Notes under the pieces: generated by a model
Seen by the model: the letters and a program-made list of their open reading frames with translations, nothing else
The model's database searches: none
What the model was told of the DNA's origin: nothing
Shown: piece after piece, positions 1 to 64,000 of the stretch
Layout: every line of letters begins with the position of its first letter
Position numbering within the stretch: position 1 is the stretch's first letter
Position numbers and translations under genes: made by a program
Origin: Cytophagales bacterium
GTDB taxonomy: Bacteria > Bacteroidota > Bacteroidia > Cytophagales > Spirosomataceae
Direction of reading: 5' to 3'
Assembly (NCBI GenBank): GCA_013298215.1
Contig: JAAFKE010000008.1
Coordinates: 1 to 64,000, forward strand
Length of the DNA: 64,000 nt

Positions 1-108
1 TTTACAGCTAAAAACATATTAAAATTGGTACGAAATGAACCCAATACTATTTTTAATGAACAGTTTTGCCAACAATTTATACCACAAGACTTAATTAACG
101 CTGCATAA
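1..108 (+). CDS. 3' end of an unrecognised gene (partial)
   Basis: An open frame enters from the left edge and stops at TAA 106-108, giving a 35-residue tail that ends QFIPQDLINAA. Codons are AT-rich, like the adjoining transposase remnant and unlike most of the window. I do not recognise the family. It could be the end of a mobile-element gene or a chance open frame. The sequence of the neighbouring transposase stops matching its family a few bases downstream of this stop, so a rearrangement junction probably lies near 105-120. Confidence 0.25.
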   Translation, partial: FTAKNILKLVRNEPNTIFNEQFCQQFIPQDLINAA

Positions 109-516
109 GTGGCACTCATATTGATAATAAACTCCATACGTTTTTTTTAGGTATTCGCACATAATCTGACCAGTCCAGATATTGCCCGTTAAACCAACCT
201 CTGATGGTCGTTTACTCAACGAAATTGTTTTGAACTCCAAAGATTGAGCCTCCGTTAGTAAACTGCTTTGAGGCCGTTTTACTTTTTTACAAAGACCTTT
301 AAATCCATCTGCTATGTATTCAGAAACATATTTCCTCACGCTTTGTTGATGAATTAAAAGTAGCTTTGAAATATCTTCAAACTCGATGCCTTCGCTGTAT
401 AGTTTCACACTTCGTAATTTGATACGAATATATTCCGCTTGATTTTGACTAAAATACTTCTTGTATTCCAATTCATCGAAGCCTTTTTTATTAAATTTGA
501 CTCGTTTGTAACCCAT
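91..516 (-). pseudogene. IS630-family transposase, N-terminal fragment
   Basis: The 141-residue product carries the N-terminal helix-turn-helix region of IS630/Tc1-mariner-type transposases (FEDISKLLLIHQQSVRKYV, then a winged-helix stretch). It also has the conserved segment RPSEVGLTGNIWTG and YLKKTYGV. The normal protein continues for roughly another 200 residues with the DDE catalytic domain; here the family sequence breaks off after YYQY and a short unrelated tail runs to the stop. It therefore lacks all catalytic acidic residues and cannot transpose by itself. The start ATG is at 514-516. No terminal inverted repeats could be placed with confidence. Confidence 0.75.
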
Positions 517-604
517 TTACGAATATAAGAAAATATCAACCTAACGGGAATAATTATGAGGTAGAAATTCCATTTTGATACTGGGTAAAGAAACAAACTT
601 TTAG

Positions 605-697
605 CGCGACATCACCAACGGCCCCGCGCAGGTGCCGCTCAAAGAAGGGCAACGCTACGCCTGGCAGGTGCGGGTGGAGTCGCTGGACGCGCAGTAG
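605..697 (+). pseudogene. decapitated C-terminal gene fragment (FN3-like end)
   Basis: Directly after an in-frame TAG (602-604), a GC-rich frame reads 30 residues to TAG 695-697. It contains LKEGQRYAWQVRVESLDAQ, which resembles the last beta-strands of a fibronectin-III or similar Ig-like domain (the Y-x-W-x-V-R pattern). Codon use matches host genes, in sharp contrast to the AT-rich stretch at 517-600. The simplest reading is that a host gene lost its 5' part when the IS630-type element inserted or recombined to the left. Family assignment is tentative because only the tail remains. Confidence 0.45.
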
Positions 698-766
698 CTT
701 TTGCACCGCAATTATTTTAAAACCACTTTATGCCATACCCAGGCAGCTCGGTGGCATCAATAGTGG

Positions 767-774
767 TACCTTTG
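767..774 (+). promoter_or_regulatory. TAnnTTTG -7 box (TACCTTTG)
   Basis: TACCTTTG fits the Bacteroidota -7 consensus TAnnTTTG and lies 33 bp before the ATG at 808. No TTG is seen at the expected -33 distance. Confidence 0.5.
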
Positions 775-807
775 GGCTAAATATTGCTGCAAGTTGGTAA
801 AACAATA

Positions 808-1938
808 ATGAAACGAATTAAAATAATCTTGTGGGTAGGGTTTAGTTTGGCGGCAAAACTATCATATGGCCAGGTCAAAAAACCGTGGTACAAAAAACTC
901 AACCCCGACTCGCTGTTCTCTTCCAATCTTAAAGTAATTGCGGTACCAACCATCCAGAACGCGCCCGAAACAAGCTGGAATTTTGGGGCGGGCGTAACGT
1001 ATTATTTCAACACCGACAAACGACCCGACTCGCTTGCAACCACTCGTACATCAACGTTGGTGGCAACGGGCGGTTATTCGCTCAGGCGGCAACTGCAACT
1101 CGAAGGCCGCTGGCAGATTTTTACCCACGGGGAGCAAATGTTGTACCGTGGCGCGGTTGCTTATTCCAATTTTTTTGACCGCTTTTGGGGAATCGGCAAC
1201 AACGCCCCTTCGGAGAATTTAAGCGAATTTTCGTTTACGCGCATTCAGGTACAGGCCAACGCGCTCAATCGCGTACACTCCAATATTTTTATGGGCTTAA
1301 ACTACCAGCTAAGTATCTTTCAGGATTTAGACTGGTTTCTACAAAGTAGCAACCTTGACCTTGAACGACTGAATGGCAGCACTGGAAACCGCGTCTCGGG
1401 ACTTGGGCCAACTGTTGTGGTAGATTTTAGAAACAATCCGTACAGCGCCGTCAGCGGTTATTTTGCCGAGTTTTCGGCGGTATATTATCGCAATAGTTTG
1501 GGCAGTAGCCATCATTTTGACGAATACCTCATTGACCTGCGCTACTACATTCCGCTTCCTCGAAAGCACGTGCTGGCTTTGCAGACCTTCGGCAATTTTA
1601 TGAACGGCGACGTTCCTTTTCGCGAGCTACCCCGTTTGGGCGGGCCGCAAATTATGCGCGGGTACTTCAACGGGCGGTTTTTAGACAGAAACCTCGTGGC
1701 TACCCAGGCAGAGTATCGAATGCCCCTTTGGAAATTTGTGGCTTGTTCTTTTTTCACGAGCGCAGGGCAAGTGGCACCAGATATTAGCGAATTTAAAACG
1801 GCCAACTTCAAGGTAGCTTACGGCGCAGGGCTACGTCTAAGGCTAAACGCCAAAGAAAACATATACGTGCGCTTCGACTACGCCCGCACCGCCGACGGCC
1901 AGAGCGGCTTTTATATTCGGGTGAACGACGCTTTCTAA
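808..1938 (+). CDS. BamA/TamA-type outer-membrane beta-barrel protein
   Basis: The 376-residue product starts with a signal peptide (MKRIKIILWVGFSLAAKLSYGQ) and lacks POTRA repeats. The rest reads as an omp85/'bacterial surface antigen' barrel of amphipathic strands: FGAGVTYYF early, GPTVVVDFRNNPYSAVSGYF in the middle, and the late LGGPQIMRGYFNGRF segment that matches the conserved barrel region with the RGY/RGF loop motif. The end, YARTADGQSGFYIRVNDAF, closes on an aromatic residue as outer-membrane barrels usually do. ATG 808 is preferred over an upstream TTG at 784 because it places the signal peptide at the N-terminus and follows a good -7 box. Substrate or partner is unknown. Confidence 0.8.
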   Translation: MKRIKIILWVGFSLAAKLSYGQVKKPWYKKLNPDSLFSSNLKVIAVPTIQNAPETSWNFGAGVTYYFNTDKRPDSLATTRTSTLVATGGYSLRRQLQLEGRWQIFTHGEQMLYRGAVAYSNFFDRFWGIGNNAPSENLSEFSFTRIQVQANALNRVHSNIFMGLNYQLSIFQDLDWFLQSSNLDLERLNGSTGNRVSGLGPTVVVDFRNNPYSAVSGYFAEFSAVYYRNSLGSSHHFDEYLIDLRYYIPLPRKHVLALQTFGNFMNGDVPFRELPRLGGPQIMRGYFNGRFLDRNLVATQAEYRMPLWKFVACSFFTSAGQVAPDISEFKTANFKVAYGAGLRLRLNAKENIYVRFDYARTADGQSGFYIRVNDAF

Positions 1939-2063
1939 GTGACCTGCCTATATTTTTAAATACCAGGCCACCACATTAAAAAAAAGGGAATGGGCTAATT
2001 ATTTGACATTGAGGCATTTGGTTGGTGCGCGGCCAGGATTAAACAAAATAAACTGAAAAACAC

Positions 2064-2094
2064 TTGACAATAAGCCCCCGCGTGCGTACTTTTG
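2064..2094 (+). promoter_or_regulatory. Bacteroidota promoter for tRNA-Ser
   Basis: TTG at 2064-2066, a 20-bp spacer and TACTTTTG at 2087-2094 match the -33/-7 pattern TTG-N19-21-TAnnTTTG. Transcription would start near 2101, just upstream of the tRNA at 2106. Confidence 0.8.
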
Positions 2095-2105
2095 CACCTC
2101 AATAA

Positions 2106-2190
2106 AGAGAGGTGGCAGAGTGGTCGATTGCGGCGGTCTTGAAAACCGTTGACTGTTACAGGTCCGGGGGTTCGAATCCCTCCCTCTCTA
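2106..2190 (+). tRNA. tRNA-Ser (anticodon UGA)
   Basis: An 85-nt class II tRNA with acceptor stem AGAGAGG/CCTCTCT, T8-G9, an anticodon loop CTTGAAA holding TGA at 2140-2142, an extended variable arm, and the T-loop GGTTCGAATCC. The discriminator base appears to be A at 2190 and CCA is not encoded. It reads UCA (and other UCN) serine codons. Confidence 0.95.
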
Positions 2191-2193
2191 CTG

Positions 2194-2241
2194 AAAACGC
2201 AAAACAGCCTTCACGACATCGTGAAGGCTGTTTTGCGTTTT
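2194..2241. terminator. bidirectional terminator, 21-bp stem
   Basis: A perfect inverted repeat: arms 2194-2214 and 2221-2241 around a 6-nt loop, with A4 at one end and T4 at the other. It lies between the tRNA (plus) and the convergent ABC permease gene, whose stop codon (2240-2242) overlaps the right arm, so one hairpin can end transcription from both sides. Confidence 0.85.
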
Positions 2242-3580
2242 ATGGCTTGTAGAAAACCCACTTGGCCAGTTCTTTGTAGCTTACTTTTTTGCCGTACATC
2301 AAAATACCCACGCGGTAAATGCGGGCAGCCAGCCAAGTGGTGCCAATGAAACCCAACACCAACAGGCTGATAGACAGCAGTAGTTCCCACGTTTGTACGC
2401 CAAAAGTAACGCGCACCATCATCACAATGGGCGAGGTAAAGGGCACCATCGAAGCCCAAAAAGCAACGCTGCCGTCGGGGTCGCGGAGGGCATACTGCGC
2501 AAACATAATGGCCGCCACAATGGGCAACGTGAGCGGCAACATAAACTGCTGGGTGTCCGTCTCATTATCTACGGCCGCTCCAATGGCCCCAAATAGTGAG
2601 CCGTAGAGTAAATATCCCCCCAAAAAATAAATCAAAAAGCACACCATAATCTGTATTTTTTGCCCCGTCGGAATCGAGTTTATGGCCTCAAAGGCTGCCA
2701 CGGCCTCGTTCTGGCTTTTCTGCTGAACGGCCTTCACGGCGGCGGGGTCTTTGGTGGCGTTCTGCACTTTGGCTTGCTCTTTGTTGGCATATTCGGCCAG
2801 CTTGCCCCCCAACAGGGCCGTTCCCGCCGTAGAAATACCGATCGTCAGTACGATCCAAAGCAAAAACTGGGTAAGCCCCACCAGCCCCACTCCCATTATC
2901 TTGCCCATCATCAATTCGATGGGTTTTACCGACGAGATGATAACCTCCACAATGCGGTTGGTTTTTTCTTCCAACACGCCCCGCATAATCTGTGCACCGT
3001 ACACAAAAACAACTACGTACATCAGAAAAGCCAAAAACAACGCCAAAAAAGTAGCCACCATCGAGTTACTGCTTTTTTCGCCGTCGGCCGTCAAACTGTA
3101 TGTTTCGGCACTCACGTTGGCGCGGCTGTCGGCCAACACTTTTTTGTCGATGCCCGCCTTGCTTAGTTTCTGGCTCTCAATTTCGGTTTCTATGGCGCGC
3201 TCAATGTCGGTTTTTAGATCGAGGCTCACGTTTTTTTCGGCAAACATCTTCACGCCCTTGGTATCTTCCAAAATATCCTGGGGGATCACCACCAGCACGT
3301 CGGCCTTGCCAGCTTTTAGGTCTTTTTTGGCCACCTCCAAAGGCTGTTTCGTGAAAGTATATTGGAGCGTTTCGGTGTTTTTGAGGGTTGCGGCGTAGAG
3401 GCCGCTGTTGTCGATAACAGTCACTTTTTTGCTGCCCGCGTCGCTATTAACGGCAATAAGCACAATGACACCGTAGAAAACGGCGATCAGCAACGGGGTC
3501 AGAAGCGTCATTACAATAAACGACTTCTTGCGAACCCGCGTGAGGTACTCGCGTTGTAGGACTAAGAATATGTTTTTCAT
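2240..3580 (-). CDS. ABC-2 type exporter permease (NatB-like)
   Basis: A 446-residue integral membrane subunit. After a short cytoplasmic N-terminus (MKNIFLVLQREYLTRVRKKS) comes a first membrane helix, a soluble loop of about 160 residues (TVIDNSGLY, VLVVIPQDI), then five more hydrophobic segments. This is the arrangement of ABC-2/NatB-type permeases. The conserved RGVLEEKTNRIVEVIISSVKP segment precedes the second transmembrane block. ATG 3578-3580 is chosen; an upstream ATG at 3637 would add 19 residues and reach into the gap behind the ATPase gene. It lies 28 bp downstream of that ATPase gene on the same strand, so the two form one exporter. The substrate cannot be read from sequence; sodium or small-molecule export is a family inference. 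Confidence 0.88.
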   Translation of the reverse strand: MKNIFLVLQREYLTRVRKKSFIVMTLLTPLLIAVFYGVIVLIAVNSDAGSKKVTVIDNSGLYAATLKNTETLQYTFTKQPLEVAKKDLKAGKADVLVVIPQDILEDTKGVKMFAEKNVSLDLKTDIERAIETEIESQKLSKAGIDKKVLADSRANVSAETYSLTADGEKSSNSMVATFLALFLAFLMYVVVFVYGAQIMRGVLEEKTNRIVEVIISSVKPIELMMGKIMGVGLVGLTQFLLWIVLTIGISTAGTALLGGKLAEYANKEQAKVQNATKDPAAVKAVQQKSQNEAVAAFEAINSIPTGQKIQIMVCFLIYFLGGYLLYGSLFGAIGAAVDNETDTQQFMLPLTLPIVAAIMFAQYALRDPDGSVAFWASMVPFTSPIVMMVRVTFGVQTWELLLSISLLVLGFIGTTWLAARIYRVGILMYGKKVSYKELAKWVFYKP

Positions 3581-3608
3581 GGATTTGTGTTTTGGGTTCG
3601 ATGCTGAT

Positions 3609-4523
3609 TTAACTCTCGGGCGTTGCGCCAACGGCACTAATAAAAATTTCGTTCATACTCGGAATATTCTCGCCAAAATTATGCACCTGCACCTGCTGAA
3701 TAAGTTCGCCGATAAGCCCATTTGCCGACGCATCGGGTTGCAGCCTAATGGTGGCTTTTTGCAGGCCATCTTCCAATGCGTGTTGGTCAATGAGCGCATA
3801 GTGAGCCGACAACGCGCCGAGCTGCCCGCCAAACACCACGCTGTAGGTGTGGGTCTTGAACTGCTCTTTGATCGCCTTTTTGGAGCCATCCAGTATTTTT
3901 TTCGATTTGTCGATCAGCGCAATGTGGTCGCAGAGTTCCTCAACGGACTCCATGCGGTGCGTCGAAAAAATAATGGTGCACCCTTTTTGTTTGAGTTCCA
4001 GAATTTCGTCTTTGATGAGGTTGGCGTTGATGGGGTCAAATCCCGAGAAGGGTTCATCTAAGATAATCAGCTCTGGCTCGTGAAGCACCGTGGCCACAAA
4101 CTGGATTTTTTGCTGCATCCCCTTCGAGAGGTCTTCCACATTTTTGTCCCACCAGGTTTTTATGTCAAACTTAATGAACCAGGCTTTGAGTTTTTCCATC
4201 GATTGCTGTTTAGACAATCCTTTGAGCTGCGCCAGGTACAGGAGCTGCTCGCCCACTTTCATTTTTTTGTACAAGCCGCGCTCTTCGGGCAGGTAGCCAA
4301 TGTTGGCAATGTGTTTGGGCGCAAGCCGCTCGCCGTTGAGCAGCACGTGGCCGCTGTCGGGGGCCGTAATCTGGTTTATAATTCGGATGAGCGATGTTTT
4401 TCCAGCCCCGTTTGGACCGAGCAGACCGTAGATCGACCCCTTTGGAATGTTGATGGAGACATCGTCTAAGGCGCGGTGGTTGGCGTACTGCTTGACGATG
4501 TGGTGGGTTTCGAGAATATTCAT
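3609..4523 (-). CDS. ABC transporter ATP-binding protein (NatA-like)
   Basis: A 304-residue nucleotide-binding subunit. Walker A is GLLGPNGAGKTS (about residues 34-45), the signature is LSKGMQQK, Walker B is LIILDEPFSGFDP and the H-loop is FSTHRM. A C-terminal extension of about 80 residues after the ATPase core (YSVVFGGQLG onward) corresponds to the DUF4162-type tail found on NatA-like proteins. It energises the permease encoded immediately downstream. The first gene of this two-gene minus-strand operon starts at 4523 and is divergent from the transporter gene at 4676. Confidence 0.92.
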   Translation of the reverse strand: MNILETHHIVKQYANHRALDDVSINIPKGSIYGLLGPNGAGKTSLIRIINQITAPDSGHVLLNGERLAPKHIANIGYLPEERGLYKKMKVGEQLLYLAQLKGLSKQQSMEKLKAWFIKFDIKTWWDKNVEDLSKGMQQKIQFVATVLHEPELIILDEPFSGFDPINANLIKDEILELKQKGCTIIFSTHRMESVEELCDHIALIDKSKKILDGSKKAIKEQFKTHTYSVVFGGQLGALSAHYALIDQHALEDGLQKATIRLQPDASANGLIGELIQQVQVHNFGENIPSMNEIFISAVGATPES

Positions 4524-4637
4524 AGGTATATTTTTGGAACGGGTACAAAAATCGTTAAAACAACGCAGCCTTAAAAATAAATGTGATAAGTCTGGTTTCT
4601 GGGCATTTGGGCGGTAAAAAAGGTAGTGTTTTAGCCT

Positions 4638-4645
4638 TACTTTTG
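4638..4645 (+). promoter_or_regulatory. TAnnTTTG -7 box (TACTTTTG)
   Basis: TACTTTTG lies 30 bp before ATG 4676 in the divergent region between the ABC ATPase and the YdcZ-type gene. A TTTG at 4606-4609 is 28 bp upstream, longer than the usual spacing. Confidence 0.5.
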
Positions 4646-4675
4646 TGGCTTAGTTTCTTCAAAAACAATTGTCGT

Positions 4676-5122
4676 ATGCAAATCTTTTATTTTGTCCTGG
4701 CATTTTTGGTGGGTGTTGGCACCAGCGTACAGTCGGGCATCAACTCCCAACTCCGTGCCAGCACGGGCAATTCAACTTTCGCGGCCATTGCCTCGTTCAC
4801 GTGCGGGCTGCTTGCCCTTTGTTGCTATTATTTGTTCTTTAACAGATCGCCCCACCCAACGCTCCAAACCCTCCAAAACACCACGTGGTGGCACTGGACG
4901 GGCGGCCTTTTGGGGGCGGCTTTTGTGTTGGGTATCATTACAGTGGTCAAAGACATCGGTGCGGCCAACGCCATTGGCCTGGCCGTGGCGGGGCAGTTGC
5001 TGGCGGCAGTAGCCTTAGACCATTTTGGCTTGGTGGGCTTTGCGGTGCACCCCCTCAATGCTTGGCGGGGTTTGGGGGTTTTGCTCATGGCAGGGGGTGC
5101 GTATCTAGTACTGAAAAACTAA
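4676..5122 (+). CDS. YdcZ/DUF606-type DMT-superfamily membrane protein
   Basis: A 148-residue protein with five hydrophobic helices, the size of DUF606 (YdcZ) half-transporters in the drug/metabolite superfamily. Typical family features are the N-terminal FLVGVGTSVQSGINSQLR and the later GAANAIGLAVAGQLLAAVALDHFG. ATG 4676 gives an immediate membrane start; the open frame reaches further upstream, but without a good start. The function is probably small-molecule transport, with paired or homodimeric action; the substrate is unknown. The next gene begins 6 bp after its stop. Confidence 0.82.
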   Translation: MQIFYFVLAFLVGVGTSVQSGINSQLRASTGNSTFAAIASFTCGLLALCCYYLFFNRSPHPTLQTLQNTTWWHWTGGLLGAAFVLGIITVVKDIGAANAIGLAVAGQLLAAVALDHFGLVGFAVHPLNAWRGLGVLLMAGGAYLVLKN

Positions 5123-5128
5123 CGTGCC

Positions 5129-5698
5129 GTGCCAAAGTTCCGCATCTATCCAACCCTGCTCAATACGTTTTCCTATTTCTTACGGGGAAAAATAACCGAG
5201 CAAGACCTCATCGACCGCATTAACCGCGTGCCAACTGTGGCCACCGAAGCCCAGCAGCGCGGGGTTTCTTTTGAGGAGGCACTCATCAAAGGCACAAACC
5301 AAGATGCCTTCGACCCCGACATACTCCGCAAAGCCCGCGCCAAGTTGCCCCGCCCCATGGTGGCTACCCAGGCCTACTGCCAGTACGAAATTGGCGACGT
5401 AACGCTGTATGGTTTTGTGGACGTGCTCGGGCAGCGCGCCGCCGTGGACATAAAAACGACCGCCAACTACCAAGAAGGTCGTTTTCAGTTCGACCACCAA
5501 AATTTTTATTTGCCCGCCCTCCAAAAAAGAGGCATCCGCGAAATGCGCTACCTCATCACCGACTTTACCGACGTTTACGAAGAAGTGTACGGTCTCGAAA
5601 CCGATTTTCAGCTCCAATTAGACGAACTTTATCACTTCAAAACGTTCTTGACCGAACACCAAGAACAGATCACAGATTCAAAAATAATGCAAATTTGA
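5129..5698 (+). CDS. PD-(D/E)XK nuclease-like protein, function unknown
   Basis: A 189-residue soluble protein with a GTG start at 5129, tightly behind the YdcZ-type gene. The central segment LYGFVDVLGQRAAVDIKTTA has the pattern of a PD-(D/E)XK core: an Asp at the start of one strand and D-I-K in the next. A preceding helix region and a following Q-containing helix (FQFDHQNFYLPAL) also fit RecB/exonuclease-like folds. It is a single-domain protein with no helicase or methylase nearby, so a role in DNA repair or phage defence is only possible, not shown. Confidence 0.6.
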   Translation: MPKFRIYPTLLNTFSYFLRGKITEQDLIDRINRVPTVATEAQQRGVSFEEALIKGTNQDAFDPDILRKARAKLPRPMVATQAYCQYEIGDVTLYGFVDVLGQRAAVDIKTTANYQEGRFQFDHQNFYLPALQKRGIREMRYLITDFTDVYEEVYGLETDFQLQLDELYHFKTFLTEHQEQITDSKIMQI

Positions 5699-5900
5699 GT
5701 GCTTCAACCGCGCCAAGTACCGTTCGTCACAATCAGTTTCATATCTCTGGGCTTTTGTTTGTAGGTTTATGGGTGAAATGAACTCAAACAAATTCTGTAA
5801 TTGCAAACACACAATCGATATTTTCGACCAGTAATTACCTAATCACCAGTCACTTATTCATTCATTCTATCACCCAATCATTCAACATCATTCCCCATAG

Positions 5901-7151
5901 ATGAAATTTCTGCGCCAAACCATCGAAAGTTTTAGATTTGCCTGGCAAGCCCTGGTTTCTAACATTCTCCGCACCACGCTATCGTTGTTGGGCGTTACGA
6001 TAGGCATTTTTTCGATCATCGCCGTGCTCACCATGGTCGATTCGCTCGAGCGTAACATCAAAGAGAGTCTGGCCGACATCGGCACCAACGTGCTTTACGT
6101 ACAAAAATGGCCCTGGATTTTTGGTGGCGAGTACCAATGGTGGAAGTATTTTCAACGCCCCGAGCCAACTTATACCGAGTATAAGTTTTTGAAAGATAAC
6201 TTAGAGAACGCCGAAACGATTGTTGCCATGGATGCAAAGAACAACGTGACCGTCAAAAACGGAAGCAACAGCTACAGCAGCACGCTCATTCAAGGGGTGT
6301 CTTTTGAGTACGATCAGATCTCGGAAGTAGCCGTGCAACATGGACGCTACTTTTTGCCGCAGGAGGTGGACGGCTCCCGATTGGTGGCCATCATTGGCTC
6401 AGACATTACTGAGGCACTGTTTCCAAACGTTGCAGACCCCACCGGGCTGACTTTCAAACTACGCGGACTGACGTTTGTAGTTGTGGGCGTGACTGAGAAA
6501 AAAGGGAAAGGGTTGCTCGACATCACTGGCAACAACCCCGACGTTAAATGCCTGATTCCGTATGGTGCATTCGCCAAACTTTTTCAATCTTTCAAACCAA
6601 GCATAGACATTGTGGTAAAAGGCCGCGAAAAAGACGAGGGTTTGGCCGAACTCGAAGCCGAAATTACGGGACTATTGCGGTCGCGGCGCGGAATAAAACC
6701 CGTTCAGGATGTCAATTTTGCCATCAATCGTCCCGAGGCGGCCACCAAGGCAATCAGCGGTATTTTTACCGTTCTCACCCTGGCGGGCTGGATCATCGGC
6801 AGCTTCTCGATGCTCGTTGGCGGCTTTGGCATTGCCAATATTATGTTTGTGTCGGTCAAAGAGCGCACCAATTTGATCGGGATTCAAAAATCGTTGGGGG
6901 CAAAAAACTACTTTATCTTATTTCAGTTTTTATTCGAGGCAGTTTTGCTCAGTTTGGTAGGAGGCTTGGTGGGCTTGCTGCTCGTCTATGGCATGACGTT
7001 CGTTAAACTGGGTAGTTTGGAGGTTGTACTTTCGGCCAACAACGTAATTTTGGGACTTGGCGTGTCGAGCATCATTGGCATAGTTGCCGGCATTGTGCCC
7101 GCGCTTTTGGCCGCTCGGATGGATCCTGTTATTGCCATCCGTGCAAAATAG
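5901..7151 (+). CDS. MacB/FtsX-family ABC transporter permease
   Basis: A 416-residue permease with a MacB core layout. One N-terminal transmembrane helix (TLSLLGVTIGIFSIIAVLTM) is followed by a periplasmic domain of about 240 residues and three C-terminal helices (FSMLVGGFGIANIMFVSV, the VGGLVGLLLVYGM region, and IIGIVAGIVPALLAA). The motif GIANIMFVSVKERTNLIGIQ is the conserved coupling region before the ExxxRTxEIGIRK-type stretch. The partner ATPase is not adjacent, so it must be encoded elsewhere. A role in export of lipoproteins, peptides or drugs is a family inference. Confidence 0.9.
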   Translation: MKFLRQTIESFRFAWQALVSNILRTTLSLLGVTIGIFSIIAVLTMVDSLERNIKESLADIGTNVLYVQKWPWIFGGEYQWWKYFQRPEPTYTEYKFLKDNLENAETIVAMDAKNNVTVKNGSNSYSSTLIQGVSFEYDQISEVAVQHGRYFLPQEVDGSRLVAIIGSDITEALFPNVADPTGLTFKLRGLTFVVVGVTEKKGKGLLDITGNNPDVKCLIPYGAFAKLFQSFKPSIDIVVKGREKDEGLAELEAEITGLLRSRRGIKPVQDVNFAINRPEAATKAISGIFTVLTLAGWIIGSFSMLVGGFGIANIMFVSVKERTNLIGIQKSLGAKNYFILFQFLFEAVLLSLVGGLVGLLLVYGMTFVKLGSLEVVLSANNVILGLGVSSIIGIVAGIVPALLAARMDPVIAIRAK

Positions 7152-7266
7152 TTGCTTATTTGCTAAAAAAAACCAGTAAACTTGCAGCATTCAACGCTTT
7201 TTCTTGCAAGAATGCACAGACATGGGACTGTAAATACTCACCTTGGAAGAAGCCACTAAAATAGCC

Positions 7267-7357
7267 AAAAAAAACAAAGGCACTGAAAATCAGTGCCTTG
7301 TTCATCAACCAACTACTCTATCCCACGCATAAATGCATGATTAACGATGCAAATTTA
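7267..7357 (-). ncRNA. candidate small RNA with own terminator
   Basis: On the minus strand a TAAATTTG box (7350-7357) fits the -7 consensus TAnnTTTG. About 45 nt after its expected start site comes a perfect 10-bp hairpin (7277-7286 with 7290-7299, 3-nt loop), followed in this direction by a long T-rich tract with eight consecutive T's (7267-7275). No minus-strand gene lies upstream that would need this terminator, and no open frame of note lies between. The resulting transcript would be about 75 nt. No -33 TTG is visible, so the promoter is uncertain. Alternatively the hairpin serves the plus-strand permease gene, but it has no T tract in that direction. Confidence 0.35.
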
Positions 7358-7472
7358 GTATATCTATTCTAATTTACACGCACTTTTGAAAAATATTTAG
7401 GTTGATACACCTATTTTTTTTGTCTCACTGGTTTACTGTGATTGGTATCCACAAAAAGAAATGGCATTCATG

Positions 7473-7503
7473 TTGCCAAATTGCGGGAGGAGGCGTACTT
7501 TTG
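7473..7503 (+). promoter_or_regulatory. Bacteroidota promoter for small lipoprotein gene
   Basis: TTG 7473-7475, a 20-bp spacer and TACTTTTG 7496-7503 form a full consensus promoter 28 bp before ATG 7532. This supports that start over the longer upstream open frame. Confidence 0.75.
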
Positions 7504-7531
7504 CGTCAAAGTAAAAAAGCAAACAATCATT

Positions 7532-7783
7532 ATGAAACGCAATATTTTATCAATCACCGTCCTGATTTCGTCCCTGCTATTGTGTTCGTGCAAGTACCAA
7601 GCCAACAACAAAAACGTGCAAAAGGATGTTCGCCTCGGAGACACTTACGTTTACGGGGTGCATCCCGACTCGGCCGCCCGCCAAAGCAAGATAACTTATA
7701 CGCCCAATCCAGATTTGGAAAAACGTACCAACGCGCTCCGCGACAAGATGTTTGGCGCGGGCTCGATCAATGAGGGCAATTAA
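7532..7783 (+). CDS. small lipoprotein, function unknown
   Basis: An 83-residue product with a lipoprotein signal peptide (MKRNILSITVLISSLLLCSC). The lipobox is LCSC, so the second Cys would be lipidated. The mature part of about 63 residues is hydrophilic (KYQANNKNVQKDVRLGDTY) with no recognisable domain. It has its own canonical promoter and is followed by a terminator, so it is a monocistronic unit. It is probably anchored in the periplasm or outer membrane. Confidence 0.75.
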   Translation: MKRNILSITVLISSLLLCSCKYQANNKNVQKDVRLGDTYVYGVHPDSAARQSKITYTPNPDLEKRTNALRDKMFGAGSINEGN

Positions 7784-7807
7784 TTTCGGAAAATATTTTT
7801 ATTTCTC

Positions 7808-7839
7808 AAAGCGGTACAACCACGGTTGCACCGCTTTTT
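7808..7839 (+). terminator. rho-independent terminator
   Basis: AAAGCGGT...ACCGCTTTTT hairpin extended by an inner CAAC/GTTG stem, ending in T5, 24 bp after the lipoprotein stop. Confidence 0.75.
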
Positions 7840-7859
7840 GACCTTTTATCTACCAAATT

Positions 7860-8921
7860 ATGAACATAGTTTTAGTAACTGGCTCGGCTGGGCTAATCGG
7901 AAGCGAGTCGGTGGCTTTTTTGGCCAATAAATTTGATCTCGTAGTTGGCATTGACAACAATTTGCGGCAGTATTTTTTTGGTGCCGACGGCAACACCGAC
8001 TGGAACCGCAACCGACTGGAAGCTGCCCACGCCAATTACAAACACCTATCGGCCGACATTCGGGAAATCGCTCAGTTGGAGCCTATCTTTAAAGAATACG
8101 GCACAGATATAAAACTGGTTGTGCACGCTGCCGCGCAGCCCAGCCACGATTGGGCGGCCAAAGAGCCCTTCACCGATTTTGGCGTGAACGCCGTCGGAAC
8201 GATCAATATGCTCGAAATGACCCGCCTTCACTGCGAGCAAGCCGTTTTTATTTTTACCTCTACCAACAAAGTGTACGGCGACAACCCCAATTATTTACCG
8301 CTCATCGAAACCGAAACCCGTTGGGAGATCGACCAAAACCACCCCTATTTTAAGGATGGGATAGACGAGTTCATGAGCATCGATCACACCAAACACTCCC
8401 TATTTGGAGCATCGAAGGTGGCCGCCGACGTGATGGTACAGGAATACGGACGGTATTTTGGCATGAAAACCGCCGTTTTTAGGGGTGGTTGCCTCACTGG
8501 CCCCAACCACTCGGGCGCACAGCTGCACGGCTTTTTGTCGTACCTCATGAAGTGTACCATTACGGGAGGACACTACACCATTTTTGGCTACAAGGGCAAG
8601 CAAGTCCGCGACAATATTCACTGCCACGATCTGGTAAATATGTTCTGGCATTTTTACCAAAACCCCCGCGCGGGCGAAGTGTACAACGCGGGCGGGGGCC
8701 GCTACGCCAACTGCTCCATGTTGGAGGGCATTGCCGTTTGCGAGAAAATTACGGGCAAGAAACTAAGTTTTAGCTACTCCGACACCAATCGGATCGGCGA
8801 CCATATTTGGTACGTGTCCGATCTTACAAAATTCAAAAAGCACTATCCTGGCTGGGACTGGACTTATAACTTAGAACAAACCTTGGTGGAGATCCACGAC
8901 GGCATCGCCGCGCGCCTCTAA
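7860..8921 (+). CDS. extended-SDR NAD-dependent epimerase (CDP-paratose epimerase-like)
   Basis: A 353-residue sugar-nucleotide SDR. The Rossmann motif is [11 protein letters not shown] (TGxxGxxG). The segments [20 protein letters not shown] and [11 protein letters not shown] match the CDP-paratose/tyvelose 2-epimerase-like group. A Ser/Thr-rich active-site strand [12 protein letters not shown] is present. Where most extended SDRs have the catalytic Y-x-x-x-K, this protein reads SLFGASK: Phe at residue 182, Lys at 186. A Tyr is still present at STNKVYGD. The following gene is a methyltransferase 35 bp away on the same strand, so both may modify one sugar or glycan. The exact substrate is not determined. 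Confidence 0.82.
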
Positions 8922-8956
8922 CCCTTGGCTTCATCACTTACACTACCCTCTTCACA

Positions 8957-9835
8957 ATGACCGAAAGCACGTTTTTAAACAACCTCATTTGCCCTTTTAC
9001 GAAGCAACCGCTCACGCTCAACGCCGATGCAACGCTACTTACCAACAGCGACGGACTCCAGTACGCCATTTCCGACACTGGGATCGTCGATTTGGTGTAC
9101 CCAAAAGAACTTTTGGAGGACGATGCCCGCGAGCAGCAGCTCTACGACCAGGCTTTTGAGCGCTACGATCGGGGGGTTTCGTGGGTTTTTGAAACATTAG
9201 ACAACTCGGACGAGGCCGCCACACGGAAGTTTATGATCGGTTTGATGAACCTAAAACCAGGCATGACGGCCATTGAAGTGGGTGCGGGCACGGGCAAAGA
9301 CTCAGCCCTGATTATTGACCAAGTGCGGCCTGGTGGCACGGCTGTGCTGTCGGACTTGTCGCCAAATATGCTTCGGTTGGCCCAAAAAAAATTAAATACT
9401 ACCGACGTAAACGTGCACTATTTTCTGGGAAATGGGTCGTACCTACCCTTCCCCGACGACACCTTCGACGCGCTGTTTCACTTTGGGGGGATCAATACTT
9501 TCTCCGAACGAAAAAAAGCGTTTGACGAGATGACGCGCGTGGTGAAACCTGGCGGAAAGGTGGTGATCGGCGACGAAAGCGTGGCGCCTTGGATGCGCAA
9601 CCAGCCGTCGTACCAGATGTTGCTCAAAGCCAACCCGCTGTTCAGGGCCGAAGTGCCCCTCGAAGACATTCCTGCCAACGTGCGGGAGTTTAAGCTACAC
9701 TGGATTTTTGGCAATGCTTTCTACGTTTTGGAGTACGTGGTGGCGGCCACAGCCCCCGAAATAGACGTTGATCTGCCCATTCCAGGCAAAGATTTCGTGG
9801 ATAACTGGCGTTTGCGGGCCGAAAAAGCAGAATAA
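8957..9835 (+). CDS. SAM-dependent methyltransferase with Trm112-like N-terminus
   Basis: A 292-residue protein. The N-terminus (LICPFTKQPLTLN...LQYAISDTGIVDLVYP) matches the Trm112-like zinc-ribbon-derived segment found on many class I methyltransferases, though only one of the usual cysteines is left. The SAM-binding motif I is AIEVGAGTGKDSALI, followed by an acidic loop (VLSDLSPNMLRLA), then YLPFPDDTFDALFHFGG and VVKPGGKVVIGDES, the UbiE/Methyltransf_11 pattern. It is probably co-transcribed with the epimerase gene upstream. Substrate unknown; a sugar or lipid is plausible from context. Confidence 0.82.
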   Translation: MTESTFLNNLICPFTKQPLTLNADATLLTNSDGLQYAISDTGIVDLVYPKELLEDDAREQQLYDQAFERYDRGVSWVFETLDNSDEAATRKFMIGLMNLKPGMTAIEVGAGTGKDSALIIDQVRPGGTAVLSDLSPNMLRLAQKKLNTTDVNVHYFLGNGSYLPFPDDTFDALFHFGGINTFSERKKAFDEMTRVVKPGGKVVIGDESVAPWMRNQPSYQMLLKANPLFRAEVPLEDIPANVREFKLHWIFGNAFYVLEYVVAATAPEIDVDLPIPGKDFVDNWRLRAEKAE

Positions 9836-9843
9836 TCTTTTTT

Positions 9844-12705
9844 TTAAAAGCCGATGTTGATCAAAAGTGGTTGGAATAAAAACTCACCCGTATTGCCCAA
9901 ATAGAGTGTTCTGATGCCAATTTCGAGCGGCTGGTCCCACCGCAAAAGATGGAAGTCCATGGTTAGATCGAGTCCGTAGGTTTGAAATTGGGCACTTTTC
10001 ACGCTTGCGCGGCTGTCGGTCGTCCAGGTATAGGCATTGTCAAAAAACAAGTTTGATTTTAGGCGTTTTACGTACACAAACCGCCCCAACGCCAAATCAG
10101 GGTAGCAAATCGGAAAGCGGTATTCGGCGGTGGTCACGTTCAAGTTCCCTAAACTCAGGTAGCTCTGCCCCCGCGCAAAAACCACGCCAGGCGTGAATCT
10201 ATAATTGAGAACATCTTCGATCTGAACGCCGTTCCTCACTATAATGCCGTGGTGCTGCGCCAAGCCAGGCAGAAATATAGTTGCGTTGAGGGAAAATACC
10301 TCCCCGCGCAAACGCTGCTTGAACGGCACGTGCCTGAATAAAGCCGACACCGCAAATCCCAAACGAGGCGACACATCTCGCCGCGCTTGGCGCAGTATTT
10401 TTGAGTACGAAACCGAATAATTGACCGATTGAAGCGAGCCATTTCCCGACTCGGTAATGCGGCGAACTGGCAGATCGTAGCCCGACACCACCACCCGCGA
10501 CGTGGACACGCCCAGCGATAATCTTTCGCCAAAGCGTGAGTGCGTGAGTATCAAAGGCAGCCTCACTCCCACCGTGTACTGTTGGTAGTTCCACGTGTCA
10601 GTCCGCAGGCTGTCCAAAGGTGCTTGGCGGTCGGTAAATACGGTCGTTCTGCGCCCACCACTCTCAAACCCAACGTCAATCATCGGATACCAACCCTGGT
10701 ACGTGAAGTTCGTCGAAAACCCACTTTGCCGCTCATTTGCGTCGTAATTAAAACCAAGGTCTAAGGCCGTGCTACTCAAAATATCTTGCGACGATACCCC
10801 CAGATTAAGCGTGTTCAGCGTTGATGTGGCCACTGGCCCCCACTGGTAAAAATTGAGCAAATTTGCACCTTTTCGGTATGGTTTAGAGGCAAAAAGCGTG
10901 TCGGTGAGGGCATTAAAAGCAAGTAAGTTTGTCTCTTGCGCAACCAGCGGCTCAACAAACTCGTTGGTGGGCAATTCGTTTTTTATGTATTGGGCTTGGG
11001 CAGGGCCCACATTCAGTACCTCGCGCACAATCTGATGACCCTTGGGTTGAAAATTTTCGTAGCAAAGCGTTTTTCCATCCGCCGAAACAGTGGCATTGTA
11101 GGCCCCAAATTCGGCGTTCGTCACACCCACAAAATTGCGCGAACCATCCGCATTGATGCGACCAATTTGTTCTATTCCGTCGATAACAACGTTGAAGAAA
11201 ACAGTATTTTGAGCCACTACCGCGTTGGCAATGTTGAGTGGCGTTTCAAATAAAAGGGTTTGTTGGTTTGTCTCGGTATCAATTTTTAAAATTTGCTTTT
11301 TTCCGCTCAACAATTTGATAACCAATACATTTCGGTTGTCGTTAAACCATCGGGGTTGGATATAGACGGCAGTGGGTTCGGCAAAAATAGCCACGTTTTG
11401 CGCGGGTGCGTCGATGATACCATTTTGGTCTAAGGCATAAACGGCCAAGCCATAATTATTTTTTGCGTCGCGCTGCACTGCAATTAGTTTTCGGGCATCG
11501 GTCGATGCGGCTACGCTCAAAATTCTGCTTTTTTGGGTGAGCGTTTTCAGTTTGCGGGTCACAACATTGTACGATTTCACGACCGAATAATCTCGCTCGC
11601 CCCAGCGTTTATCGAAACCATATTCAGTCCAAAAAATAGTATTCTGGGCCACCGAAAGCATTTCGGCATTCAAAAAACCAGGTTTAAAAAGCACTTTTTC
11701 TCGGCCCGACGAATCAATTTCTACGAACTGAGGAATGTGCGCCAGCCCAGATTTTAAAGCAACCACGCGACCCGACGACAAAAACTGCGGAAAGTGGTAA
11801 TCGGTATATATTTTGGGTTGAGCTGGTCGGTCTTTCCGCTGGCTTGCCCCGAAGTTTGGCCGCGTTTGGAGAGAGTCCATCGTTTGTTGGTACAGTGCTT
11901 CGACGCGCTCGCCCGTTGTTTTTTTGATGGCGCGCGAAAACGAAAACGGGTAAAACGGAAAAGAATAATACCGATCCAGTACGTTGCTCCAAGCCATCAG
12001 TCCGTGTTGCCGCCTAAACTGCGTGGTCATGTAGTATCCCAGCACGTAATGGTTGGGCACAAAGTCTTTGAACGACCCGCAAACGGCCTTCGAGTAGCTC
12101 CAACGCTTCGGGATTGTTGCCATATTGGCCCTCAATTGCAGGTCGAAATTAGGGATTCGCCCCCGACCAAAGGGCGTGAGGGCGGTTTCGGCCCCCACAG
12201 CATCGCCCTCCCAAAACCAACTTGGCACGCCCACTGCCGTTGCCGCCTGGCCAAAAGAACCACCCAAATAGTAGGCCCACTTGCTGATGCCCCGCAGCGA
12301 TTTCTCGAACTGCACCACGTGCCGGTATTCGTGCACGGCCAACAGCGACAGCCAGTCGGCATTGCCCGCCAGGTTGAATCCTTGCGGGGCGGTGGTAAAA
12401 AATTCGGATCGGCGCGGAAAAATGCTCACAAAGCCGTTGCTCTGGTTGGTGTTGTTTTGGAGCACAATCGGAATGCTGCGCGGTATCCGATTCAAACTCC
12501 GCGACACGGGCTCTACCACCAACGCCAACCGATTGGCAGTTCGTTGGGCTTCTGCTTCCAACTCGCGGGGGTAAATGAGCCTAAAACGCGGCGTTTTTAT
12601 TTCGCTCCAGCGCGTGGAAGCAGGGTTTTGAGACAACCCAATCCCCTGCCCAAAGGCGTACTGGGTGTAAAAAAGCAAGGTAAAAAAGGCAACGAATGAA
12701 CGCAT
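9844..12705 (-). CDS. HExxH peptidase / beta-propeller / outer-membrane barrel protein
   Basis: A 953-residue secreted protein with signal peptide MRSFVAFFTLLFYTQYAFGQ. Residues about 35-270 resemble a peptidase-MA-type zincin: HEYRH at 125-129 gives the HExxH motif, and PSWFWEGDA (Glu166) sits where the third ligand of this family lies. Residues about 290-610 read as TolB/WD-like propeller blades (repeats ending in W/Y and the ADGKTLCYENFQPKGHQI type). From about 640 the sequence becomes alternating beta-strands ending LLINIGF, as in a BamA/omp85-like barrel. A surface or periplasmic metalloprotease tethered to the outer membrane is inferred. It lies alone on the minus strand, 62 bp downstream of an aldehyde dehydrogenase gene. 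Confidence 0.72.
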   Translation of the reverse strand: MRSFVAFFTLLFYTQYAFGQGIGLSQNPASTRWSEIKTPRFRLIYPRELEAEAQRTANRLALVVEPVSRSLNRIPRSIPIVLQNNTNQSNGFVSIFPRRSEFFTTAPQGFNLAGNADWLSLLAVHEYRHVVQFEKSLRGISKWAYYLGGSFGQAATAVGVPSWFWEGDAVGAETALTPFGRGRIPNFDLQLRANMATIPKRWSYSKAVCGSFKDFVPNHYVLGYYMTTQFRRQHGLMAWSNVLDRYYSFPFYPFSFSRAIKKTTGERVEALYQQTMDSLQTRPNFGASQRKDRPAQPKIYTDYHFPQFLSSGRVVALKSGLAHIPQFVEIDSSGREKVLFKPGFLNAEMLSVAQNTIFWTEYGFDKRWGERDYSVVKSYNVVTRKLKTLTQKSRILSVAASTDARKLIAVQRDAKNNYGLAVYALDQNGIIDAPAQNVAIFAEPTAVYIQPRWFNDNRNVLVIKLLSGKKQILKIDTETNQQTLLFETPLNIANAVVAQNTVFFNVVIDGIEQIGRINADGSRNFVGVTNAEFGAYNATVSADGKTLCYENFQPKGHQIVREVLNVGPAQAQYIKNELPTNEFVEPLVAQETNLLAFNALTDTLFASKPYRKGANLLNFYQWGPVATSTLNTLNLGVSSQDILSSTALDLGFNYDANERQSGFSTNFTYQGWYPMIDVGFESGGRRTTVFTDRQAPLDSLRTDTWNYQQYTVGVRLPLILTHSRFGERLSLGVSTSRVVVSGYDLPVRRITESGNGSLQSVNYSVSYSKILRQARRDVSPRLGFAVSALFRHVPFKQRLRGEVFSLNATIFLPGLAQHHGIIVRNGVQIEDVLNYRFTPGVVFARGQSYLSLGNLNVTTAEYRFPICYPDLALGRFVYVKRLKSNLFFDNAYTWTTDSRASVKSAQFQTYGLDLTMDFHLLRWDQPLEIGIRTLYLGNTGEFLFQPLLINIGF

Positions 12706-12767
12706 TTAAGTAACTAATAATGAATATATTACGTATCAAACAAATATCAATTATTTGGCTATTATTA

Positions 12768-14195
12768 TTACAAATATTTAACGAAAAAATTGACCAGTTT
12801 TTGAACCTTGTCGGTGTAGGGCGGGTACACGAACTTCATGGTGCCGAAGTTTCGCTTCATCACACCGCGCAGGTTAGAAAACTCTTGAAACCCGAAAAAG
12901 CCGTTCGTTTTGCCGATCCCGCTGTTGTTCACCCCCCCAAAAGGCAGCTCAGAATTACCAAATTGCAACAACAGATCGTTAATGACCGAGTCTCCCGCCG
13001 ACGTTCGGTCCATGAAATACTGCGTATTTTCGGTGTCGTTGCTCATTATATACAGTGCCAGTGGTTTTTGGCCCGCATTGATGTACCGAATAACCTCCTC
13101 GCGGTTGTGGTAAGATATAATCGGCAAGACGGGGCCAAAAATCTCGTCCCTCATCACTGTCATGTCGTCGTTCACGCCCGTGAGCACGGTGGGTTCGATG
13201 AAATTTTGGTTTGAGATGGTTTTTCCGCCGATCTCAATTTTAGCTCCTTTTTGCACGGCATCGTCAATGTAGTTTTTCACGCGTTCAAAATGCCGATTGT
13301 TCACAATGCGGGAGTAACTATCGGAGTGCTCCACGCCCCGGCCGTCGGCGTTGTACATCCGCGTTATGGCCCCTTGTAGCTCGCGCACCACGTCGTCTTT
13401 TTTGCTTTCGTGCACGTACAAATAATCGGGCGCAATGCAGGTCTGGCCGTTATTGAGCCACTTGCCCCAAGTGAGCATTCCCGCAATTTTTTTAGCGTCG
13501 GCGGTTTCATCGATAATACACGGCGATTTTCCACCCAGTTCGAGCGTTACCGAAGCCAAATGTTCGGCGGCGGCTTTCATCACTATTTTGCCCACGGCGG
13601 GGTTGCCAGTATAAAAAATATGGTTGAACGGCAACCTCAACAGCGCAGTGGCCACGGGGGCATCGCCTTCAAAAACGGCTACTTCGCTGTATTCAAACAA
13701 TTCGTTGAGCATTTTTTTGACGAACGCCGACGTGTTTGGGGTCATCTCCGAGGGCTTCACCATGGCCACATTTCCTGCCGCAATGGCCGATACCAGCGGT
13801 TTTATGCACAAACTTAGCGGGTAGTTCCAGGGCGCAATAATAAGGACATTGCCCTTGGGCTCGTGCTTTATGTGGCTCGACGTACCCACATTGGCCATGG
13901 AAGTGGGTACTTTTTGGGGTTTCATCCACGAACTTAAATTTTTGCAGACAAATTTTATCTCCCCCGTGATGGCAAAAATTTCGGCTAAAACCACCTCCAC
14001 GGCAGGTTTTCTAAAATCGGCGTACATGACGCGTTTAATTTCCTCCTGGTGGCTGACCAAATAATCCTGAATTTTCCTAAGTTTGGCAATTCGCTCGTCG
14101 GTGCTTGTTAGGCTTATGGCGAGTGCATTGGCGCGTTGCGCCTCAAATACCCGTCGCACGTCCGTACCCACGTCAATTTTAATGCTGGTCTCCAT
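12768..14195 (-). CDS. aldehyde dehydrogenase, class 3-like
   Basis: A 475-residue NAD(P)-dependent aldehyde dehydrogenase. The family motifs are complete: the nucleotide-binding NVLIIAPWNYPLSLCIKPL, FYTGNPAVGKIVM, the general-base glutamate in TLELGGKSPCIID, and the nucleophilic Cys in NNGQTCIAPDY. The later EIFGPVLPI and the C-terminal NDLLLQFGNSELPFGGVNNSG also fit. The length and the short N-terminus match the ALDH3/coniferyl-aldehyde-dehydrogenase-like group. ATG 14193-14195 is chosen over an upstream start at 14294 because the family begins near here. The upstream frame would overlap the divergent PAP2 gene that begins at 14277. Confidence 0.93.
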   Translation of the reverse strand: METSIKIDVGTDVRRVFEAQRANALAISLTSTDERIAKLRKIQDYLVSHQEEIKRVMYADFRKPAVEVVLAEIFAITGEIKFVCKNLSSWMKPQKVPTSMANVGTSSHIKHEPKGNVLIIAPWNYPLSLCIKPLVSAIAAGNVAMVKPSEMTPNTSAFVKKMLNELFEYSEVAVFEGDAPVATALLRLPFNHIFYTGNPAVGKIVMKAAAEHLASVTLELGGKSPCIIDETADAKKIAGMLTWGKWLNNGQTCIAPDYLYVHESKKDDVVRELQGAITRMYNADGRGVEHSDSYSRIVNNRHFERVKNYIDDAVQKGAKIEIGGKTISNQNFIEPTVLTGVNDDMTVMRDEIFGPVLPIISYHNREEVIRYINAGQKPLALYIMSNDTENTQYFMDRTSAGDSVINDLLLQFGNSELPFGGVNNSGIGKTNGFFGFQEFSNLRGVMKRNFGTMKFVYPPYTDKVQKLVNFFVKYL

Positions 14196-14276
14196 CTTGT
14201 CTTTTTTTATGGTTGGATAAGAACCCAAATGTGCAGAAAAATAACTGATTAACACAAACCGAGCTAAAAAAACACC

Positions 14277-14855
14277 ATGCTTCACCAGATACAAGCACTT
14301 GATACCGAACTATTTTTATTTTTCAACGCCCTCCACGCCCCCTGGGCCGACAGCCTCATGCACACAGCCACCCAAAAGCTCACGTGGCTGCCGCTCTACG
14401 CTTGGCTGCTGTACTGGCTTTTTAAAACGGCCAAACCTGGCCAACTCAAAAACGTAATTTGGCAAATCGCGGTCATTGTGCTGGCCGTTGCCCTGGCCGA
14501 CCAAGCCGCATCGGCGGTTCTCAAACCTTTGGTTGGCCGCCTACGCCCCTGCCACGTGCTGTACCTGGCAGACCGAATACACCTGGTGGGCAGTTGCGGC
14601 GGTGCTTATGGTTTTGTATCGTCGCACGCATCCACAACCTTTGCCGTGGCCACTGGTTTTATGCTCATTTTCAAAAACAACCCTACTTTTAAATGGCTCT
14701 TTCTGTGGGCGGCTTTTGTGTCGTACAGCCGCGTGTACGTGGGCGTGCACTACCCCCTCGACGTGGCGGGCGGCGCCCTGGTGGGCATTGGGTCGGCCTA
14801 CGTTGTTTGGGGGTTAGCTCAACGATTGGGCTTCGTCGATTTTAGAAATCTGTGA
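14277..14855 (+). CDS. PAP2-family membrane phosphatase
   Basis: A 192-residue membrane protein with about five helices and the three acid-phosphatase motifs: KPLVGRLRP (K-x6-RP), the SSHAS segment (the PSGH-like motif), and SRVYVGVHYPLD (SR-x5-H-x3-D). The family dephosphorylates lipid phosphates such as phosphatidate or undecaprenyl diphosphate at the periplasmic face. It starts divergently from the aldehyde dehydrogenase gene; the prs start lies 56 bp after its stop and has its own -7 box. Confidence 0.9.
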   Translation: MLHQIQALDTELFLFFNALHAPWADSLMHTATQKLTWLPLYAWLLYWLFKTAKPGQLKNVIWQIAVIVLAVALADQAASAVLKPLVGRLRPCHVLYLADRIHLVGSCGGAYGFVSSHASTTFAVATGFMLIFKNNPTFKWLFLWAAFVSYSRVYVGVHYPLDVAGGALVGIGSAYVVWGLAQRLGFVDFRNL

Positions 14856-14886
14856 ACAACGGTGCGGTTTTATGGAAAACAATGCC

Positions 14887-14894
14887 TATTTTTG
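14887..14894 (+). promoter_or_regulatory. TAnnTTTG -7 box for prs (TATTTTTG)
   Basis: TATTTTTG lies 17 bp before ATG 14912, so the leader would be only about 10 nt. This supports the internal start of prs. Confidence 0.6.
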
Positions 14895-14911
14895 CACCCA
14901 AATTGAGAAAA

Positions 14912-15850
14912 ATGGCATCGTTCAATCCAATAAAAATATTCGCTGGGAGTAAGTCAAAAGCACTGGCCGAAAAAGTGGCTAAGTTCTACGGGCGAGACCT
15001 GGGAGCCTACACGCTCCGCACGTTTAGCGACGGTGAATTATCGCCTAGTTTTGATGAATCTATTCGGGGTTGCGACGTATTTTTGATTCAATCTACCCAC
15101 CAACCCGCCGACGGCTTGATGGAACTTTTGTTGATGGTCGATGCCGCCCGTCGCGCGTCGGTTCACTCAGTTACGGTGGTTATACCCTATTTTGGATACG
15201 CCCGCCAAGACCGCAAAGACAAACCGCGCGTGCCCATTGCGGCAAAACTAATGGCCAATTTGCTAACCGCAGCGGGAGCAGACCGCCTGATGACGATTGA
15301 CCTCCACGCTGGACAAATTCAAGGTTTTTTCGATTTCCCAGTCGATCATTTGGAAGGTGCTACCGTTTTTGTGCCCTACGTCAAAAGCCTTCAATTAAAC
15401 AATTTGGTTATCGCCTCGCCCGATGTAGGTGGTGCCACCCGCGCCCGCAACTTTGCTAAGTTTCTCAACGCCGACATTGTTTTGTGCGATAAATACCGCA
15501 AACGCGCCAACGAAATAGCCTCCATGCAGGTGATAGGCGATGTGACAGATGCCCACGTGATACTGCTCGATGACTTGATAGACACGGGTGGTACGATTGT
15601 GAAGGCGGGGCAATTGTTGTTAGAAAAAGGAGCCAAGTCGGTGCGCGCCATTTGCACCCACCCCGTTATGTCGAAAGATGCCTACGAACGCATCGAAAAC
15701 TCGGTACTCGAAGAGCTGGTGGTGACCGACACCATCCCGATGCTCCGCGAAAGCCCCAAAATAAAGGTACTGACCGTGGCCGAATTATTTGCCAAAGCCA
15801 TCGGCCGCCTCCGCGACCACGAATCTATTAGTTCATTGTTCATAAATTAA
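14912..15850 (+). CDS. prs: ribose-phosphate pyrophosphokinase
   Basis: A 312-residue PRPP synthase (ribose-5-phosphate + ATP to PRPP + AMP), which feeds purine, pyrimidine, histidine and NAD synthesis. Visible motifs are KIFAGSKSKALAEKVAKF at the N-terminus, the catalytic-loop region PYFGYARQDRKDKPRVPI, the metal/ATP-binding LMTIDLHAGQIQGFFDFP, and the PRPP loop VILLDDLIDTGGTIVKAG. ATG 14912 is chosen because it matches the family N-terminus and follows the -7 box. rplY follows on the same strand, a common order in Bacteroidota. Confidence 0.96.
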   Translation: MASFNPIKIFAGSKSKALAEKVAKFYGRDLGAYTLRTFSDGELSPSFDESIRGCDVFLIQSTHQPADGLMELLLMVDAARRASVHSVTVVIPYFGYARQDRKDKPRVPIAAKLMANLLTAAGADRLMTIDLHAGQIQGFFDFPVDHLEGATVFVPYVKSLQLNNLVIASPDVGGATRARNFAKFLNADIVLCDKYRKRANEIASMQVIGDVTDAHVILLDDLIDTGGTIVKAGQLLLEKGAKSVRAICTHPVMSKDAYERIENSVLEELVVTDTIPMLRESPKIKVLTVAELFAKAIGRLRDHESISSLFIN

Positions 15851-15860
15851 TCAATCCGAG

Positions 15861-15888
15861 CGCCCTAAGAAACCTCAATTGGGCGTTT
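15861..15888 (+). terminator. weak terminator or attenuator between prs and rplY
   Basis: A 5-bp stem CGCCC/GGGCG (15861-15865 with 15881-15885) with a 15-nt loop, followed by TTTT. It is short, so read-through into rplY is likely. Confidence 0.35.
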
Positions 15889-15938
15889 TCAAAACCAAAA
15901 GTCCCGCATGAATTGAGGCAAGCGGGCATCCAAACAAA

Positions 15939-16505
15939 ATGAAACAAACAGAGATTGTAGGGCATAAAAGAGCGAATCTCGGCAAAAGAGATGCACAGAT
16001 GTTGCGTCACGAAGCCATGGTACCCTGTGTATTGTACGGCGGCGAGGAGCAAGTTCACTTTGCCGCCCCCATGTTTTTATTCCGTGACCTGTTGTTCACG
16101 CCCAACGTTTACGTGGTTTTATTGAACATCCAAGGCACGGAATACCGCGCCATTTTGCAAGATGTGCAGTACCACCCCGTATCAGATATTATTTTGCACG
16201 CCGACTTTCTGCTGATCCGCGAGGGCAAAGAAGTTAAAGTTTCGGTACCAGTGCGTTTCACGGGGGCAGCCCCTGGTGTATTGGGTGGTGGTAAACTATC
16301 CCAAAAAATGACTAAAATTAGGGTGCAAGGAATGCCCGACAACATTCCTGACTTTATTGACATTGCCATCGACAAACTCGAATTGGGCAAAACAATTAAG
16401 ATTGGCACAATTGTACCAGTGGGTTTTAAGGTCTTAGAAAGCCCGTCGAACCCAATCGTTTCGATCGAAATTCCGCGTGCATTGCGCGGTACGCTCAAAG
16501 CGTAA
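15939..16505 (+). CDS. rplY: 50S ribosomal protein L25 (Ctc/TL5 form)
   Basis: A 188-residue L25 of the long, two-domain Ctc type that binds 5S rRNA. The N-terminal domain shows VPCVLYGGEEQVHF, and AILQDVQYHPVSDIILHADF is the conserved L25 core. The C-terminal beta domain (VSVPVRFTGAAPGVLGGG, then the MPDNIPDFIDIAIDKLELG segment) is the TL5/CTC extension. ATG 15939 fits the family start. The gene follows prs and is closed by a strong terminator. Confidence 0.95.
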   Translation: MKQTEIVGHKRANLGKRDAQMLRHEAMVPCVLYGGEEQVHFAAPMFLFRDLLFTPNVYVVLLNIQGTEYRAILQDVQYHPVSDIILHADFLLIREGKEVKVSVPVRFTGAAPGVLGGGKLSQKMTKIRVQGMPDNIPDFIDIAIDKLELGKTIKIGTIVPVGFKVLESPSNPIVSIEIPRALRGTLKA

Positions 16506-16550
16506 TTTTACCCGAGTTTCTGACTCAAAAATGGAACTAATAGACCATTT

Positions 16551-16581
16551 AAAAGCCCGACCGCAAGGTTGGGCTTTTATT
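16551..16581 (+). terminator. rho-independent terminator after rplY
   Basis: A 12-bp stem AAAAGCCCGACC/GGTTGGGCTTTT (one G-T pair) around GCAA, running into T-rich sequence 46 bp after the rplY stop. Confidence 0.85.
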
Positions 16582-16632
16582 TTGAAACATTTTCTTTACA
16601 GTCAAAGTTGGCATTATTGAAACCAACGTGCC

Positions 16633-16640
16633 TATATTCG
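16633..16640 (+). promoter_or_regulatory. -7 box for topA (TATATTCG)
   Basis: TATATTCG differs from TAnnTTTG at one position and lies 18 bp before ATG 16659, the same spacing as at prs. Confidence 0.45.
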
Positions 16641-16658
16641 CACCCAAACTACAGAAGA

Positions 16659-19121
16659 ATGAGCAAAAATCTCGTCATTGTTGAGTCACCCGCCAAAGCG
16701 AAGACCATCGAAGGTTATTTAGGAAAAGACTTTATTGTTCGTTCCAGCTACGGCCATGTACGCGACCTGCCCGACAAAGGCATGGGCGTGGACGTGAAAG
16801 ATAACTTCAAGCCAACCTACGAGATTTCGTCGGATAAGACCAAGGTTATCAATGAGTTAAAAAAAATAGTCAAAGATGTTGATGAGGTCTGGCTGGCCAC
16901 TGACGACGACCGTGAGGGCGAGTCGATTTCGTGGCATTTGAAAGAAGCACTCGGTTTGGCAGTCGATACAAAGCGAATCGTTTTTAGGGAAATCACCAAA
17001 AAAGCCATTCAGAACGCCATTCTCAACCCGCGCACGATCGACTACGATTTGGTGAATGCCCAGCAGGCCAGACGGGTATTAGACCGCCTGGTGGGCTTTG
17101 AATTGTCGCCAGTTTTATGGAAAAAAATTAGAATTGGTAGCACTGGCCTGTCGGCGGGGCGCGTGCAGTCGGTGGCCGTGCGGCTGGTTGTGGAGCGCGA
17201 ACGGGAAGTGGATCGCTTCAATACGAAGTCCAGTTTCAAGATCACTGCCCTGTTTATGCTCGAAGGCGGCAAAGTATTGAACGCCGAGCTACCCAAAAAC
17301 TTTGAAACTGAGGCCGAAGCGCGGTCGTTTTTAGAACGTTGCGCCGGTGGGGTATTTTCGATTAAAAACATAGAAACCAAGCCCGCCAAGAAAACCCCCG
17401 CACCGCCCTTCACAACCTCTACGTTGCAGCAGGAGGCCAGCCGCAAGCTGAGTTTTTCGGTGAGCCAAACCATGACGCTGGCCCAAAAACTATACGAGGC
17501 GGGCAAGATCTCATACATGAGAACCGACTCGACAAACCTGTCGGAAGAAGCCTTGCAAAAATCGAAAGATGCCATTGAAGCCAGTTACGGGCCCGACTAC
17601 CACCACAAAAGGGTCTATAAAACAAAATCTGAAAACGCCCAAGAGGCCCACGAGGCCATCAGGCCAACCGATTTTGGCACCCCCCAGGCGGGCGACGACC
17701 GCAACGCCCAGCGGCTGTACGAACTGATCTGGAAACGCGCCATTGCTTCGCAAATGGCCGATGCCCAGTTGGAACGAACCACCGCGACCGTCGGCATCTC
17801 GACAACTCCCGAGGAACTCGTTGCTACGGGCGAGGTCATAAAATTTGACGGTTTTTTGAAGGTATATTTAGAATCGAAAGACGAAGACGAAGAGGACAGC
17901 AAAGGAATGTTGCCGCCGCTCAAAATTGGTCAGGTGTTGAGTTTAGACTTTTTGAAAGCCAAAGAAAGTTTTACGCGGCCGTCGGCCCGCTACACGGAGG
18001 CCAGTCTCGTAAAAAAACTCGAAGAAATGGGCATCGGTCGGCCATCGACCTACGCACCTACCATATCTACCATTGTGCGCCGCGAGTACGTTGTCAAAGA
18101 AGACCGCCCAGGCTTGGAACGCAGTTTTAAAGAAATGATCCTCCGAGCTGACCAAATAACCGAGAAAACAGGAACCGAAACCTTTGGGTCAGAAAAAGCC
18201 AAGCTCTTTCCGACCAATATGGGCATGGTGGTTAATGATTTTTTGGTCGATCTGTTTCCAAACATTGTCGATTATTCGTTCACGGCGGGGGTCGAAAAGG
18301 AGTTCGACGAGATTGCAAACGGACACCTGCAATGGCAAAAGATGATTGAGAATTTCTACGGGACTTTTCACCCCAAAATAGAAGAGGTAGAAGGCACTAA
18401 AATATCGAAGGCCGAACGCACCAATCGCGAACTGGGCATTGACCCAAAAACGGGCAAAAACGTGTACGCCAAAATTGGCAAGTTTGGTGCCTACGCCCAA
18501 ATAGGCGAAAACGAAGACGAAGAAAAACCCAAGTATGCCAACCTCAAAAAAGGCCAACTGATCGAGAGCATCTCGCTCGAAGACGCACTGGGGCTTTTCG
18601 GTCTGCCGCGCGAGGTGGGTTTCTTTGAAGAAAAAGCGATGATGATCGGCATCGGGAAGTTTGGCCCCTACGTGAAACACGACGAAAAGTACGTATCGTT
18701 AGAAAAAACCGACGACCCCTACACCATCAGCGAGGAGCGCGCCGTGGAGTTGATCCAAAATAAACGCAAAGAAGGCGGCGGCGAGGCTTTTGGCGAGCTC
18801 GACGGCAAGCCAATTACGGGCGGAAAAGGCCGCTTTGGCCCCTTCGTAAAACACGACGACAAATATTATTCGCTCCCCAAAACTGATTCGTTGAGCGAAA
18901 TGACGCTCGAGCGCGCCGTTGAAATTATCAACAAAAAACGCGACACCGAAAGCAAGAAAAACATCAAGGAGTTTGCCGAAAACCCAGCCGTGAAAGTACT
19001 CAACGGGCAGTACGGCCCCTACATTGCCATCGGAAAACGCAACGTGAAAATACCCAAAGATACCGACCCCGCCACGCTTACGTTGGAAGACTGCCTTAAA
19101 CTGGCCGAGGGCGGAAAGTAA
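16659..19121 (+). CDS. topA: DNA topoisomerase I (type IA)
   Basis: An 820-residue type IA topoisomerase that relaxes negative supercoils. The TOPRIM domain starts NLVIVESPAKAKTIEGYLG and contains ATDDDREGESISWHL. The catalytic tyrosine is in ISYMRTDSTNLS (Tyr near residue 286). The C-terminus has no Cys4 zinc fingers; instead it holds several copies of a GKFGPYVKHDEKY/GRFGPFVKHDDKY-type repeat spaced by acidic and basic helices, as in other Bacteroidota. ATG 16659 is the family start; an upstream frame from 16569 begins inside the rplY terminator and is rejected. Confidence 0.96.
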   Translation: MSKNLVIVESPAKAKTIEGYLGKDFIVRSSYGHVRDLPDKGMGVDVKDNFKPTYEISSDKTKVINELKKIVKDVDEVWLATDDDREGESISWHLKEALGLAVDTKRIVFREITKKAIQNAILNPRTIDYDLVNAQQARRVLDRLVGFELSPVLWKKIRIGSTGLSAGRVQSVAVRLVVEREREVDRFNTKSSFKITALFMLEGGKVLNAELPKNFETEAEARSFLERCAGGVFSIKNIETKPAKKTPAPPFTTSTLQQEASRKLSFSVSQTMTLAQKLYEAGKISYMRTDSTNLSEEALQKSKDAIEASYGPDYHHKRVYKTKSENAQEAHEAIRPTDFGTPQAGDDRNAQRLYELIWKRAIASQMADAQLERTTATVGISTTPEELVATGEVIKFDGFLKVYLESKDEDEEDSKGMLPPLKIGQVLSLDFLKAKESFTRPSARYTEASLVKKLEEMGIGRPSTYAPTISTIVRREYVVKEDRPGLERSFKEMILRADQITEKTGTETFGSEKAKLFPTNMGMVVNDFLVDLFPNIVDYSFTAGVEKEFDEIANGHLQWQKMIENFYGTFHPKIEEVEGTKISKAERTNRELGIDPKTGKNVYAKIGKFGAYAQIGENEDEEKPKYANLKKGQLIESISLEDALGLFGLPREVGFFEEKAMMIGIGKFGPYVKHDEKYVSLEKTDDPYTISEERAVELIQNKRKEGGGEAFGELDGKPITGGKGRFGPFVKHDDKYYSLPKTDSLSEMTLERAVEIINKKRDTESKKNIKEFAENPAVKVLNGQYGPYIAIGKRNVKIPKDTDPATLTLEDCLKLAEGGK

Positions 19122-19152
19122 ACCCCGCAGAAAGCAATTGTTGTTTTTTTTC

Positions 19153-19160
19153 TATATTTG
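19153..19160 (+). promoter_or_regulatory. TAnnTTTG -7 box for the pyrophosphatase gene
   Basis: TATATTTG lies 42 bp before ATG 19203. No -33 TTG at the usual distance. Confidence 0.5.
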
Positions 19161-19202
19161 CGCACGTTTTTCAGTACAATCTAACTAAATCTTACATTTC
19201 GC

Positions 19203-21863
19203 ATGAATCAAATCGTTTATTTAGTACCTCTACTTGGTATTTTTGGATTAATTGTGATGTTCGCCAAGCAGGCGTGGGTCATCAAACAAGACGCGGGTAC
19301 GCCCGATATGCAGGAAATCTCGACGGCTATTGCCGACGGAGCCATCGCTTTTTTAAGGGCCGAATGGCGCGTATTGGGAATATTTGGCGTAATCGTGACC
19401 ATCCTGCTGACTTACTCAGGCACGCTGGTCGAAAACTCGCACTGGCTCATTGGCTTGTCTTTCGCCATCGGCGCGTTTGTGTCGGCGTTTGCTGGCTACA
19501 TCGGCATGAAGATAGCCACCAAGTCCAACGTGCGCACCACCCAAGCGGCGCGCACCAGCTTGAGCAAAGCCCTCGAAGTTTCGTTTACGGGTGGCTCGGT
19601 GATGGGAATCGGCGTGGCATCGCTGGCCATACTTGGTTTAGGATCGCTGTTCATTATTTTTTACTTCCAATTTGTAGATGGCACTGGCGACGTGAACGGC
19701 CTGGCCATGGAAAAAGCCTTGGAAGTGCTGGCGGGCTTTTCGCTCGGTGCCGAGTCTATCGCGCTTTTTGCCCGAGTGGGAGGTGGTATTTATACAAAAG
19801 CCGCCGACGTGGGTGCCGACTTAGTGGGTAAAGTAGAAGCTGGAATACCCGAGGACGACCCACGAAACCCCGCCACCATTGCCGACAACGTAGGCGACAA
19901 CGTGGGCGACGTGGCTGGAATGGGTGCCGACTTGTTTGGCTCATACGTGGCTACAATCTTGGCAACGATGGTTTTAGGCCGCGAGATCGTTTCGGTCGAT
20001 AACTTTGGTGGCATTGCCCCCATTTTACTTCCAATGGTCATTGCCGCGCTGGGGCTGGTTTTCTCAATCATCGGAATGTCGTTTGTGCGCATCAAAGACG
20101 ACAACGGAAACGTGCAAGGTGCTTTGAATCTGGGCAACTGGTCGTCGGTTATTTTAACGGCGGTGGCATCTTACCCACTCACAAAGTGGATGTTGCCAAC
20201 TGGCACAATGAGCATCCGAGGCGTGGAGTTTACGTCCATTGATGCTTTCTACGCCATCATTCTTGGTCTGGTAGTGGGTGCCATTATGTCGTGGGTTACA
20301 GAATATTATACCGCCATGGGCAGCCGCCCCGTGCTCACCATCATTCGTCAGTCGGGTACGGGCCACGCCACCAACGTAATCGGCGGCCTGTCGATGGGCA
20401 TGGAATCTACCGTTATTCCGACGCTCACTTTGGCGGCAGGTATTTACTTGTCTTACGAATTTGCGGGCTTGTACGGCGTAGCCATTGCGGCGGCTGGAAT
20501 GATGGCCACCACTGCCATGCAGTTGGCCATTGACGCCTTCGGACCCATTGCCGACAACGCAGGTGGAATAGCCGAAATGGCCGAGCTACCCTCGGAAGTA
20601 CGCGGCCGTACCGACATTTTAGATGCCGTCGGAAACACCACCGCAGCTACTGGCAAGGGCTTCGCCATTGCCTCGGCAGCGCTCACGGCGTTGGCTTTGT
20701 TTGCGGCCTTCTGCGGCGTGGCTGGTATTTCGGCCATCGATATTTACAAAGCCAACGTACTCGCTGGTTTGTTTGTAGGAGCCATGATTCCCTTCATATT
20801 CAGCTCGTTGGCCATTGCGGCAGTGGGTAGAGCGGCCATGAAAATGGTCGAAGAAGTGCGCCGCCAGTTCCGCGAAATTCCAGGTATTATGGAGCGCAAA
20901 GCACGCCCCGAATACGAAAAATGCGTGGCCATTTCTACCGAAGCGTCCATTCGCGAGATGATTGCGCCTGGCTTAATTGCCCTCATCACGCCAGTAGTGG
21001 TTGGCTTCATTTTTGGCCCCGAAGTGCTGGGTGGCCTGTTGGCGGGCGTTACGGTGTCGGGTGTGCTGATGGGTATTTTTATGAACAACGCGGGCGGTGC
21101 GTGGGACAACGCCAAGAAATCGTTCGAGAAGGGCGTGATGATTAACGGTGTGATGTATTACAAAAAATCTGAGCCACACAAAGCCGCCGTAACTGGCGAC
21201 ACCGTGGGTGATCCTTTCAAAGATACCTCTGGACCATCGATGAACATTTTGATTAAATTGATGTCGATCGTTTCGCTGGTTATTGCTCCCCACATATCGG
21301 TGAAAGACCACAACCACGCTGGCCACGACCACGCCGCCATGATGAAGGAAAGCATGGAAGTGACCGTTAAAAAGGAAATAAAAGATGGCACAGTAGAAAC
21401 CAAAACTACCGCTAAGGCTCTTTTGGCCAATGGCGTTGAGCTAAACATTGCTTCCTACGGTAGCCCCGTAGAGGTGGCCCTGCTCGATTTTATCAAATCT
21501 GACAAGGCCGTTGATAAAAAAACGTGGTTCGATTTTGACCGCTTATTGTTCGAAACGGGTTCGGCCACGCTCAAGCCCGAGTCTGCCGAGCAGCTAAAAA
21601 ATATTGCCGAAATACTGAAGGCCTACCCACAAGTAAACGTGAAACTGGGCGGCTACACCGACAATACGGGCAACGCCAACGCCAACTTGAAACTGTCGAG
21701 CGACCGCGCAGCGGCCGTGAAAGCTGAACTGGAAAAGTTGGATATTCCAGAAACTCGTTTAGAATCGGAAGGCTACGGCCAGTCGAACCCAGTGGCCTCG
21801 AACGACACCGAAGAAAGCCGCGCCCTTAACCGCCGCATCTCGATACGGGTCACAAAAAAATAA
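19203..21863 (+). CDS. hppA: membrane ion-pumping pyrophosphatase fused to an OmpA-like domain
   Basis: An 886-residue protein. Residues 1 to about 700 form the multi-helix pyrophosphatase, with the catalytic blocks [20 protein letters not shown], the [20 protein letters not shown] region and [19 protein letters not shown] before FARVGG and Ala in [10 protein letters not shown] fit K+-dependent, Na+-pumping members. A linker follows with a His-rich patch (HNHAGHDH). Residues about 770-886 are an OmpA/MotB-type peptidoglycan-binding domain ([33 protein letters not shown], then R...NRRISI). The C-terminus of this pump family faces the periplasm, so the added domain could bind the cell wall. The ordinary protein is roughly 700-750 residues long. 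The Na+ specificity is inferred. Confidence 0.93.
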
Positions 21864-21910
21864 TAAATTGCCATCAACCTACCACAAAACTTACTTTTGT
21901 GGTAGAAACT

Positions 21911-21942
21911 AAAAGCCCTCAGCAATGCTGAGGGCTTTTTTT
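21911..21942 (+). terminator. strong rho-independent terminator
   Basis: A 13-bp perfect stem (21911-21923 with 21927-21939, loop AAT) running into seven T's, 48 bp after the pyrophosphatase stop. Confidence 0.92.
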
Positions 21943-22006
21943 GGATAATTGGTTAAAAATTACTAAAATTGTTGGCAAAGCAACAAAAATGCTTCGTGAC
22001 CGAACG

Positions 22007-23122
22007 ATGAGCTTAGTGAGCAACAATATTAAATATTTACGGCGGCTCCATAACCTGACCCAGGAACAGTTCTCGCGTAGAATTGGCATAAAACGGTCGC
22101 TGGTGGGTGCCTACGAAGAAGCCCGCGCAAACCCTAACTTAGAAAATCTAATGGTCATTGGCCGCACCTTCGGGGTGTCGGTCGATAGTTTGTTGAAACA
22201 TGACCTGCGGCGAATCCGCGACACGCCAGACCTGTCGCTGCCGTTAGACGACAACTCGCCGCCGCCGCCGCCACCACTCCTACCCCGCGACACCCCCGAC
22301 CCTTCGCCGCTGTCGGCGGTGATTGATAAGTATTACCGCGAGGAGAATTTTTACGGGGGCAACGAAAAAAAGACGCTCAGTATCGAAGAAGAGTTTGCCG
22401 ATGATCCGTTTTTTGAGCCTAAAAAAAGCACCCTCGCCGAGCCAGTGGACCGGGCAGCGCAGCGCATTTTACCCAAACCGATCGACCCCAACGTTCAGGT
22501 GACTTTTAACGGGGTGGCCGTGCAAATGCCCACGCCACCCAAGTCGCAGATTGAACCCTACACATTTAATAATGCCTACGAGGCCGAAGTAAAAGAGCCA
22601 CCAAAAAACAGTGCGAAAGCCGAGCCGCTACCCAGCCCAGCGGTGTATCAGGTGGTTCAATTGGTGCAGCACACCCAGTTTGATGAGTACTTAGAAAAGT
22701 ACCAACAGGGCGAATTTGTATCTAAATTACCTACCTTTCAACTTCCAATGCTACCCGCTGGAAACTACCGGGCGTTTGAAGCAAACGGAGACTTTGAGTT
22801 CAAAAAAGCATATTTAATCGGGCAGTTTGTAAAAAACTGGTACGAAATCAACGATGCACTTCACTATTTTCTGGTGGTTAGGGGGCGCGGATTTCTGTAC
22901 CGACGCGTTTACAACCAAGTTAAAATTAAAGGCGTGCTGCTGCTTACCTCCGACAACCCCAACGTGGGTAGTTTCGAGGTGTCGATCAAAGATGTGCTGG
23001 AAGTTTGGGAGATCAAATCGTTTATAAGTGCCACCTTGCCCCAGCCCGCCGCTTCGTTTGAGCGCATTCGGCAGTTGGTAGATGAACTACACCACGAGTT
23101 AGATCGGTTTAAAAAAGAGTGA
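22007..23122 (+). CDS. XRE-family regulator with degenerate S24-like domain
   Basis: A 371-residue regulator. Residues 1-65 are a Cro/C1-type helix-turn-helix (NIKYLRRLHNLTQEQFSRRI, then GAYEEARANPNLENL). Next comes a low-complexity linker of about 170 residues rich in Pro and Asp, with a run of PPPPPP. The C-terminal part from about residue 235 (LPMLPAGNYRAFEANGDFEF, then KNWYEIND and LYRRVYN) has the outline of a LexA/CI peptidase-S24 domain. The usual GDSM serine is replaced (GDF) and the catalytic lysine position reads R, so self-cleavage is unlikely. ATG 22007 is the family start; the longer frame begins inside the terminator. The sigma-54 activator gene starts 31 bp downstream. Confidence 0.8.
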   Translation: MSLVSNNIKYLRRLHNLTQEQFSRRIGIKRSLVGAYEEARANPNLENLMVIGRTFGVSVDSLLKHDLRRIRDTPDLSLPLDDNSPPPPPPLLPRDTPDPSPLSAVIDKYYREENFYGGNEKKTLSIEEEFADDPFFEPKKSTLAEPVDRAAQRILPKPIDPNVQVTFNGVAVQMPTPPKSQIEPYTFNNAYEAEVKEPPKNSAKAEPLPSPAVYQVVQLVQHTQFDEYLEKYQQGEFVSKLPTFQLPMLPAGNYRAFEANGDFEFKKAYLIGQFVKNWYEINDALHYFLVVRGRGFLYRRVYNQVKIKGVLLLTSDNPNVGSFEVSIKDVLEVWEIKSFISATLPQPAASFERIRQLVDELHHELDRFKKE

Positions 23123-23153
23123 CAGCGCCAACCCATGAAAACACAACGAAACA

Positions 23154-24494
23154 ATGAACGGAAAACTTTTGATTGTTGATGACGACGTGGACGTGCTGTC
23201 GGCGGCTAAGTTGTTGCTGAAACGCCACTTTTTGCAGGTAGATATTGAAAAAAATCCCGAGAAACTCCCGTTTTTAATTACCAACGGCCAATACGACGCA
23301 GTGCTGCTGGACATGAATTTTACGCGGGATGTGAACACGGGCAAAGAAGGGTTTCGTTGGCTCGACAAAATATTAGACATTGATAATCAGATGGTTGTGG
23401 TGCTTTTTACAGCCTACGGCGACGTAGAAATGGCCGTGAGTGCCATGAAATTGGGTGCCACTGATTTTATTCTCAAACCGTGGGAAAACGACAAGCTGCT
23501 CGCTACGCTCCGCAATGCCCTCGAAGCCAAACAACAAAAAGCGGATGCTGCTAATAAACCCACCAACAAAGCAGCAACCGAAATCATAGGCAACAGCCTG
23601 GCCATGAAAAAGGTCATTGAAACGGTGAACAAAATTGCCGCCACCGATGCCAACGTGCTAATCACTGGCGAGAACGGTACTGGAAAAGATTTGATTGCGC
23701 GGCTGGTACACGCCCAGTCTGAGCGCAACCAGTCGGTTTTTGTGGGTATTGACCTGGGTGCATTGCCCGAAACCCTGTTTGAAAGCGAACTATTTGGCCA
23801 CGTGAGGGGGGCATTCACCGATGCCCGCGACGACCGAACGGGCAAGTTTGAAGTCGCCAACGGTGGAACGGTTTTTTTGGACGAAATCGGTAATATTTCG
23901 CCCACCATGCAGGCAAAACTACTGACCGTTTTGCAGCAACGAACGGTGGTGCGGGTGGGAAGCAACAAACCCAAGCCCATCGACGTTCGCTTGATTTGCG
24001 CTACCAACGCCGACATGGCGCAAATGGTGGCCGATCGAAAATTTAGGCAAGACTTATTGTACCGCATCAATACGATCGAGATTCATTTGCCCGCCCTGCG
24101 CGAACGCCCCGAGGATATTGAACCCCTGGCCGAACATTTTCTGAAAACGTACCGCAAAAAATACAACCGACCCGTGAGCTCCCTCAGTGCGGCCGTGTTG
24201 AAATTGCTGCAACGCCACCACTGGCCAGGCAACGTCCGCCAGCTCCAGCACGCCGTTGAACGCGCCGTCATTATGGCGCAGAGCAATAAACTTCAGCCCG
24301 AAGATTTCTTTTTAATGAACGCCGACAGTAGCCAAAATACGGCATTCGAGAATACGTTTCAGCTCGAAGAGATGGAAAAACAAACCGTTCTAAAAGCCAT
24401 GAAACGGTGTAATGGCAACATCACCGAAGCCGCCCGCGAGTTGGGTCTCACGCGGGCATCGCTCTACCGACGGTTAGAAAAACACGGAATCTGA
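23154..24494 (+). CDS. sigma-54-dependent response regulator (NtrC family)
   Basis: A 446-residue activator. The receiver domain (1-120) has the acidic pocket IVDDDVD, the phosphoacceptor Asp53 in VLLDMNF, and the Lys of LKPWEND. The AAA+ domain has Walker A GENGTGKD, Walker B GGTVFLDEIG, and the sigma-54 contact loop, which reads GAFTDA instead of GAFTGA; the same variant is frequent in Bacteroidota. The C-terminal Fis-type helix-turn-helix is NGNITEAARELGLTRASLYR. No histidine kinase gene is adjacent, so it is an orphan regulator here. It directly follows the XRE gene and may share its transcript. Confidence 0.94.
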   Translation: MNGKLLIVDDDVDVLSAAKLLLKRHFLQVDIEKNPEKLPFLITNGQYDAVLLDMNFTRDVNTGKEGFRWLDKILDIDNQMVVVLFTAYGDVEMAVSAMKLGATDFILKPWENDKLLATLRNALEAKQQKADAANKPTNKAATEIIGNSLAMKKVIETVNKIAATDANVLITGENGTGKDLIARLVHAQSERNQSVFVGIDLGALPETLFESELFGHVRGAFTDARDDRTGKFEVANGGTVFLDEIGNISPTMQAKLLTVLQQRTVVRVGSNKPKPIDVRLICATNADMAQMVADRKFRQDLLYRINTIEIHLPALRERPEDIEPLAEHFLKTYRKKYNRPVSSLSAAVLKLLQRHHWPGNVRQLQHAVERAVIMAQSNKLQPEDFFLMNADSSQNTAFENTFQLEEMEKQTVLKAMKRCNGNITEAARELGLTRASLYRRLEKHGI

Positions 24495-24540
24495 CCCCCA
24501 AGTCAAAAAAATACATTTACCCGTTTAAAAGTAAAAAATC

Positions 24541-25374
24541 ATGCTAAAAATTGGCGAAATTAATGAACTAACCATCCTGCGTGAAACCAGTGTAGGTCTT
24601 TTTTTGGGCGATGACGAAGACAACGACGTGCTGCTGCCCATAAAATATATGCCCGAAAAATTCGAAATCGGTGACAAACTGTCGGTCTTTATCTACACCG
24701 ATTCCGAAGACCGGGTCATTGCAACCAACCTCGTTCCCAAAATTGCGCTCAATGAGTTTGCTTTTTTACAGGTAAACGCCATCGATCAAGTGGGGGCGTT
24801 TATGGACTGGGGGCTGGAGAAAGACCTGCTCGTTCCGTTTAAGAACCAAAATCGAAAAATGGAAAAAGACCGCTGGTACGTGGTTTTTATGTACTTAGAC
24901 CCCGAAAGCAACCGCTTGGTGGGGTCGTGCAAGGTGAACCGCTACCTGAAACCCGACAAAGTAGACCTGGAAATTGGGCAGCAAGTGCAGATTTTAGTGT
25001 GGGAAAGCACCGATTTGGGTCTAAACGTAATTATAGAAAATAAGTACCGTGGGTTGGTCTTTCGCAACGAGATTTTTCAAAAAGTGTATTTGGGAGACGT
25101 GCTTCCGGGCTTCGTAAAAAACATCCGCGACGAAGACAACCGCGTCGATATTAGTCTGCAACAGCAGGGCTACCAAAACGTAGAGCCAAACTCGCGGCGT
25201 ATTTTAGACCTGTTGAAACAAAAAAATGGGTTTCTGAAACTTTCGGACAAAAGCGATCCCGAAGACATCCACGACGAGTTGGAGATGAGTAAAAAAACTT
25301 TTAAGAAAGCCATCGGAGCGTTGTTTCGCGAGCAACGCATCAGAATAGAAGAAGAAGGGATTTATTTGGTTTGA
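24541..25374 (+). CDS. cvfB: CvfB-type S1 RNA-binding protein
   Basis: A 277-residue protein with tandem OB/S1-like domains (LTILRETSVGLFLGDDED, QVGAFMDWGLEKDLLVPF, VLPGFVKNIRDEDNRVDISL) and a C-terminal winged helix (SDPEDIHDELEMSKKTFKKA then GALFREQRI). This is the conserved virulence factor B layout. The family binds RNA; its exact role is poorly defined. It starts 46 bp after the response regulator gene. Confidence 0.88.
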   Translation: MLKIGEINELTILRETSVGLFLGDDEDNDVLLPIKYMPEKFEIGDKLSVFIYTDSEDRVIATNLVPKIALNEFAFLQVNAIDQVGAFMDWGLEKDLLVPFKNQNRKMEKDRWYVVFMYLDPESNRLVGSCKVNRYLKPDKVDLEIGQQVQILVWESTDLGLNVIIENKYRGLVFRNEIFQKVYLGDVLPGFVKNIRDEDNRVDISLQQQGYQNVEPNSRRILDLLKQKNGFLKLSDKSDPEDIHDELEMSKKTFKKAIGALFREQRIRIEEEGIYLV

Positions 25375-25392
25375 CCAAAAAAATCGTAGATT

Positions 25393-26778
25393 GTGGTCGT
25401 CTTTTCTAAACCAAATCTTGTGGTGCAACCCCAACAACCAAATCTCCGCCAAGCCTGGTACACGGTCATCGTTTTGATGCTCGCCTACGTTTCTTCGTTC
25501 ATCGACCGCCAAATTTTGGGCCTGCTCGTTGGGCCAATTCAGCGCGACATGAAACTGACCGACACCGAAATCAGCCTGCTGATGGGCTTCAGTTTTGCGA
25601 TCTTTTACACCTTTTTGGGCATACCAATCGGGCGGCTCGCCGACCGACGCAGCCGAAAATGGATCATTACGGTTGGGGTTGTGGTGTGGAGCGCCATGAC
25701 CACGCTCTGCGGAACGGTTAAGAACTACGGGCAGTTTTTTTTGGCGCGAATCGGCGTGGGGGTGGGCGAAGCCACGCTGTCGCCAGCCGCGTTTTCGATC
25801 ATTACCGACTATTTTCCAAAAGATAAATTGGCCACTGCCCTGAGCGTTTACTCAATGGGTATTTATTTGGGATCGGGCTTTGCGGTCTTGATCGGGGCAG
25901 CTTTGGTTGGCTTCACCCAAACCGCCACCATGGTTTCGATCCCGTTCGTTGGCGACGTTTACGCGTGGCAAACCATCTTTTTTTACATTGGTATTGTACC
26001 TGGTGCGCTAATCGTCTTGTTGATGCTCACCGTCAAAGAACCCGCCCGCCGCCAGCTTCTAAAAACCCGCAATGCCGACGGGGTCATTGAGGTTGCCGAG
26101 GTGAGCGTTGCCGAGGTGCTCCACTACATCAATGCCAACCGAACTGCATTTTTATGCGTTTGTTTTGGTGTCACTTTTGTGTCCACGTTTGCCTACGGGT
26201 CAGCCGCCTGGATTCCGACCTATTTTATCAGAAACTTTGGCTGGTCGGCGGGCAAAATCGGGCTGCTGTACGGTAGCATCGTCACGGTTTTTTCTACCCT
26301 TGGTGTTTATACTGGTGGGCGGCTGGCCGACTACTGGGGCAAAAAAGGCCAGGCCGACGCAAAACTGCGGGTGGGGCTCATTGCGGGTTTGGGCGTTTTT
26401 GGGGGCTGTATTTTTCTGCTCATTCCCAACCCAAACGTAGCCATTTTGTTTGTGCCCATTCCGTGTTTTTTCGTAGCATTTCCGCTTGGCGCGGGCGCGG
26501 CGGCCATCCAAGAAATGATGCCCAACCAAATGCGTGCGCTGGCATCGTCTATTTACTTTTTTATACTTAACTTGATCGGTTTGGGTTTTGGCCCTACTTT
26601 TGTGGCGGTTTTGACCGATTATGTGTTCCAAGACAAGAAAGCCGTCGGCAGTTCGTTGTTTATTGTGGCAATAATGAGCGGAAGTTTGGCTTACCTGTGT
26701 TTCAGGTTCGGGCGCAAACCATACCTTAAAAGTTTAGAGTACCTCAAAAATTACATGAACGCATCCGTTTTACCATGA
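25393..26778 (+). CDS. MFS transporter (spinster-like)
   Basis: A 461-residue, roughly 12-helix major-facilitator protein. The first helix and loop read AYVSSFIDRQILGLLVGPIQ, followed by the MFS signature GRLADRRSRKWI, as in spinster/sugar-phosphate-like permeases. The central loop is short. The start is uncertain: GTG at 25393, or GTG at 25420/25423, which would shorten the N-terminus by about ten residues. Its stop overlaps the ATG of the next gene (ATGA at 26775-26778), so it is translationally coupled to the enolase-superfamily enzyme and may import that enzyme's substrate. Confidence 0.88.
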   Translation: MVVFSKPNLVVQPQQPNLRQAWYTVIVLMLAYVSSFIDRQILGLLVGPIQRDMKLTDTEISLLMGFSFAIFYTFLGIPIGRLADRRSRKWIITVGVVVWSAMTTLCGTVKNYGQFFLARIGVGVGEATLSPAAFSIITDYFPKDKLATALSVYSMGIYLGSGFAVLIGAALVGFTQTATMVSIPFVGDVYAWQTIFFYIGIVPGALIVLLMLTVKEPARRQLLKTRNADGVIEVAEVSVAEVLHYINANRTAFLCVCFGVTFVSTFAYGSAAWIPTYFIRNFGWSAGKIGLLYGSIVTVFSTLGVYTGGRLADYWGKKGQADAKLRVGLIAGLGVFGGCIFLLIPNPNVAILFVPIPCFFVAFPLGAGAAAIQEMMPNQMRALASSIYFFILNLIGLGFGPTFVAVLTDYVFQDKKAVGSSLFIVAIMSGSLAYLCFRFGRKPYLKSLEYLKNYMNASVLP

Positions 26779-27881
26779 TCCGAATTACGCACGTCGAGCT
26801 GTACAAATTGAACATTCCGATGATTGCTCCCATGGTAATTTCGATTGGGACTATCTCCGAAGCACGCAACATTTGTGTGAGGGTGCATACCTCCGAGGGC
26901 ATTTATGGCGTGGGTGAGTGTGCGCCCTTCTGGATGATCGTGGGCGAAACGCAAGAAACTTGCTGGGTGGTGGCCCAAGATTTTGCCAAGCTGCTCATTG
27001 GCAAAAATCCGCTTCATATCGAAGAGTGTTTGGCCGAACTCGATTTCTATTTGGCGGGAAATCCGACCGTAAAAAGTGCGTTCGATATGGCCCTGTATGA
27101 TATTGCATCGAAAGTTGCTAAACTACCTCTTTATGCTTTTTTGGGTGGGTCGAAACGGATGCTAAAAACCGATGAAACGATCTACATTGCCACGCCCGAT
27201 GCCATGGCCGCCGATGCCTTAAAAATTAAAGAACGCGGTGCGGAGGCCATAAAAGTAAAGCTGGGTACGGATGCCAAAACCGACATTGCCCGCGTGGAAG
27301 CTATCCGAAATGCCATCGACGTTCATATTCCGATCAGAACGGATGCCAACCAAGGCTGGGATTATTCGTCGGCCAAGCAGGTACTAAAAACCATCGAAAA
27401 TTGGAACGTCGAATACTGCGAGCAACCCGTCAAACACTGGGATCATGCGGGTCTGAAACGTTTGCGCGGCAGTGTATCCGTGCCGATCTGCGCCGACGAA
27501 TCAGTTTTTACGCCCGCCGACGCTTTCAAGTTGGCAGCGGCCGAAGCAGTTGATTATTTCAACATCAAGTTCTCTAAAAGCGGTGGCGTAGCCAACGCGC
27601 TCAAAATAAATGCCATTGCCGAGGCAGCTGGCATAAGGTGCATGATTGGGTGTATGTCGGAGTCGCGCTTGGCACTGACGGCCAATGCTCATTTTGCATC
27701 CGCTCGGCGCAACGTCGTTTTTTACGATTTAGACTCGGCCTTCGAGCACGCCGCCGACCCCGTCGTGGGCGGAGCCATTTACCGCAATCACTACGAGGTT
27801 CACCTGCCCGAAACGCCAGGAATAGGGGCCGATTTCGACGATTCTTTTTTGAAAAACATGGAAAAAACCACCGTGCGCTAA
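26775..27881 (+). CDS. enolase-superfamily enzyme (dipeptide epimerase / muconate cycloisomerase group)
   Basis: A 368-residue member of the mandelate racemase/muconate lactonizing group. The N-terminal capping domain ends near GNPTVKSAFDMALYDI. The barrel carries the KxK motif in AIKVKLG, metal ligands in RTDANQGW, YCEQPV and ICADES, and a second catalytic Lys in NIKFSKSGG. This Lys/Lys pairing fits the MLE subgroup, which includes Ala-Glu and other dipeptide epimerases. The substrate is not fixed by sequence alone. Coupling to the MFS gene upstream suggests an uptake-plus-conversion pair. Confidence 0.87.
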   Translation: MIRITHVELYKLNIPMIAPMVISIGTISEARNICVRVHTSEGIYGVGECAPFWMIVGETQETCWVVAQDFAKLLIGKNPLHIEECLAELDFYLAGNPTVKSAFDMALYDIASKVAKLPLYAFLGGSKRMLKTDETIYIATPDAMAADALKIKERGAEAIKVKLGTDAKTDIARVEAIRNAIDVHIPIRTDANQGWDYSSAKQVLKTIENWNVEYCEQPVKHWDHAGLKRLRGSVSVPICADESVFTPADAFKLAAAEAVDYFNIKFSKSGGVANALKINAIAEAAGIRCMIGCMSESRLALTANAHFASARRNVVFYDLDSAFEHAADPVVGGAIYRNHYEVHLPETPGIGADFDDSFLKNMEKTTVR

Positions 27882-27896
27882 CCCGCTTTTACCAAC

Positions 27897-28121
27897 ATGA
27901 CCCCCAACCCCCAAGCCAACAACCCCCTACACGGCATAACGCTCGAAACGATCGTAATCCACCTCGTCGATCATTTCGGCTGGGAAACTTTGGGGGGTAT
28001 CATCGACATTCGCTGTTTCAATTTCGATCCTAGTGTGAAGTCGAGCCTGACGTTTCTTCGGAAAACACCCTGGGCCAGGCAACGCGTAGAAGAACTTTAT
28101 TTGCAAACGCTCGACCAGTAA
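27897..28121 (+). CDS. VF530-family (DUF2132) DNA-binding protein
   Basis: A 74-residue protein matching the VF530 family almost throughout: [39 protein letters not shown], then [20 protein letters not shown]. Family members are small helical proteins with proposed DNA binding and no established role. It starts 16 bp after the enolase-superfamily gene and probably belongs to the same transcript. Confidence 0.9.
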
Positions 28122-28129
28122 AATAGTCG

Positions 28130-28137
28130 TACCTTTG
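28130..28137 (+). promoter_or_regulatory. TAnnTTTG -7 box (TACCTTTG)
   Basis: TACCTTTG lies 27 bp before ATG 28164 of the helicase gene. A TTTG at 28100-28103 is farther upstream than the consensus spacing. Confidence 0.55.
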
Positions 28138-28163
28138 GGGCAACTATTTTGCAGAAGCACCTT

Positions 28164-29306
28164 ATGACTTTCGAATCGCTCGGTTTATCCAAACCCCTCC
28201 TCAGAACCACCGCCGAACACCAGTACGAAACTCCCTACCCCATCCAAGCGGAGGCTATTCCAGCCATTTTGGCGGGAAACGACATCCTGGGCATCGCCCA
28301 AACTGGTTCAGGAAAAACGGCGAGTTTTGTATTGCCCATTTTAGAACTCTTTCAGCGCAAAAGAGTCAGTCGGTTGCTGTATTTGAAGGTGCTCATTTTG
28401 GTACCAACCCGCGAGCTGGCAGTGCAAATTGCGGAGGTCATCGGTGGTTTTGCCAAAAACCTACCAAAGGCAGTTAAGCACAACGCGGTTTTTGGGGGTG
28501 TGCCACTCAACCAGCAAATGATGACCCTCAAAGACACCGAAATATTGGTGGCCACGCCAGGGCGTTTGTTGGAAATGGTTGCTACGAAGTCAATCAATTT
28601 GGCTAAAATAGAAATTCTGGTGCTCGACGAAGCCGACAAGATGTTGGACTTGGGTTTCAGGGACGAGATAACCCAGTTGCTCGCATTGCTACCAAAAAAA
28701 CGGCAGAATATTTTATTCTCTGCCACGTTAGACACCGAGCATGAGTTCATTCAAACGACCCTTCGGTGCAACCCAGTCAGGATCGAAGTCGCGGCCAAGA
28801 CCACCAACACCGAGCTGATCCACCAGAGTGCCTACCGCGTAGCTCCCGAAAACAAAGGCCCGCTGCTGCGCTATCTAATCAAAAGCCAGAAAATGGAGCA
28901 AGTGTTGGTGTTTGTGTCGTCGGTGCGCACGGCGGATAATCTGACGGTGAAGCTCAAAAAAAATGGCATCGATGCGTCGGCAATCCACAGCAAAAAGAGC
29001 CAAGGTGCCAGAACAAATGCCATGAACGGCTTTAAAAAAGGAGACATTAAGGTGCTGGTGGCCACTGATTTAGCATCGCGGGGCATTGATGTTCAGCTGT
29101 TGCCGATTGTTATTAATTTTGAACTACCCCGCTCTCCCAAAGACTACATTCACCGCATCGGGCGCACCGGCAGGGCCGAAGCCACGGGGCGCGCCATCTC
29201 GCTGATTTGTCCAGAAGACGAGCATCATTTCAAAATTATCCAAAAGAAAACGGGGCAAACAGTAGAGATCATCGAGTCGGCTGACCTGGTACTGGCTGGC
29301 GCGTAG
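28164..29306 (+). CDS. DEAD-box RNA helicase
   Basis: A 380-residue helicase core without long tails. Motifs in order: Q motif (ETPYPIQAEAIPAILAG), motif I AQTGSGKT, Ia PTRELA, Ib ATPGR, II VLDEADKML, III FSAT, V ATDLASRGID, VI HRIGRTGRA. The compact size matches RhlE-like or minimal DEAD helicases for ribosome assembly or RNA turnover. ATG 28164 (MTFESLGLSKPLL) is the family start; a TTG at 28149 would add five residues. Confidence 0.93.
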   Translation: MTFESLGLSKPLLRTTAEHQYETPYPIQAEAIPAILAGNDILGIAQTGSGKTASFVLPILELFQRKRVSRLLYLKVLILVPTRELAVQIAEVIGGFAKNLPKAVKHNAVFGGVPLNQQMMTLKDTEILVATPGRLLEMVATKSINLAKIEILVLDEADKMLDLGFRDEITQLLALLPKKRQNILFSATLDTEHEFIQTTLRCNPVRIEVAAKTTNTELIHQSAYRVAPENKGPLLRYLIKSQKMEQVLVFVSSVRTADNLTVKLKKNGIDASAIHSKKSQGARTNAMNGFKKGDIKVLVATDLASRGIDVQLLPIVINFELPRSPKDYIHRIGRTGRAEATGRAISLICPEDEHHFKIIQKKTGQTVEIIESADLVLAGA

Positions 29307-29608
29307 GCAAGGCAAAAATACCTTCAAAACGGTCATCATATGGCTATTCTCAACATTTGCTGCTATTTTTTTTGGGTTTAAACCGAGCGACGTGCTCACT
29401 TCGGGTTGGTTTTTTGTTTCGCAGCGTCAAATCACGGGAAATACCCCTATTTTTTTCTGAGGTCTGTCCTTTGGCACACCATCAAACTTTTCATATCTGT
29501 GGCGGATACTTTGAGAATCGGTTATAACTTAGCGGCAAGTTTGCGTATCTGTTACGTTTCGTAATTCAAAAGATAACAAGCCGAATCGCAAAAATTAATG
29601 TACATTTT
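29307..29608. other. 302-bp intergenic region, nothing identified
   Basis: There is no convincing open frame, hairpin with T tract, or full promoter between the helicase stop and folD. A near-consensus ATACTTTG lies around 29508. Any folD promoter must lie in here, because its upstream neighbour ends at 29306. Confidence 0.4.
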
Positions 29609-30487
29609 ATGATTTTATTAGACGGAAAACTACTTTCGGCTCAAATTAAACAAGAGATTAAAACAGAGGTGGAACGCATTGCCAGCGCGGGCGGCAAAAA
29701 GCCGCATTTGGCGGCGGTGCTGGTGGGCCACAACGGGGCAAGTGAAACCTACGTAGCTTCTAAAATAAAAAATTGCGAGGACGTAGGCTTCAAATCGTCA
29801 CTTTTTAGGTTCGATGTCTCGGTTTCGGAACAAACACTGTTGGAGCAAATCTACGCGCTAAACCACGATGCCGACGTAGACGGGTTCATTGTGCAGTTGC
29901 CGCTGCCCGCTCACATCTCAGAAAACACCATCATGGAGGCCATAAATCCCGCCAAGGACGTGGACGGCTTCCACCCCGTAAACGTGGGGCGAATGTGCAA
30001 AGGACTGCCTACTTATATTTCGGCCACTCCGTTTGGCGTTTTAGAGATGTTCAAACGCTACGACATCTCAACTGCTGGCAAACATTGTGTGGTGGTGGGC
30101 AGAAGCCAAATTGTGGGCTTGCCAATGGCCATTTTGATGCAACGAAACGCCTACCCAGGCAACTGCACCGTGACGATTTGCCACAGCCGCACGCCAAATT
30201 TAAAAGAGGTGTGCCGCAGTGCCGACATTCTGGTGGCCGCGCTCGGCAGACCAGACTTTATCACTGCCGACATGGTCAAGGAGGATGCCGTGGTGATTGA
30301 CGTGGGGCTAACTCGGGTGCCTGATGCCACAAAAAAATCGGGCTTTGCCCTCAAAGGTGACGTAAAATTTGACGAAGTTGCCCCCAAGTGCAGCTACATT
30401 ACGCCCGTGCCTGGCGGCGTGGGACTAATGACCATTTGCGCACTACTCAATAACACGCTTTTAGCAGCCAAAGGAGAAATTTATTAG
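29609..30487 (+). CDS. folD: bifunctional methylenetetrahydrofolate dehydrogenase/cyclohydrolase
   Basis: A 292-residue FolD, interconverting 5,10-methylene-, methenyl- and 10-formyl-tetrahydrofolate. Recognised segments are the catalytic [16 protein letters not shown] (Tyr...Lys), the folate-site [28 protein letters not shown], and the NADP-binding [13 protein letters not shown]. The C-terminal [18 protein letters not shown] is also typical. The length is normal. Confidence 0.96.
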
Positions 30488-30571
30488 TCGACTCTGAGAT
30501 TATATCAGCTGGGTGTGTTATCTAAGGTAGTTCTTTCGCTATTTTTGGCTTACAACCTACTCAACACACAG

Positions 30572-31375
30572 ATGACATCGGACACAAAAAAGTTTAAGAA
30601 CGAAATTGACTGGGAAGCCAAGGCGCGGCAAAACCCACTTTACGCCATTATGTCCGACGCTGTTTTTGTGGGAAATTCGGCCGATAGAATAGAGCGTGAA
30701 GACTTAGTCTTATTTTTTGAAAAAGGAAAGAAACTTTGGAACTTGCACCTGCAACCTATTTTTGGCCAGTTAGACCCAAAACAACAAATAAGCGTTTTAG
30801 AATGGGGCTGCGGCATGGGACGGCTACTGGCACAACCCGCCCGCCAAGGGGCGATGTGTTTTGGGGTGGACATCAGCGAAACGCAACTCACCTTGCTAAA
30901 AGAATATTTTTTTGCTCCCCAACACCTACACACTTCGTTGGTAAACAACCACACAAAAATAGACGTAGCCGATTCGTCGATCGATTTTGTGTATTCATTC
31001 GCAGTTTTGCAACACATCAAAAACACCCCCGATTTTTTCTTTGTGCTATCCGAAATGGCGCGGGTGCTCAAAGACAACGGCACGCTCAAAATCCAGCTCC
31101 GTTTTCCGAACCAGTACGGCTCCAAGTTCAAAAACTCGGGACATTGCGCCATTAATTTCGAGGAAAGTAGCCTTTTGTTTTACTGGAAAAACATCTTCGG
31201 GTTCTTTCCACTCCCCGTGGTGAGGCACATAAGGCACACCCACTGGGGTGGAGCAGGCTGCTACGTGTCGTTGCGGGCAACAACTAAGTACTTAGAATCT
31301 AAGGGGTTGAACATCGTCTCCGTAAACTTTGAGACCCAAGCCCAGCAGCTGGTCTGGATCACGGCCGTAAAATAA
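30572..31375 (+). CDS. class I SAM-dependent methyltransferase
   Basis: A 267-residue protein starting MTSDTKKFKNEIDWEAKA. Motif I is VLEWGCGMGRLL, followed by FGVDISETQL (acidic residue binding the SAM ribose), DSSIDFVYSFAVLQHI and MARVLKDNGTLKIQL, the methyltransf_11/25 pattern. The C-terminal part (SLRATTKYLESKGLNIVSV) fits small-molecule or glycan methylases. ATG 30572 is chosen because the longer frame from 30515 adds a hydrophobic stretch unlike the family. Substrate unknown. Confidence 0.8.
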   Translation: MTSDTKKFKNEIDWEAKARQNPLYAIMSDAVFVGNSADRIEREDLVLFFEKGKKLWNLHLQPIFGQLDPKQQISVLEWGCGMGRLLAQPARQGAMCFGVDISETQLTLLKEYFFAPQHLHTSLVNNHTKIDVADSSIDFVYSFAVLQHIKNTPDFFFVLSEMARVLKDNGTLKIQLRFPNQYGSKFKNSGHCAINFEESSLLFYWKNIFGFFPLPVVRHIRHTHWGGAGCYVSLRATTKYLESKGLNIVSVNFETQAQQLVWITAVK

Positions 31376-31399
31376 CAGCACTTAATAGGTGGTGCCATC

Positions 31400-32149
31400 C
31401 TACAATTCGTTGTTGAGCAACGTTGAACTCTCGACTGCCAATTTATAGTGCGGCATCGCCATGGCAGATTTAAGTTGTGGCAATTGTGCTATTTTGTGCG
31501 TATTGCTGCCAACAAATGCGGCCAGTTTATATTCAATCAGTTTTTCGGCCAAGTTGCGTGCTTCAGCGTCGGCGGTGCTCAGGAGCGACGCCGCGTCTAT
31601 TTGAAACAAAACACCTTTTTGGCTGAGTTCTAAGACCAGTGCGAAACTCTTTTGCAGGTACAGATAGCGCTCAGGATGCGCCATGACGGGAACGCATCCC
31701 CGGTTTTTAATGAGCCTGATGGCCTCGTTCAAAAATGGAGGAGTCGAAATAATGGATGTTTCTATGAGTAAATATTTGCCCCCAAAGGTCAGCAGCGGCT
31801 TCGGAGAGTCGAGTTTGGCCACAAACCCCACGTCGAGGTAGTATTCGGCGGCGGCCTCCAGCTCAATGCGAATACCTCGGCGGTCTAAGTGCGACTGCAC
31901 TTCGTCGCGCACAAACTCGATAACAGAGGGCGTATTTCGGTAAAAATCGCCCATGATGTGGGGCGTAGCAATCACTTTGGTATAACCCAGCAGCGACATC
32001 GAACGGAGGATTGAAATACTTTCTTCGATAGTTTCCACGCCATCGTCTAAACCTGGCAGCACGTGTGCGTGAACGTCAACGGTCAATAACTTAGCAGCTC
32101 GCTTTGGCGCAACCAAGCGTTTTGTAAGTGGCAAAAAAGAAAATGGCAT
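31400..32149 (-). CDS. CpsB/YwqE-type PHP-domain tyrosine phosphatase
   Basis: A 249-residue PHP-fold phosphatase. Metal-binding motifs: TVDVHAHVLPGLDDG at the N-terminus, IATPHIMGDFY, VMAHPERYLYL, and AFVGSNTHKI near the C-terminus, where the family usually has GSDAH. Such enzymes dephosphorylate the tyrosine kinase that controls capsule/exopolysaccharide export. No cognate kinase is in the window, but rfbC lies just upstream on the same strand. An exposed -7 box precedes it at 32204-32211. Confidence 0.9.
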   Translation of the reverse strand: MPFSFLPLTKRLVAPKRAAKLLTVDVHAHVLPGLDDGVETIEESISILRSMSLLGYTKVIATPHIMGDFYRNTPSVIEFVRDEVQSHLDRRGIRIELEAAAEYYLDVGFVAKLDSPKPLLTFGGKYLLIETSIISTPPFLNEAIRLIKNRGCVPVMAHPERYLYLQKSFALVLELSQKGVLFQIDAASLLSTADAEARNLAEKLIEYKLAAFVGSNTHKIAQLPQLKSAMAMPHYKLAVESSTLLNNEL

Positions 32150-32203
32150 ATTGGGGCAATTTAGTGGGCAGTAGCACTACCGTAATAGCTACATTAAATA
32201 TGC

Positions 32204-32211
32204 CAAAATTA
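32204..32211 (-). promoter_or_regulatory. TAnnTTTG -7 box for the PHP phosphatase
   Basis: On the minus strand this reads TAATTTTG, 54 bp before the ATG at 32149. The rest of 32150-32352 holds no other recognised element. Confidence 0.45.
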
Positions 32212-32352
32212 TCGGATCGGAAATAAAAGTGAATTTTTACACAAAATGCACTTTTATTGCTCGAAAAGGCCCTTTAAACGCATGAATGGTGTAAAATTTC
32301 GGGTATTCACAAAAATTGGTACGCTAATTGTAGCTACTTGCTCGCAGCACAA

Positions 32353-32886
32353 CTACCCAAAAATTGACCGAAAGGTATATAATTCTTGGTCTTTCACAGA
32401 AACAATAGGGTTCTGCACCTGCCAGTCGATCTTCAAAGTGGGGTCGTTCCAATGGATTCCCGACTCGGATTCTTTGCTATAAATATTGGTACATTTGTAA
32501 GTAAAAATGGTGTCTTCGAGCGTTACAAATCCGTGGGCAAAACCCTCGGGAATGTAGGCCATGTTGCCGCGTTTGGCGTCGAGATCAAAGATTTCGTACT
32601 GGCCAAAGGTGGCAGAACCAGGCCGAATATCAACCCCCACGTCGAGCACCCGCCCCGTGACGACCCGCACCAGTTTTCCCTGCGCAAACGGCGATTTCTG
32701 AAAATGCAACCCCCGCAACACACCTTTGTAAGAAAACGACTGATTGTCTTGTAAAAAATGCGCTGGCAGTCCCAGCATCTCGAAAGTAGCCTGGTTGAAG
32801 GTCTCAAAAAAGCAGCCGCGCTCATCTTCAAAAATACGGGGCTGGAGTTCAACCAAACCTTCGATCGATGTTTTTATAATTTGCAT
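32353..32886 (-). CDS. rfbC: dTDP-4-dehydrorhamnose 3,5-epimerase
   Basis: A 178-residue RmlC cupin enzyme of dTDP-rhamnose synthesis. Conserved segments: PRIFEDERGCFFETFN, FLQDNQSFSYKGVLRGLHFQ (with the catalytic His), GKLVRVVTGRVLDVGVDIR, and YIPEGFAHGFVTLED. ATG 32886 (MQIIKTSIEGL) is the family start. The other rml genes are not in this window. It follows moaE by 48 bp on the same strand. Confidence 0.95.
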   Translation of the reverse strand: MQIIKTSIEGLVELQPRIFEDERGCFFETFNQATFEMLGLPAHFLQDNQSFSYKGVLRGLHFQKSPFAQGKLVRVVTGRVLDVGVDIRPGSATFGQYEIFDLDAKRGNMAYIPEGFAHGFVTLEDTIFTYKCTNIYSKESESGIHWNDPTLKIDWQVQNPIVSVKDQELYTFRSIFG

Positions 32887-32934
32887 ACTTAAATCTAATA
32901 ACACAGTTTAGAAATGGGTAAATAATGGGGTTTG

Positions 32935-33363
32935 TTACGGATGGGCGGCAACCCAAACTTGGCCGTCTTCGAAATATTCTTTTTTCCAGATCGGGACTGT
33001 TTCTTTGAGGGTATCTATGGCAAAGGCGCAGGCATCAAATGCGGCTTTGCGGTGGGGGGCAGCCACGGCAATGACTACGGCCGTTTGGCCAACTTGGAGC
33101 GTACCCTCTCGGTGGTGAATGGCCACTTTTAACGCACCAAAGTCGGCCACGGCGCGGTAGGCTATTTTTTGCATTTCGGATATGGCCATGGGGCGGTAGG
33201 CTTCGAAATGCAAACGAAGCACTTTTTTTTGTTGGGTCTGGTTGCGCACGTTGCCAACAAAAACCACAACCCCACCCGCCGCATCCGAGCGCACAAAGGC
33301 CTCGCAGGCAGCCGAAGATAGGTCTGTGGCCAGCAGTTGAACGTCGATCATTCCTTTTTCCAT
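32935..33363 (-). CDS. moaE: molybdopterin synthase catalytic subunit
   Basis: A 142-residue MoaE, which inserts sulfur from MoaD thiocarboxylate into precursor Z to make molybdopterin. Family segments are GGVVVFVGNVRNQTQ, LHFEAYRPMA, IHHREGTLQVG and the C-terminal ETVPIWKKEYFEDG with the active-site lysines. It is the second gene after moaD, 6 bp apart. It supplies cofactor for molybdoenzymes such as the sulfite-oxidase-like protein at 54378. Confidence 0.95.
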   Translation of the reverse strand: MEKGMIDVQLLATDLSSAACEAFVRSDAAGGVVVFVGNVRNQTQQKKVLRLHFEAYRPMAISEMQKIAYRAVADFGALKVAIHHREGTLQVGQTAVVIAVAAPHRKAAFDACAFAIDTLKETVPIWKKEYFEDGQVWVAAHP

Positions 33364-33369
33364 TCTTAA

Positions 33370-33612
33370 TTATCCGCCGCTAACTGGTGGAATAAGCACT
33401 ATTTCGTCTCTTTCCGCCAGCGCGTCGGCATCGTCGGCGTATTCGCCGTTGAGGGCAAACCGCAGGGAGGTCAATTTGCAAAAATCGGGAAATCTTTGCA
33501 GCAGCAGCTGCTTCAAATCGGCCACGGTGGCGGGTTCGTTTAAATCAATTTGGTTGTTAAAATCGCCCAAAATATCCCGCGATATTCCGAAGGCAATCAC
33601 CTTTATTCGCAT
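33370..33612 (-). CDS. moaD: molybdopterin synthase sulfur-carrier subunit
   Basis: An 80-residue ubiquitin-like MoaD ending in the required Gly-Gly (IPPVSGG), where the thiocarboxylate forms. FALNGEYADDADALAERDEI is the typical penultimate segment. It is the first gene of the moaD-moaE pair. A -7 box (TAGTTTTG) lies at 33639-33646 on the minus strand. Confidence 0.93.
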   Translation of the reverse strand: MRIKVIAFGISRDILGDFNNQIDLNEPATVADLKQLLLQRFPDFCKLTSLRFALNGEYADDADALAERDEIVLIPPVSGG

Positions 33613-33638
33613 TTTTTATTTTTTTTAATGCCTGAACG

Positions 33639-33646
33639 CAAAACTA
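33639..33646 (-). promoter_or_regulatory. TAnnTTTG -7 box for moaDE
   Basis: Reads TAGTTTTG on the minus strand, 26 bp before the moaD ATG. No matching TTG at -33. Confidence 0.5.
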
Positions 33647-33714
33647 AGCCTTTCCACTTTAATTTTCTACGATATTTACTACTTTAAACGCATCTCCACA
33701 CAACCCATCATACC

Positions 33715-35385
33715 ATGACCCAACTACTGGCCAATGTGCTCAACGTGTTCGACCGCACAATTAAATACAGCGAACTAACGATTCAAAACAACCGCATAGC
33801 CTCGATCAATGCGCTTTCGGGCGACGCAAACCCTGCCGCCGCCTACATTTTGCCTGGTTTTGTCGATGCCCACGTGCACATTGAAAGTTCGATGCTCACG
33901 CCAGCGCAGTTTGCCCGCTTGGCGGTTGTGCACGGCACGGTGGCCACGGTGTCGGACCCGCACGAGATCGGAAATGTACTCGGCGTGCCTGGTGTAGAAT
34001 ACATGATCGCCGACGGGAAACGCGTACCGTTCAAGTTTTGTTTTGGAGCACCGTCTTGCGTGCCAGCCACCACCTTCGAGTCGGCGGGGGCAACCATCAG
34101 CGTGCAAGACGTGCGGGCGTTGTTGGAAAGGCAGGAGATTGGGTATTTGGCCGAAATGATGAATTTTCCAGGTGTACTACACCAAGACCCCGACGTTATG
34201 GCCAAGATAGCCATTGCCCAGGCGCTCAATAAGCCCATAGACGGCCACGCGCCTGGCCTGCGCGGCCAAACCGCCAAGCAGTATATTGATGCGGGTATGA
34301 GTACCGACCACGAATGTTTTTCGATCGACGAGGCCACCGACAAACTCAAATACGGAATGAATATTTTGATCCGTGAGGGCAGCGCCGCCAAAAATTTCGA
34401 CGCGCTGATTGCGCTTTTGGCCCACTATCCCGAAAAAATAATGTTCTGCTCGGACGACAAACACCCCGATAATTTGGTGGAGGGCCACATAAACTTACTC
34501 GTAAAACGCGCACTGGCGCGCGGCCACAACCTGTGGGACGTGCTGAGAGCCGCCTGCCTAAACCCCGTGCTGCACTACGGCCTCAGCGTTGGACTGCTCC
34601 GCGAGGGCGACCCCGCCGACTTTATTGTGGTCGATGACCTCCAGAATTTTAACGTGCTGCAAACCTACATCGACGGCCAATTGGTGGCTGAACGGGGTAC
34701 ATCGCACATTGCCAACCTCCGCAGCGCGCATGTCAATGCGTTTGGGTGCAGTGTCCAAGAAAGCGGCAATTTCAACATCCCCCAGCCCAGTTTCGCAAAC
34801 GCCGCTTTGCATTGCATGGAGGCCCTCGACGGCCAGCTGATTACGAACCTGCTGACGGTGACACCAAAGATTGAAAACGGATTGGTGGTGGCCGACGTGG
34901 CCAACGATATTCTCAAAATTGTGGTCGTGAACCGCTACCGCAACGCGCCAGCGGCGGTGGCTTTCGTCAAAAATTTTGGCTTAAAGCACGGGGCAATCGC
35001 CTCCTCGGTAGGCCACGATTCGCACAATATTGTGGCGGTAGGTTGCGACGACGACTCACTGGCGAGGGCCATCAATCTAATTGTCGAAGTGCGGGGGGGC
35101 GTGTCGGCGGTAGGATCGGAAGGCAAAAAAAACGAAATCGCCGAGCACCTGCTGCCGCTACCCATTGCGGGGCTGATGTCGGACGAGGACGGCTACGAAG
35201 TGGCGCGGCAATACACGGCCATTGATTTATTTGCAAAACAAACTTTGGGCAGCACGCTGTCGTCGCCTTTTATGACGCTTTCGTTCATGGCATTGCTCGT
35301 TATTCCAACGGCTAAACTGTCGGATCGGGGCTTGTTCAATGGCCAGACGTTCGAGTTTATGCCTTTGCTGGTAGAGGAAAGATAA
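33715..35385 (+). CDS. ade: adenine deaminase
   Basis: A 556-residue amidohydrolase that converts adenine to hypoxanthine. The metal-binding HxH lies in PGFVDAHVHIESSMLTP. VATVSDPHEIGNVLG, HAPGLRGQTAKQYIDAG and FCSDDKHPDNLVEGH are characteristic of bacterial Ade rather than the adenosine-deaminase family. The C-terminal Ade domain (LKHGAIASSVGHDSHNIVAV) is present. It is transcribed divergently from moaDE and has no purine transporter next to it. Confidence 0.96.
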   Translation: MTQLLANVLNVFDRTIKYSELTIQNNRIASINALSGDANPAAAYILPGFVDAHVHIESSMLTPAQFARLAVVHGTVATVSDPHEIGNVLGVPGVEYMIADGKRVPFKFCFGAPSCVPATTFESAGATISVQDVRALLERQEIGYLAEMMNFPGVLHQDPDVMAKIAIAQALNKPIDGHAPGLRGQTAKQYIDAGMSTDHECFSIDEATDKLKYGMNILIREGSAAKNFDALIALLAHYPEKIMFCSDDKHPDNLVEGHINLLVKRALARGHNLWDVLRAACLNPVLHYGLSVGLLREGDPADFIVVDDLQNFNVLQTYIDGQLVAERGTSHIANLRSAHVNAFGCSVQESGNFNIPQPSFANAALHCMEALDGQLITNLLTVTPKIENGLVVADVANDILKIVVVNRYRNAPAAVAFVKNFGLKHGAIASSVGHDSHNIVAVGCDDDSLARAINLIVEVRGGVSAVGSEGKKNEIAEHLLPLPIAGLMSDEDGYEVARQYTAIDLFAKQTLGSTLSSPFMTLSFMALLVIPTAKLSDRGLFNGQTFEFMPLLVEER

Positions 35386-35529
35386 AATACAAATATCCTC
35401 ATTGTCAGACTATTAGGAGAATAAAAGAAAATAAGTAAAAAAAAGTTATCCAATTTTTTGCAAAAAAAATTACATTTTACTTATTTGGTGTACAATTGAC
35501 ACTCAAAGCAACATTTAATCTCCCAATCA

Positions 35530-36111
35530 ATGCCCAGACAACAACTTTCCGTAGCCGAAGAATTGATCCTTTGGGATGAGTTCAGGGCGGGCGATGAGCA
35601 CTCCTACGCCCGTCTTTACAAAGAATACGTAAACGTGCTGTACCATTATTGCACCCAATTTTCGCCAGATAAGCCGCTTATCAAAGATTGTATTCACGAT
35701 CTGTTTGTGGAACTCTGGAAAAACCGACTGACCATCGGCAACACCACCTCGGTCAGGTACTACCTCATGGCGTCGATAAAACGCAAGCTGGTGAGGCACA
35801 TCAGTGCGTTGCAAAAAAACACCAGCAGCGAAGACATCCCATTAGAATACCACCACATTTATACCGACTCGTGCGAGAGCGCACTGATTGATAATGAAGA
35901 CGTGTCGGCCACAAACTACCATTTGGGGTCGGCGATGGGGCATTTGCCGCGCCGCCAACGCGAAGCCATCCACCTAAAATTTTATTTGAACATGAGCAAC
36001 GAGGAAATCTCAACATCGATGGGCATCAACATTCAGTCGGTGTATAATTTAGTATTTGGCGCACTGCTCAATCTCAAAAAACACCTTACCCTCGAAAAGA
36101 TAACCATGTAG
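35530..36111 (+). CDS. ECF-type RNA polymerase sigma factor
   Basis: A 193-residue sigma-70 family protein with region 2 (YARLYKEYVNVLYHYC, then DCIHDLFVELWKNR) and region 4 (LPRRQREAIHLKFYLNMSNE, IQSVYNLVFGALLNLK). This is the Bacteroidota ECF layout. No FecR-type anti-sigma gene follows, unlike the usual ECF/anti-sigma/SusC clusters. The nearest SusC gene is 10 kb away. It is closed by a strong GC-rich terminator, so it is monocistronic. Confidence 0.9.
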   Translation: MPRQQLSVAEELILWDEFRAGDEHSYARLYKEYVNVLYHYCTQFSPDKPLIKDCIHDLFVELWKNRLTIGNTTSVRYYLMASIKRKLVRHISALQKNTSSEDIPLEYHHIYTDSCESALIDNEDVSATNYHLGSAMGHLPRRQREAIHLKFYLNMSNEEISTSMGINIQSVYNLVFGALLNLKKHLTLEKITM

Positions 36112-36138
36112 TTTGCCCACTTTTTCTAAACTCTCATC

Positions 36139-36172
36139 GCCCCGCCCCCACCAGGCGGGGCGGTTTTGTTTT
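36139..36172 (+). terminator. GC-rich terminator after ECF sigma gene
   Basis: An 8-bp perfect stem GCCCCGCC/GGCGGGGC (36139-36146 with 36154-36161), followed by GGTTTTGTTTT. Confidence 0.85.
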
Positions 36173-36238
36173 ACTACTCCCCCACTTCGGGTGCACAATA
36201 AGGAGTTGCCGCCAAAACCATTAGATCGAAAAACATCT

Positions 36239-36246
36239 TACCTTTG
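36239..36246 (+). promoter_or_regulatory. TAnnTTTG -7 box (TACCTTTG)
   Basis: TACCTTTG lies 39 bp before ATG 36286. Confidence 0.55.
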
Positions 36247-36285
36247 GTTGCTTTACGCATTCATAAGTTACCACCATACCATTCA

Positions 36286-38520
36286 ATGAAAAAACCGCTG
36301 CTACTTTTACTCTTCTGTGCGTTTAGTTTAAGGCTGACTGCCCAAAAAATCAATGAAAATTACCAGTACCACATCCACAAAGCCACCAGTGAGATCAAAA
36401 TTGACGGTAAACTGGACGAAGCCCAGTGGCAACGCTGCCAAATAGCCACCGATTTTTGGATGATTACGCCCGCCGACACGTCGCGCGCCAACATAAAGAC
36501 CGAGGCCATGTTCACCTACGATGATACGTTTCTGTATTTTTCGGCGGTCAATTTTCAGGCCAGTCAAGGCCCCTACATCGTAGAATCGTTGAAAAGAGAT
36601 TTTAATTTTGGCCGAAACGACAACCTTTGGCTCATTCTGGAGCCTTTCAACGACCTCACCAACGGTTGGATGTTTGGCTCTAACGCAGCGGGTGCGCAGG
36701 CCGACGGCCAAATTGGCGAAGGCACGAACCTAAACCCAAATTGGGACAACCGCTGGACGTCGCAAACGACCTTCGACGGCAGCAAATGGATTCTCGAAAT
36801 GGCCATTCCGTTTAGCTCGTTGCGCTACAAAGCAGGCGTGGGCCAATGGGGAATGAACATAAGCCGATTAGACCTACGCACGAACGAAAAGTCGTCGTGG
36901 GCACCCGTTCCAAGGCAATTCTTTTCGATCACGCTGGCCTACACGGGTACGCTCGTCTGGGACAAACCCCCACCCGCGCCCAAAACCAATATTTCAATTA
37001 TTCCTTTCGCGTTGGCGGGTTTGAACAAAAAATTTACCAAGGGTGAAAAGGGTGTTTTTAGAAAAGATTTTGGGGGTGATGCCAAAATTGCCCTCTCGCC
37101 GTCGCTCAATCTCGACCTGACAGTGAACCCCGATTTTTCGCAAGTAGATGTCGATCAGCAAGTTACGAACCTCAACCGCTTCGAGTTGTTCTTTCCCGAG
37201 CGTCGCCAGTTTTTTCTCGAAAACTCCGACATTTTCAACAGCTTCGGCGGCGAAGAAACGCGCCCTTTTTTTTCGAGGCGCATCGGCCTTGGCACGCCCA
37301 TATTATACGGTGCCCGACTGAGCGGTAAATTAGACGACAATTGGCGCATCGGTTTGCTGAACATCCAGACGGGCAAAGATGCCACCACCGCACTGCCGTC
37401 TTACAATTATTCGGTCTTGGCCTTGCAGCGCAAAGTGTTTGCACGCTCCAACGTGAGCATGATGCTGGTCAATAAAGAAGGCATTGGTTTCGGCGACGAT
37501 AACCGCCAAAAGGGGTTTAATCCGTACAACCGCAATGCTGTTTTGCAGTATAATTTGGCCTCAAAAAGCAACAAGTGGACTGGCAAGTTGGCGGTCATGA
37601 AATCGTTCTCACCTGGGTTGAAAACAGACGACTTTACCTACCACGGGGCTGTTGTCTACAACACCCAGACGTGGGATATTGGCCTGACATACAGCCGAGT
37701 AGGCGAAAACTTTCGGTCGGAGACTGGGTTTGTGCCACGCCGAGGCTACCAATACTACGGCCCGAGGATTGGCTATACTTACTACGTTAAAAAAACGGGT
37801 AGCCCGCTTATTTCGCACGGCCCCAAGGCCCTGAGCTTTGTCTATGTCAATAACCAACGGGAAGTTCCAGTGGCCGTTTCGTTGTCGTCCGACAACTCGA
37901 CTACGCACGTGCTGGGCTACAACTTTACGTTCAGAAGCCGAGCAACGTGGGATATTTTTACGGCCTACGATTATATTTTGTTGTACGCTGCATTTAACCC
38001 GATTAACCCTTCTTTGCGGGATTTTTACGTCAAAAAAGGCAGCGGACACACCTGGACCTCGTGGAGCACCAGTTTTGTGTCGTCGCCGCGCAACTTGTTT
38101 ACCTACGCAGTAAACTCGCGCTATGGCACTTATTTTGGCAACGGCACGCGTCTGCGCCTGAACGCTCAGGTGGGGTACCGCTTTCAGCCGTTCGTGGGCA
38201 TTTCGCTGTCGGGCGAGTACAACGACATTAGGAACGTAAAAGTATTTGCGACCGCCAACGACCAGCCAACATTGGCAGGAACACGCTTTTGGTTGATCCA
38301 ATCTAAGTTTGACGTAACGTTTTCGAATAAATTATTCTGGACAACCTACTTTCAGTACAACGAGCAGGTGCAAAACGTGAACCTAAACAGCCGGGTTCAG
38401 TGGCGGTACAAACCCGCATCCGACCTGTTTTTGGTGTACTCCGATAATTATTTGCCCGAAAACCTGGGCATCAAAGACCGCTCCATCGTACTTAAATGGA
38501 ACTATTGGTGGAATATTTAA
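36286..38520 (+). CDS. CBM9-like / DUF5916 outer-membrane protein
   Basis: A 744-residue secreted protein with signal peptide MKKPLLLLLFCAFSLRLTAQ. Residues about 30-230 form a CBM9/DOMON-like beta-sandwich (EIKIDGKLDEAQWQRC, MFTYDDTFLYFSAVN, WILEMAIPFSSLRY). The rest is the DUF5916 barrel part with NPDFSQVDVDQQVTNLNRFE and FFPERRQFFLENSDIF, which are highly characteristic. The end, VLKWNYWWNI, is aromatic as expected of an outer-membrane barrel. Its role is unproven; family members are often found near uptake or degradation genes. Confidence 0.88.
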   Translation: MKKPLLLLLFCAFSLRLTAQKINENYQYHIHKATSEIKIDGKLDEAQWQRCQIATDFWMITPADTSRANIKTEAMFTYDDTFLYFSAVNFQASQGPYIVESLKRDFNFGRNDNLWLILEPFNDLTNGWMFGSNAAGAQADGQIGEGTNLNPNWDNRWTSQTTFDGSKWILEMAIPFSSLRYKAGVGQWGMNISRLDLRTNEKSSWAPVPRQFFSITLAYTGTLVWDKPPPAPKTNISIIPFALAGLNKKFTKGEKGVFRKDFGGDAKIALSPSLNLDLTVNPDFSQVDVDQQVTNLNRFELFFPERRQFFLENSDIFNSFGGEETRPFFSRRIGLGTPILYGARLSGKLDDNWRIGLLNIQTGKDATTALPSYNYSVLALQRKVFARSNVSMMLVNKEGIGFGDDNRQKGFNPYNRNAVLQYNLASKSNKWTGKLAVMKSFSPGLKTDDFTYHGAVVYNTQTWDIGLTYSRVGENFRSETGFVPRRGYQYYGPRIGYTYYVKKTGSPLISHGPKALSFVYVNNQREVPVAVSLSSDNSTTHVLGYNFTFRSRATWDIFTAYDYILLYAAFNPINPSLRDFYVKKGSGHTWTSWSTSFVSSPRNLFTYAVNSRYGTYFGNGTRLRLNAQVGYRFQPFVGISLSGEYNDIRNVKVFATANDQPTLAGTRFWLIQSKFDVTFSNKLFWTTYFQYNEQVQNVNLNSRVQWRYKPASDLFLVYSDNYLPENLGIKDRSIVLKWNYWWNI

Positions 38521-38586
38521 AGTTGCCATCAATAGTGAAATAACAGAAGCCGAACCGCCCCCAGAATACTTTTACGATTGACCAAA

Positions 38587-39522
38587 ATGAGCCAAGACTT
38601 ACTAAAACTCGCCACCGAAACACTCAAAAAAGCCGCGTTGAATGAAGAGGCGAAACGATTCGTCCTCGAAAACGAAAAACTTTATACTGTCCTTAAAAAA
38701 GCGGCAAACCGCTACATTGGTGGCGAAACGTTGGTAGAAACGGTCTCGTCGATCAGACAACTAAACAACGCGGGCTACGGCGCAACGACCGACTACATGG
38801 GCGAGAGTGTTCGGAGCGAGAAAGAGGCAAACGAAGCAACTTTTGAATTTATCAGGCTCGCTCAAACAATTAAGTCGGAGAACCTAAATTCGTCGATTTC
38901 GTTGGACTTATCGCACATCGGGCTGCTGGTGTCGCGTGATTTGGCGAAACAAAATTTGCAGTCGATCTGCGAACAAGCGGCCAAGTGCGGCCAAGAGGTG
39001 ATTATAAGCATGGAGGGAACGGACCGAACCGACCTGATACTTGACGTTTACGCCGAAACCCTCAAAACACACCCCAATGTGGGTATTACCGTTCAGGCGT
39101 ATTTGCACCGAACGAAAGACGACTTCAAGGATCTGCTGAAACTTTCGGGAAGCATCCGCATTGTGAAGGGTGCATACGAAACGCCAGCGGAGCTGTCGAT
39201 ACCACGGGGAAACGACCTCGACGAAATTTATTTGGACTACGTACAACAGCTGCTGGCCAAAAACCATCGGTGTGCCATTGCCTCGCACGACGAAAAAATT
39301 CACGGCCAAACAATCAAACTGATCGACAAATACCAGCCAACAGCATACGTTTTAGAGCGACTTTTGGGCATTTGCAACGACGAGCTGCAGGTGTATAAAG
39401 ACGCGGACTACAGGTGCCGAATTTACGTTGTGTACGGAAAAGAATGGTATTTGTACTTGTGCAACCGTTGGGCCGAACACCCCCTAAATGTATTCAGGGG
39501 CCTTGCCGATATGGTGGGATGA
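38587..39522 (+). CDS. proline dehydrogenase-family protein
   Basis: A 311-residue FAD-dependent TIM-barrel of the PRODH family. VSIRQLNNAGYGATTDYMGE-type and DLSHIGLLVSRDLA segments are followed by VQAYLHRTKDDFKDLL and GSIRIVKGAYETP, the conserved substrate/FAD-site strands, and a late RLLGICNDELQVYKDADYRC. It would oxidise L-proline to pyrroline-5-carboxylate at the inner membrane. It lacks the RhaA/P5C-dehydrogenase half, which must be encoded elsewhere. ATG 38587 is used; a TTG lies three codons upstream. Confidence 0.9.
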   Translation: MSQDLLKLATETLKKAALNEEAKRFVLENEKLYTVLKKAANRYIGGETLVETVSSIRQLNNAGYGATTDYMGESVRSEKEANEATFEFIRLAQTIKSENLNSSISLDLSHIGLLVSRDLAKQNLQSICEQAAKCGQEVIISMEGTDRTDLILDVYAETLKTHPNVGITVQAYLHRTKDDFKDLLKLSGSIRIVKGAYETPAELSIPRGNDLDEIYLDYVQQLLAKNHRCAIASHDEKIHGQTIKLIDKYQPTAYVLERLLGICNDELQVYKDADYRCRIYVVYGKEWYLYLCNRWAEHPLNVFRGLADMVG

Positions 39523-39634
39523 GGCTTTCCGTTCAGACCTGGTACGCGGAACTTTACGCAGCATCGAAAAACTTCTAATTAGGAAAAAAATACGGTTTCA
39601 GGTAACTTGCGCCAAAAATCAGCCTTCACTACAT

Positions 39635-40390
39635 ATGACATTCTATCAGAAATTAGTTAGTTTCCGTACCGTTATTTTTATAGTTTGTGTTCTAAGCGGT
39701 AGTTATTCGGTGGCCCAACAAAATTTATTCAACATACCTTCTGGAGACATTACAAACCCAAGAAAAATTTTTTACCAGCACCAGCTAAATATTTATTCCG
39801 ACAAACTGGAGTCTAAATCGCATCTTGTTTACGGCTTGGGCAAAGGCTGGGACGCTGGGATTAACTTGGTGGGCAAAGGTTTTTTCTTCGCGCCAGATTG
39901 GAGGATTCTACACAACGACAACCCCGCAAAAGGCAATCTTTATCCGATTGTGATGGGGACTATCCAGAAACAATTTAATTTATCCGACCATTTAGATGTG
40001 AATTTTGGCACGCAGGCTGGTTTTAACCTGAGCAATAAACTCACAAACAAAGAGCTCAATTACTACGCCTACGGAATAGGAGTTTACCACCTTATGAACC
40101 ACAAAAGTAGGATTGTTGGCGGTTTGTACCAGACCAACCAAATGTTTGTCGGCGACGGAAACACCAACGGCGTAATGCTTGGCTACGAAATAAAACTGAG
40201 TAAAAGATTCTATTTGATGGGCGACTGGGTGAGTGGCCGAAACGACGCATCGGTGGCAGTTTTGGGCGGAATGGTAAGCGTGTCGAAGCGAGTTCAGCTT
40301 TGCGGAGGTTGGCAAATACCCAACCCACGAACGCCCAAACCCCAAGGATTTGTCTTTGAGTTAAATATTATGGGTTGGGACCTGTACTGA
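39635..40390 (+). CDS. predicted outer-membrane barrel protein, unknown function
   Basis: A 251-residue secreted protein with an N-terminal hydrophobic segment ending SGSYSVAQQ (signal peptide). The mature part is short alternating strands (FGTQAGFNLSNKL, YGIGVYHLM, RFYLMGDWVSGRNDASVAVL) that end in IMGWDLY. I recognise no family. ATG 39635 is chosen because it puts the signal peptide first; the open frame extends upstream over the end of the proline dehydrogenase gene. Confidence 0.65.
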   Translation: MTFYQKLVSFRTVIFIVCVLSGSYSVAQQNLFNIPSGDITNPRKIFYQHQLNIYSDKLESKSHLVYGLGKGWDAGINLVGKGFFFAPDWRILHNDNPAKGNLYPIVMGTIQKQFNLSDHLDVNFGTQAGFNLSNKLTNKELNYYAYGIGVYHLMNHKSRIVGGLYQTNQMFVGDGNTNGVMLGYEIKLSKRFYLMGDWVSGRNDASVAVLGGMVSVSKRVQLCGGWQIPNPRTPKPQGFVFELNIMGWDLY

Positions 40391-40465
40391 AATGTTTACC
40401 AACTGATGGTGAGCATCTTACAAAAGATTAAGTACAACCAAATAACGAAATAAAACCTCGATAAA

Positions 40466-41413
40466 ATGGAACAAAATTCAAGTGTATTTTTTGACAAAAA
40501 ATTAGGTACAAGTCGCATTGTAGTGCTACTGACACTACTTTTGTTTTCAAACATTTTGCAAGGACAGGTATCTACTGACTCCATCAAAGTAAAAAAATAC
40601 CAGGCAAAAGCCGCTAAAACCCAACCATTTGGGCAAGAGGCGTTCTCAAAAACCAATAAAACGGTAATAAGATGGACTGGCAACGCGGGATTTTTAATCA
40701 ATAGCCGTGGAACAACACTCATGGTGGACCCGCTGCTGAAAGATTTTGATATGCCAGTGATGATCGACTACCCAATTGCCCCAAAAGATGTTCCGCATTT
40801 GGACGCAGTTTTGGTGTCGCACAGCGACAATGACCATTTTAGCGTTCCGACAATCAAAGATTTAGCACCACACACCACAGCCTTTCATTCAACAGTTTAC
40901 GTGGATTCTTTGATGAAAAATTTGGGATTGAACTCATTTGGGCATAAAATAGGAGAAACATTTGAGGTCAAAAATGTGAAAATTAAGTCATCGCCAGCCG
41001 ACCACCAATGGCAGAATGCCTACAAGGGTGCTGCCAATCGTTTTTTCAAAAAGGAAGACTGCACAGGTTTTTTGATTGCCACGCCAGACGGAACAATTTG
41101 GGCGCAGGGCGACTCAAAACTAATGCCCGAACACCTGACAATGACCCCACCAGATGCTATTTTATTCGACTTTTCGGACAGCGAATGGCACTTTACGTTG
41201 GCGGGTGCAGTAGAAATTGCCAACGCCTATCCGAACACGCCACTGCTACTCTCGCACTGGGGAACAGTTGATGCACCCGATTTTGCCCCGTTCAACGGAG
41301 ATCCCGAAAAACTTAAAAAACTTATTAATAATCCAAACCGAATTGTGGTGCTTGCACCAGGGCAACCCTACCTACTCAAACGACTTTTGAAAACAACCAA
41401 AAAAAGTTACTAA
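40466..41413 (+). CDS. secreted metallo-beta-lactamase-fold hydrolase (UlaG-like)
   Basis: A 315-residue MBL-fold protein. An N-terminal hydrophobic segment (about residues 18-32, VVLLTLLLFSNILQGQ) acts as signal peptide or anchor. The metal motif is HSDNDH at 119-124 (HxHxDH-like), preceded by NAGFLINSRGTTLMVDPLL and followed by SPADHQWQ and WAQGDSK. This is the UlaG/RomA-like group (lactone or phospholipase-D-like substrates). The N-terminus has 16 unusual residues before the hydrophobic segment; no better start is available. Confidence 0.82.
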   Translation: MEQNSSVFFDKKLGTSRIVVLLTLLLFSNILQGQVSTDSIKVKKYQAKAAKTQPFGQEAFSKTNKTVIRWTGNAGFLINSRGTTLMVDPLLKDFDMPVMIDYPIAPKDVPHLDAVLVSHSDNDHFSVPTIKDLAPHTTAFHSTVYVDSLMKNLGLNSFGHKIGETFEVKNVKIKSSPADHQWQNAYKGAANRFFKKEDCTGFLIATPDGTIWAQGDSKLMPEHLTMTPPDAILFDFSDSEWHFTLAGAVEIANAYPNTPLLLSHWGTVDAPDFAPFNGDPEKLKKLINNPNRIVVLAPGQPYLLKRLLKTTKKSY

Positions 41414-41432
41414 ATCGCTCAAAATCAAACCA

Positions 41433-41786
41433 ATGCAAAAAACTTACAAATCATTACAAGCGCAGATGATCTACGTGATCCTGTCGGGCTTGCCGCTGGT
41501 ACTGTTTCCTAACCCACTGCTGGAACTACTCGGTTTTGAGCCAACGCAGGAGGTCTGGATCAGAATTTTGGGGCTGTTGTTGTTGGTACTGAGCGTTTAC
41601 TACCAGCGTTTGTCGAAATTTGGCAACGACCAGATTGTAATTGCGACCGTTTTTGGACGGGTCATTTTTTGCGTCGGCGTCGTTGCATTCGTCGTATTGG
41701 GCATCGGAAAGCCCATGCTCTTGGCGTTTGTCGCCGCCGAGGCTATCTTTGCCACCTGGACTTGGCAGGAGGTGAATAAAAAATAA
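41433..41786 (+). CDS. small four-helix membrane protein
   Basis: A 117-residue protein made of four hydrophobic helices (LSGLPLVLFPNPLLELLGF, IRILGLLLLVLSVYY, VIFCVGVVAFVVLGIG, LLAFVAAEAIFATWTW). No catalytic motif is visible. It starts 19 bp after the MBL-fold gene on the same strand and may be co-transcribed. Function unknown. Confidence 0.7.
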   Translation: MQKTYKSLQAQMIYVILSGLPLVLFPNPLLELLGFEPTQEVWIRILGLLLLVLSVYYQRLSKFGNDQIVIATVFGRVIFCVGVVAFVVLGIGKPMLLAFVAAEAIFATWTWQEVNKK

Positions 41787-41858
41787 AAATGGAGCCAAAA
41801 GTTTGCCCAGTCAAACTAAGCCCTAAATTCACTCATTCAAAATTCAACACTACTTATA

Positions 41859-42227
41859 ATGCCAAAACAAATTATTTTTACCGACCAAGCCCCCGCTCCC
41901 ATCGGGCCGTATAGCCAAGCTGTTTTGGTGAACGGCACGCTTTATGCCTCCGGCCAAATTGCCATCGAAATAGCACCATCGGGCGATATTGTGGCCGAAA
42001 CCACCAAAATTATGGAGAACATCGGCCACGTGCTCGCGGCCGCTGGCATGACGTACACCAACGTGGTAAAATGCCAAATTTTCTTGAAAAACCTCGACGA
42101 TTTTGCCACCGTAAACGGCGTTTATGCCCAATATTTTACCGAAAACCCACCCGCCCGCGACACCGTGCAGGTAGCTAAACTCCCGCGCGACGTGAACGTA
42201 GAAGTTTCGTTCATTGCCGTGGTATAG
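41859..42227 (+). CDS. ridA: RidA-family enamine/imine deaminase
   Basis: A 122-residue RidA/YjgF protein. Typical motifs are APAPIGPYSQAVLVNGTLYA, GQIAIEIAPSGDI and the C-terminal PARDTVQVAKLPRDVNVEV with the conserved Arg that binds substrate carboxylate. RidA hydrolyses reactive 2-aminoacrylate-type enamines from PLP enzymes. Confidence 0.94.
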   Translation: MPKQIIFTDQAPAPIGPYSQAVLVNGTLYASGQIAIEIAPSGDIVAETTKIMENIGHVLAAAGMTYTNVVKCQIFLKNLDDFATVNGVYAQYFTENPPARDTVQVAKLPRDVNVEVSFIAVV

Positions 42228-42266
42228 CACACAACTCCGTACAATATTTTTTATTCCCGCATCAAC

Positions 42267-43742
42267 ATGGTAAGAGTACGATTTGCGCCCAGTCCCACGG
42301 GGCCGCTTCACATTGGCGGTGTCAGGACGGCACTTTACAACTATTTATTGGCCAGAAAACTGGGCGGCACGCTCATCCTTCGCATCGAAGACACCGACCA
42401 GACCCGCTTCGTAGCGGGTGCGGAGGCCTACATCATTGAATCGCTGCGGTGGCTGGGCATTGAGTTCGACGAAGGCCAGGGCGTGGGCGGGCCGCACGCC
42501 CCCTACCGGCAGTCGGAACGCTTGCAGATCTACGGCCAATATGCCCAAAAACTGATCGACGAAGGCAAAGCATACTACGCCTTCGACACGGCCGACGAAC
42601 TCGATGCCATGCGCGAGCGGATGCAAAATGCGGGCGTTGATCCCGCCTACAACGGCATTACGCGCTTGCAGATGAAAAATTCGCTGACGCTACCCGCCAG
42701 CCAAGTGCAAGAAATGCTACAAAACAAGGCCGCGCACGTGATCCGGGTAAAAGTACCCTTGAAGGAGGAAATCCGCTTCAAAGATGCCGTGCGCGACTGG
42801 GTGACGGTACATTCGTCGGCCTTAGACGACAAGGTTTTAATGAAGTCGGACGGGATGCCAACCTACCATTTGGCCAACATCGTGGACGACCACCTGATGG
42901 AAATCACGCACGTGATTCGCGGCGAAGAATGGCTGCCCTCCGCCCCATTGCACGTGCTTTTATACCGCTTGTTTGGCTGGGATGCGCCCCAGTTTGCCCA
43001 TTTGCCTTTGCTCTTAAAACCCGAGGGCAACGGAAAGTTGAGCAAACGTGACGGCGATCTGGGCGATTTCCCCGTTTTTCCGTTGCAATGGCAAGACCCA
43101 ACGACGGGGAAAATAGCGCGCGGTTTTCGCGAAGACGGCTACCTGCCCGAGGCACTTACTAACTTTTTGGCTTTTTTGGGCTGGAACCCAGGCACGGAGC
43201 AGGAACTGTTTTCGGTTCAGGAGCTTATCGAGGCGTTTAGCTTGGATAGAATCCACAGGGCGGGTGCGCGGTTCGACGTGGCCAAAGCCAAGTGGTACAA
43301 CCAGCAGTACCTCAAACACAAGTCTGATGCCGACCTCGCGCAGTTTGTGGCCCACCCCGATGCCCTAAAAATAGTGCGCCTGATGAAAGACCGGGTCACT
43401 TTTCCAGCAGAAATGCTCACCGATGCCCCCTTTCTGACCACCGCCCCCACCGACTACGAAAAAGCTGTGGCCGAGACAAAATGGAACGACGACGCCAAAA
43501 AAGTAATCGCGGGTTTCGTTGCCAACCTCAATGCCCACCACGGTGAGTTTAGTGCCGAGGCTGCCAAAGAAATATTGGGCGCGTCTGCCGAACAGGCGGG
43601 TATAAAACAGGGTAGAATATTGCAGGCACTCCGCTTGGCAGTAACGGGCCTGGGACACGGCCCCGACCTGATGCTTACCATGGAGATTTTGGGCAAAACC
43701 GAAACCATTCAACGTTTGGAGCGGGCCTTGACCCACTTATAA
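42267..43742 (+). CDS. gltX: glutamyl-tRNA synthetase
   Basis: A 491-residue class I synthetase. The HIGH-type motif is RFAPSPTGPLHIGGVRTALY and the KMSKS-type motif is KLSKRDGD. RIEDTDQTR and HVIRGEEWLPSAPLHVLLY mark the GluRS active site. The C-terminal anticodon-binding domain (residues about 330-491) is complete. It ends 1 bp before the stop codon of the convergent kduI gene, so the two 3' ends nearly overlap. Confidence 0.97.
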   Translation: MVRVRFAPSPTGPLHIGGVRTALYNYLLARKLGGTLILRIEDTDQTRFVAGAEAYIIESLRWLGIEFDEGQGVGGPHAPYRQSERLQIYGQYAQKLIDEGKAYYAFDTADELDAMRERMQNAGVDPAYNGITRLQMKNSLTLPASQVQEMLQNKAAHVIRVKVPLKEEIRFKDAVRDWVTVHSSALDDKVLMKSDGMPTYHLANIVDDHLMEITHVIRGEEWLPSAPLHVLLYRLFGWDAPQFAHLPLLLKPEGNGKLSKRDGDLGDFPVFPLQWQDPTTGKIARGFREDGYLPEALTNFLAFLGWNPGTEQELFSVQELIEAFSLDRIHRAGARFDVAKAKWYNQQYLKHKSDADLAQFVAHPDALKIVRLMKDRVTFPAEMLTDAPFLTTAPTDYEKAVAETKWNDDAKKVIAGFVANLNAHHGEFSAEAAKEILGASAEQAGIKQGRILQALRLAVTGLGHGPDLMLTMEILGKTETIQRLERALTHL

Positions 43743-43743
43743 A

Positions 43744-44574
43744 CTACCGCAGGTCTCGTAGTTCGACCAATTTTATGTCTAAAAACTCCTGATTTTCGCC
43801 CGCCATGGCCCAAACAAACGAATAATTGGCAGTTCCCGCACCCGCATGGATCGACCAGGGCGGAGATATTACCGCTTGCTCATTAGACACCAAAACGTGG
43901 CGGGTCTCGTGGGGCGTACCCATCAGGTGCACAACCCGCTGATCGTCGGGGAGGTCAAAATACAGGTAAGCCTCCGAGCGGCGGTCGTGGGTATGCGGGG
44001 GCATGGTGTTCCATACGCTCCCGTTTTTCAGAACCGTTAGGCCCATCACCAACTGGCAACTCAGCAGCCCGCCCGCATAAATATACTTATAATTAATGCG
44101 TTGGTTGGCAGTTTGGGCATCGCCCATATCAACAAGAATCGCATCGGCGGCCTTCATAAAAGCGGTTGGATGCGAGCAGTGGGCAGGTGCCGACATCATG
44201 ACAAACTTCGCTGGATTTTCGACATTCAGGGACTTAAAAGACACCTCTTTTACACCCCTACCCACGTACAGGCAATCGTGTTTTTGGAGGGTGTGTAGTT
44301 CACTATCTACCATCACAAAACCGTCTCCACCAATGTTGATAACGCCCAGCTCGCGGCGTTCGAGAAAATACTCCGCGCGGAGTTCGTCGTAGTTGGGCAG
44401 CTTGTGCAACTGCCCCACGGGCTTAATACCACCAATCATCAGGCGGTCGTAGTGGGAATAACAAAAATGGATTTGATCGGGAACGAAGAGTTTCTCGATC
44501 AAAAATTCTTCCCGAATCCGCTCGGTAGAATAATTTTTAAAATCAGTCGGGTTGGTTGAGTATCGGGACTGCAT
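43744..44574 (-). CDS. kduI: 5-dehydro-4-deoxy-D-glucuronate isomerase
   Basis: A 276-residue KduI cupin, which converts 5-keto-4-deoxyuronate to 3-deoxy-glycero-hexulosonate in pectin/uronate breakdown. Family segments: the GIKPVGQLHKLPNYDEL region, FFLERRELGVINIGG-type strand, SELHTLQKHDCLYVGRG, and the Zn-site NTMPPHTHDRRSEAYLYF. ATG 44574 is the family start. No pectinase or kduD is next to it, so it stands alone with its own -7 box. Confidence 0.95.
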   Translation of the reverse strand: MQSRYSTNPTDFKNYSTERIREEFLIEKLFVPDQIHFCYSHYDRLMIGGIKPVGQLHKLPNYDELRAEYFLERRELGVINIGGDGFVMVDSELHTLQKHDCLYVGRGVKEVSFKSLNVENPAKFVMMSAPAHCSHPTAFMKAADAILVDMGDAQTANQRINYKYIYAGGLLSCQLVMGLTVLKNGSVWNTMPPHTHDRRSEAYLYFDLPDDQRVVHLMGTPHETRHVLVSNEQAVISPPWSIHAGAGTANYSFVWAMAGENQEFLDIKLVELRDLR

Positions 44575-44604
44575 TTTATTGAAGTTGGTTAAGGCTACGA
44601 AAAC

Positions 44605-44612
44605 CAAATGTA
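44605..44612 (-). promoter_or_regulatory. TAnnTTTG -7 box for kduI
   Basis: Reads TACATTTG on the minus strand, 30 bp before the kduI ATG. Confidence 0.55.
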
Positions 44613-44665
44613 CTAAAATGTTTTATATCAGCATTAAAAAAGGTTTTTTTGCTTAATTTAGCGGC

Positions 44666-45655
44666 ATGAAAAAATCTACTCGCGCCATTTTAACGGTTGT
44701 TTTTCTGCTTTTTTTTCGACCAACGCCAGCGCAACAGTTGCCCCAACACAGCCAATACATGGCCAACGGTTTTTTGCTGAACCCCGCCATAGTTGGTATC
44801 GACGACCTCACCGATATTAAAACCAGTTACCGCAAACAGTGGGTTGGCCTGCCCGACTCTCCCACTACTTTTTACCTAACCGCCCACCAGCCCATCCCCA
44901 CAAACAGCCGCCGGCAACGCCGCAAACAAACACCACGTTTTGCCCAAACCATCCTCACCAACGATGCCTACGACCTGCCCAACCATTTTGGAATCGGGGC
45001 GACTTTGATTAGCGACCAAACGGGGCCAAACGCCCGGCTTACCTTCAATACTGCCGTTGGCTACCACACCACTTTGAGCAACAACCTCAACCTAAGCGTG
45101 GGCATCGCAGTAGGAGCCACGCAATATTCGCTCAACTTCGACCAGATCAAACTGGCCAATCCGCAAGACCCCGCAGTTTTGCAGGGCAAGGCCACCACCT
45201 GGAAACCAGACTTTCAAAGTGGCGTAATGCTGCACAACCCCAATTTTTACGTTGGGGTTTCGGTGCATCAATTGCTGGGTGGTTCGCTAATTTACCAAAC
45301 CAACACCACCTCCCAAAACAAGCTGTCTGCGCATTATTTTGTAACTGGCGGCCTCCGTTTTTCGCTCACCGACCGATTGGTTTTGCTGCCCTCGGTGGCC
45401 TTAAAGTGGGTGTCGCCCGCTCCTCTTGCGGTCGATCTAAACCTGCGTGCCAACTACAACGGACGCTTTTGGGGGGGTGTTTCCTACCGCCACCGCGCAG
45501 CGGTGGTAGTCATGGCGGGGCTTAGTTTGAACAAACTCATAAATTTTAGTTATGCCTACGACGTACCGATGTCGGCATTCGGGGGCTCGCACGAAGTTGT
45601 GCTGGGCATTACGCTCAACAACCGCTCGAAGGTTGTATATCCACACTTTTGGTAG
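44666..45655 (+). CDS. PorP/SprF-family type IX secretion membrane protein
   Basis: A 329-residue outer-membrane protein with a signal peptide ending PTPAQ. The N-terminal signature QLPQHSQYMANGFLLNPAIV and SYRKQWVGLPDSPTTFYLTA is diagnostic of PorP/SprF, which take part in type IX secretion or gliding-adhesin export. The rest is barrel strands (FGIGATLISDQTGPNARLTF, VALKWVSPAPLAVDLNLRAN). These genes usually sit beside a large gliding-related adhesin; here the neighbours are kduI (divergent) and a SusC gene. Confidence 0.9.
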   Translation: MKKSTRAILTVVFLLFFRPTPAQQLPQHSQYMANGFLLNPAIVGIDDLTDIKTSYRKQWVGLPDSPTTFYLTAHQPIPTNSRRQRRKQTPRFAQTILTNDAYDLPNHFGIGATLISDQTGPNARLTFNTAVGYHTTLSNNLNLSVGIAVGATQYSLNFDQIKLANPQDPAVLQGKATTWKPDFQSGVMLHNPNFYVGVSVHQLLGGSLIYQTNTTSQNKLSAHYFVTGGLRFSLTDRLVLLPSVALKWVSPAPLAVDLNLRANYNGRFWGGVSYRHRAAVVVMAGLSLNKLINFSYAYDVPMSAFGGSHEVVLGITLNNRSKVVYPHFW

Positions 45656-45682
45656 GTAGTACGTATGGGCATGTTTCGCAAA

Positions 45683-45706
45683 GTTGGCAGTGGGGACACT
45701 GCCAAC
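45683..45706. repeat. REP-like palindrome (copy 1)
   Basis: A perfect 10-bp stem GTTGGCAGTG/CACTGCCAAC with loop GGGA, followed by GGCGG. A close relative (TTGTCAGTG/CACTGACAA, loop GAGA, then CGGCGG) occurs at 62977-62998. It lies in the 287-bp gap before the SusC gene, with no T tract. Confidence 0.6.
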
Positions 45707-45894
45707 GGCGGGACTACTGATTCAAAGATATACCTTTCAAATCCACCTACCTACTTCCCTTCTATTAGAGCGTCAAAAAGCATTTTTTGCAGTTTTGGTC
45801 ATTTTTAGCGTATGTTATTTGGGTAAAACCAAAAAAAACCGAAGAATTATAAATTCTAATTCCATTCCTTAAACTATTTGTGGCCATTGTGGTT

Positions 45895-45902
45895 TAATTT
45901 TG
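45895..45902 (+). promoter_or_regulatory. TAnnTTTG -7 box for the SusC operon
   Basis: TAATTTTG lies 41 bp before the SusC ATG. A TTTG at 45877-45880 is closer (14 bp) than the consensus spacer. Confidence 0.5.
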
Positions 45903-45942
45903 TGCTATGTTTAACATACAAATTTAAACCTAATACTACAAG

Positions 45943-48900
45943 ATGAAAAAAAGGCTACTAACAGCCCTCCTACTGCTTTGCACAGCAGTGATCGGAAGGG
46001 CACAAGATCGAACAATTACCGGTAAAGTTACCGACGACGACGGCAGCGGCCTCCCAGGCGTGAGCGTCGTGGTGAAAGGAACAACCAAAGGCACCAACAC
46101 CAACAGCGACGGATCGTACTCCATTTCAGTGCCGCAAAACGCGCGGGTGGTGTTCAGTTTCGTGGGCTTTGCCCCGCAAGAAGTCCTGGTGGGTAACCGC
46201 ACCCAAGTTAATTTAACATTGGTTTCTGACAACACACTCTCCGAAGTGGTGGTGACTGGCTACGGCGGTGCGCTCAACAAACGCGAGATCACAGGTTCGA
46301 TCTCGCGCGTTAAGGGACAATCCATCGAAAATATGCCCGTGCAGAGTTTCGACCGCGCCCTACAAGGCCGCGCGGCGGGTGTGCAGGTGCAGGCCGCCAA
46401 CGGTATTCCAGGTGGCGCGGTGCAGGTACGTATCCGAGGCATCGGGTCTATCTCGGGCGGAAACGACCCACTTTACGTGGTCGATGGCGTGCAAATAAAC
46501 GCGCGCGGTGCATCAACCATTACCAGCTCGAACCCGCTCAACTTCTTGAATCCCAACGATATCGAGTCGATCGAAGTGCTTAAAGACGCGGCGGCGGCAT
46601 CTATTTATGGGTCGCAGGCGGCCAACGGCGTGGTGTTAGTAACCACCAAAAGGGGTAAAGCAGGGAAGACAAAGTTTGACTTTAATTATTTCAACGGCGT
46701 TGTGGAGCCGCTCCAAAAACTGAACGTGCTCAACACCCAGCAATGGATACAAATGCGGACGGAGGCTCTCCAAAACGCCACTCCCACCAATACCCCCGCG
46801 CAATCGCTGTCGGCTGCTTTGACTGGTGTGCGCTTGCCTGGCACCCTCGGCGATGCCGAAATAGCCGCCCTGCCCAGCTACGACTGGCAGAAAGAGGCCT
46901 TCAAAACGGGGCGCATCGATAGCTACGAGTTATCGTCGAGCGGTGGTAATGACAAAACTACCTTCTACTGGTCGGGCTCGTACCTCAAACAAGATGCCAA
47001 CCTCATTAACATCGACTTCTTGCGGGCATCGACCAACTTGACCCTCACCCACAAGATCAGCCCCAAAATTACTTTTGAAAACAACATTAAACTCAGCACG
47101 CAAAAAGGACGCGGCCAGTTTGGTGGACCTTTGGGTGGCTCGTTTTTGGGTGCGTCGGCATTTTCATCACCACTCGTTTTACCGATGGTGCCCATATATA
47201 AGGAAGACGGTACGTTTAACGGAACGCCCGCCGAGGGAGGCATACCTGGTATTCTGAACCAAAACATCATTTTGGTGAGTCAGTTGAACAAAATACAGAG
47301 CGTTCAGAACCAAGCTGTTGGTAGTGTGGCACTGACCTGGAAAATTGCCGATGGCCTGTCGATCCGCCCTTCGGCTTCGATCGACTACCGCACCAACAAA
47401 GGCGACAGCTACACCGATGCCCGCACGCCCGATGCCATCAACGTGGGGGGCCGTTTGGGTTTTCAGTTCTTCCAAAACGTAAATTTCTTGGGTAACGTGG
47501 TTCTGAACTACAACAAAACCTTCAGCGAAAAACACACCGTGGGTGCATTGGCGGGCTACGAATACCGCAGCGACGTGAACGAAGGATACTTTGGCACGAT
47601 CGAGGGCTTTCCCTCGCCCGATTTTCAGTACGGCAGCTCTGGTACAAATTTTATTGCTACGGGCGGTGGCTGGAACGGCTTCAGAAAGCAATCGGTCTTT
47701 GGGCAACTTAAATACGACTTCAAAAACAAATATTTTGTGTCGGCCACGGCCCGTTACGACGGCTCGTCGCGCTTTGGGGTCAATAACCGCTACGGCCTCT
47801 TCCCTGCCGTGTCTGCGGGCTGGCTCATTAGCGAGGAAGCTTTCCTCAAAAACAGCACTGTCCTCAGCGAACTCAAACTCCGTGGTAGCTACGGCGCAAC
47901 GGGCAACGACCAGATCGGTTTCTTCCCAGGTTTGGGTTTGGCGGGCGCTGGTTTCAACTACAACAACGTACCCGGTACTGCGCCCACTCAAATGGCTAAC
48001 CCCAACTTGAAATGGGAGCGCAACGTGACGGCCGAGGTTGGTTTGGAATTTGGGTTGTTTCAGGGACGTGTGTCTGGGCAGGTTAGTTATTTCAACCGCA
48101 TTAGCAACGACCTGCTTCTCAACCGCCCACTGCCTATTACAAGTGGCTTTGGATCGATTGTGGATAACGTGGGTCAAATGCGCAACCGTGGTATAGAATT
48201 TGAACTAACGACTATAAACGTGAAAAGCGAAAAGTTTAAGTGGGAAACCAATTTTAACTTTACCTACATCAGCAACCAGGTTACTAAGTTGGTGAGCGGC
48301 ATATTGCCCCAGCAAAACCGCGACAGCCTTACGCTGCTCAACGCGGCCGTGTTCACTGGCCTTGGCGATAACATTGCCGATATTACAGTAGCCAGCAACT
48401 TTATCGTTGGCAAGCCAGTTTATGCCATTTATACCGCCCGCTACGCTGGCGTGAACCCCGCCACTGGCCGCCCAATGTGGTACGACGAGTTTGATAATAT
48501 TACCTACAACATCCGAAATCCAGGAGATTTGAAATACGTGGGGTCGGACTTTAGCCCTATTTTTGGTGGCCTAACCAACACGTTTACCTTCGGTGGCTTT
48601 GAACTGTCGGCGTTTTTGCAGTACGAAAGCGGGCGCACAGCCATAAACAACCAAGGGCAATTTTTGTTAGAAAACGGCAACCGTTTGTTTAATACGCTCA
48701 CCAGCATATATGAGCGACGTTGGCAAAAACCTGGCGACATCACCGACGTGCCGCGTGCAATCAATGGCGGTGCCGAAGTGCGTGGCTCTGGCAACACCGC
48801 TGGCTCGCGCCCCGTAGAAAATGCGTCGTATATTCGTTTGAAGCAACTCTCGTTGGGCTATAGAATTTCCGACAAAATCCTGAAACCACTCAAATTTGTG

Positions 48901-49053
48901 CGCTCGGTGCGGGTCTATGCCCAGGCCGTCAATGTGGTTACGTGGACTTCTTGGTCGGGCTACGACCCCGAGTTTGTGGGACTTGGCAGCGGCAATAACG
49001 GCGTTATTCCGCAGGCACGCAACTACACTTTTGGTATCCAAATTGGCTTCTAA
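45943..49053 (+). CDS. SusC/RagA-family TonB-linked outer-membrane transporter
   Basis: A 1036-residue TonB-dependent transporter. Order: signal peptide (MKKRLLTALLLLCTAVIGRAQ), carboxypeptidase-like regulatory domain (TGKVTDDDGSGLPGVSVVVK), TonB-box/plug region (LSEVVVTGYGGALNKREITG, DRALQGRAAGVQVQAANGIP, DPLYVVDGVQIN), then the 22-strand barrel ending YTFGIQIGF. There is no N-terminal FecR-interacting (STN) domain, so it is not an ECF-coupled transducer. It pairs with the SusD-like lipoprotein downstream. The substrate cannot be inferred because no glycan enzymes or peptidases lie beside it. Confidence 0.96.
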   Translation: MKKRLLTALLLLCTAVIGRAQDRTITGKVTDDDGSGLPGVSVVVKGTTKGTNTNSDGSYSISVPQNARVVFSFVGFAPQEVLVGNRTQVNLTLVSDNTLSEVVVTGYGGALNKREITGSISRVKGQSIENMPVQSFDRALQGRAAGVQVQAANGIPGGAVQVRIRGIGSISGGNDPLYVVDGVQINARGASTITSSNPLNFLNPNDIESIEVLKDAAAASIYGSQAANGVVLVTTKRGKAGKTKFDFNYFNGVVEPLQKLNVLNTQQWIQMRTEALQNATPTNTPAQSLSAALTGVRLPGTLGDAEIAALPSYDWQKEAFKTGRIDSYELSSSGGNDKTTFYWSGSYLKQDANLINIDFLRASTNLTLTHKISPKITFENNIKLSTQKGRGQFGGPLGGSFLGASAFSSPLVLPMVPIYKEDGTFNGTPAEGGIPGILNQNIILVSQLNKIQSVQNQAVGSVALTWKIADGLSIRPSASIDYRTNKGDSYTDARTPDAINVGGRLGFQFFQNVNFLGNVVLNYNKTFSEKHTVGALAGYEYRSDVNEGYFGTIEGFPSPDFQYGSSGTNFIATGGGWNGFRKQSVFGQLKYDFKNKYFVSATARYDGSSRFGVNNRYGLFPAVSAGWLISEEAFLKNSTVLSELKLRGSYGATGNDQIGFFPGLGLAGAGFNYNNVPGTAPTQMANPNLKWERNVTAEVGLEFGLFQGRVSGQVSYFNRISNDLLLNRPLPITSGFGSIVDNVGQMRNRGIEFELTTINVKSEKFKWETNFNFTYISNQVTKLVSGILPQQNRDSLTLLNAAVFTGLGDNIADITVASNFIVGKPVYAIYTARYAGVNPATGRPMWYDEFDNITYNIRNPGDLKYVGSDFSPIFGGLTNTFTFGGFELSAFLQYESGRTAINNQGQFLLENGNRLFNTLTSIYERRWQKPGDITDVPRAINGGAEVRGSGNTAGSRPVENASYIRLKQLSLGYRISDKILKPLKFVRSVRVYAQAVNVVTWTSWSGYDPEFVGLGSGNNGVIPQARNYTFGIQIGF

Positions 49054-49287
49054 GAGTTTGTTTTGGAATTATAACTTATTGATAATGAATAAATTGCAAC
49101 TTTTCTATTAATTTCAAACCTCTGACAATCTGATAAATGCAAAATATTTTCTGGTAGCGTATTTCTACTTAATTCTGAGAGCGAAAAAAATAAATATTTA
49201 CAAAGAAAATATGTTAAAAATCTGATTATCAGCAGTTTAAAAATCCAAAACAAACTCTAACAACTTTCCTATCTTGATTTTACACAC

Positions 49288-50757
49288 ATGAAAAAGATAC
49301 TTAATTACATTCCTACCGTACCCTTGCTGACGGTTTTACTCACGCTGGGATCGTGCAAAGACGTGTTGGACGTGAAACCGCGTCTGGCGGTTGATCTGGG
49401 CTCGGCCTACACTACGCCCGAAGCCCTTACTGCGGCCTTAAATGGTGTTTATGACCTCATTCAAAGCACCAACTTGTACGGCCGAGACCTAATTGCGATT
49501 CCTGAGGCACTGGCCGACAACGGACGCGCCACCAACAAGTCGGGCCGACTGAACCCTGAATTTCAAAACCAAATTGGTTCGCACTTTATCAATTGGACAA
49601 ACGCCTACATTGCCATCAACCGCGCCAATCTGATTTTGAGGAGCTTGCCAAACGTAACTGCCGCCCAAGCCACCAAAGATGCCATCGAGGGCCAGTGCTT
49701 GTTTTTGCGCGGATTGCTGTATTTTGACCTCATGCGCGCCTACGCCTACACGCCCCGCGCCATCGTGGCGGCCCAAAATCTGGGTGGTGTGCCGCTCCTG
49801 ATCGAAGGCGTGTCGGACTTAGACAAAGTGACCCTGCCCGCCCGCGCCAGCATCGACGATTGCTACAAGCAAATTACGGCCGACCTCACCGCCGCCGCCG
49901 CCAAACTAACCAACAACAACACCACTTTTGTGCGGCCGTTTTTTGCGAGCCGGGGCGCAGCCCAAGCGCTGGCATCGCGCGTGGAGTTGTACAAAGGAAA
50001 CTGGGCCGATGCTGTTCGTCTCTCAACTGAGGCGTTGGCATCGGGCGTGGGCGTGTTTCAGAGCACACCAGCCGCCTACGTGGCCGGCTGGCGGGCGGCT
50101 TCGCACCCCGAGTCTATGTTCGAGTTGTCGTTTCAGGCCAACGAAAACATTGGGGTGAACTTCTCGCTGCAAACCACCTACTCGACCCTCCGCACGCTCG
50201 GCTTGCGCACAGCCACCGCTGGCTTTGGCGACTTGGTGCCAACGGCAACGCTGCTGACTAACCTGGGCATAACCCGCACCGTGGACGTAGTGACGCGCGG
50301 CAACGACGTGCGCGCCCAACTCTACGAATTGGGCACGACAGGCCGCGGCCCAGCCGAAATAGAGTGCACCAAATTTTTGGGCAAAGGTGGCCAAGTGAAC
50401 CAAGACAACGTACCCATAATCAGGGTTTCTGAGCTGTTTTTGAACCGCGCCGAAGCCAACTACGAGCTGGGCAATTTTCCAGCGGCACTCACCGACGTGA
50501 ACTTGATTCGGACCCGCGCGGGGCTCACTGCGCTGGCGGCCACCGTTACGGGCCCCGCTCTTTTGGAAGAAATCCTAAACCAGCGTCGCCTTGAGTTTGC
50601 TTTTGAAGGACACCGTTTCTTCGACCTGAAACGACGTGGTTTGGATCTCGTCAAGCTGCCGCGCAACATTGCGTTCACCGATTTTTTGATCTTGGCACGC
50701 CTACCGACCGCCCAGATTTCACTCAATCCGAACCTAAAACAAAATTTTGGGTACTAA
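49288..50757 (+). CDS. SusD/RagB-family nutrient-binding lipoprotein
   Basis: A 489-residue surface lipoprotein with lipobox LGSC (residues about 20-23). TPR-like helices with SusD signatures: ALTAALNGVYDLIQSTNLYG, YIAINRANLILRSLPNV, GQCLFLRGLLYFDLMRAYAY, and ILNQRRLEFAFEGHRFFDLK near the C-terminus. It forms the lid over the SusC barrel. It is 234 bp downstream of SusC across an AT-rich gap without other genes. Confidence 0.95.
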   Translation: MKKILNYIPTVPLLTVLLTLGSCKDVLDVKPRLAVDLGSAYTTPEALTAALNGVYDLIQSTNLYGRDLIAIPEALADNGRATNKSGRLNPEFQNQIGSHFINWTNAYIAINRANLILRSLPNVTAAQATKDAIEGQCLFLRGLLYFDLMRAYAYTPRAIVAAQNLGGVPLLIEGVSDLDKVTLPARASIDDCYKQITADLTAAAAKLTNNNTTFVRPFFASRGAAQALASRVELYKGNWADAVRLSTEALASGVGVFQSTPAAYVAGWRAASHPESMFELSFQANENIGVNFSLQTTYSTLRTLGLRTATAGFGDLVPTATLLTNLGITRTVDVVTRGNDVRAQLYELGTTGRGPAEIECTKFLGKGGQVNQDNVPIIRVSELFLNRAEANYELGNFPAALTDVNLIRTRAGLTALAATVTGPALLEEILNQRRLEFAFEGHRFFDLKRRGLDLVKLPRNIAFTDFLILARLPTAQISLNPNLKQNFGY

Positions 50758-50782
50758 AACCTCCACTTTAATCCGCAATAAA

Positions 50783-51262
50783 ATGAAGAAATATTTTTTA
50801 AATACATTCATCGCAGCCGCGCTGGTAGCTGGTCTAAGCGCGTGTTTCGAGAAGCCAAACCTAAGCTACAGTGGCCCCACCGTGGTGGAGTTTGATGCCG
50901 CCGTGACAACTGCTCCCGCAGTGGGGCGCACCTTCCCGCTCATAGCCACCACCAACGGGGCAGGCCAACTAACCACCCGGGTGAACCTCGTAGGCCCACA
51001 ACGCGCCACGGAATCGGTCATCAAAATTGGGGTTGATGCCGCCGCCAGCACCGCCGTTGAGGGCACACACTACCGCATTTTGAACAACAAAACGGCCACC
51101 ATACCCGCCCAAAGCAGTTTTGGTACCGTAACGATCGAGATATTGCGAGTGCCCGCCCAAGCCAACACCACCCTCACGTTGGTGCTGCTGCTCGAAGGCA
51201 ACGGCACGGATATATTGCCCAGCGAAAACTTCAAGCGCGTAGGATACAACATCAGGTTGTAA
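50783..51262 (+). CDS. lipoprotein of the SusCD operon, Calx/DUF-like beta-sandwich
   Basis: A 159-residue lipoprotein: signal MKKYFLNTFIAAALVAGLSAC with lipobox LSAC. The mature part is a beta-sandwich whose second half (AAASTAVEGTHYRILNNKTA, IPAQSSFGTVTIEILR) follows the Calx-beta/DUF1735-DUF4843-like pattern seen in accessory SusE/F-position proteins. It starts 25 bp after SusD and ends at a strong terminator, so it is the last gene of the operon and probably a surface-exposed binding accessory. Confidence 0.75.
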   Translation: MKKYFLNTFIAAALVAGLSACFEKPNLSYSGPTVVEFDAAVTTAPAVGRTFPLIATTNGAGQLTTRVNLVGPQRATESVIKIGVDAAASTAVEGTHYRILNNKTATIPAQSSFGTVTIEILRVPAQANTTLTLVLLLEGNGTDILPSENFKRVGYNIRL

Positions 51263-51282
51263 AGACTGCGTTTTGAACACTT

Positions 51283-51322
51283 AACAAAAAAAGCGACGTT
51301 TAACAGCGTCGCTTTTTTTGTT
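51283..51322 (+). terminator. strong terminator of the SusCD operon
   Basis: A 16-bp perfect stem (51283-51298 with 51307-51322) of AACA7GCGACG type with an 8-nt loop; the arm contains T7 on the plus strand. It can act in both directions. Confidence 0.92.
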
Positions 51323-51595
51323 GGCCAATTTTGTAATAATATCTTGTCATGCCGAACGATAGTGAGGTATCTGAGCGCAACAGCCCGAAGCGGATTTAGG
51401 TTCTTCGCCACGCTGGTTACTGCTCAGAACAACAAAAATCACTACCTCACAATCACGAAGTTAGGGCTCAAAATGGCACCGTTGTTGTACGGATTGAAAT
51501 AAAACCAATTACATTTACTGGAAAGTAGGTGGTGGGGCCAAAACCACGCCCTGGCACACGTTGGCAAACCACTGAAAAAGAACGAATTGGGACTT
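51323..51595. other. intergenic region with a possible dispersed element
   Basis: After the terminator, 51347-51440 carries TCATGCCGAACGATAGTGAG and later TTCTTCGCCACGCTGGTTAC. This pattern resembles the GTCATGCCGAAC/TTCTTCGC-type intergenic elements common in bacterial genomes; only one copy is in this window. 51441-51560, read on the minus strand, gives FYFNPYNNGAILSPNFVIVR then a stop, possibly the tail of a lost gene. No promoter is clear for the methylase gene that follows. Confidence 0.3.
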
Positions 51596-52624
51596 ATGGC
51601 CGAACAAATGAACAAACTTATACTGGGCGACAACCTCGAAATTTTAAGAAATATAGCCGCAGAAAGCGTGGACTTGGTTTACATTGATCCACCTTTTTTC
51701 TCGAACCGAACCTACGAAGTAATTTGGGGCGACAGTGGCGAAGTTCGCAGTTTTGAAGACCGCTTTTCGGGTGGCATGGATCATTACATTGGCTGGCTCA
51801 AGGAGCGAATCATCGAGATGCACCGCATCTTAAAACCCACCGGCTCTATTTTTGTGCATTGCGACTGGCACGCCGATGCGTACATCCGAGTACAGATTTT
51901 AGACAGAATTTTTGGTGGGAGTAACTTTGTAAATCATATCGTTTGGCAAAGGTCTTCTACCCACAATGACACAAAACAAGGAGCAAAACATTTCGGAAGA
52001 ATTACCGACAGTATATTTTATTACGCAAAAAATATAAAAAAGTACACCTTTAACCCGCAACACGAAAGATACACGTCCGATTATATTGCCCAAAGCTACG
52101 GCAAAACAGACGAACACGGGCGAAGATTCAAAGCATCAGACCTGTCGGCGGCAAAAGGTGGAGGTGACACTTCTTTTGAATGGAAAGGTGTAAAACCTCC
52201 TACTGGTAGGTATTGGGCGTATTCAAAAGCCAATTTTGAGCTTTTTGAAAGTGAAAACAAAATTTATTATTCCGAGACTGGAAAGCCCTACTTGAAACAG
52301 TATTTGGATGAAATGCCAGGGACATCCGTTGATTCTCTGTGGTTCAACTGCGTTTTCAAAAATCAGAAAGAACGCATCGGCTACCCAACCCAAAAACCAG
52401 AGGCACTGCTTAAACGAATCATCGAAACGGCAACCAACGAGGGCGACACAGTTTTGGATTGTTTTGTGGGCGGTGGCACGACCGTGGCCGTGGCCGACAA
52501 ACTGAACCGGCAATGGATTGGCATTGACCAAAGCGTGCAGGCCGTAAAAGTGACCGAATATAGACTGAACGCGCAAAATGCCATCTTTGAAACTATTAAA
52601 GTTACAGATTTATGCACCCAATGA
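51596..52624 (+). CDS. beta-class DNA methyltransferase, stand-alone copy
   Basis: A 342-residue N6-adenine-type methyltransferase with permuted (beta) motif order: motif IV VYIDPPFFSNRTYEV near the N-terminus, a central target-recognition region, and motif I VLDCFVGGGTTVAVA near residue 288. The first ~106 and last ~45 conserved residues are the same as in the next gene, but the middle (from NFVNHIVWQRSSTHND to YPTQKPEALL) is different. ATG 51596 or 51608 may be the start; 51608 aligns with the second copy. Its stop overlaps the next ATG (ATGA, 52621-52624). The base modified is inferred from DPPF. Confidence 0.9.
   Translation: MAEQMNKLILGDNLEILRNIAAESVDLVYIDPPFFSNRTYEVIWGDSGEVRSFEDRFSGGMDHYIGWLKERIIEMHRILKPTGSIFVHCDWHADAYIRVQILDRIFGGSNFVNHIVWQRSSTHNDTKQGAKHFGRITDSIFYYAKNIKKYTFNPQHERYTSDYIAQSYGKTDEHGRRFKASDLSAAKGGGDTSFEWKGVKPPTGRYWAYSKANFELFESENKIYYSETGKPYLKQYLDEMPGTSVDSLWFNCVFKNQKERIGYPTQKPEALLKRIIETATNEGDTVLDCFVGGGTTVAVADKLNRQWIGIDQSVQAVKVTEYRLNAQNAIFETIKVTDLCTQ
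51608..51926 (+). repeat. direct repeat A, copy 1 (5' part of methylase 1)
   Basis: 51608-51918 equals 52621-52931 at all but two positions, both silent; similarity ends by about 51926. The spacing is 1013 bp. Confidence 0.95.
52436..52575 (+). repeat. direct repeat B, copy 1 (3' part of methylase 1)
   Basis: This 140-bp stretch holds motif I and matches 53512-53651 with one mismatch. The spacing is 1076 bp. Confidence 0.95.
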
Positions 52625-52939
52625 ACAAACTTATACTGGGCGACAACCTTGAAATTTTAAGAAATATAGCCGCAGAAAGCGTGGACTTGGTTTACATTGA
52701 TCCGCCTTTTTTCTCGAACCGAACCTACGAAGTAATTTGGGGCGACAGTGGCGAAGTTCGCAGTTTTGAAGACCGCTTTTCGGGTGGCATGGATCATTAC
52801 ATTGGCTGGCTCAAGGAGCGAATCATCGAGATGCACCGCATCTTAAAACCCACCGGCTCTATTTTTGTGCATTGCGACTGGCACGCCGATGCGTACATCC
52901 GAGTACAGATTTTAGACAGAATTTTTGGTGGAAGTAATT
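52621..52939 (+). repeat. direct repeat A, copy 2 (5' part of methylase 2)
   Basis: Second copy of 51608-51926, identical except for two silent changes up to 52931. Confidence 0.95.
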
Positions 52940-54381
52940 TCAGAAATAAAATAACTTGGCAACGTTCAGATACACACAACGACGCAAAACATCAAGCGCC
53001 GAATGTTTGTGACGATATTTTTGTCTACTCAAAATCAGATAATTACACTTACAATGTTCAATACGGGCCTCACGCCGAGAAAACTTTAAGAGAATGGTAT
53101 CAATACATTGATTTTGAAGATGGAACTTCTCGAAAAATGACCAAAGAGGAACTTGAAACTCAAAAAATTGTATCAACTGTAAAGGGTCGAAGATTTAACG
53201 CTGATAATATGGCAAGCCCAAATCCTCGACCAAATTTAATGTATGAATATAAGGGTTATTCATATCCAGCGAAAGGTTGGCGGTACTCTTTGGAAACAAT
53301 GACAAAATTAGATGCACAAGGTAAATTGTTATTCCCAAAAGAAAAGAGTGGTCGAATAATGTTGAAAAGGTATCTTGATGAGCAAAAAGGCTCTGTTATC
53401 TCTGATTTATGGAATGATATTGACCAGATAAGAGGAAATTCAAAAGAAAAAATCGGCTATCCGACCCAAAAACCAATGAAACTTTTGGAGCGCATCATAC
53501 AAATGGCCAGCAACGAGGGCGACACGGTTTTGGATTGTTTTGTGGGCGGTGGCACGACCGTGGCCGTGGCCGACAAACTGAACCGGCAATGGATTGGCAT
53601 TGACCAAAGCGTGCAGGCCGTAAAAGTGACCGAATATAGACTGAACGCGCAGCAAGATTTGTTTTCAAAACCGTTTACGGTCACGCTGCACAAGTACGAT
53701 TATGACACTTTGCGCTACAAAGATGCGTTCGAGTTTGAAACTTGGGCAGTGCAACAGTTTGGCGGCACTGCCAACGCAAAACAGCGCGGCGACCTTGGAA
53801 TTGATGGCATTAAAAAAGCCCCCGCCGGGGGTTTGGGGGCTGCCCCAATTCAGGTGAAACGCAGCGACAACATTGGACGGAACGTGGTAGATAATTTTCA
53901 TTCGGCCGTGATGCGCTACGACAAGGCGATCTACGACAAAAACAAAGCCGAAAAATTGCCAGTTGGCTACATCATTGCGTTTTCGTTTGGCAAGGGAGCA
54001 ATTCAGGAAGTGGCTCGGCTATCGAACAATGAGGGCGTGTTGATTAAACTAATTACGGTAGAAAGTTTCGTTCCGATTGCCAAGAAACCCAATTTGACGG
54101 TTGAAATAAAGGATTTGGGCGTTGCGAAAAACCTGCACGAAATCGAGTTTATAGCCACCGTGAAGCGCGAAGCTGGGGCAACCTCCCACTTTTTTGCGTG
54201 GGATTTCTCGTACAAAAATCCTAAGTTTATACCAGAAATTTACTTCGACAAAGACGGCAGGCAGACCTACAAATTCAAGGCTGGAACCCACGAGATTGCC
54301 GTAAAGGTGGTGGACGACGAAGGACTTGAAAGCATCGAAATCGTGAAACTGAAAGTAAACGGTACCATTGAGCGGAAATGA
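52621..54381 (+). CDS. DNA methyltransferase fused to Mrr-like nuclease and Ig/PKD-like domain
   Basis: A 586-residue restriction-modification fusion. Residues 1-~340 are a beta-class methyltransferase (DPPF at 27-30; DCFVGGGTT at 305-313) with its own recognition region at about 107-297. Residues ~360-480 form a PD-(D/E)XK domain of the Mrr type: FETWAVQQFGG, GDLGIDG (Asp395) and IQVKRS (Gln411-Val-Lys413), then GYIIAFSFGKGA. Residues ~495-586 read as an Ig/PKD-like sandwich (FKAGTHEIAVKVVDDEGLES), unusual in a cytoplasmic enzyme. Methylation and cleavage in one chain recalls type IIG/IIC enzymes. The centre is AT-rich, suggesting import. The stop overlaps the next gene by 4 bp. Confidence 0.88.
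   Translation: MNKLILGDNLEILRNIAAESVDLVYIDPPFFSNRTYEVIWGDSGEVRSFEDRFSGGMDHYIGWLKERIIEMHRILKPTGSIFVHCDWHADAYIRVQILDRIFGGSNFRNKITWQRSDTHNDAKHQAPNVCDDIFVYSKSDNYTYNVQYGPHAEKTLREWYQYIDFEDGTSRKMTKEELETQKIVSTVKGRRFNADNMASPNPRPNLMYEYKGYSYPAKGWRYSLETMTKLDAQGKLLFPKEKSGRIMLKRYLDEQKGSVISDLWNDIDQIRGNSKEKIGYPTQKPMKLLERIIQMASNEGDTVLDCFVGGGTTVAVADKLNRQWIGIDQSVQAVKVTEYRLNAQQDLFSKPFTVTLHKYDYDTLRYKDAFEFETWAVQQFGGTANAKQRGDLGIDGIKKAPAGGLGAAPIQVKRSDNIGRNVVDNFHSAVMRYDKAIYDKNKAEKLPVGYIIAFSFGKGAIQEVARLSNNEGVLIKLITVESFVPIAKKPNLTVEIKDLGVAKNLHEIEFIATVKREAGATSHFFAWDFSYKNPKFIPEIYFDKDGRQTYKFKAGTHEIAVKVVDDEGLESIEIVKLKVNGTIERK
53512..53651 (+). repeat. direct repeat B, copy 2 (end of methylase domain 2)
   Basis: Second copy of 52436-52575 with one mismatch. 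The nuclease domain begins soon after it ends. Confidence 0.95.
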
Positions 54382-55619
54382 CAATGAAAAAAGAAAAAAA
54401 ACGCAGCAGACGGAGTTTTATCCGCAAAAGCGTACTCGCATATGTGGCGGGAGTTTCGGGTATTGAGGTCGTTTTGGGCAACGGCGCGCCCCCACAATAC
54501 GCCACATTGCCCACCGACAACGCTCTCGACGGCAAGCACCAAGACCTGCTGATACTGAGCGACAAACCATGGGTAGTAGAAACGCCAGCGCATTTGCTCG
54601 ACGACGACGTGACTCCGTTCGAGAAGATGTTTGTGCGGAACAACGGGATCGTTCCCGAGCAAAAAATAGACGAAAACACCTGGACGCTCACCATCGGGGG
54701 CGAGTCGGCAAAGACCAAAAAAACCTATACTATTCAAGACCTTAAAGCCAAATTTGAGGTCTATACCTACCAGTTGGTGCTCGAATGCGGCGGCAATGGC
54801 AGGTCGGGCTTTGTGCCGCAAGGAGCTGGCAACCAGTGGGATCAGGGAGGTGTGAGCTGCGCCGAATGGACGGGCGTGAGGCTCAAAGACGTGCTGGCCG
54901 ACGTGGGGCTAACTGATAATGCCGTTTACGTTGGCTACTACGGCCAAGACCTGCACCCCAGCCGAGACCCCGCCAAGGCTGCCATCTCGCGGGGTGTGCC
55001 CATCAAAAAGGCGTTGGAAGACGAAACCTTGTTGGCCTGGCAAATGAACGGCCAACCCATGCCACTGCAGCATGGTTTCCCGCTGCGCTTGGTGGTGGGC
55101 GGGTGGCCAGCGTCGGTGTCGGGCAAATGGCTGCACACCATACTGGTGAGAGATAAAGAACACGACGGCACCAAAATGGACGGCCACAGCTACCGGATGC
55201 CACGTCTGCCGATTATGCCCGGTCAAAAACTAAGCGAAACGCCCGACAACTTTAAGATTATTGAGTCTATGCCAGTGAAATCGTTGATTACCTTCCCGAA
55301 AACGGGTTTTGTGGCCGACACCGCCGCACCCGTGCGCCTGCGCGGCCACGCTTGGGCGGGCGATCTGGAGGTTGCGGAGGTGCATATTTCAACCGATTTT
55401 GGTGCGACTTGGCAAAAATGCGCATTGAACCCGCCCAAAAACAGGCTATCGTGGCAACGGTGGGAAACCACGGTGAGTTTTGCCCAGAAGGGCTACTACG
55501 AAGTTTGGGTGCGGGCCACCGACCAAAACGGCGTGGCTCAACCCATGGTCATTCCAGCTTGGAACCCTGGCGGGTATTTGAACAACTCCTGCCACCGCAT
55601 AGCCCTTAAAATAGCTTGA
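54378..55619 (+). CDS. Tat-exported sulfite-oxidase-like molybdoenzyme
   Basis: A 413-residue protein with a twin-arginine signal (SRRSFIRKS at 10-18). The oxidoreductase molybdopterin-binding domain has the Mo-ligand cysteine in LVLECGGNGRSGF (Cys137), VSCAEWTGVRLKDVL and PLRLVVGGWPASVSGKWL. The C-terminal Mo-co dimerisation domain runs from about residue 300 (RLRGHAWAGDLEVAEVHIS). It should oxidise sulfite to sulfate in the periplasm. The start may be ATG 54378 (overlapping the nuclease-fusion stop) or ATG 54384. The next gene carries a haem-c domain, the expected electron acceptor. Confidence 0.92.
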   Translation: MTMKKEKKRSRRSFIRKSVLAYVAGVSGIEVVLGNGAPPQYATLPTDNALDGKHQDLLILSDKPWVVETPAHLLDDDVTPFEKMFVRNNGIVPEQKIDENTWTLTIGGESAKTKKTYTIQDLKAKFEVYTYQLVLECGGNGRSGFVPQGAGNQWDQGGVSCAEWTGVRLKDVLADVGLTDNAVYVGYYGQDLHPSRDPAKAAISRGVPIKKALEDETLLAWQMNGQPMPLQHGFPLRLVVGGWPASVSGKWLHTILVRDKEHDGTKMDGHSYRMPRLPIMPGQKLSETPDNFKIIESMPVKSLITFPKTGFVADTAAPVRLRGHAWAGDLEVAEVHISTDFGATWQKCALNPPKNRLSWQRWETTVSFAQKGYYEVWVRATDQNGVAQPMVIPAWNPGGYLNNSCHRIALKIA

Positions 55620-55625
55620 CGAAAG

Positions 55626-56771
55626 ATGAAAAAGAACGTTTCTACGGTTAGGTTGCTGGCTTTGTCGCTGAGTTTTTTGCTTTTTACGGCGGCGATTCGG
55701 CAAAATGCGGGTCTTGAACCAACCGCCGAAAACCAGCGCACAAAAAACGATTCGACTGATGCCGAGACGGGTCTGGCGCTGGATAAAGATCTGGTGCTCG
55801 TCAAGGCGCATTGCACGGGGTGTCACTCGGCCAAAATGATTACGCAAATACGCCTCAAACGCGACGAGTGGCAGGAACGAATCCGTTGGATGCAACGCAA
55901 CCACAAACTTTGGGACTTGGGCGAGTCGGAAAAACCAGTGCTGGCTTACTTAGAAAAACACTACTCGCCCGATAAAACGGCCTACTCGCGGCGCGAAGCA
56001 CTGCGAAATATAAAGTGGCACCGCCTCGAAAACCCCGCCTACGGTTCTTTTTTTAGGTCGTTCGACGGCACCAAAATATACTACGAAGAAACAGGACAAG
56101 GCAAGCCTATTGTGTTGCTGCACGGTTTTGTGGTCAATGCCACCATGTGGAAACTAAGCACCCGCCAGCAATTGGCCGAGGCAGGATACCGCGTAATTGT
56201 GCCAGATTTGCGCGGGAATGGGTATTCTGACAAACCTCAGAACGAAAAAATGTATGCCAACGACGCAGAAATAAAAGACGTACAAGCGTTGATGCGACAC
56301 CTGAAAATTGGGCAGTACGACCTGATGGGTTACTCGCGTGGGGCCATTTTGGCAGTTAGACTAACGGCCATAGACCCCGCCGTGCAGAAAACAATTTTGG
56401 GCGGAATGGGCGAGGGTTTTACCAACAAAAATTGGGACAAACGGCGGGCGATGTACGAAGTTTTTGCGGGCAAGGCCAACAAATATCCCCAGTTGAAAGG
56501 CACACTGGCATACGCCAAATCTGTGAACGCCGATACGCTGGCGATGCAATACCTGCAAAAACACCAGCCCTCTACCCCACCAACTGAACTAACAAAGCTC
56601 AAAAAGCCCGTGTTGGTCATTTCGGGAGACACTGATTTTGACAACGGCAGTGCTGAGAAATTGTCGGCCATGATCCCAAAATCTCGGTGCGTGCGCGTAC
56701 CCGGCAACCACAACAGCACGGTTGCCTCGGCGGCATTTGCGCGCGAGGTCATTGCTTTTTTGAACCAATAA
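55626..56771 (+). CDS. haem-c domain fused to alpha/beta hydrolase
   Basis: A 381-residue exported protein in one uninterrupted frame. After a signal segment (MKKNVSTVRLLALSLSFLLF), residues ~50-115 hold one haem-c site CTGCH (63-67), followed by SAKMITQIRLKRDEW, which resembles the SorB cytochrome subunit of sulfite dehydrogenases. Residues ~140-381 are a complete alpha/beta hydrolase: HGFVVNATMW oxyanion region, nucleophile Ser237 in GYSRG, Asp335 in ISGDTD and His362 in PGNHN. It starts 6 bp after the molybdoenzyme gene, so the cytochrome half is its likely electron acceptor. The job of the hydrolase half is unknown. Confidence 0.85.
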   Translation: MKKNVSTVRLLALSLSFLLFTAAIRQNAGLEPTAENQRTKNDSTDAETGLALDKDLVLVKAHCTGCHSAKMITQIRLKRDEWQERIRWMQRNHKLWDLGESEKPVLAYLEKHYSPDKTAYSRREALRNIKWHRLENPAYGSFFRSFDGTKIYYEETGQGKPIVLLHGFVVNATMWKLSTRQQLAEAGYRVIVPDLRGNGYSDKPQNEKMYANDAEIKDVQALMRHLKIGQYDLMGYSRGAILAVRLTAIDPAVQKTILGGMGEGFTNKNWDKRRAMYEVFAGKANKYPQLKGTLAYAKSVNADTLAMQYLQKHQPSTPPTELTKLKKPVLVISGDTDFDNGSAEKLSAMIPKSRCVRVPGNHNSTVASAAFAREVIAFLNQ

Positions 56772-56823
56772 GTTTGCGAATGCTATTAATATGACTCAGC
56801 AATAAAATCAACAAACCCACAAT

Positions 56824-58002
56824 ATGCTCCCTCAACCAATTGAACAAATTAAAAATATTAGAACCCAAAACCGCGTATGCGAAGTAGCCTGGTTTGATGA
56901 CCTTTGCGGCGGCGACACCGAGTTTTTGGGCAACTTAGACCCCGAACGCCGCAGCAATTACGCGCACTGCACCGATATTTTATTGACCGCCGACCGCCTC
57001 GGCTACAAAAATATTCTGCTGCCGACCTCCTACATGGTTGGGCAAGAGGTGCTTACATTTGCGGGCGCGGCGGGCGCGCAAACCCAACAGATTAACCTAC
57101 TGGCGGCCATTCGCACGGGCGAGATTCATCCGCCCATGTTGGCAAGGCACATTGCCACGCTCGACCATATTTTGAAGGGCCGCCTGACGATCAACATCAT
57201 AAACTCCGACCTGCCAGGCACCAAAGAAGACCACCAGATGCGCTACAAACGCTGCGAGGAAGTGATCGAGATTTTGAAACAGGGCTGGACGCAAGACCGC
57301 GTGGTGTTCGACGGCGAAATTTATAAGGGCATCGACCTGCCCGCCGCCCCCGTGAAACCCTACCAGCAAAACGGCGGCCCGTTGCTGTATTTTGGGGGCA
57401 TTTCGCCTGGTTCTAAGGAGGTTTGCGCCAAGCACTGCGACGTTTTTTTGATGTGGCCCGAACCCGAGGCCAGCATCTATGCCACCATGCAAGACCTGGC
57501 CGAACGCGCCGATAAGCACGGACGCACCCTCGATTTTGGGTTTCGGGCGCACGTGATTGTTCGCAAAACCGAAGACGAAGCCCGCCAGTACGCAAAACGA
57601 TTGATGTCGAAGTTTGACCTCCAGCAAGCCGAAGCCATCAAACACCGCGCCCAAGACTCGCGATCGGAAGGGGTGCTGCGGCAAGACGAATTTAGAAAAC
57701 AAGCCGACGCCGACGACTACATAGAGCCGCACCTGTGGGGGGGCATAGGCAGGGCGCGGTCGGGCTGCGGGGCGGCCATTGTGGGCAATCCCGAACAGGT
57801 ACTCGAAAAATTAGACCGCTACATGGACATGGGTATTCGGTCGTTTATACTGTCGGGCTACCCGCTCAAAGACGAGTGTGAACACTTCGCAGAACTGGTG
57901 CTGCCCCACCTGCCCAACGCGCGGCTGTCGGAACTGCAAGGCCGAACGCCCAAAACCGAGCCAGTTACGCCGCTCACCACTGGCAGTTTGGCGTACAGTT
58001 AG
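56824..58002 (+). CDS. SsuD-like FMNH2-dependent monooxygenase
   Basis: A 392-residue luciferase-like monooxygenase of the alkanesulfonate type. Key segments: VCEVAWFDDLCGGD, NILLPTSYMVGQEVLTFAGA, HPPMLARHIATLDHILKGRL, INIINSDLPGTKEDHQMRYK and RARSGCGAAIVGNPEQV. Such enzymes cleave C-S bonds of sulfonates (or similar substrates) and release sulfite. The two genes upstream could oxidise that sulfite. The flavin reductase and SsuABC transporter are not in the window. Confidence 0.88.
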   Translation: MLPQPIEQIKNIRTQNRVCEVAWFDDLCGGDTEFLGNLDPERRSNYAHCTDILLTADRLGYKNILLPTSYMVGQEVLTFAGAAGAQTQQINLLAAIRTGEIHPPMLARHIATLDHILKGRLTINIINSDLPGTKEDHQMRYKRCEEVIEILKQGWTQDRVVFDGEIYKGIDLPAAPVKPYQQNGGPLLYFGGISPGSKEVCAKHCDVFLMWPEPEASIYATMQDLAERADKHGRTLDFGFRAHVIVRKTEDEARQYAKRLMSKFDLQQAEAIKHRAQDSRSEGVLRQDEFRKQADADDYIEPHLWGGIGRARSGCGAAIVGNPEQVLEKLDRYMDMGIRSFILSGYPLKDECEHFAELVLPHLPNARLSELQGRTPKTEPVTPLTTGSLAYS

Positions 58003-58043
58003 TTCCCGAAAACACCCAAAACTACTGTCTTTTCAATCAAAGT

Positions 58044-59150
58044 ATGCTGCAAGAATGGCTCAACATCCAGATTTTTGAAAACAAAATAGTTGATCTATGC
58101 TGGTTTATAGGCGTGATTATCAGTGGCTTGCTGGTGCGTCGCTTTTTGTCGATGCTCCTGAGCCGATGGATATTTAAGTTCATCGACCAGGACGTGGAGA
58201 ACGTACCCGTTTCGGAGTTTACCCGCCTCATGCTCAAACCTTTTGAGTTCATCATCGCGTTGGGATCAGTCTATCTGGCAGTGCATAACCTCAAAATACC
58301 GCGTTCATTGGCGTTGGCTCCCGCCACTGAATTTGGCTTTTTGATGGTCGTTCAGCGCGGCTACCTCGCGGCTTTTTTGGTGGCCATCACTTTTCTGGGT
58401 GTTAGGTTCATCAAGTTTGTGGGGCTCATTCTGAGGGCAAGGGCCTTGGCCACAGCGTCGAAGTTAGACGACCAACTGGTGCCATTTATCAAAGACTTGC
58501 TCATTGTACTGTGGGTGACGGCCATGTTTTTTGCGGCCTTGGGGCGCGTCTTTGAGGTAAACGTCCTGACGCTAATCACAAGTTTGGGTATTGGTGGACT
58601 GGCGGTGGCCTTGGCCGCCCGCGAAACGCTCGAAAACTTGTTCGCATCTTTTGCCATTATATTCGACCAGCCTTTTGTGGTGGGCGATGCCATCGTCCAC
58701 GGCACGACATCGGGCGAGGTCGAAAAAATCGGTTTCAGAAGTGTGCGCATCCGAACCGATGAGGGCAGCTTGGTGAACATCCCGAACCGCCTCGTCATTG
58801 CCCAAGCCGTTGATAACCAGAGCGAACGGGACAAAAAAAGGGTTAAAACAACGCTGAGGTTCTCGACCGCCACCACAATGGCACAGATGAAGGATTTTTG
58901 CGCCGCGCTTTCAACGGCAATTAATGCCCACGAATTGGCATCGACCGACCCAGAAAACGTTCGCTTCGATGCCTTCGGCGATCAATCGTTGGATGTAGCG
59001 ATACTTTACTTTATCCACACATCTGAAATGAAAGAATACAACCAGCTCAAACAAATTATAAATTTTGAAACGCTCGAACTCACCGCACGGTTCAAACTGC
59101 AATGGCTACGGCCCGAGCAAGTTGTCTCGCTGGGAGCAGACCCAAAATAG
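58044..59150 (+). CDS. MscS-family mechanosensitive channel
   Basis: A 368-residue protein with N-terminal helices (KIVDLCWFIGVIISGLLV and others). The pore-lining helix and beta-domain of MscS follow: TSLGIGGLAVALAARETLEN, IIFDQPFVVGDAI and VRIRTDEGSLVNIPNRLV. The C-terminal alpha/beta domain is complete. It lies 41 bp after the monooxygenase gene on the same strand but has no functional tie to it that I can see. Confidence 0.92.
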   Translation: MLQEWLNIQIFENKIVDLCWFIGVIISGLLVRRFLSMLLSRWIFKFIDQDVENVPVSEFTRLMLKPFEFIIALGSVYLAVHNLKIPRSLALAPATEFGFLMVVQRGYLAAFLVAITFLGVRFIKFVGLILRARALATASKLDDQLVPFIKDLLIVLWVTAMFFAALGRVFEVNVLTLITSLGIGGLAVALAARETLENLFASFAIIFDQPFVVGDAIVHGTTSGEVEKIGFRSVRIRTDEGSLVNIPNRLVIAQAVDNQSERDKKRVKTTLRFSTATTMAQMKDFCAALSTAINAHELASTDPENVRFDAFGDQSLDVAILYFIHTSEMKEYNQLKQIINFETLELTARFKLQWLRPEQVVSLGADPK

Positions 59151-59238
59151 CAGATTCAAAACACTGCGCTTTGGCATAAAAGTTGCAGTTATTTGGGGGT
59201 TGGGGGCAATTATAAAAAAACACTTAAACTAACAAACA

Positions 59239-60327
59239 TTGCGTAACAAATTACTATTTATTTTACCGCTCATCGGACAACATATTTTGGCCCAAGAATT
59301 TGTAGTAAAAACAATTTTGTTTACAGAAACGGTAGATAAGAGCTATCACTCTAATATACCATTTGTACAAAACCCATCAGGTGAAAAAAAAAGAATTTCG
59401 GATAAAATCAACGAACAAATAAAGGACAGGTTTATGTTTGACAGTTTTGACCCAAACAAAAACAAGGAGTTTAGGTGGTATGATGTTAATTTTAAAAGCG
59501 AAATAATCACTGACATTCTTTTAATATCATTTAGCGGAGAATATTATGGTGCTTATCCCAATATAGTACATGACAATTTATTTTTTGATTTGAAAACTGG
59601 TAATAAAATTCAAGAGCAAACATTAGACTATCATTTACTATTTTCAAAACAGGGCTATTTCGACTTCTTGGATAAATATTGGACACAGGGTTGTGATAAA
59701 GAATTTAAAGAAGCCAGTAAATGTGCGGACGCAGAACCTTATTGTAGCAAATTTGACATAATTTTTAGGTCAGACAATGACATAACATTAAAAAAGGGGC
59801 TAATTACTTTTTCCCTCATTGACGACTGTTTTCCTCATGTAGCACAGGCTTGTAGTCCTTCATTTGAAATACAAATTCCAATAAAGGACTTAAAACCATA
59901 CTTAAGTTCATTTGGGGTATTTACACTGTTTGAATCAAACTATTTGGCAAAAACATCCTTAGAAAAGTATTTGTTTTTTAAAGACAACCAATCAAAAATC
60001 CCATTTACATATTTTATTCAAGGAAAAATAAACGGAAAATATCGTTTTAATATGGCTTTTGAAATCAATAGAAGCTCGAAAGTAGTAGAGGGTTTCTATT
60101 ACTATCAAAAGAAAAGAATACCAATCCAGTTAAACGGTTTTTATAAAAATAACACAATTTCGGTTACAGAATCTGTTGATGATAGGAAAACTGGACAATT
60201 CAAATTTCAATTAAAAGGTATAGACAAATCAACATATAGTAAGTGGTCAGTTGTTTCGGGTAAGTGGACAGACCCAAACCAACATGACCAAGAAATTGAG
60301 ATTATTGATATTCGTGAGCAAAAATAA
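59239..60327 (+). CDS. secreted protein of unknown function (RsiV/DUF3298-like segment)
   Basis: A 362-residue protein with a TTG start that gives a clean signal peptide (MRNKLLFILPLIGQHILAQ). The segment LLISFSGEYYGAYPNIVHDN followed by FFDLKTGNKI resembles the DUF3298/RsiV-type beta-sheet domain. Several cysteines (CDKEF, KCADAEPYC, DDCFPH, QACSPSF) may form disulfides. Codons are strongly AT-rich compared with the MscS gene before it, which suggests horizontal gain. After its stop comes ACCAACATGGGGCTTGGC, which resembles the 5' half of an attC-like site, so it may be an old cassette gene. Confidence 0.6.
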   Translation: MRNKLLFILPLIGQHILAQEFVVKTILFTETVDKSYHSNIPFVQNPSGEKKRISDKINEQIKDRFMFDSFDPNKNKEFRWYDVNFKSEIITDILLISFSGEYYGAYPNIVHDNLFFDLKTGNKIQEQTLDYHLLFSKQGYFDFLDKYWTQGCDKEFKEASKCADAEPYCSKFDIIFRSDNDITLKKGLITFSLIDDCFPHVAQACSPSFEIQIPIKDLKPYLSSFGVFTLFESNYLAKTSLEKYLFFKDNQSKIPFTYFIQGKINGKYRFNMAFEINRSSKVVEGFYYYQKKRIPIQLNGFYKNNTISVTESVDDRKTGQFKFQLKGIDKSTYSKWSVVSGKWTDPNQHDQEIEIIDIREQK

Positions 60328-60385
60328 CTGCCACCAACATGGGGCTTGGCAAGTGGGGCTGACGGAATAAATCTCAACTTTGAGA

Positions 60386-60472
60386 ATTCTTTTGTACCGC
60401 ACGGGCGACGGTCGGCTGCTGCTGCCGCGTTTTGTTTCGGCTTACGGAAACTTTTTGAACATTGGTAAGTAA
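60386..60472 (+). pseudogene. possible C-terminal gene fragment
   Basis: After an in-frame TAA at 60368-60370, a frame with host-like codons reads YRTGDGRLLLPRFVSAYGNF and ends NIGK-stop at 60470-60472, right where the attC-like repeat begins. It may be the tail of a gene cut by cassette rearrangement. It is short and unassigned, so it could be chance. Confidence 0.25.
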
Positions 60473-60604
60473 CTCAACCGCGCGGGTCGGTACGCCGCAG
60501 CGGGCCCCGATCAGTAATTTATGTCGGCTGACGTTCGGACAGAGGCGTTTCAAATGCCCGCACGGGCGGCCCCGCCACCTGACCACAAGCCCTGTTCGTT
60601 AGGC
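60472..60604 (+). repeat. attC-like site upstream of rpn, containing 115-bp repeat copy 1
   Basis: It begins ACTCAAC (RYYYAAC, 60472-60478) and ends GTTAGGC (GTTRRRY, 60598-60604). The inner arms GGTCGGT and ACCTGACC can pair with one unpaired base, as in folded attC sites. The core 60476-60590 is identical to 61594-61708. Confidence 0.55.
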
Positions 60605-60682
60605 ACAATTATAAAACTACCATTTGACAGACAAGACCAACCAAAATATTTGTATCTTTATGACAGACAATTTAATTCGACA

Positions 60683-61585
60683 ATGAACAAAAAACTTATT
60701 CGATTTGACTGGGCGGTAAAAAAATTATTGCGAAACAAAGCCAATTTTGGCGTTTTAGAAGGGTTTTTAAGCGAATTACTCTTTGACGACATCCGTATTG
60801 AGAAAATATTGGAGAGTGAGGGCAACCAAGAAACCGAAGATGATAAGTTTAATCGGGTGGACATTCTGACCCAAAACTCTAAGAACGAGTTAATTATCAT
60901 CGAAATTCAGAATACTTATGAAATAGATTATCGGGCGGCGAACCGCTTCCAAAGAATGGCTTTTGGTGCTTCAAAAGCATTGACAGAAAATTTCAACTTG
61001 GGACAAGAATATATTGAAATCAAAAAAATAATTTCAATCAATATTATTTACTTCGACCTCGGACAAGGACAAGACTACATTTATAAAGGTGGGACGGTTT
61101 TCAAAGGACTCCACCAACACGACACATTAACGCTTTCGTACAAACAACAGACCGCTTTTTCGAAAGAATCTGTCTCTGACATATTTCCTGAATATTACAT
61201 TATCAAAGTCAATAAATTTAATAATATTGCAAAAGACAGTCTGGATGAGTGGATTTATTTTTTAAAAAATAGTGAAGTAAAAGACGAATTCAAAGCAAAG
61301 GGACTACAACAGGCTGGCGAGATTTTAGACATCATGCGACTCAATAAAGATGATCAATATAGTTATAATCGTTATATGGAATACCTAAGTTATAAAGCAA
61401 GTGAAATATTGACTCTAAAATCGGAAGCAGAAGACAAAGTAAGGGAAAATGAAAAGCTAAAAAATCAAACCGAATTTGCTGAAAAATTAATTTTAAAAGG
61501 GTTTGACAATCCGACTATTGTAGAATTGACAGGTTTAACAATAGATGCGATAGAGGAAATACGAAACTTGCTGGCGAAAAAATAA
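60683..61585 (+). CDS. rpn: Rpn-family PD-(D/E)XK nuclease/putative transposase
   Basis: A 300-residue member of the recombination-promoting nuclease family (formerly 'transposase_31'/PDDEXK_2). The start is MNKKLIRFDWAVKKLLRNKA. The catalytic core is RVDILTQNSKNELIIIEIQN (Asp...Glu-x-Gln), then YRAANRFQRMAFGASKAL. The C-terminal part is a coiled coil plus a short helix-turn-helix-like end (DNPTIVELTGLTIDAIEEIR). ATG 60683 is the family start; the longer frame runs back into the repeat. It is AT-rich and flanked by perfect 115-bp direct repeats and by GTTAGGCACA/TGTGCCTAAC inverted ends (60598-60607 and 61587-61596), so it looks like a mobile cassette. Confidence 0.88.
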   Translation: MNKKLIRFDWAVKKLLRNKANFGVLEGFLSELLFDDIRIEKILESEGNQETEDDKFNRVDILTQNSKNELIIIEIQNTYEIDYRAANRFQRMAFGASKALTENFNLGQEYIEIKKIISINIIYFDLGQGQDYIYKGGTVFKGLHQHDTLTLSYKQQTAFSKESVSDIFPEYYIIKVNKFNNIAKDSLDEWIYFLKNSEVKDEFKAKGLQQAGEILDIMRLNKDDQYSYNRYMEYLSYKASEILTLKSEAEDKVRENEKLKNQTEFAEKLILKGFDNPTIVELTGLTIDAIEEIRNLLAKK

Positions 61586-61589
61586 CTGT

Positions 61590-61708
61590 GCCTAACCGCG
61601 CGGGTCGGTACGCCGCAGCGGGCCCCGATCAGTAATTTATGTCGGCTGACGTTCGGACAGAGGCGTTTCAAATGCCCGCACGGGCGGCCCCGCCACCTGA
61701 CCACAAGC
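61590..61708 (+). repeat. attC-like site downstream of rpn, containing 115-bp repeat copy 2
   Basis: It begins with GCCTAAC (61590-61596), the exact complement of the GTTAGGC at the 5' end of the same unit, as expected for an integron cassette's own attC. 61594-61708 is identical to 60476-60590. The closing GTTRRRY is missing after 61708, so this site is truncated or was joined to non-cassette DNA. Confidence 0.55.
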
Positions 61709-61735
61709 TCTTTCCATCGTATAACCCCCCATTTG

Positions 61736-62539
61736 ATGCGTAAATACTTCTTTATCTGCTCGCTCGTGGGCATTTTTGGGGCGTTGCAAGCCCAAAACGT
61801 GCGCCTGCCGGGGCTTATGCCCACCGTTTCGGTGACTTTACCAATCGCCAGAAAGTTGGACTTCAACTTTACCACTTTTTTGGTAGCAAACATCACCAAC
61901 GAACGCGTGAGAGACATAAGCTACCCCGCTCAGGGGCGGCTCATGCTCGTTCAACCCAGCGTTATCTACCGTTTCGGCCCCAACCTAAACGTAGCCGCCA
62001 GCTGGGCCTATATCATCTCAAACCCGCTTACGGCCAACTACGGCAATATCTCTTGCCCGTGGCAGCAGGTCATGTATTCGCACCGGTTGGGCGGCGGCCG
62101 AATGTACCACAGGCTGCGCTTCGAGAGCCTGTTTGCGCAAAAAGCCCGCACAAACGTATGGCCGTTTAGCTCGCGTTTGCGGTATCAGATCGGTTTCACA
62201 ATGCCCATTCAGGGAAACTCGCTCGAAACCAACGAGTTTTACGTAAACGCCAACCACGAATCATTCATCAACACGGGTGGAAAAAACATTACCACTTTCA
62301 GCGAAAACTGGAACTACGCGGGCATTGGCTACACCGTTTCTGAGCGCTCTAAGGTAGAGCTGGGGTTTATGAATATGTCGAGAATCCGCAACGCGGCGTT
62401 CGACAACATGGTTTACAACTCCCTCCAAATTTCGTATTTCGTCAATTTCTTCGCCAGGGCCTCTCCCACCGCCAAGTCGGCGCAACCCGTCTCCAAAAAA
62501 AGCGAAAACATTCATTTTAAAAGCTGGCCGCCCAACTAA
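61736..62539 (+). CDS. DUF2490-type outer-membrane protein
   Basis: A 267-residue secreted protein with signal peptide MRKYFFICSLVGIFGALQAQ. The mature part consists of amphipathic strands (LMLVQPSVIYRFGPNLNVAA, YSHRLGGGRMYHRLRFES, FSSRLRYQIGFTMPIQ, YAGIGYTVSERSKVELGFMN), matching DUF2490 barrels. It ends with a short basic tail (KKSENIHFKSWPPN) after the last strand. ATG 61736 is preferred to the TTG at 61733. It begins right after the truncated attC-like repeat, and its codon use is host-like. Confidence 0.75.
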   Translation: MRKYFFICSLVGIFGALQAQNVRLPGLMPTVSVTLPIARKLDFNFTTFLVANITNERVRDISYPAQGRLMLVQPSVIYRFGPNLNVAASWAYIISNPLTANYGNISCPWQQVMYSHRLGGGRMYHRLRFESLFAQKARTNVWPFSSRLRYQIGFTMPIQGNSLETNEFYVNANHESFINTGGKNITTFSENWNYAGIGYTVSERSKVELGFMNMSRIRNAAFDNMVYNSLQISYFVNFFARASPTAKSAQPVSKKSENIHFKSWPPN

Positions 62540-62562
62540 GGAATGAGTTTTGAATTGTAGAC

Positions 62563-62596
62563 GGGACCCGCAGCGGCGTACCGTACCCGCGCGGTT
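62563..62596 (-). repeat. inverted, degenerate half copy of the attC-like repeat
   Basis: Read on the minus strand it gives AACCGCGCGGGTACGGTACG then CCGCTGCGGGTCCC, matching the first 33 bases of the 115-bp repeat (from 60476) with two substitutions and one extra base. The rest of the repeat is absent. Confidence 0.6.
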
Positions 62597-62706
62597 GTAG
62601 GATGAATGAATAACTAATTATTACAAACTTAAAAATAGTAGTTGTTCAGTTGCAGTTGTCTTCTCGTTCTGCTTTCACAATAAATTTCGTCTCAGTATTA
62701 TGGCAA

Positions 62707-62750
62707 CTGGGCCTCATAAATTCCAATATTTCGGAATTTATGAGGCCCAG
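62707..62750. repeat. perfect 18-bp hairpin
   Basis: Arms 62707-62724 and 62733-62750 (CTGGGCCTCATAAATTCC and its complement) with an 8-nt loop. No T tract follows on either strand. It lies 168 bp after the DUF2490 stop. Confidence 0.75.
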
Positions 62751-62976
62751 CTGTCATTTGCAATTTTAATGCCAAGAAATGAGTAAAAGCATATTTTGTA
62801 CTGGTAACATTTATTAATAAGAAAGGTCTATTTGCGGAAAATCAACGTCTTAAATAAACAAATTTGTCATCGTAGGTTTGTGGATGGCAAATATGATTTT
62901 GCGGTGAGGAGTCATACTAAAAAAGCCGCTTAATGTGTTTTTCGCTTCGTAGGCAAGGATATTATGGCAATTTTGC

Positions 62977-63039
62977 TTGTCAGTGGAGACACTGACAACG
63001 GCGGCGAGACACTGACAACGGCGGCGAAACACTGAAAAG
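62977..63039. repeat. REP-like palindrome (copy 2) with 20-bp tandem repeat
   Basis: The stem TTGTCAGTG/CACTGACAA (62977-62985 with 62990-62998) has a GAGA loop and is followed by CGGCGG, as in the copy at 45683. From 62988 the 20-bp unit GACACTGACAACGGCGGCGA is repeated at 63008 and again, shortened, at 63028. Confidence 0.65.
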
Positions 63040-63253
63040 GGTGTTTAGATTTCTCGATATCGCTCGAAACGACAAAATACTCGAAATGAATAAATAAATA
63101 TTCCTTTTATTTAGTTGGTAATAAAAAAATGGTGTGCTCAAAATCTGGCACGGTAGTTGAAAAGAAATTAAGCAAAATATATTCCGATAATTAGGAATCA
63201 ATTCCAGAAAATTATTTATTTGTAAACTTATTCAATCAAACCTAATTGACACA

Positions 63254-64000
63254 ATGATTCGCACATTCTACAAACGATTCCGTTTTTTGGGGCTGCTTGC
63301 CATACCAATGATCGGTAAAGCCCAGATGCCGCACGACGCGATTTATATGCCAAAAAAAACGGCCTGCATAGCCCTCAGCTACGGCAGCAGTTCTTGGAAC
63401 AACTACTGGGAAAACACCCTCAAACGCGAAAACCTGAACATCGGCACCCACACCACCACCAATGCCATGCTAATGGTGGCGGGGGGCATTACCAACAGAC
63501 TAAACCTAATCGTGGGGCTACCCTACGTGCAAACCAAGGCCAGCGCGGGCAATTTGATGGGACAAAGCGGAGTACAAGACCTGTCGGTGTGGCTAAAGTA
63601 CAAGCTCGCCGAGGCCAGGGGGCTGTCGTTGCACGTGGCGGGTGGTGTCTCGACCCCAGTTACCGATTACGTTCCCGACTTTATGCCCATGTCGATTGGC
63701 CTACAGTGCCGCACGGCCACGGGGCGGGTTACCTTACACTACCTGCACAAGTCGGGCATTTATTTTACGGGGCACGGCAGCTACACGTACCGTTCCAACA
63801 TTAGGGTAGATCGAGACGCGTACCAGGCCGACGGTCGGGTGTTCAATACCAATGCGGTGCGTGTACCAAACGCAACCGACGCAGCGGCTCGCTTGGGTTT
63901 TCTGAGCAAAGGCCAAAAAATACAAGTAGAGGGTTTTGTGGAACAGTTCTCGTGCGTGGACGGCGACAATATTCGCCGCAACGATATGCCTTTTCCGACC
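63254..64000 (+). CDS. outer-membrane beta-barrel protein, 5' part (runs off the window)
   Basis: An open frame from ATG 63254 continues for 249 codons without a stop to the window's end. It begins with a signal peptide (MIRTFYKRFRFLGLLAIPMIGKAQ). The mature part shows CIALSYGSSSWNNYWENTLK, LMVAGGITNRLNLIVGLPYV, QDLSVWLKYKLAEARGLSLH, GGVSTPVTDYVP and LHYLHKSGIYFTGHGSYTYR. This is the pattern of MetA-type/phenol-degradation-like or other transporter barrels of the outer membrane. The substrate is unknown and the 3' end is not in the window. Codon use is host-like. Confidence 0.75.
   Translation, partial: MIRTFYKRFRFLGLLAIPMIGKAQMPHDAIYMPKKTACIALSYGSSSWNNYWENTLKRENLNIGTHTTTNAMLMVAGGITNRLNLIVGLPYVQTKASAGNLMGQSGVQDLSVWLKYKLAEARGLSLHVAGGVSTPVTDYVPDFMPMSIGLQCRTATGRVTLHYLHKSGIYFTGHGSYTYRSNIRVDRDAYQADGRVFNTNAVRVPNATDAAARLGFLSKGQKIQVEGFVEQFSCVDGDNIRRNDMPFPT

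Follow-up and report, generated by a model that had tools for sequence, protein, structure and literature searches.

A tandem of beta-class DNA methyltransferase genes with near-identical ends and differing recognition regions, one copy continuing into an Mrr-like nuclease domain

We describe two adjoining genes from a Cytophagales bacterium, copy A (338 aa) and copy B (586 aa), which encode beta-class methyltransferases with near-identical ends and differing centres; B alone continues into an Mrr-like nuclease domain. Both lie in the window (the whole stretch of 64,000 nucleotides that was analysed), and all features below are on its forward strand. We consider it probable that B is a single-chain restriction-modification enzyme, that A is a sister methylase of a second specificity, and that the repeats at their ends are homogenised and give passage to the exchange of recognition cassettes.

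Copy A is the nuclease-less open reading frame at 51596-52624 (start at ATG 51596 or 51608; 338 aa when counted from 51608), and copy B occupies 52621-54381 (start at ATG 52612 or 52621; its length of 586 aa and the residue numbers used here are counted from 52621). The two genes meet in an ATGA junction, where the B start at ATG 52621 overlaps the TGA stop of A (52622-52624). The head repeat, on the motif IV side, pairs 51607-51918 of A with 52620-52931 of B (312 bp, offset 1013) and has mismatches at 51637 and 51691 only; the motif X-I repeat pairs 52435-52575 with 53511-53651 (141 bp, offset 1076) and has a single mismatch at 52450. When the reading frames are set by ATG 51608 and ATG 52621, all three mismatches fall at third codon positions and leave the protein unchanged, and the mismatch-free stretches within the repeats measure 30, 53, 227 and 125 bp. 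The initial annotation had described overlapping genes with near-identical ends and silent differences, and both descriptions hold. Within the first 107 codons, 3 of 37 fourfold-degenerate sites distinguish A from B, against 17 of 27 between A and a third copy in the genome; judged from the sequence, the identity of the ends is recent and not due to chance. The repeats are in direct orientation, the sole inverted pair within 50500-55500 being 22 nt at 77%, and no recombinase is found among the seven genes neighbouring the pair.

In both copies motif IV is followed by the recognition region and then by motifs X and I, the catalytic DPPF motif preceding FVGGGT, which is the beta order. Motif order, invariant columns and the methylase family PF01555 (N6_N4_Mtase, E 7.6e-48 in A) thus agree with the proposed beta-class layout with a central recognition region. 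The nearest solved folds to residues 1 to about 345 are beta-class methyltransferases, namely M.BceJIV (Z 28.4, rmsd 2.7, 242 residues), M.RsrI (Z 27.9, rmsd 3.0, 249 residues), CcrM (Z 27.7, rmsd 2.1, 215 residues) and M.MboIIA (Z 27.6, rmsd 1.8, 211 residues); the Z scores in this study come from a second comparison of the Foldseek matches, and families outside those lists may match as well. Given the DPPF motif and these m6A relatives, the product of both copies is probably N6-methyladenine. Unlike B, the four enzymes have to our knowledge no fused nuclease, with which their chain lengths of 260-366 aa are consistent.

The Mrr_cat domain PF04471 is found in B (E 3.5e-5, passing the Pfam cut-off) and is absent from A in the Pfam domain search, confirming that the nuclease belongs to the second copy only. 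PF01555 and PF04471 share one open reading frame in B, and the predicted models cover both parts as domains, from which the activities can be proposed. The Mrr-like PD-(D/Q)xK domain (residues 358-487, 53692-54081) matches in its predicted fold the nuclease domain of MspJI (Z 9.0, rmsd 2.9, 112 residues) and EndoMS (Z 8.6). Asp395 and Gln411-x-Lys413, put forward earlier as the active site, are invariant in 50 of 50 aligned fusions, in keeping with that role. In a PADLOC search with the nuclease part of B alone, no family was found at E up to 1. The remaining residues 488-586 (54082-54378) form a predicted PKD/Fn3-like beta-sandwich (Foldseek PKD1 domain, E 2.0e-4), with many beta-sandwich matches at Z 8 to 9.8.

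Between Asp395 and Gln411 the nuclease loop of B carries a GC-rich insertion (53818-53844), at a site occupied in just 2 of 44 aligned fusions, a set, also behind the first centre-exchange comparison, in which L018 and L059 are one locus entered twice. Falling amid the catalytic residues of B, the insertion counts against our preferred explanation. The idea that it is a dispersed repeat was not supported: with up to 2 mismatches allowed, its core of 23 bases has a single occurrence in the genome.

The centre of A (51919-52434, 516 bp between the repeats) and that of B (52932-53510, 579 bp) give no alignment in ordinary DNA comparison, and as protein they are 34% identical (50 of 145 aligned residues). 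The centres had been called unrelated; this stands for the DNA, but the protein identity makes them diverged versions of one framework. Their relatives make up a beta-class family of single-chain methylase-nucleases, in which 57 non-redundant members (53 fusions and 4 nuclease-less solos), admitted when head and motif X-I lay in one open reading frame above set scores, fall into 26 centre types. Retained in this set is L057, whose 3' end is cut by its contig. Outside it are partial and split copies, among them L037/L103, L100, L041, L044, L047, L051-L054, L056, L058, L107-L110, L114, L115 and L125, as well as the later-fetched L147-L151; L037/L103 and L100 are A-like, at 79 and 81% across the part of A that they match. 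The centre of A, type TRD1, clusters with those of seven nuclease fusions in other genomes, and the centre of B, type TRD2, with four (L009, L010, L013 and L022). Identity in the centre is uncorrelated with identity in the flanks (rho 0.04, 0.01 and -0.01), whereas head and nuclease identity are correlated (rho 0.39; 0 of 300 permutations as high), and where two fusions have nucleases of 80% identity or more, their centres are below 50% in 23 of 24 pairs. AU tests on the flanks, with groups fixed from the centre clusters before a flank tree of the quick kind was made, reject a single clade both for A-type fusions (p 5e-6) and for B-type fusions (p 3e-59). By these comparisons the centres behave as cassettes exchanged against a differing flank history. 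The suggestion that recognition regions could be exchanged through the repeats is accordingly realistic, since centres of the family move between genes and TRD1 is joined to a nuclease elsewhere. Among the 59 relatives compared none is of the same genus, and the locus itself is known from one genome.

The tandem arrangement recurs. A nuclease-less copy also stands upstream of a fusion in L024 and L136, both intact, and in L036 and G165, both incomplete. In all three intact tandems (A/B, L024 and L136) the partner's head is the nearest of 56; the partner's motif X-I region ranks 1, 6 and 2 of 56, so that homogenisation of this region is not general, and the partner's centre ranks 24, 44 and 4 of 56, no closer than background. 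The solos nevertheless have a tail of their own: a signature scan of solos against fusions places [NQ]NAIF[ED] (52576-52624 in A) in 4 of 4 full-length solos and in 0 of 107 fusion open reading frames, a number that includes repeat fetches of identical loci. The ends are thus homogenised locally. On account of the same tail, fresh truncation of a fusion was rejected as a simple origin of A; ancient duplication was likewise rejected as the cause of the end identity, the heads of the third copy in the genome being only 76% identical in DNA. In L136 the ATGA junction is the same and the repeats are 81.8% and 86.4% identical, the heads differing at 12 of 28 fourfold sites, which indicates that conversion is not constant. 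The L024 solo may not methylate, its centre being only 51 aa long and its chain fused to a nucleotidyltransferase. The fusions do not require a solo: of the 45 whose upstream DNA is long enough, 39 lack a family member upstream.

We propose that in B the central recognition region of the methylase also directs the Mrr-like nuclease to unmethylated sites, and that A, recognising a different target, would be able to donate its centre. Gene conversion between the copies would keep the head and motif X-I repeats identical, and the same repeats would be the entry points for cassette exchange in the family. Were the heads to recombine, a TRD2 fusion would remain; were the motif X-I repeats to do so, a TRD1 fusion would. 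On paper these deletions give products of 586 and 565 aa, both in frame, and the natural A-type fusions whose 5' end is complete (6 of 7) are 558-568 aa long. Since TRD1 sites would be methylated by A beforehand, a TRD1 nuclease arising at this locus would find the DNA protected; A may in this way pre-protect the genome for the TRD1 specificity. We offer only tentatively, and regard as doubtful, the further idea that any benefit of A would be that of an expressed, fail-safe reservoir of specificity, pre-methylating the genome for the next specificity of the nuclease. Both deletions would then be survivable, as the one at the motif X-I repeats would yield a nuclease on protected DNA and the one at the heads would cost a dispensable methylase.

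A somewhat unlikely account makes A a by-product, either a TRD1 methylase that was captured recently or a duplicate whose centre was replaced, with no selected function and with an end identity that reflects recency only. The recent identity of the ends and the many fusions that live without a solo fit this account, as does the fact that exchange at the A/B locus itself is something we infer; recurrence of the tandem in separate genomes, the common tail of the solos and the open frame and methylase motifs retained in A speak against it. That A instead guards against other restriction enzymes of TRD1 specificity, for example after loss of one or on entry of a mobile copy, fits the occurrence of TRD1 on nuclease fusions in other genomes and the G113 solo, whose centre clusters with that of another fusion in the same genome (62% aa). 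We regard this as unlikely, for there is no TRD1 nuclease among the three family members of the source genome (the C15 centre is 32% identical to that of A), and a guard role does not require a tandem position or homogenised ends.

The initial annotation had offered as its alternative a single asymmetric site with one strand methylated by A and the other by B, gene conversion keeping the ends identical; B would then also cut that site. Asymmetric sites can indeed need two methylases, and Eco57I and BpuSI have accompanying ones according to an excerpt of PMC3874165, but among fusions with at least 1.2 kb of fetched upstream DNA no upstream family member is present in 5 of 5 of A type and 3 of 3 of B type (in L018, which is among them, a different methylase, 36% identical, lies 1.65 kb downstream). 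The partner centres are no closer than background, and an accompanying methylase confines diversification in the same excerpt, yet the family has its 26 centre types; the alternative is therefore less supported and in our view quite improbable. Short reads struggle with near-identical repeats, two contigs of G165 end in such repeats, and the order of the two centres here depends on mismatch-free stretches of 227 and 125 bp. It is nonetheless very improbable that strain variants or copies from elsewhere were joined at the repeats during assembly, given that A has its own tail and the ATGA junction, that L136 shows the same junction in an independent tandem whose repeats are diverged enough to assemble, and that the genome is 99.97% complete and 0.08% contaminated.

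In our preferred reading B resembles the Type IIC/IIG enzymes such as MmeI and Eco57I, which in the excerpt of PMC4081073 combine methylase and nuclease in one chain with one recognition region, so that cutting and methylation change specificity together; in B the two domains are predicted. The layout of B is like that described in the same excerpt for BtgZI, where the methylase is N-terminal and a PD-D/EXK variant with Q is C-terminal; the likeness is one of described layout, and the methylase is alpha-class in BtgZI and beta-class in B. Most Type IIC/IIG enzymes described there have a gamma-class methylase and an N-terminal nuclease; B differs in its C-terminal nuclease, beta motif order and internal recognition region, and we therefore file it as Type IIC-like and not as a typical IIG. 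MspJI, in the excerpt of PMC12707154, shares the Q-x-K motif (PD-QxK) along with the predicted nuclease fold, but is aimed at modified cytosine by an SRA-like domain, where the nuclease of B is fused to a methylase instead. Movement of recognition regions between genes through conserved-flank recombination is described for Helicobacter pylori Type I and Type III systems (excerpt of PMC3983042); there the methylase or specificity gene is apart from the nuclease, whereas here the cassettes sit on single-chain fusions, on nuclease-less copies and in tandems of both. Duplicated, inverting Type I hsdS loci likewise hold alternative, repeat-flanked recognition domains at one locus (excerpt of PMC7394358), but A and B have direct repeats, no neighbouring recombinase, an apparently intact methylase as second copy, and a recognition region inside the methylase in place of a separate HsdS.

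For an enzyme that cuts and methylates through one recognition region, a safe change of target needs a genome that is protected at the moment of change. The A/B locus and its relatives, which bring together many interchangeable cassettes, a nuclease and a sister copy that lacks the nuclease and has another cassette, offer a natural setting for testing such a change; if the reservoir idea is true, a restriction system could switch target without self-killing with nothing beyond direct repeats and general recombination. New specificities for a compact methylase-nuclease of about 500-620 aa could also be drawn from the cassette set. In the open-licence literature, at the level of titles and abstract starts and without supplements, no paper pairing N6_N4_Mtase with Mrr_cat or describing the family was found, which is weak evidence.

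Phase-variation repeats were sought at the breaks of the split copies L041, L107, L137 and L047, where at most short runs occur, of 6 A or T, with a short AT run in L047. Plasmid carriage was considered and rejected: a protein search (E limit 1e-40) gave 14 plasmid records, all below 60% identity, in which coverage of the query reaches 80% or more at one place, there with 31% identity. Phage carriage fared alike, with 28 phage records (limit 1e-30), all below 60% identity and none above 80% coverage. Viral contigs hold 521 relatives, and among the 80 that were kept L149-L151 score above 400 bits with the nuclease model, many of the others being looser methylase-Mrr relatives.

Two overlapping genes on the forward strand encode a nuclease-less methyltransferase (copy A; ATG at 51596 or 51608, end at 52624) and a methyltransferase-nuclease fusion (copy B; ATG at 52612 or 52621, end at 54381), as read from the open reading frames. 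The claim in the initial annotation that they share near-identical ends is borne out: the first repeat (51607-51918 and 52620-52931, the head) has 2 differences over 312 bp and the second (52435-52575 and 53511-53651, the X-I region) 1 over 141 bp, all three being silent. Of the 37 fourfold-degenerate sites compared in the opening 107 codons, 3 differ between A and B, against 17 of 27 between A and a third copy in the same genome (G000:C15:18615-20312), and we thus regard the identity of the ends as recent. The centres between the repeats had been called unrelated, which holds for DNA, where they do not align, but not for protein, where 34% identity (50/145 residues) marks them as diverged forms of one framework. 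The third copy (L002, L088) is a full fusion of centre type TRD3 and stands alone, surrounded by ordinary chromosomal ORFs. No recombinase families are found among the seven genes neighbouring A and B (SusC, SusD and DUF4843 before; molybdopterin oxidoreductase, hydrolase, luciferase-like and MscS after). The locus is known from one genome assembly, in which the placing of the two centres depends on how exact 227- and 125-bp repeats were assembled; with the centres exchanged, the true arrangement would be the alternative one.

Both proteins match N6_N4_Mtase (PF01555), while Mrr_cat (PF04471) is matched by B and not by A, in agreement with a nuclease in the second copy only. The motif order, DPPF first and FVGGGT last, is that of the beta class, and DPPF hints at an m6A product. 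An AlphaFold2 model of B (built from 50 sequences; mean pLDDT 85.3, pTM 0.71) matches, over residues 1 to about 345-357, the structures of M.BceJIV (Z 28.4), M.RsrI (27.9), CcrM (27.7) and M.MboIIA (27.6). The C-terminal part modelled alone has a pLDDT of 90.1; modelled residues 358-487 resemble the MspJI nuclease domain (Z 9.0 over 112 residues at rmsd 2.9) and, at Z 8.6, EndoMS. The model beyond residue 487 resembles PKD and Fn3-like beta-sandwiches, which occupy most of both structure-match lists for this part. Asp395 and Gln411-x-Lys413, singled out earlier in the Mrr-like domain, are invariant in 50/50 aligned fusions. Cleavage of unmethylated sites is the likelier prediction for B, since a nuclease that required methylation would cut the DNA that its own methylase modifies. 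A GC-rich insertion (53818-53844) places 8-9 residues between the catalytic residues of this nuclease; it is present in 2/44 aligned fusions, and the genome has a single copy of its 23-base core.

Genome scanning for the family yielded 50 loci. Matches to B at E 1e-60 occur in 23/390 genomes of the order, 6/395 of the phylum and 3/395 of the class, counts that each include the window's genome, come from overlapping draws and contain some matches that are less than a full fusion. In a search of relatives, 0/36 genomes of the same family reach this threshold (best 9.0e-27), which suggests that the window's genome acquired the gene family by transfer.

Comparison across the family indicates that the centres are cassettes. 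In an earlier comparison set, the other fusions are 71-85% identical to B in heads, 72-90% in X-I regions, 56-73% in nucleases and 28-76% in centres. A non-redundant set of 57 members (53 fusions and 4 nuclease-less "solo" copies) falls into 26 centre clusters (50% identity over 75% of length), which do not necessarily equal target specificities; the centre of A clusters with seven fusions (A-type: L018, L028, L030, L031, L034, L101, L113) and that of B with four (B-type: L009, L010, L013, L022). Across fusions, nuclease identity follows that of the head (rho 0.39) and the X-I region (0.29; 0/300 permutations as high for either), and head and X-I are weakly correlated (0.18; 2/300). Centre identity is uncorrelated with head, X-I or nuclease (0.04, 0.01 and -0.01; 88, 121 and 152 of 300 permutations as high). 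Among 24 pairs whose nucleases share 80% identity or more, centres are below 50% in all but one (L014/L016). On a tree of the flanks, explaining the 7 rows labelled A-type takes 7 changes, of which starred branches force at least 4, and the 5 rows labelled B-type take 5. AU tests on the flanks reject a single clade for A-type (p 5e-6), for B-type (p 3e-59) and for three A-type fusions with centres 80-90% alike (p 1e-39). Paralogous fusions in two genomes (L098/L113 in G152, with the A-type centre on L113, and L122/L117 in G560) are 94-95% identical in head DNA and 86-89% in the DNA behind motif I, with centres 30-38% identical as protein.

The tandem of a solo upstream of a fusion recurs. At least 1.2 kb of upstream DNA was available for 45/53 fusions; 39 have no family member there, three have an intact nuclease-less methylase on the same strand (the window, L024 and L136/L129), one has a nuclease-less copy cut by the contig start (L036), and two have a head-like protein with a nucleotidyltransferase domain at its end (L020, L027). 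We infer a fifth tandem in genome G165 from contig ends: C230 carries a solo and, at its very end, 121/121 bp of a second head, and C275 opens with 97 bp that match the X-I region of this solo exactly, then continues into a nuclease. The L136 tandem has the same ATGA junction; its heads share 81.8% identity across 324 bp and its X-I regions 86.4% across 199 bp, and in L024 these figures are 90.5% (377 bp) and 96.5% (142 bp). In all three intact tandems the partner's head ranks first among 56 sequences (100, 83.7 and 99.0% protein identity), its centre ranks 24, 44 and 4, and its X-I region, a weaker signal than the head, ranks 1, 6 and 2. The four full-length solos share a tail, [NQ]NAIF[ED], found in 0/107 fusion ORFs (repeated fetches included) and absent from the cut copy in L036; this common tail combined with partner-like heads fits local gene conversion, which in L136 is not recent, as 12/28 fourfold sites of its heads differ. 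Centre types otherwise seen on fusions occur in 3/4 solos. The L024 solo (L024:3468-4845, G186:C173) carries a fused nucleotidyltransferase domain (PF01909), and a HepT-like gene (PF01934) comes next, an arrangement resembling an MNT/HEPN toxin-antitoxin pair. The proteins upstream of the L020 and L027 fusions (L020:3872-4837, L027:876-1889) combine a family-like head, a decayed methylase and the nucleotidyltransferase end, and in L032:1-2083 a full fusion is immediately preceded by the end of a related nuclease part, possibly a two-fusion tandem cut by the contig start.

The earlier proposal that the repeats could delete one copy or put recognition region 1 on the nuclease gives in-frame products on paper. 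Computed recombination between heads removes 1013 bp and yields a 586-aa fusion with the B-type centre (TRD2); between X-I regions it removes 1076 bp and yields a 565-aa fusion with the A-type centre (TRD1), and conversion of the B centre by A likewise gives 565 aa, all three in frame. The exact identical runs in the repeats are 30, 53, 227 and 125 bp, and runs of such length suffice for RecA-type recombination, which at either repeat would be a possible step at the window's locus. Natural A-type fusions with complete 5' ends measure 558-568 aa in 6/7 cases, so the predicted product class exists in other lineages, with no proven descent from this locus.

We prefer the reading that A, a putative methylase, is kept as a second specificity and a centre donor. 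The boldest form of this proposal is that A pre-protects the genome for the specificity it can donate. That A and B instead methylate the two strands of one asymmetric site, the alternative raised initially, is disfavoured: where 1.2 kb or more of preceding DNA was available, 5/5 A-type and 3/3 B-type fusions lack an upstream family member (in one A-type case, L018, a methylase of 36% identity lies 1.65 kb downstream), and the statement in PMC3874165 that an accompanying methylase confines diversification sits poorly with 26 centre types. The same source describes MmeI-type enzymes as functioning without such a methylase. A serious rival to the donor reading is that A is a neutral by-product. 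The L024 solo, with its 51-aa centre and fused nucleotidyltransferase, may not be a working methylase.

Precedents exist for combined restriction-modification enzymes (PMC4081073), for movement of recognition domains in the Type I and Type III systems of H. pylori (PMC3983042) and for duplication of specificity genes (PMC7394358). Among the open-licence papers listed, none was found to describe a single-chain beta-class enzyme that has a C-terminal Mrr-like nuclease, shuffles its internal cassettes and retains a nuclease-less tandem neighbour whose ends are converted.

Methylase-Mrr relatives are common on viral-class contigs (L149-L228), the nuclease model matching 45/82 scanned loci (80 viral and 2 overlapping loci from G1080). 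Two small genomes, G048 (1.6 Mb) and G041 (2.6 Mb), hold unusually many methylase matches to B (46 and 26 at E up to 0.001). Copies in L041, L107, L137 and L047 are split into two frames or pieces, and L047, from Spirochaetia, carries two broken fusions in succession.
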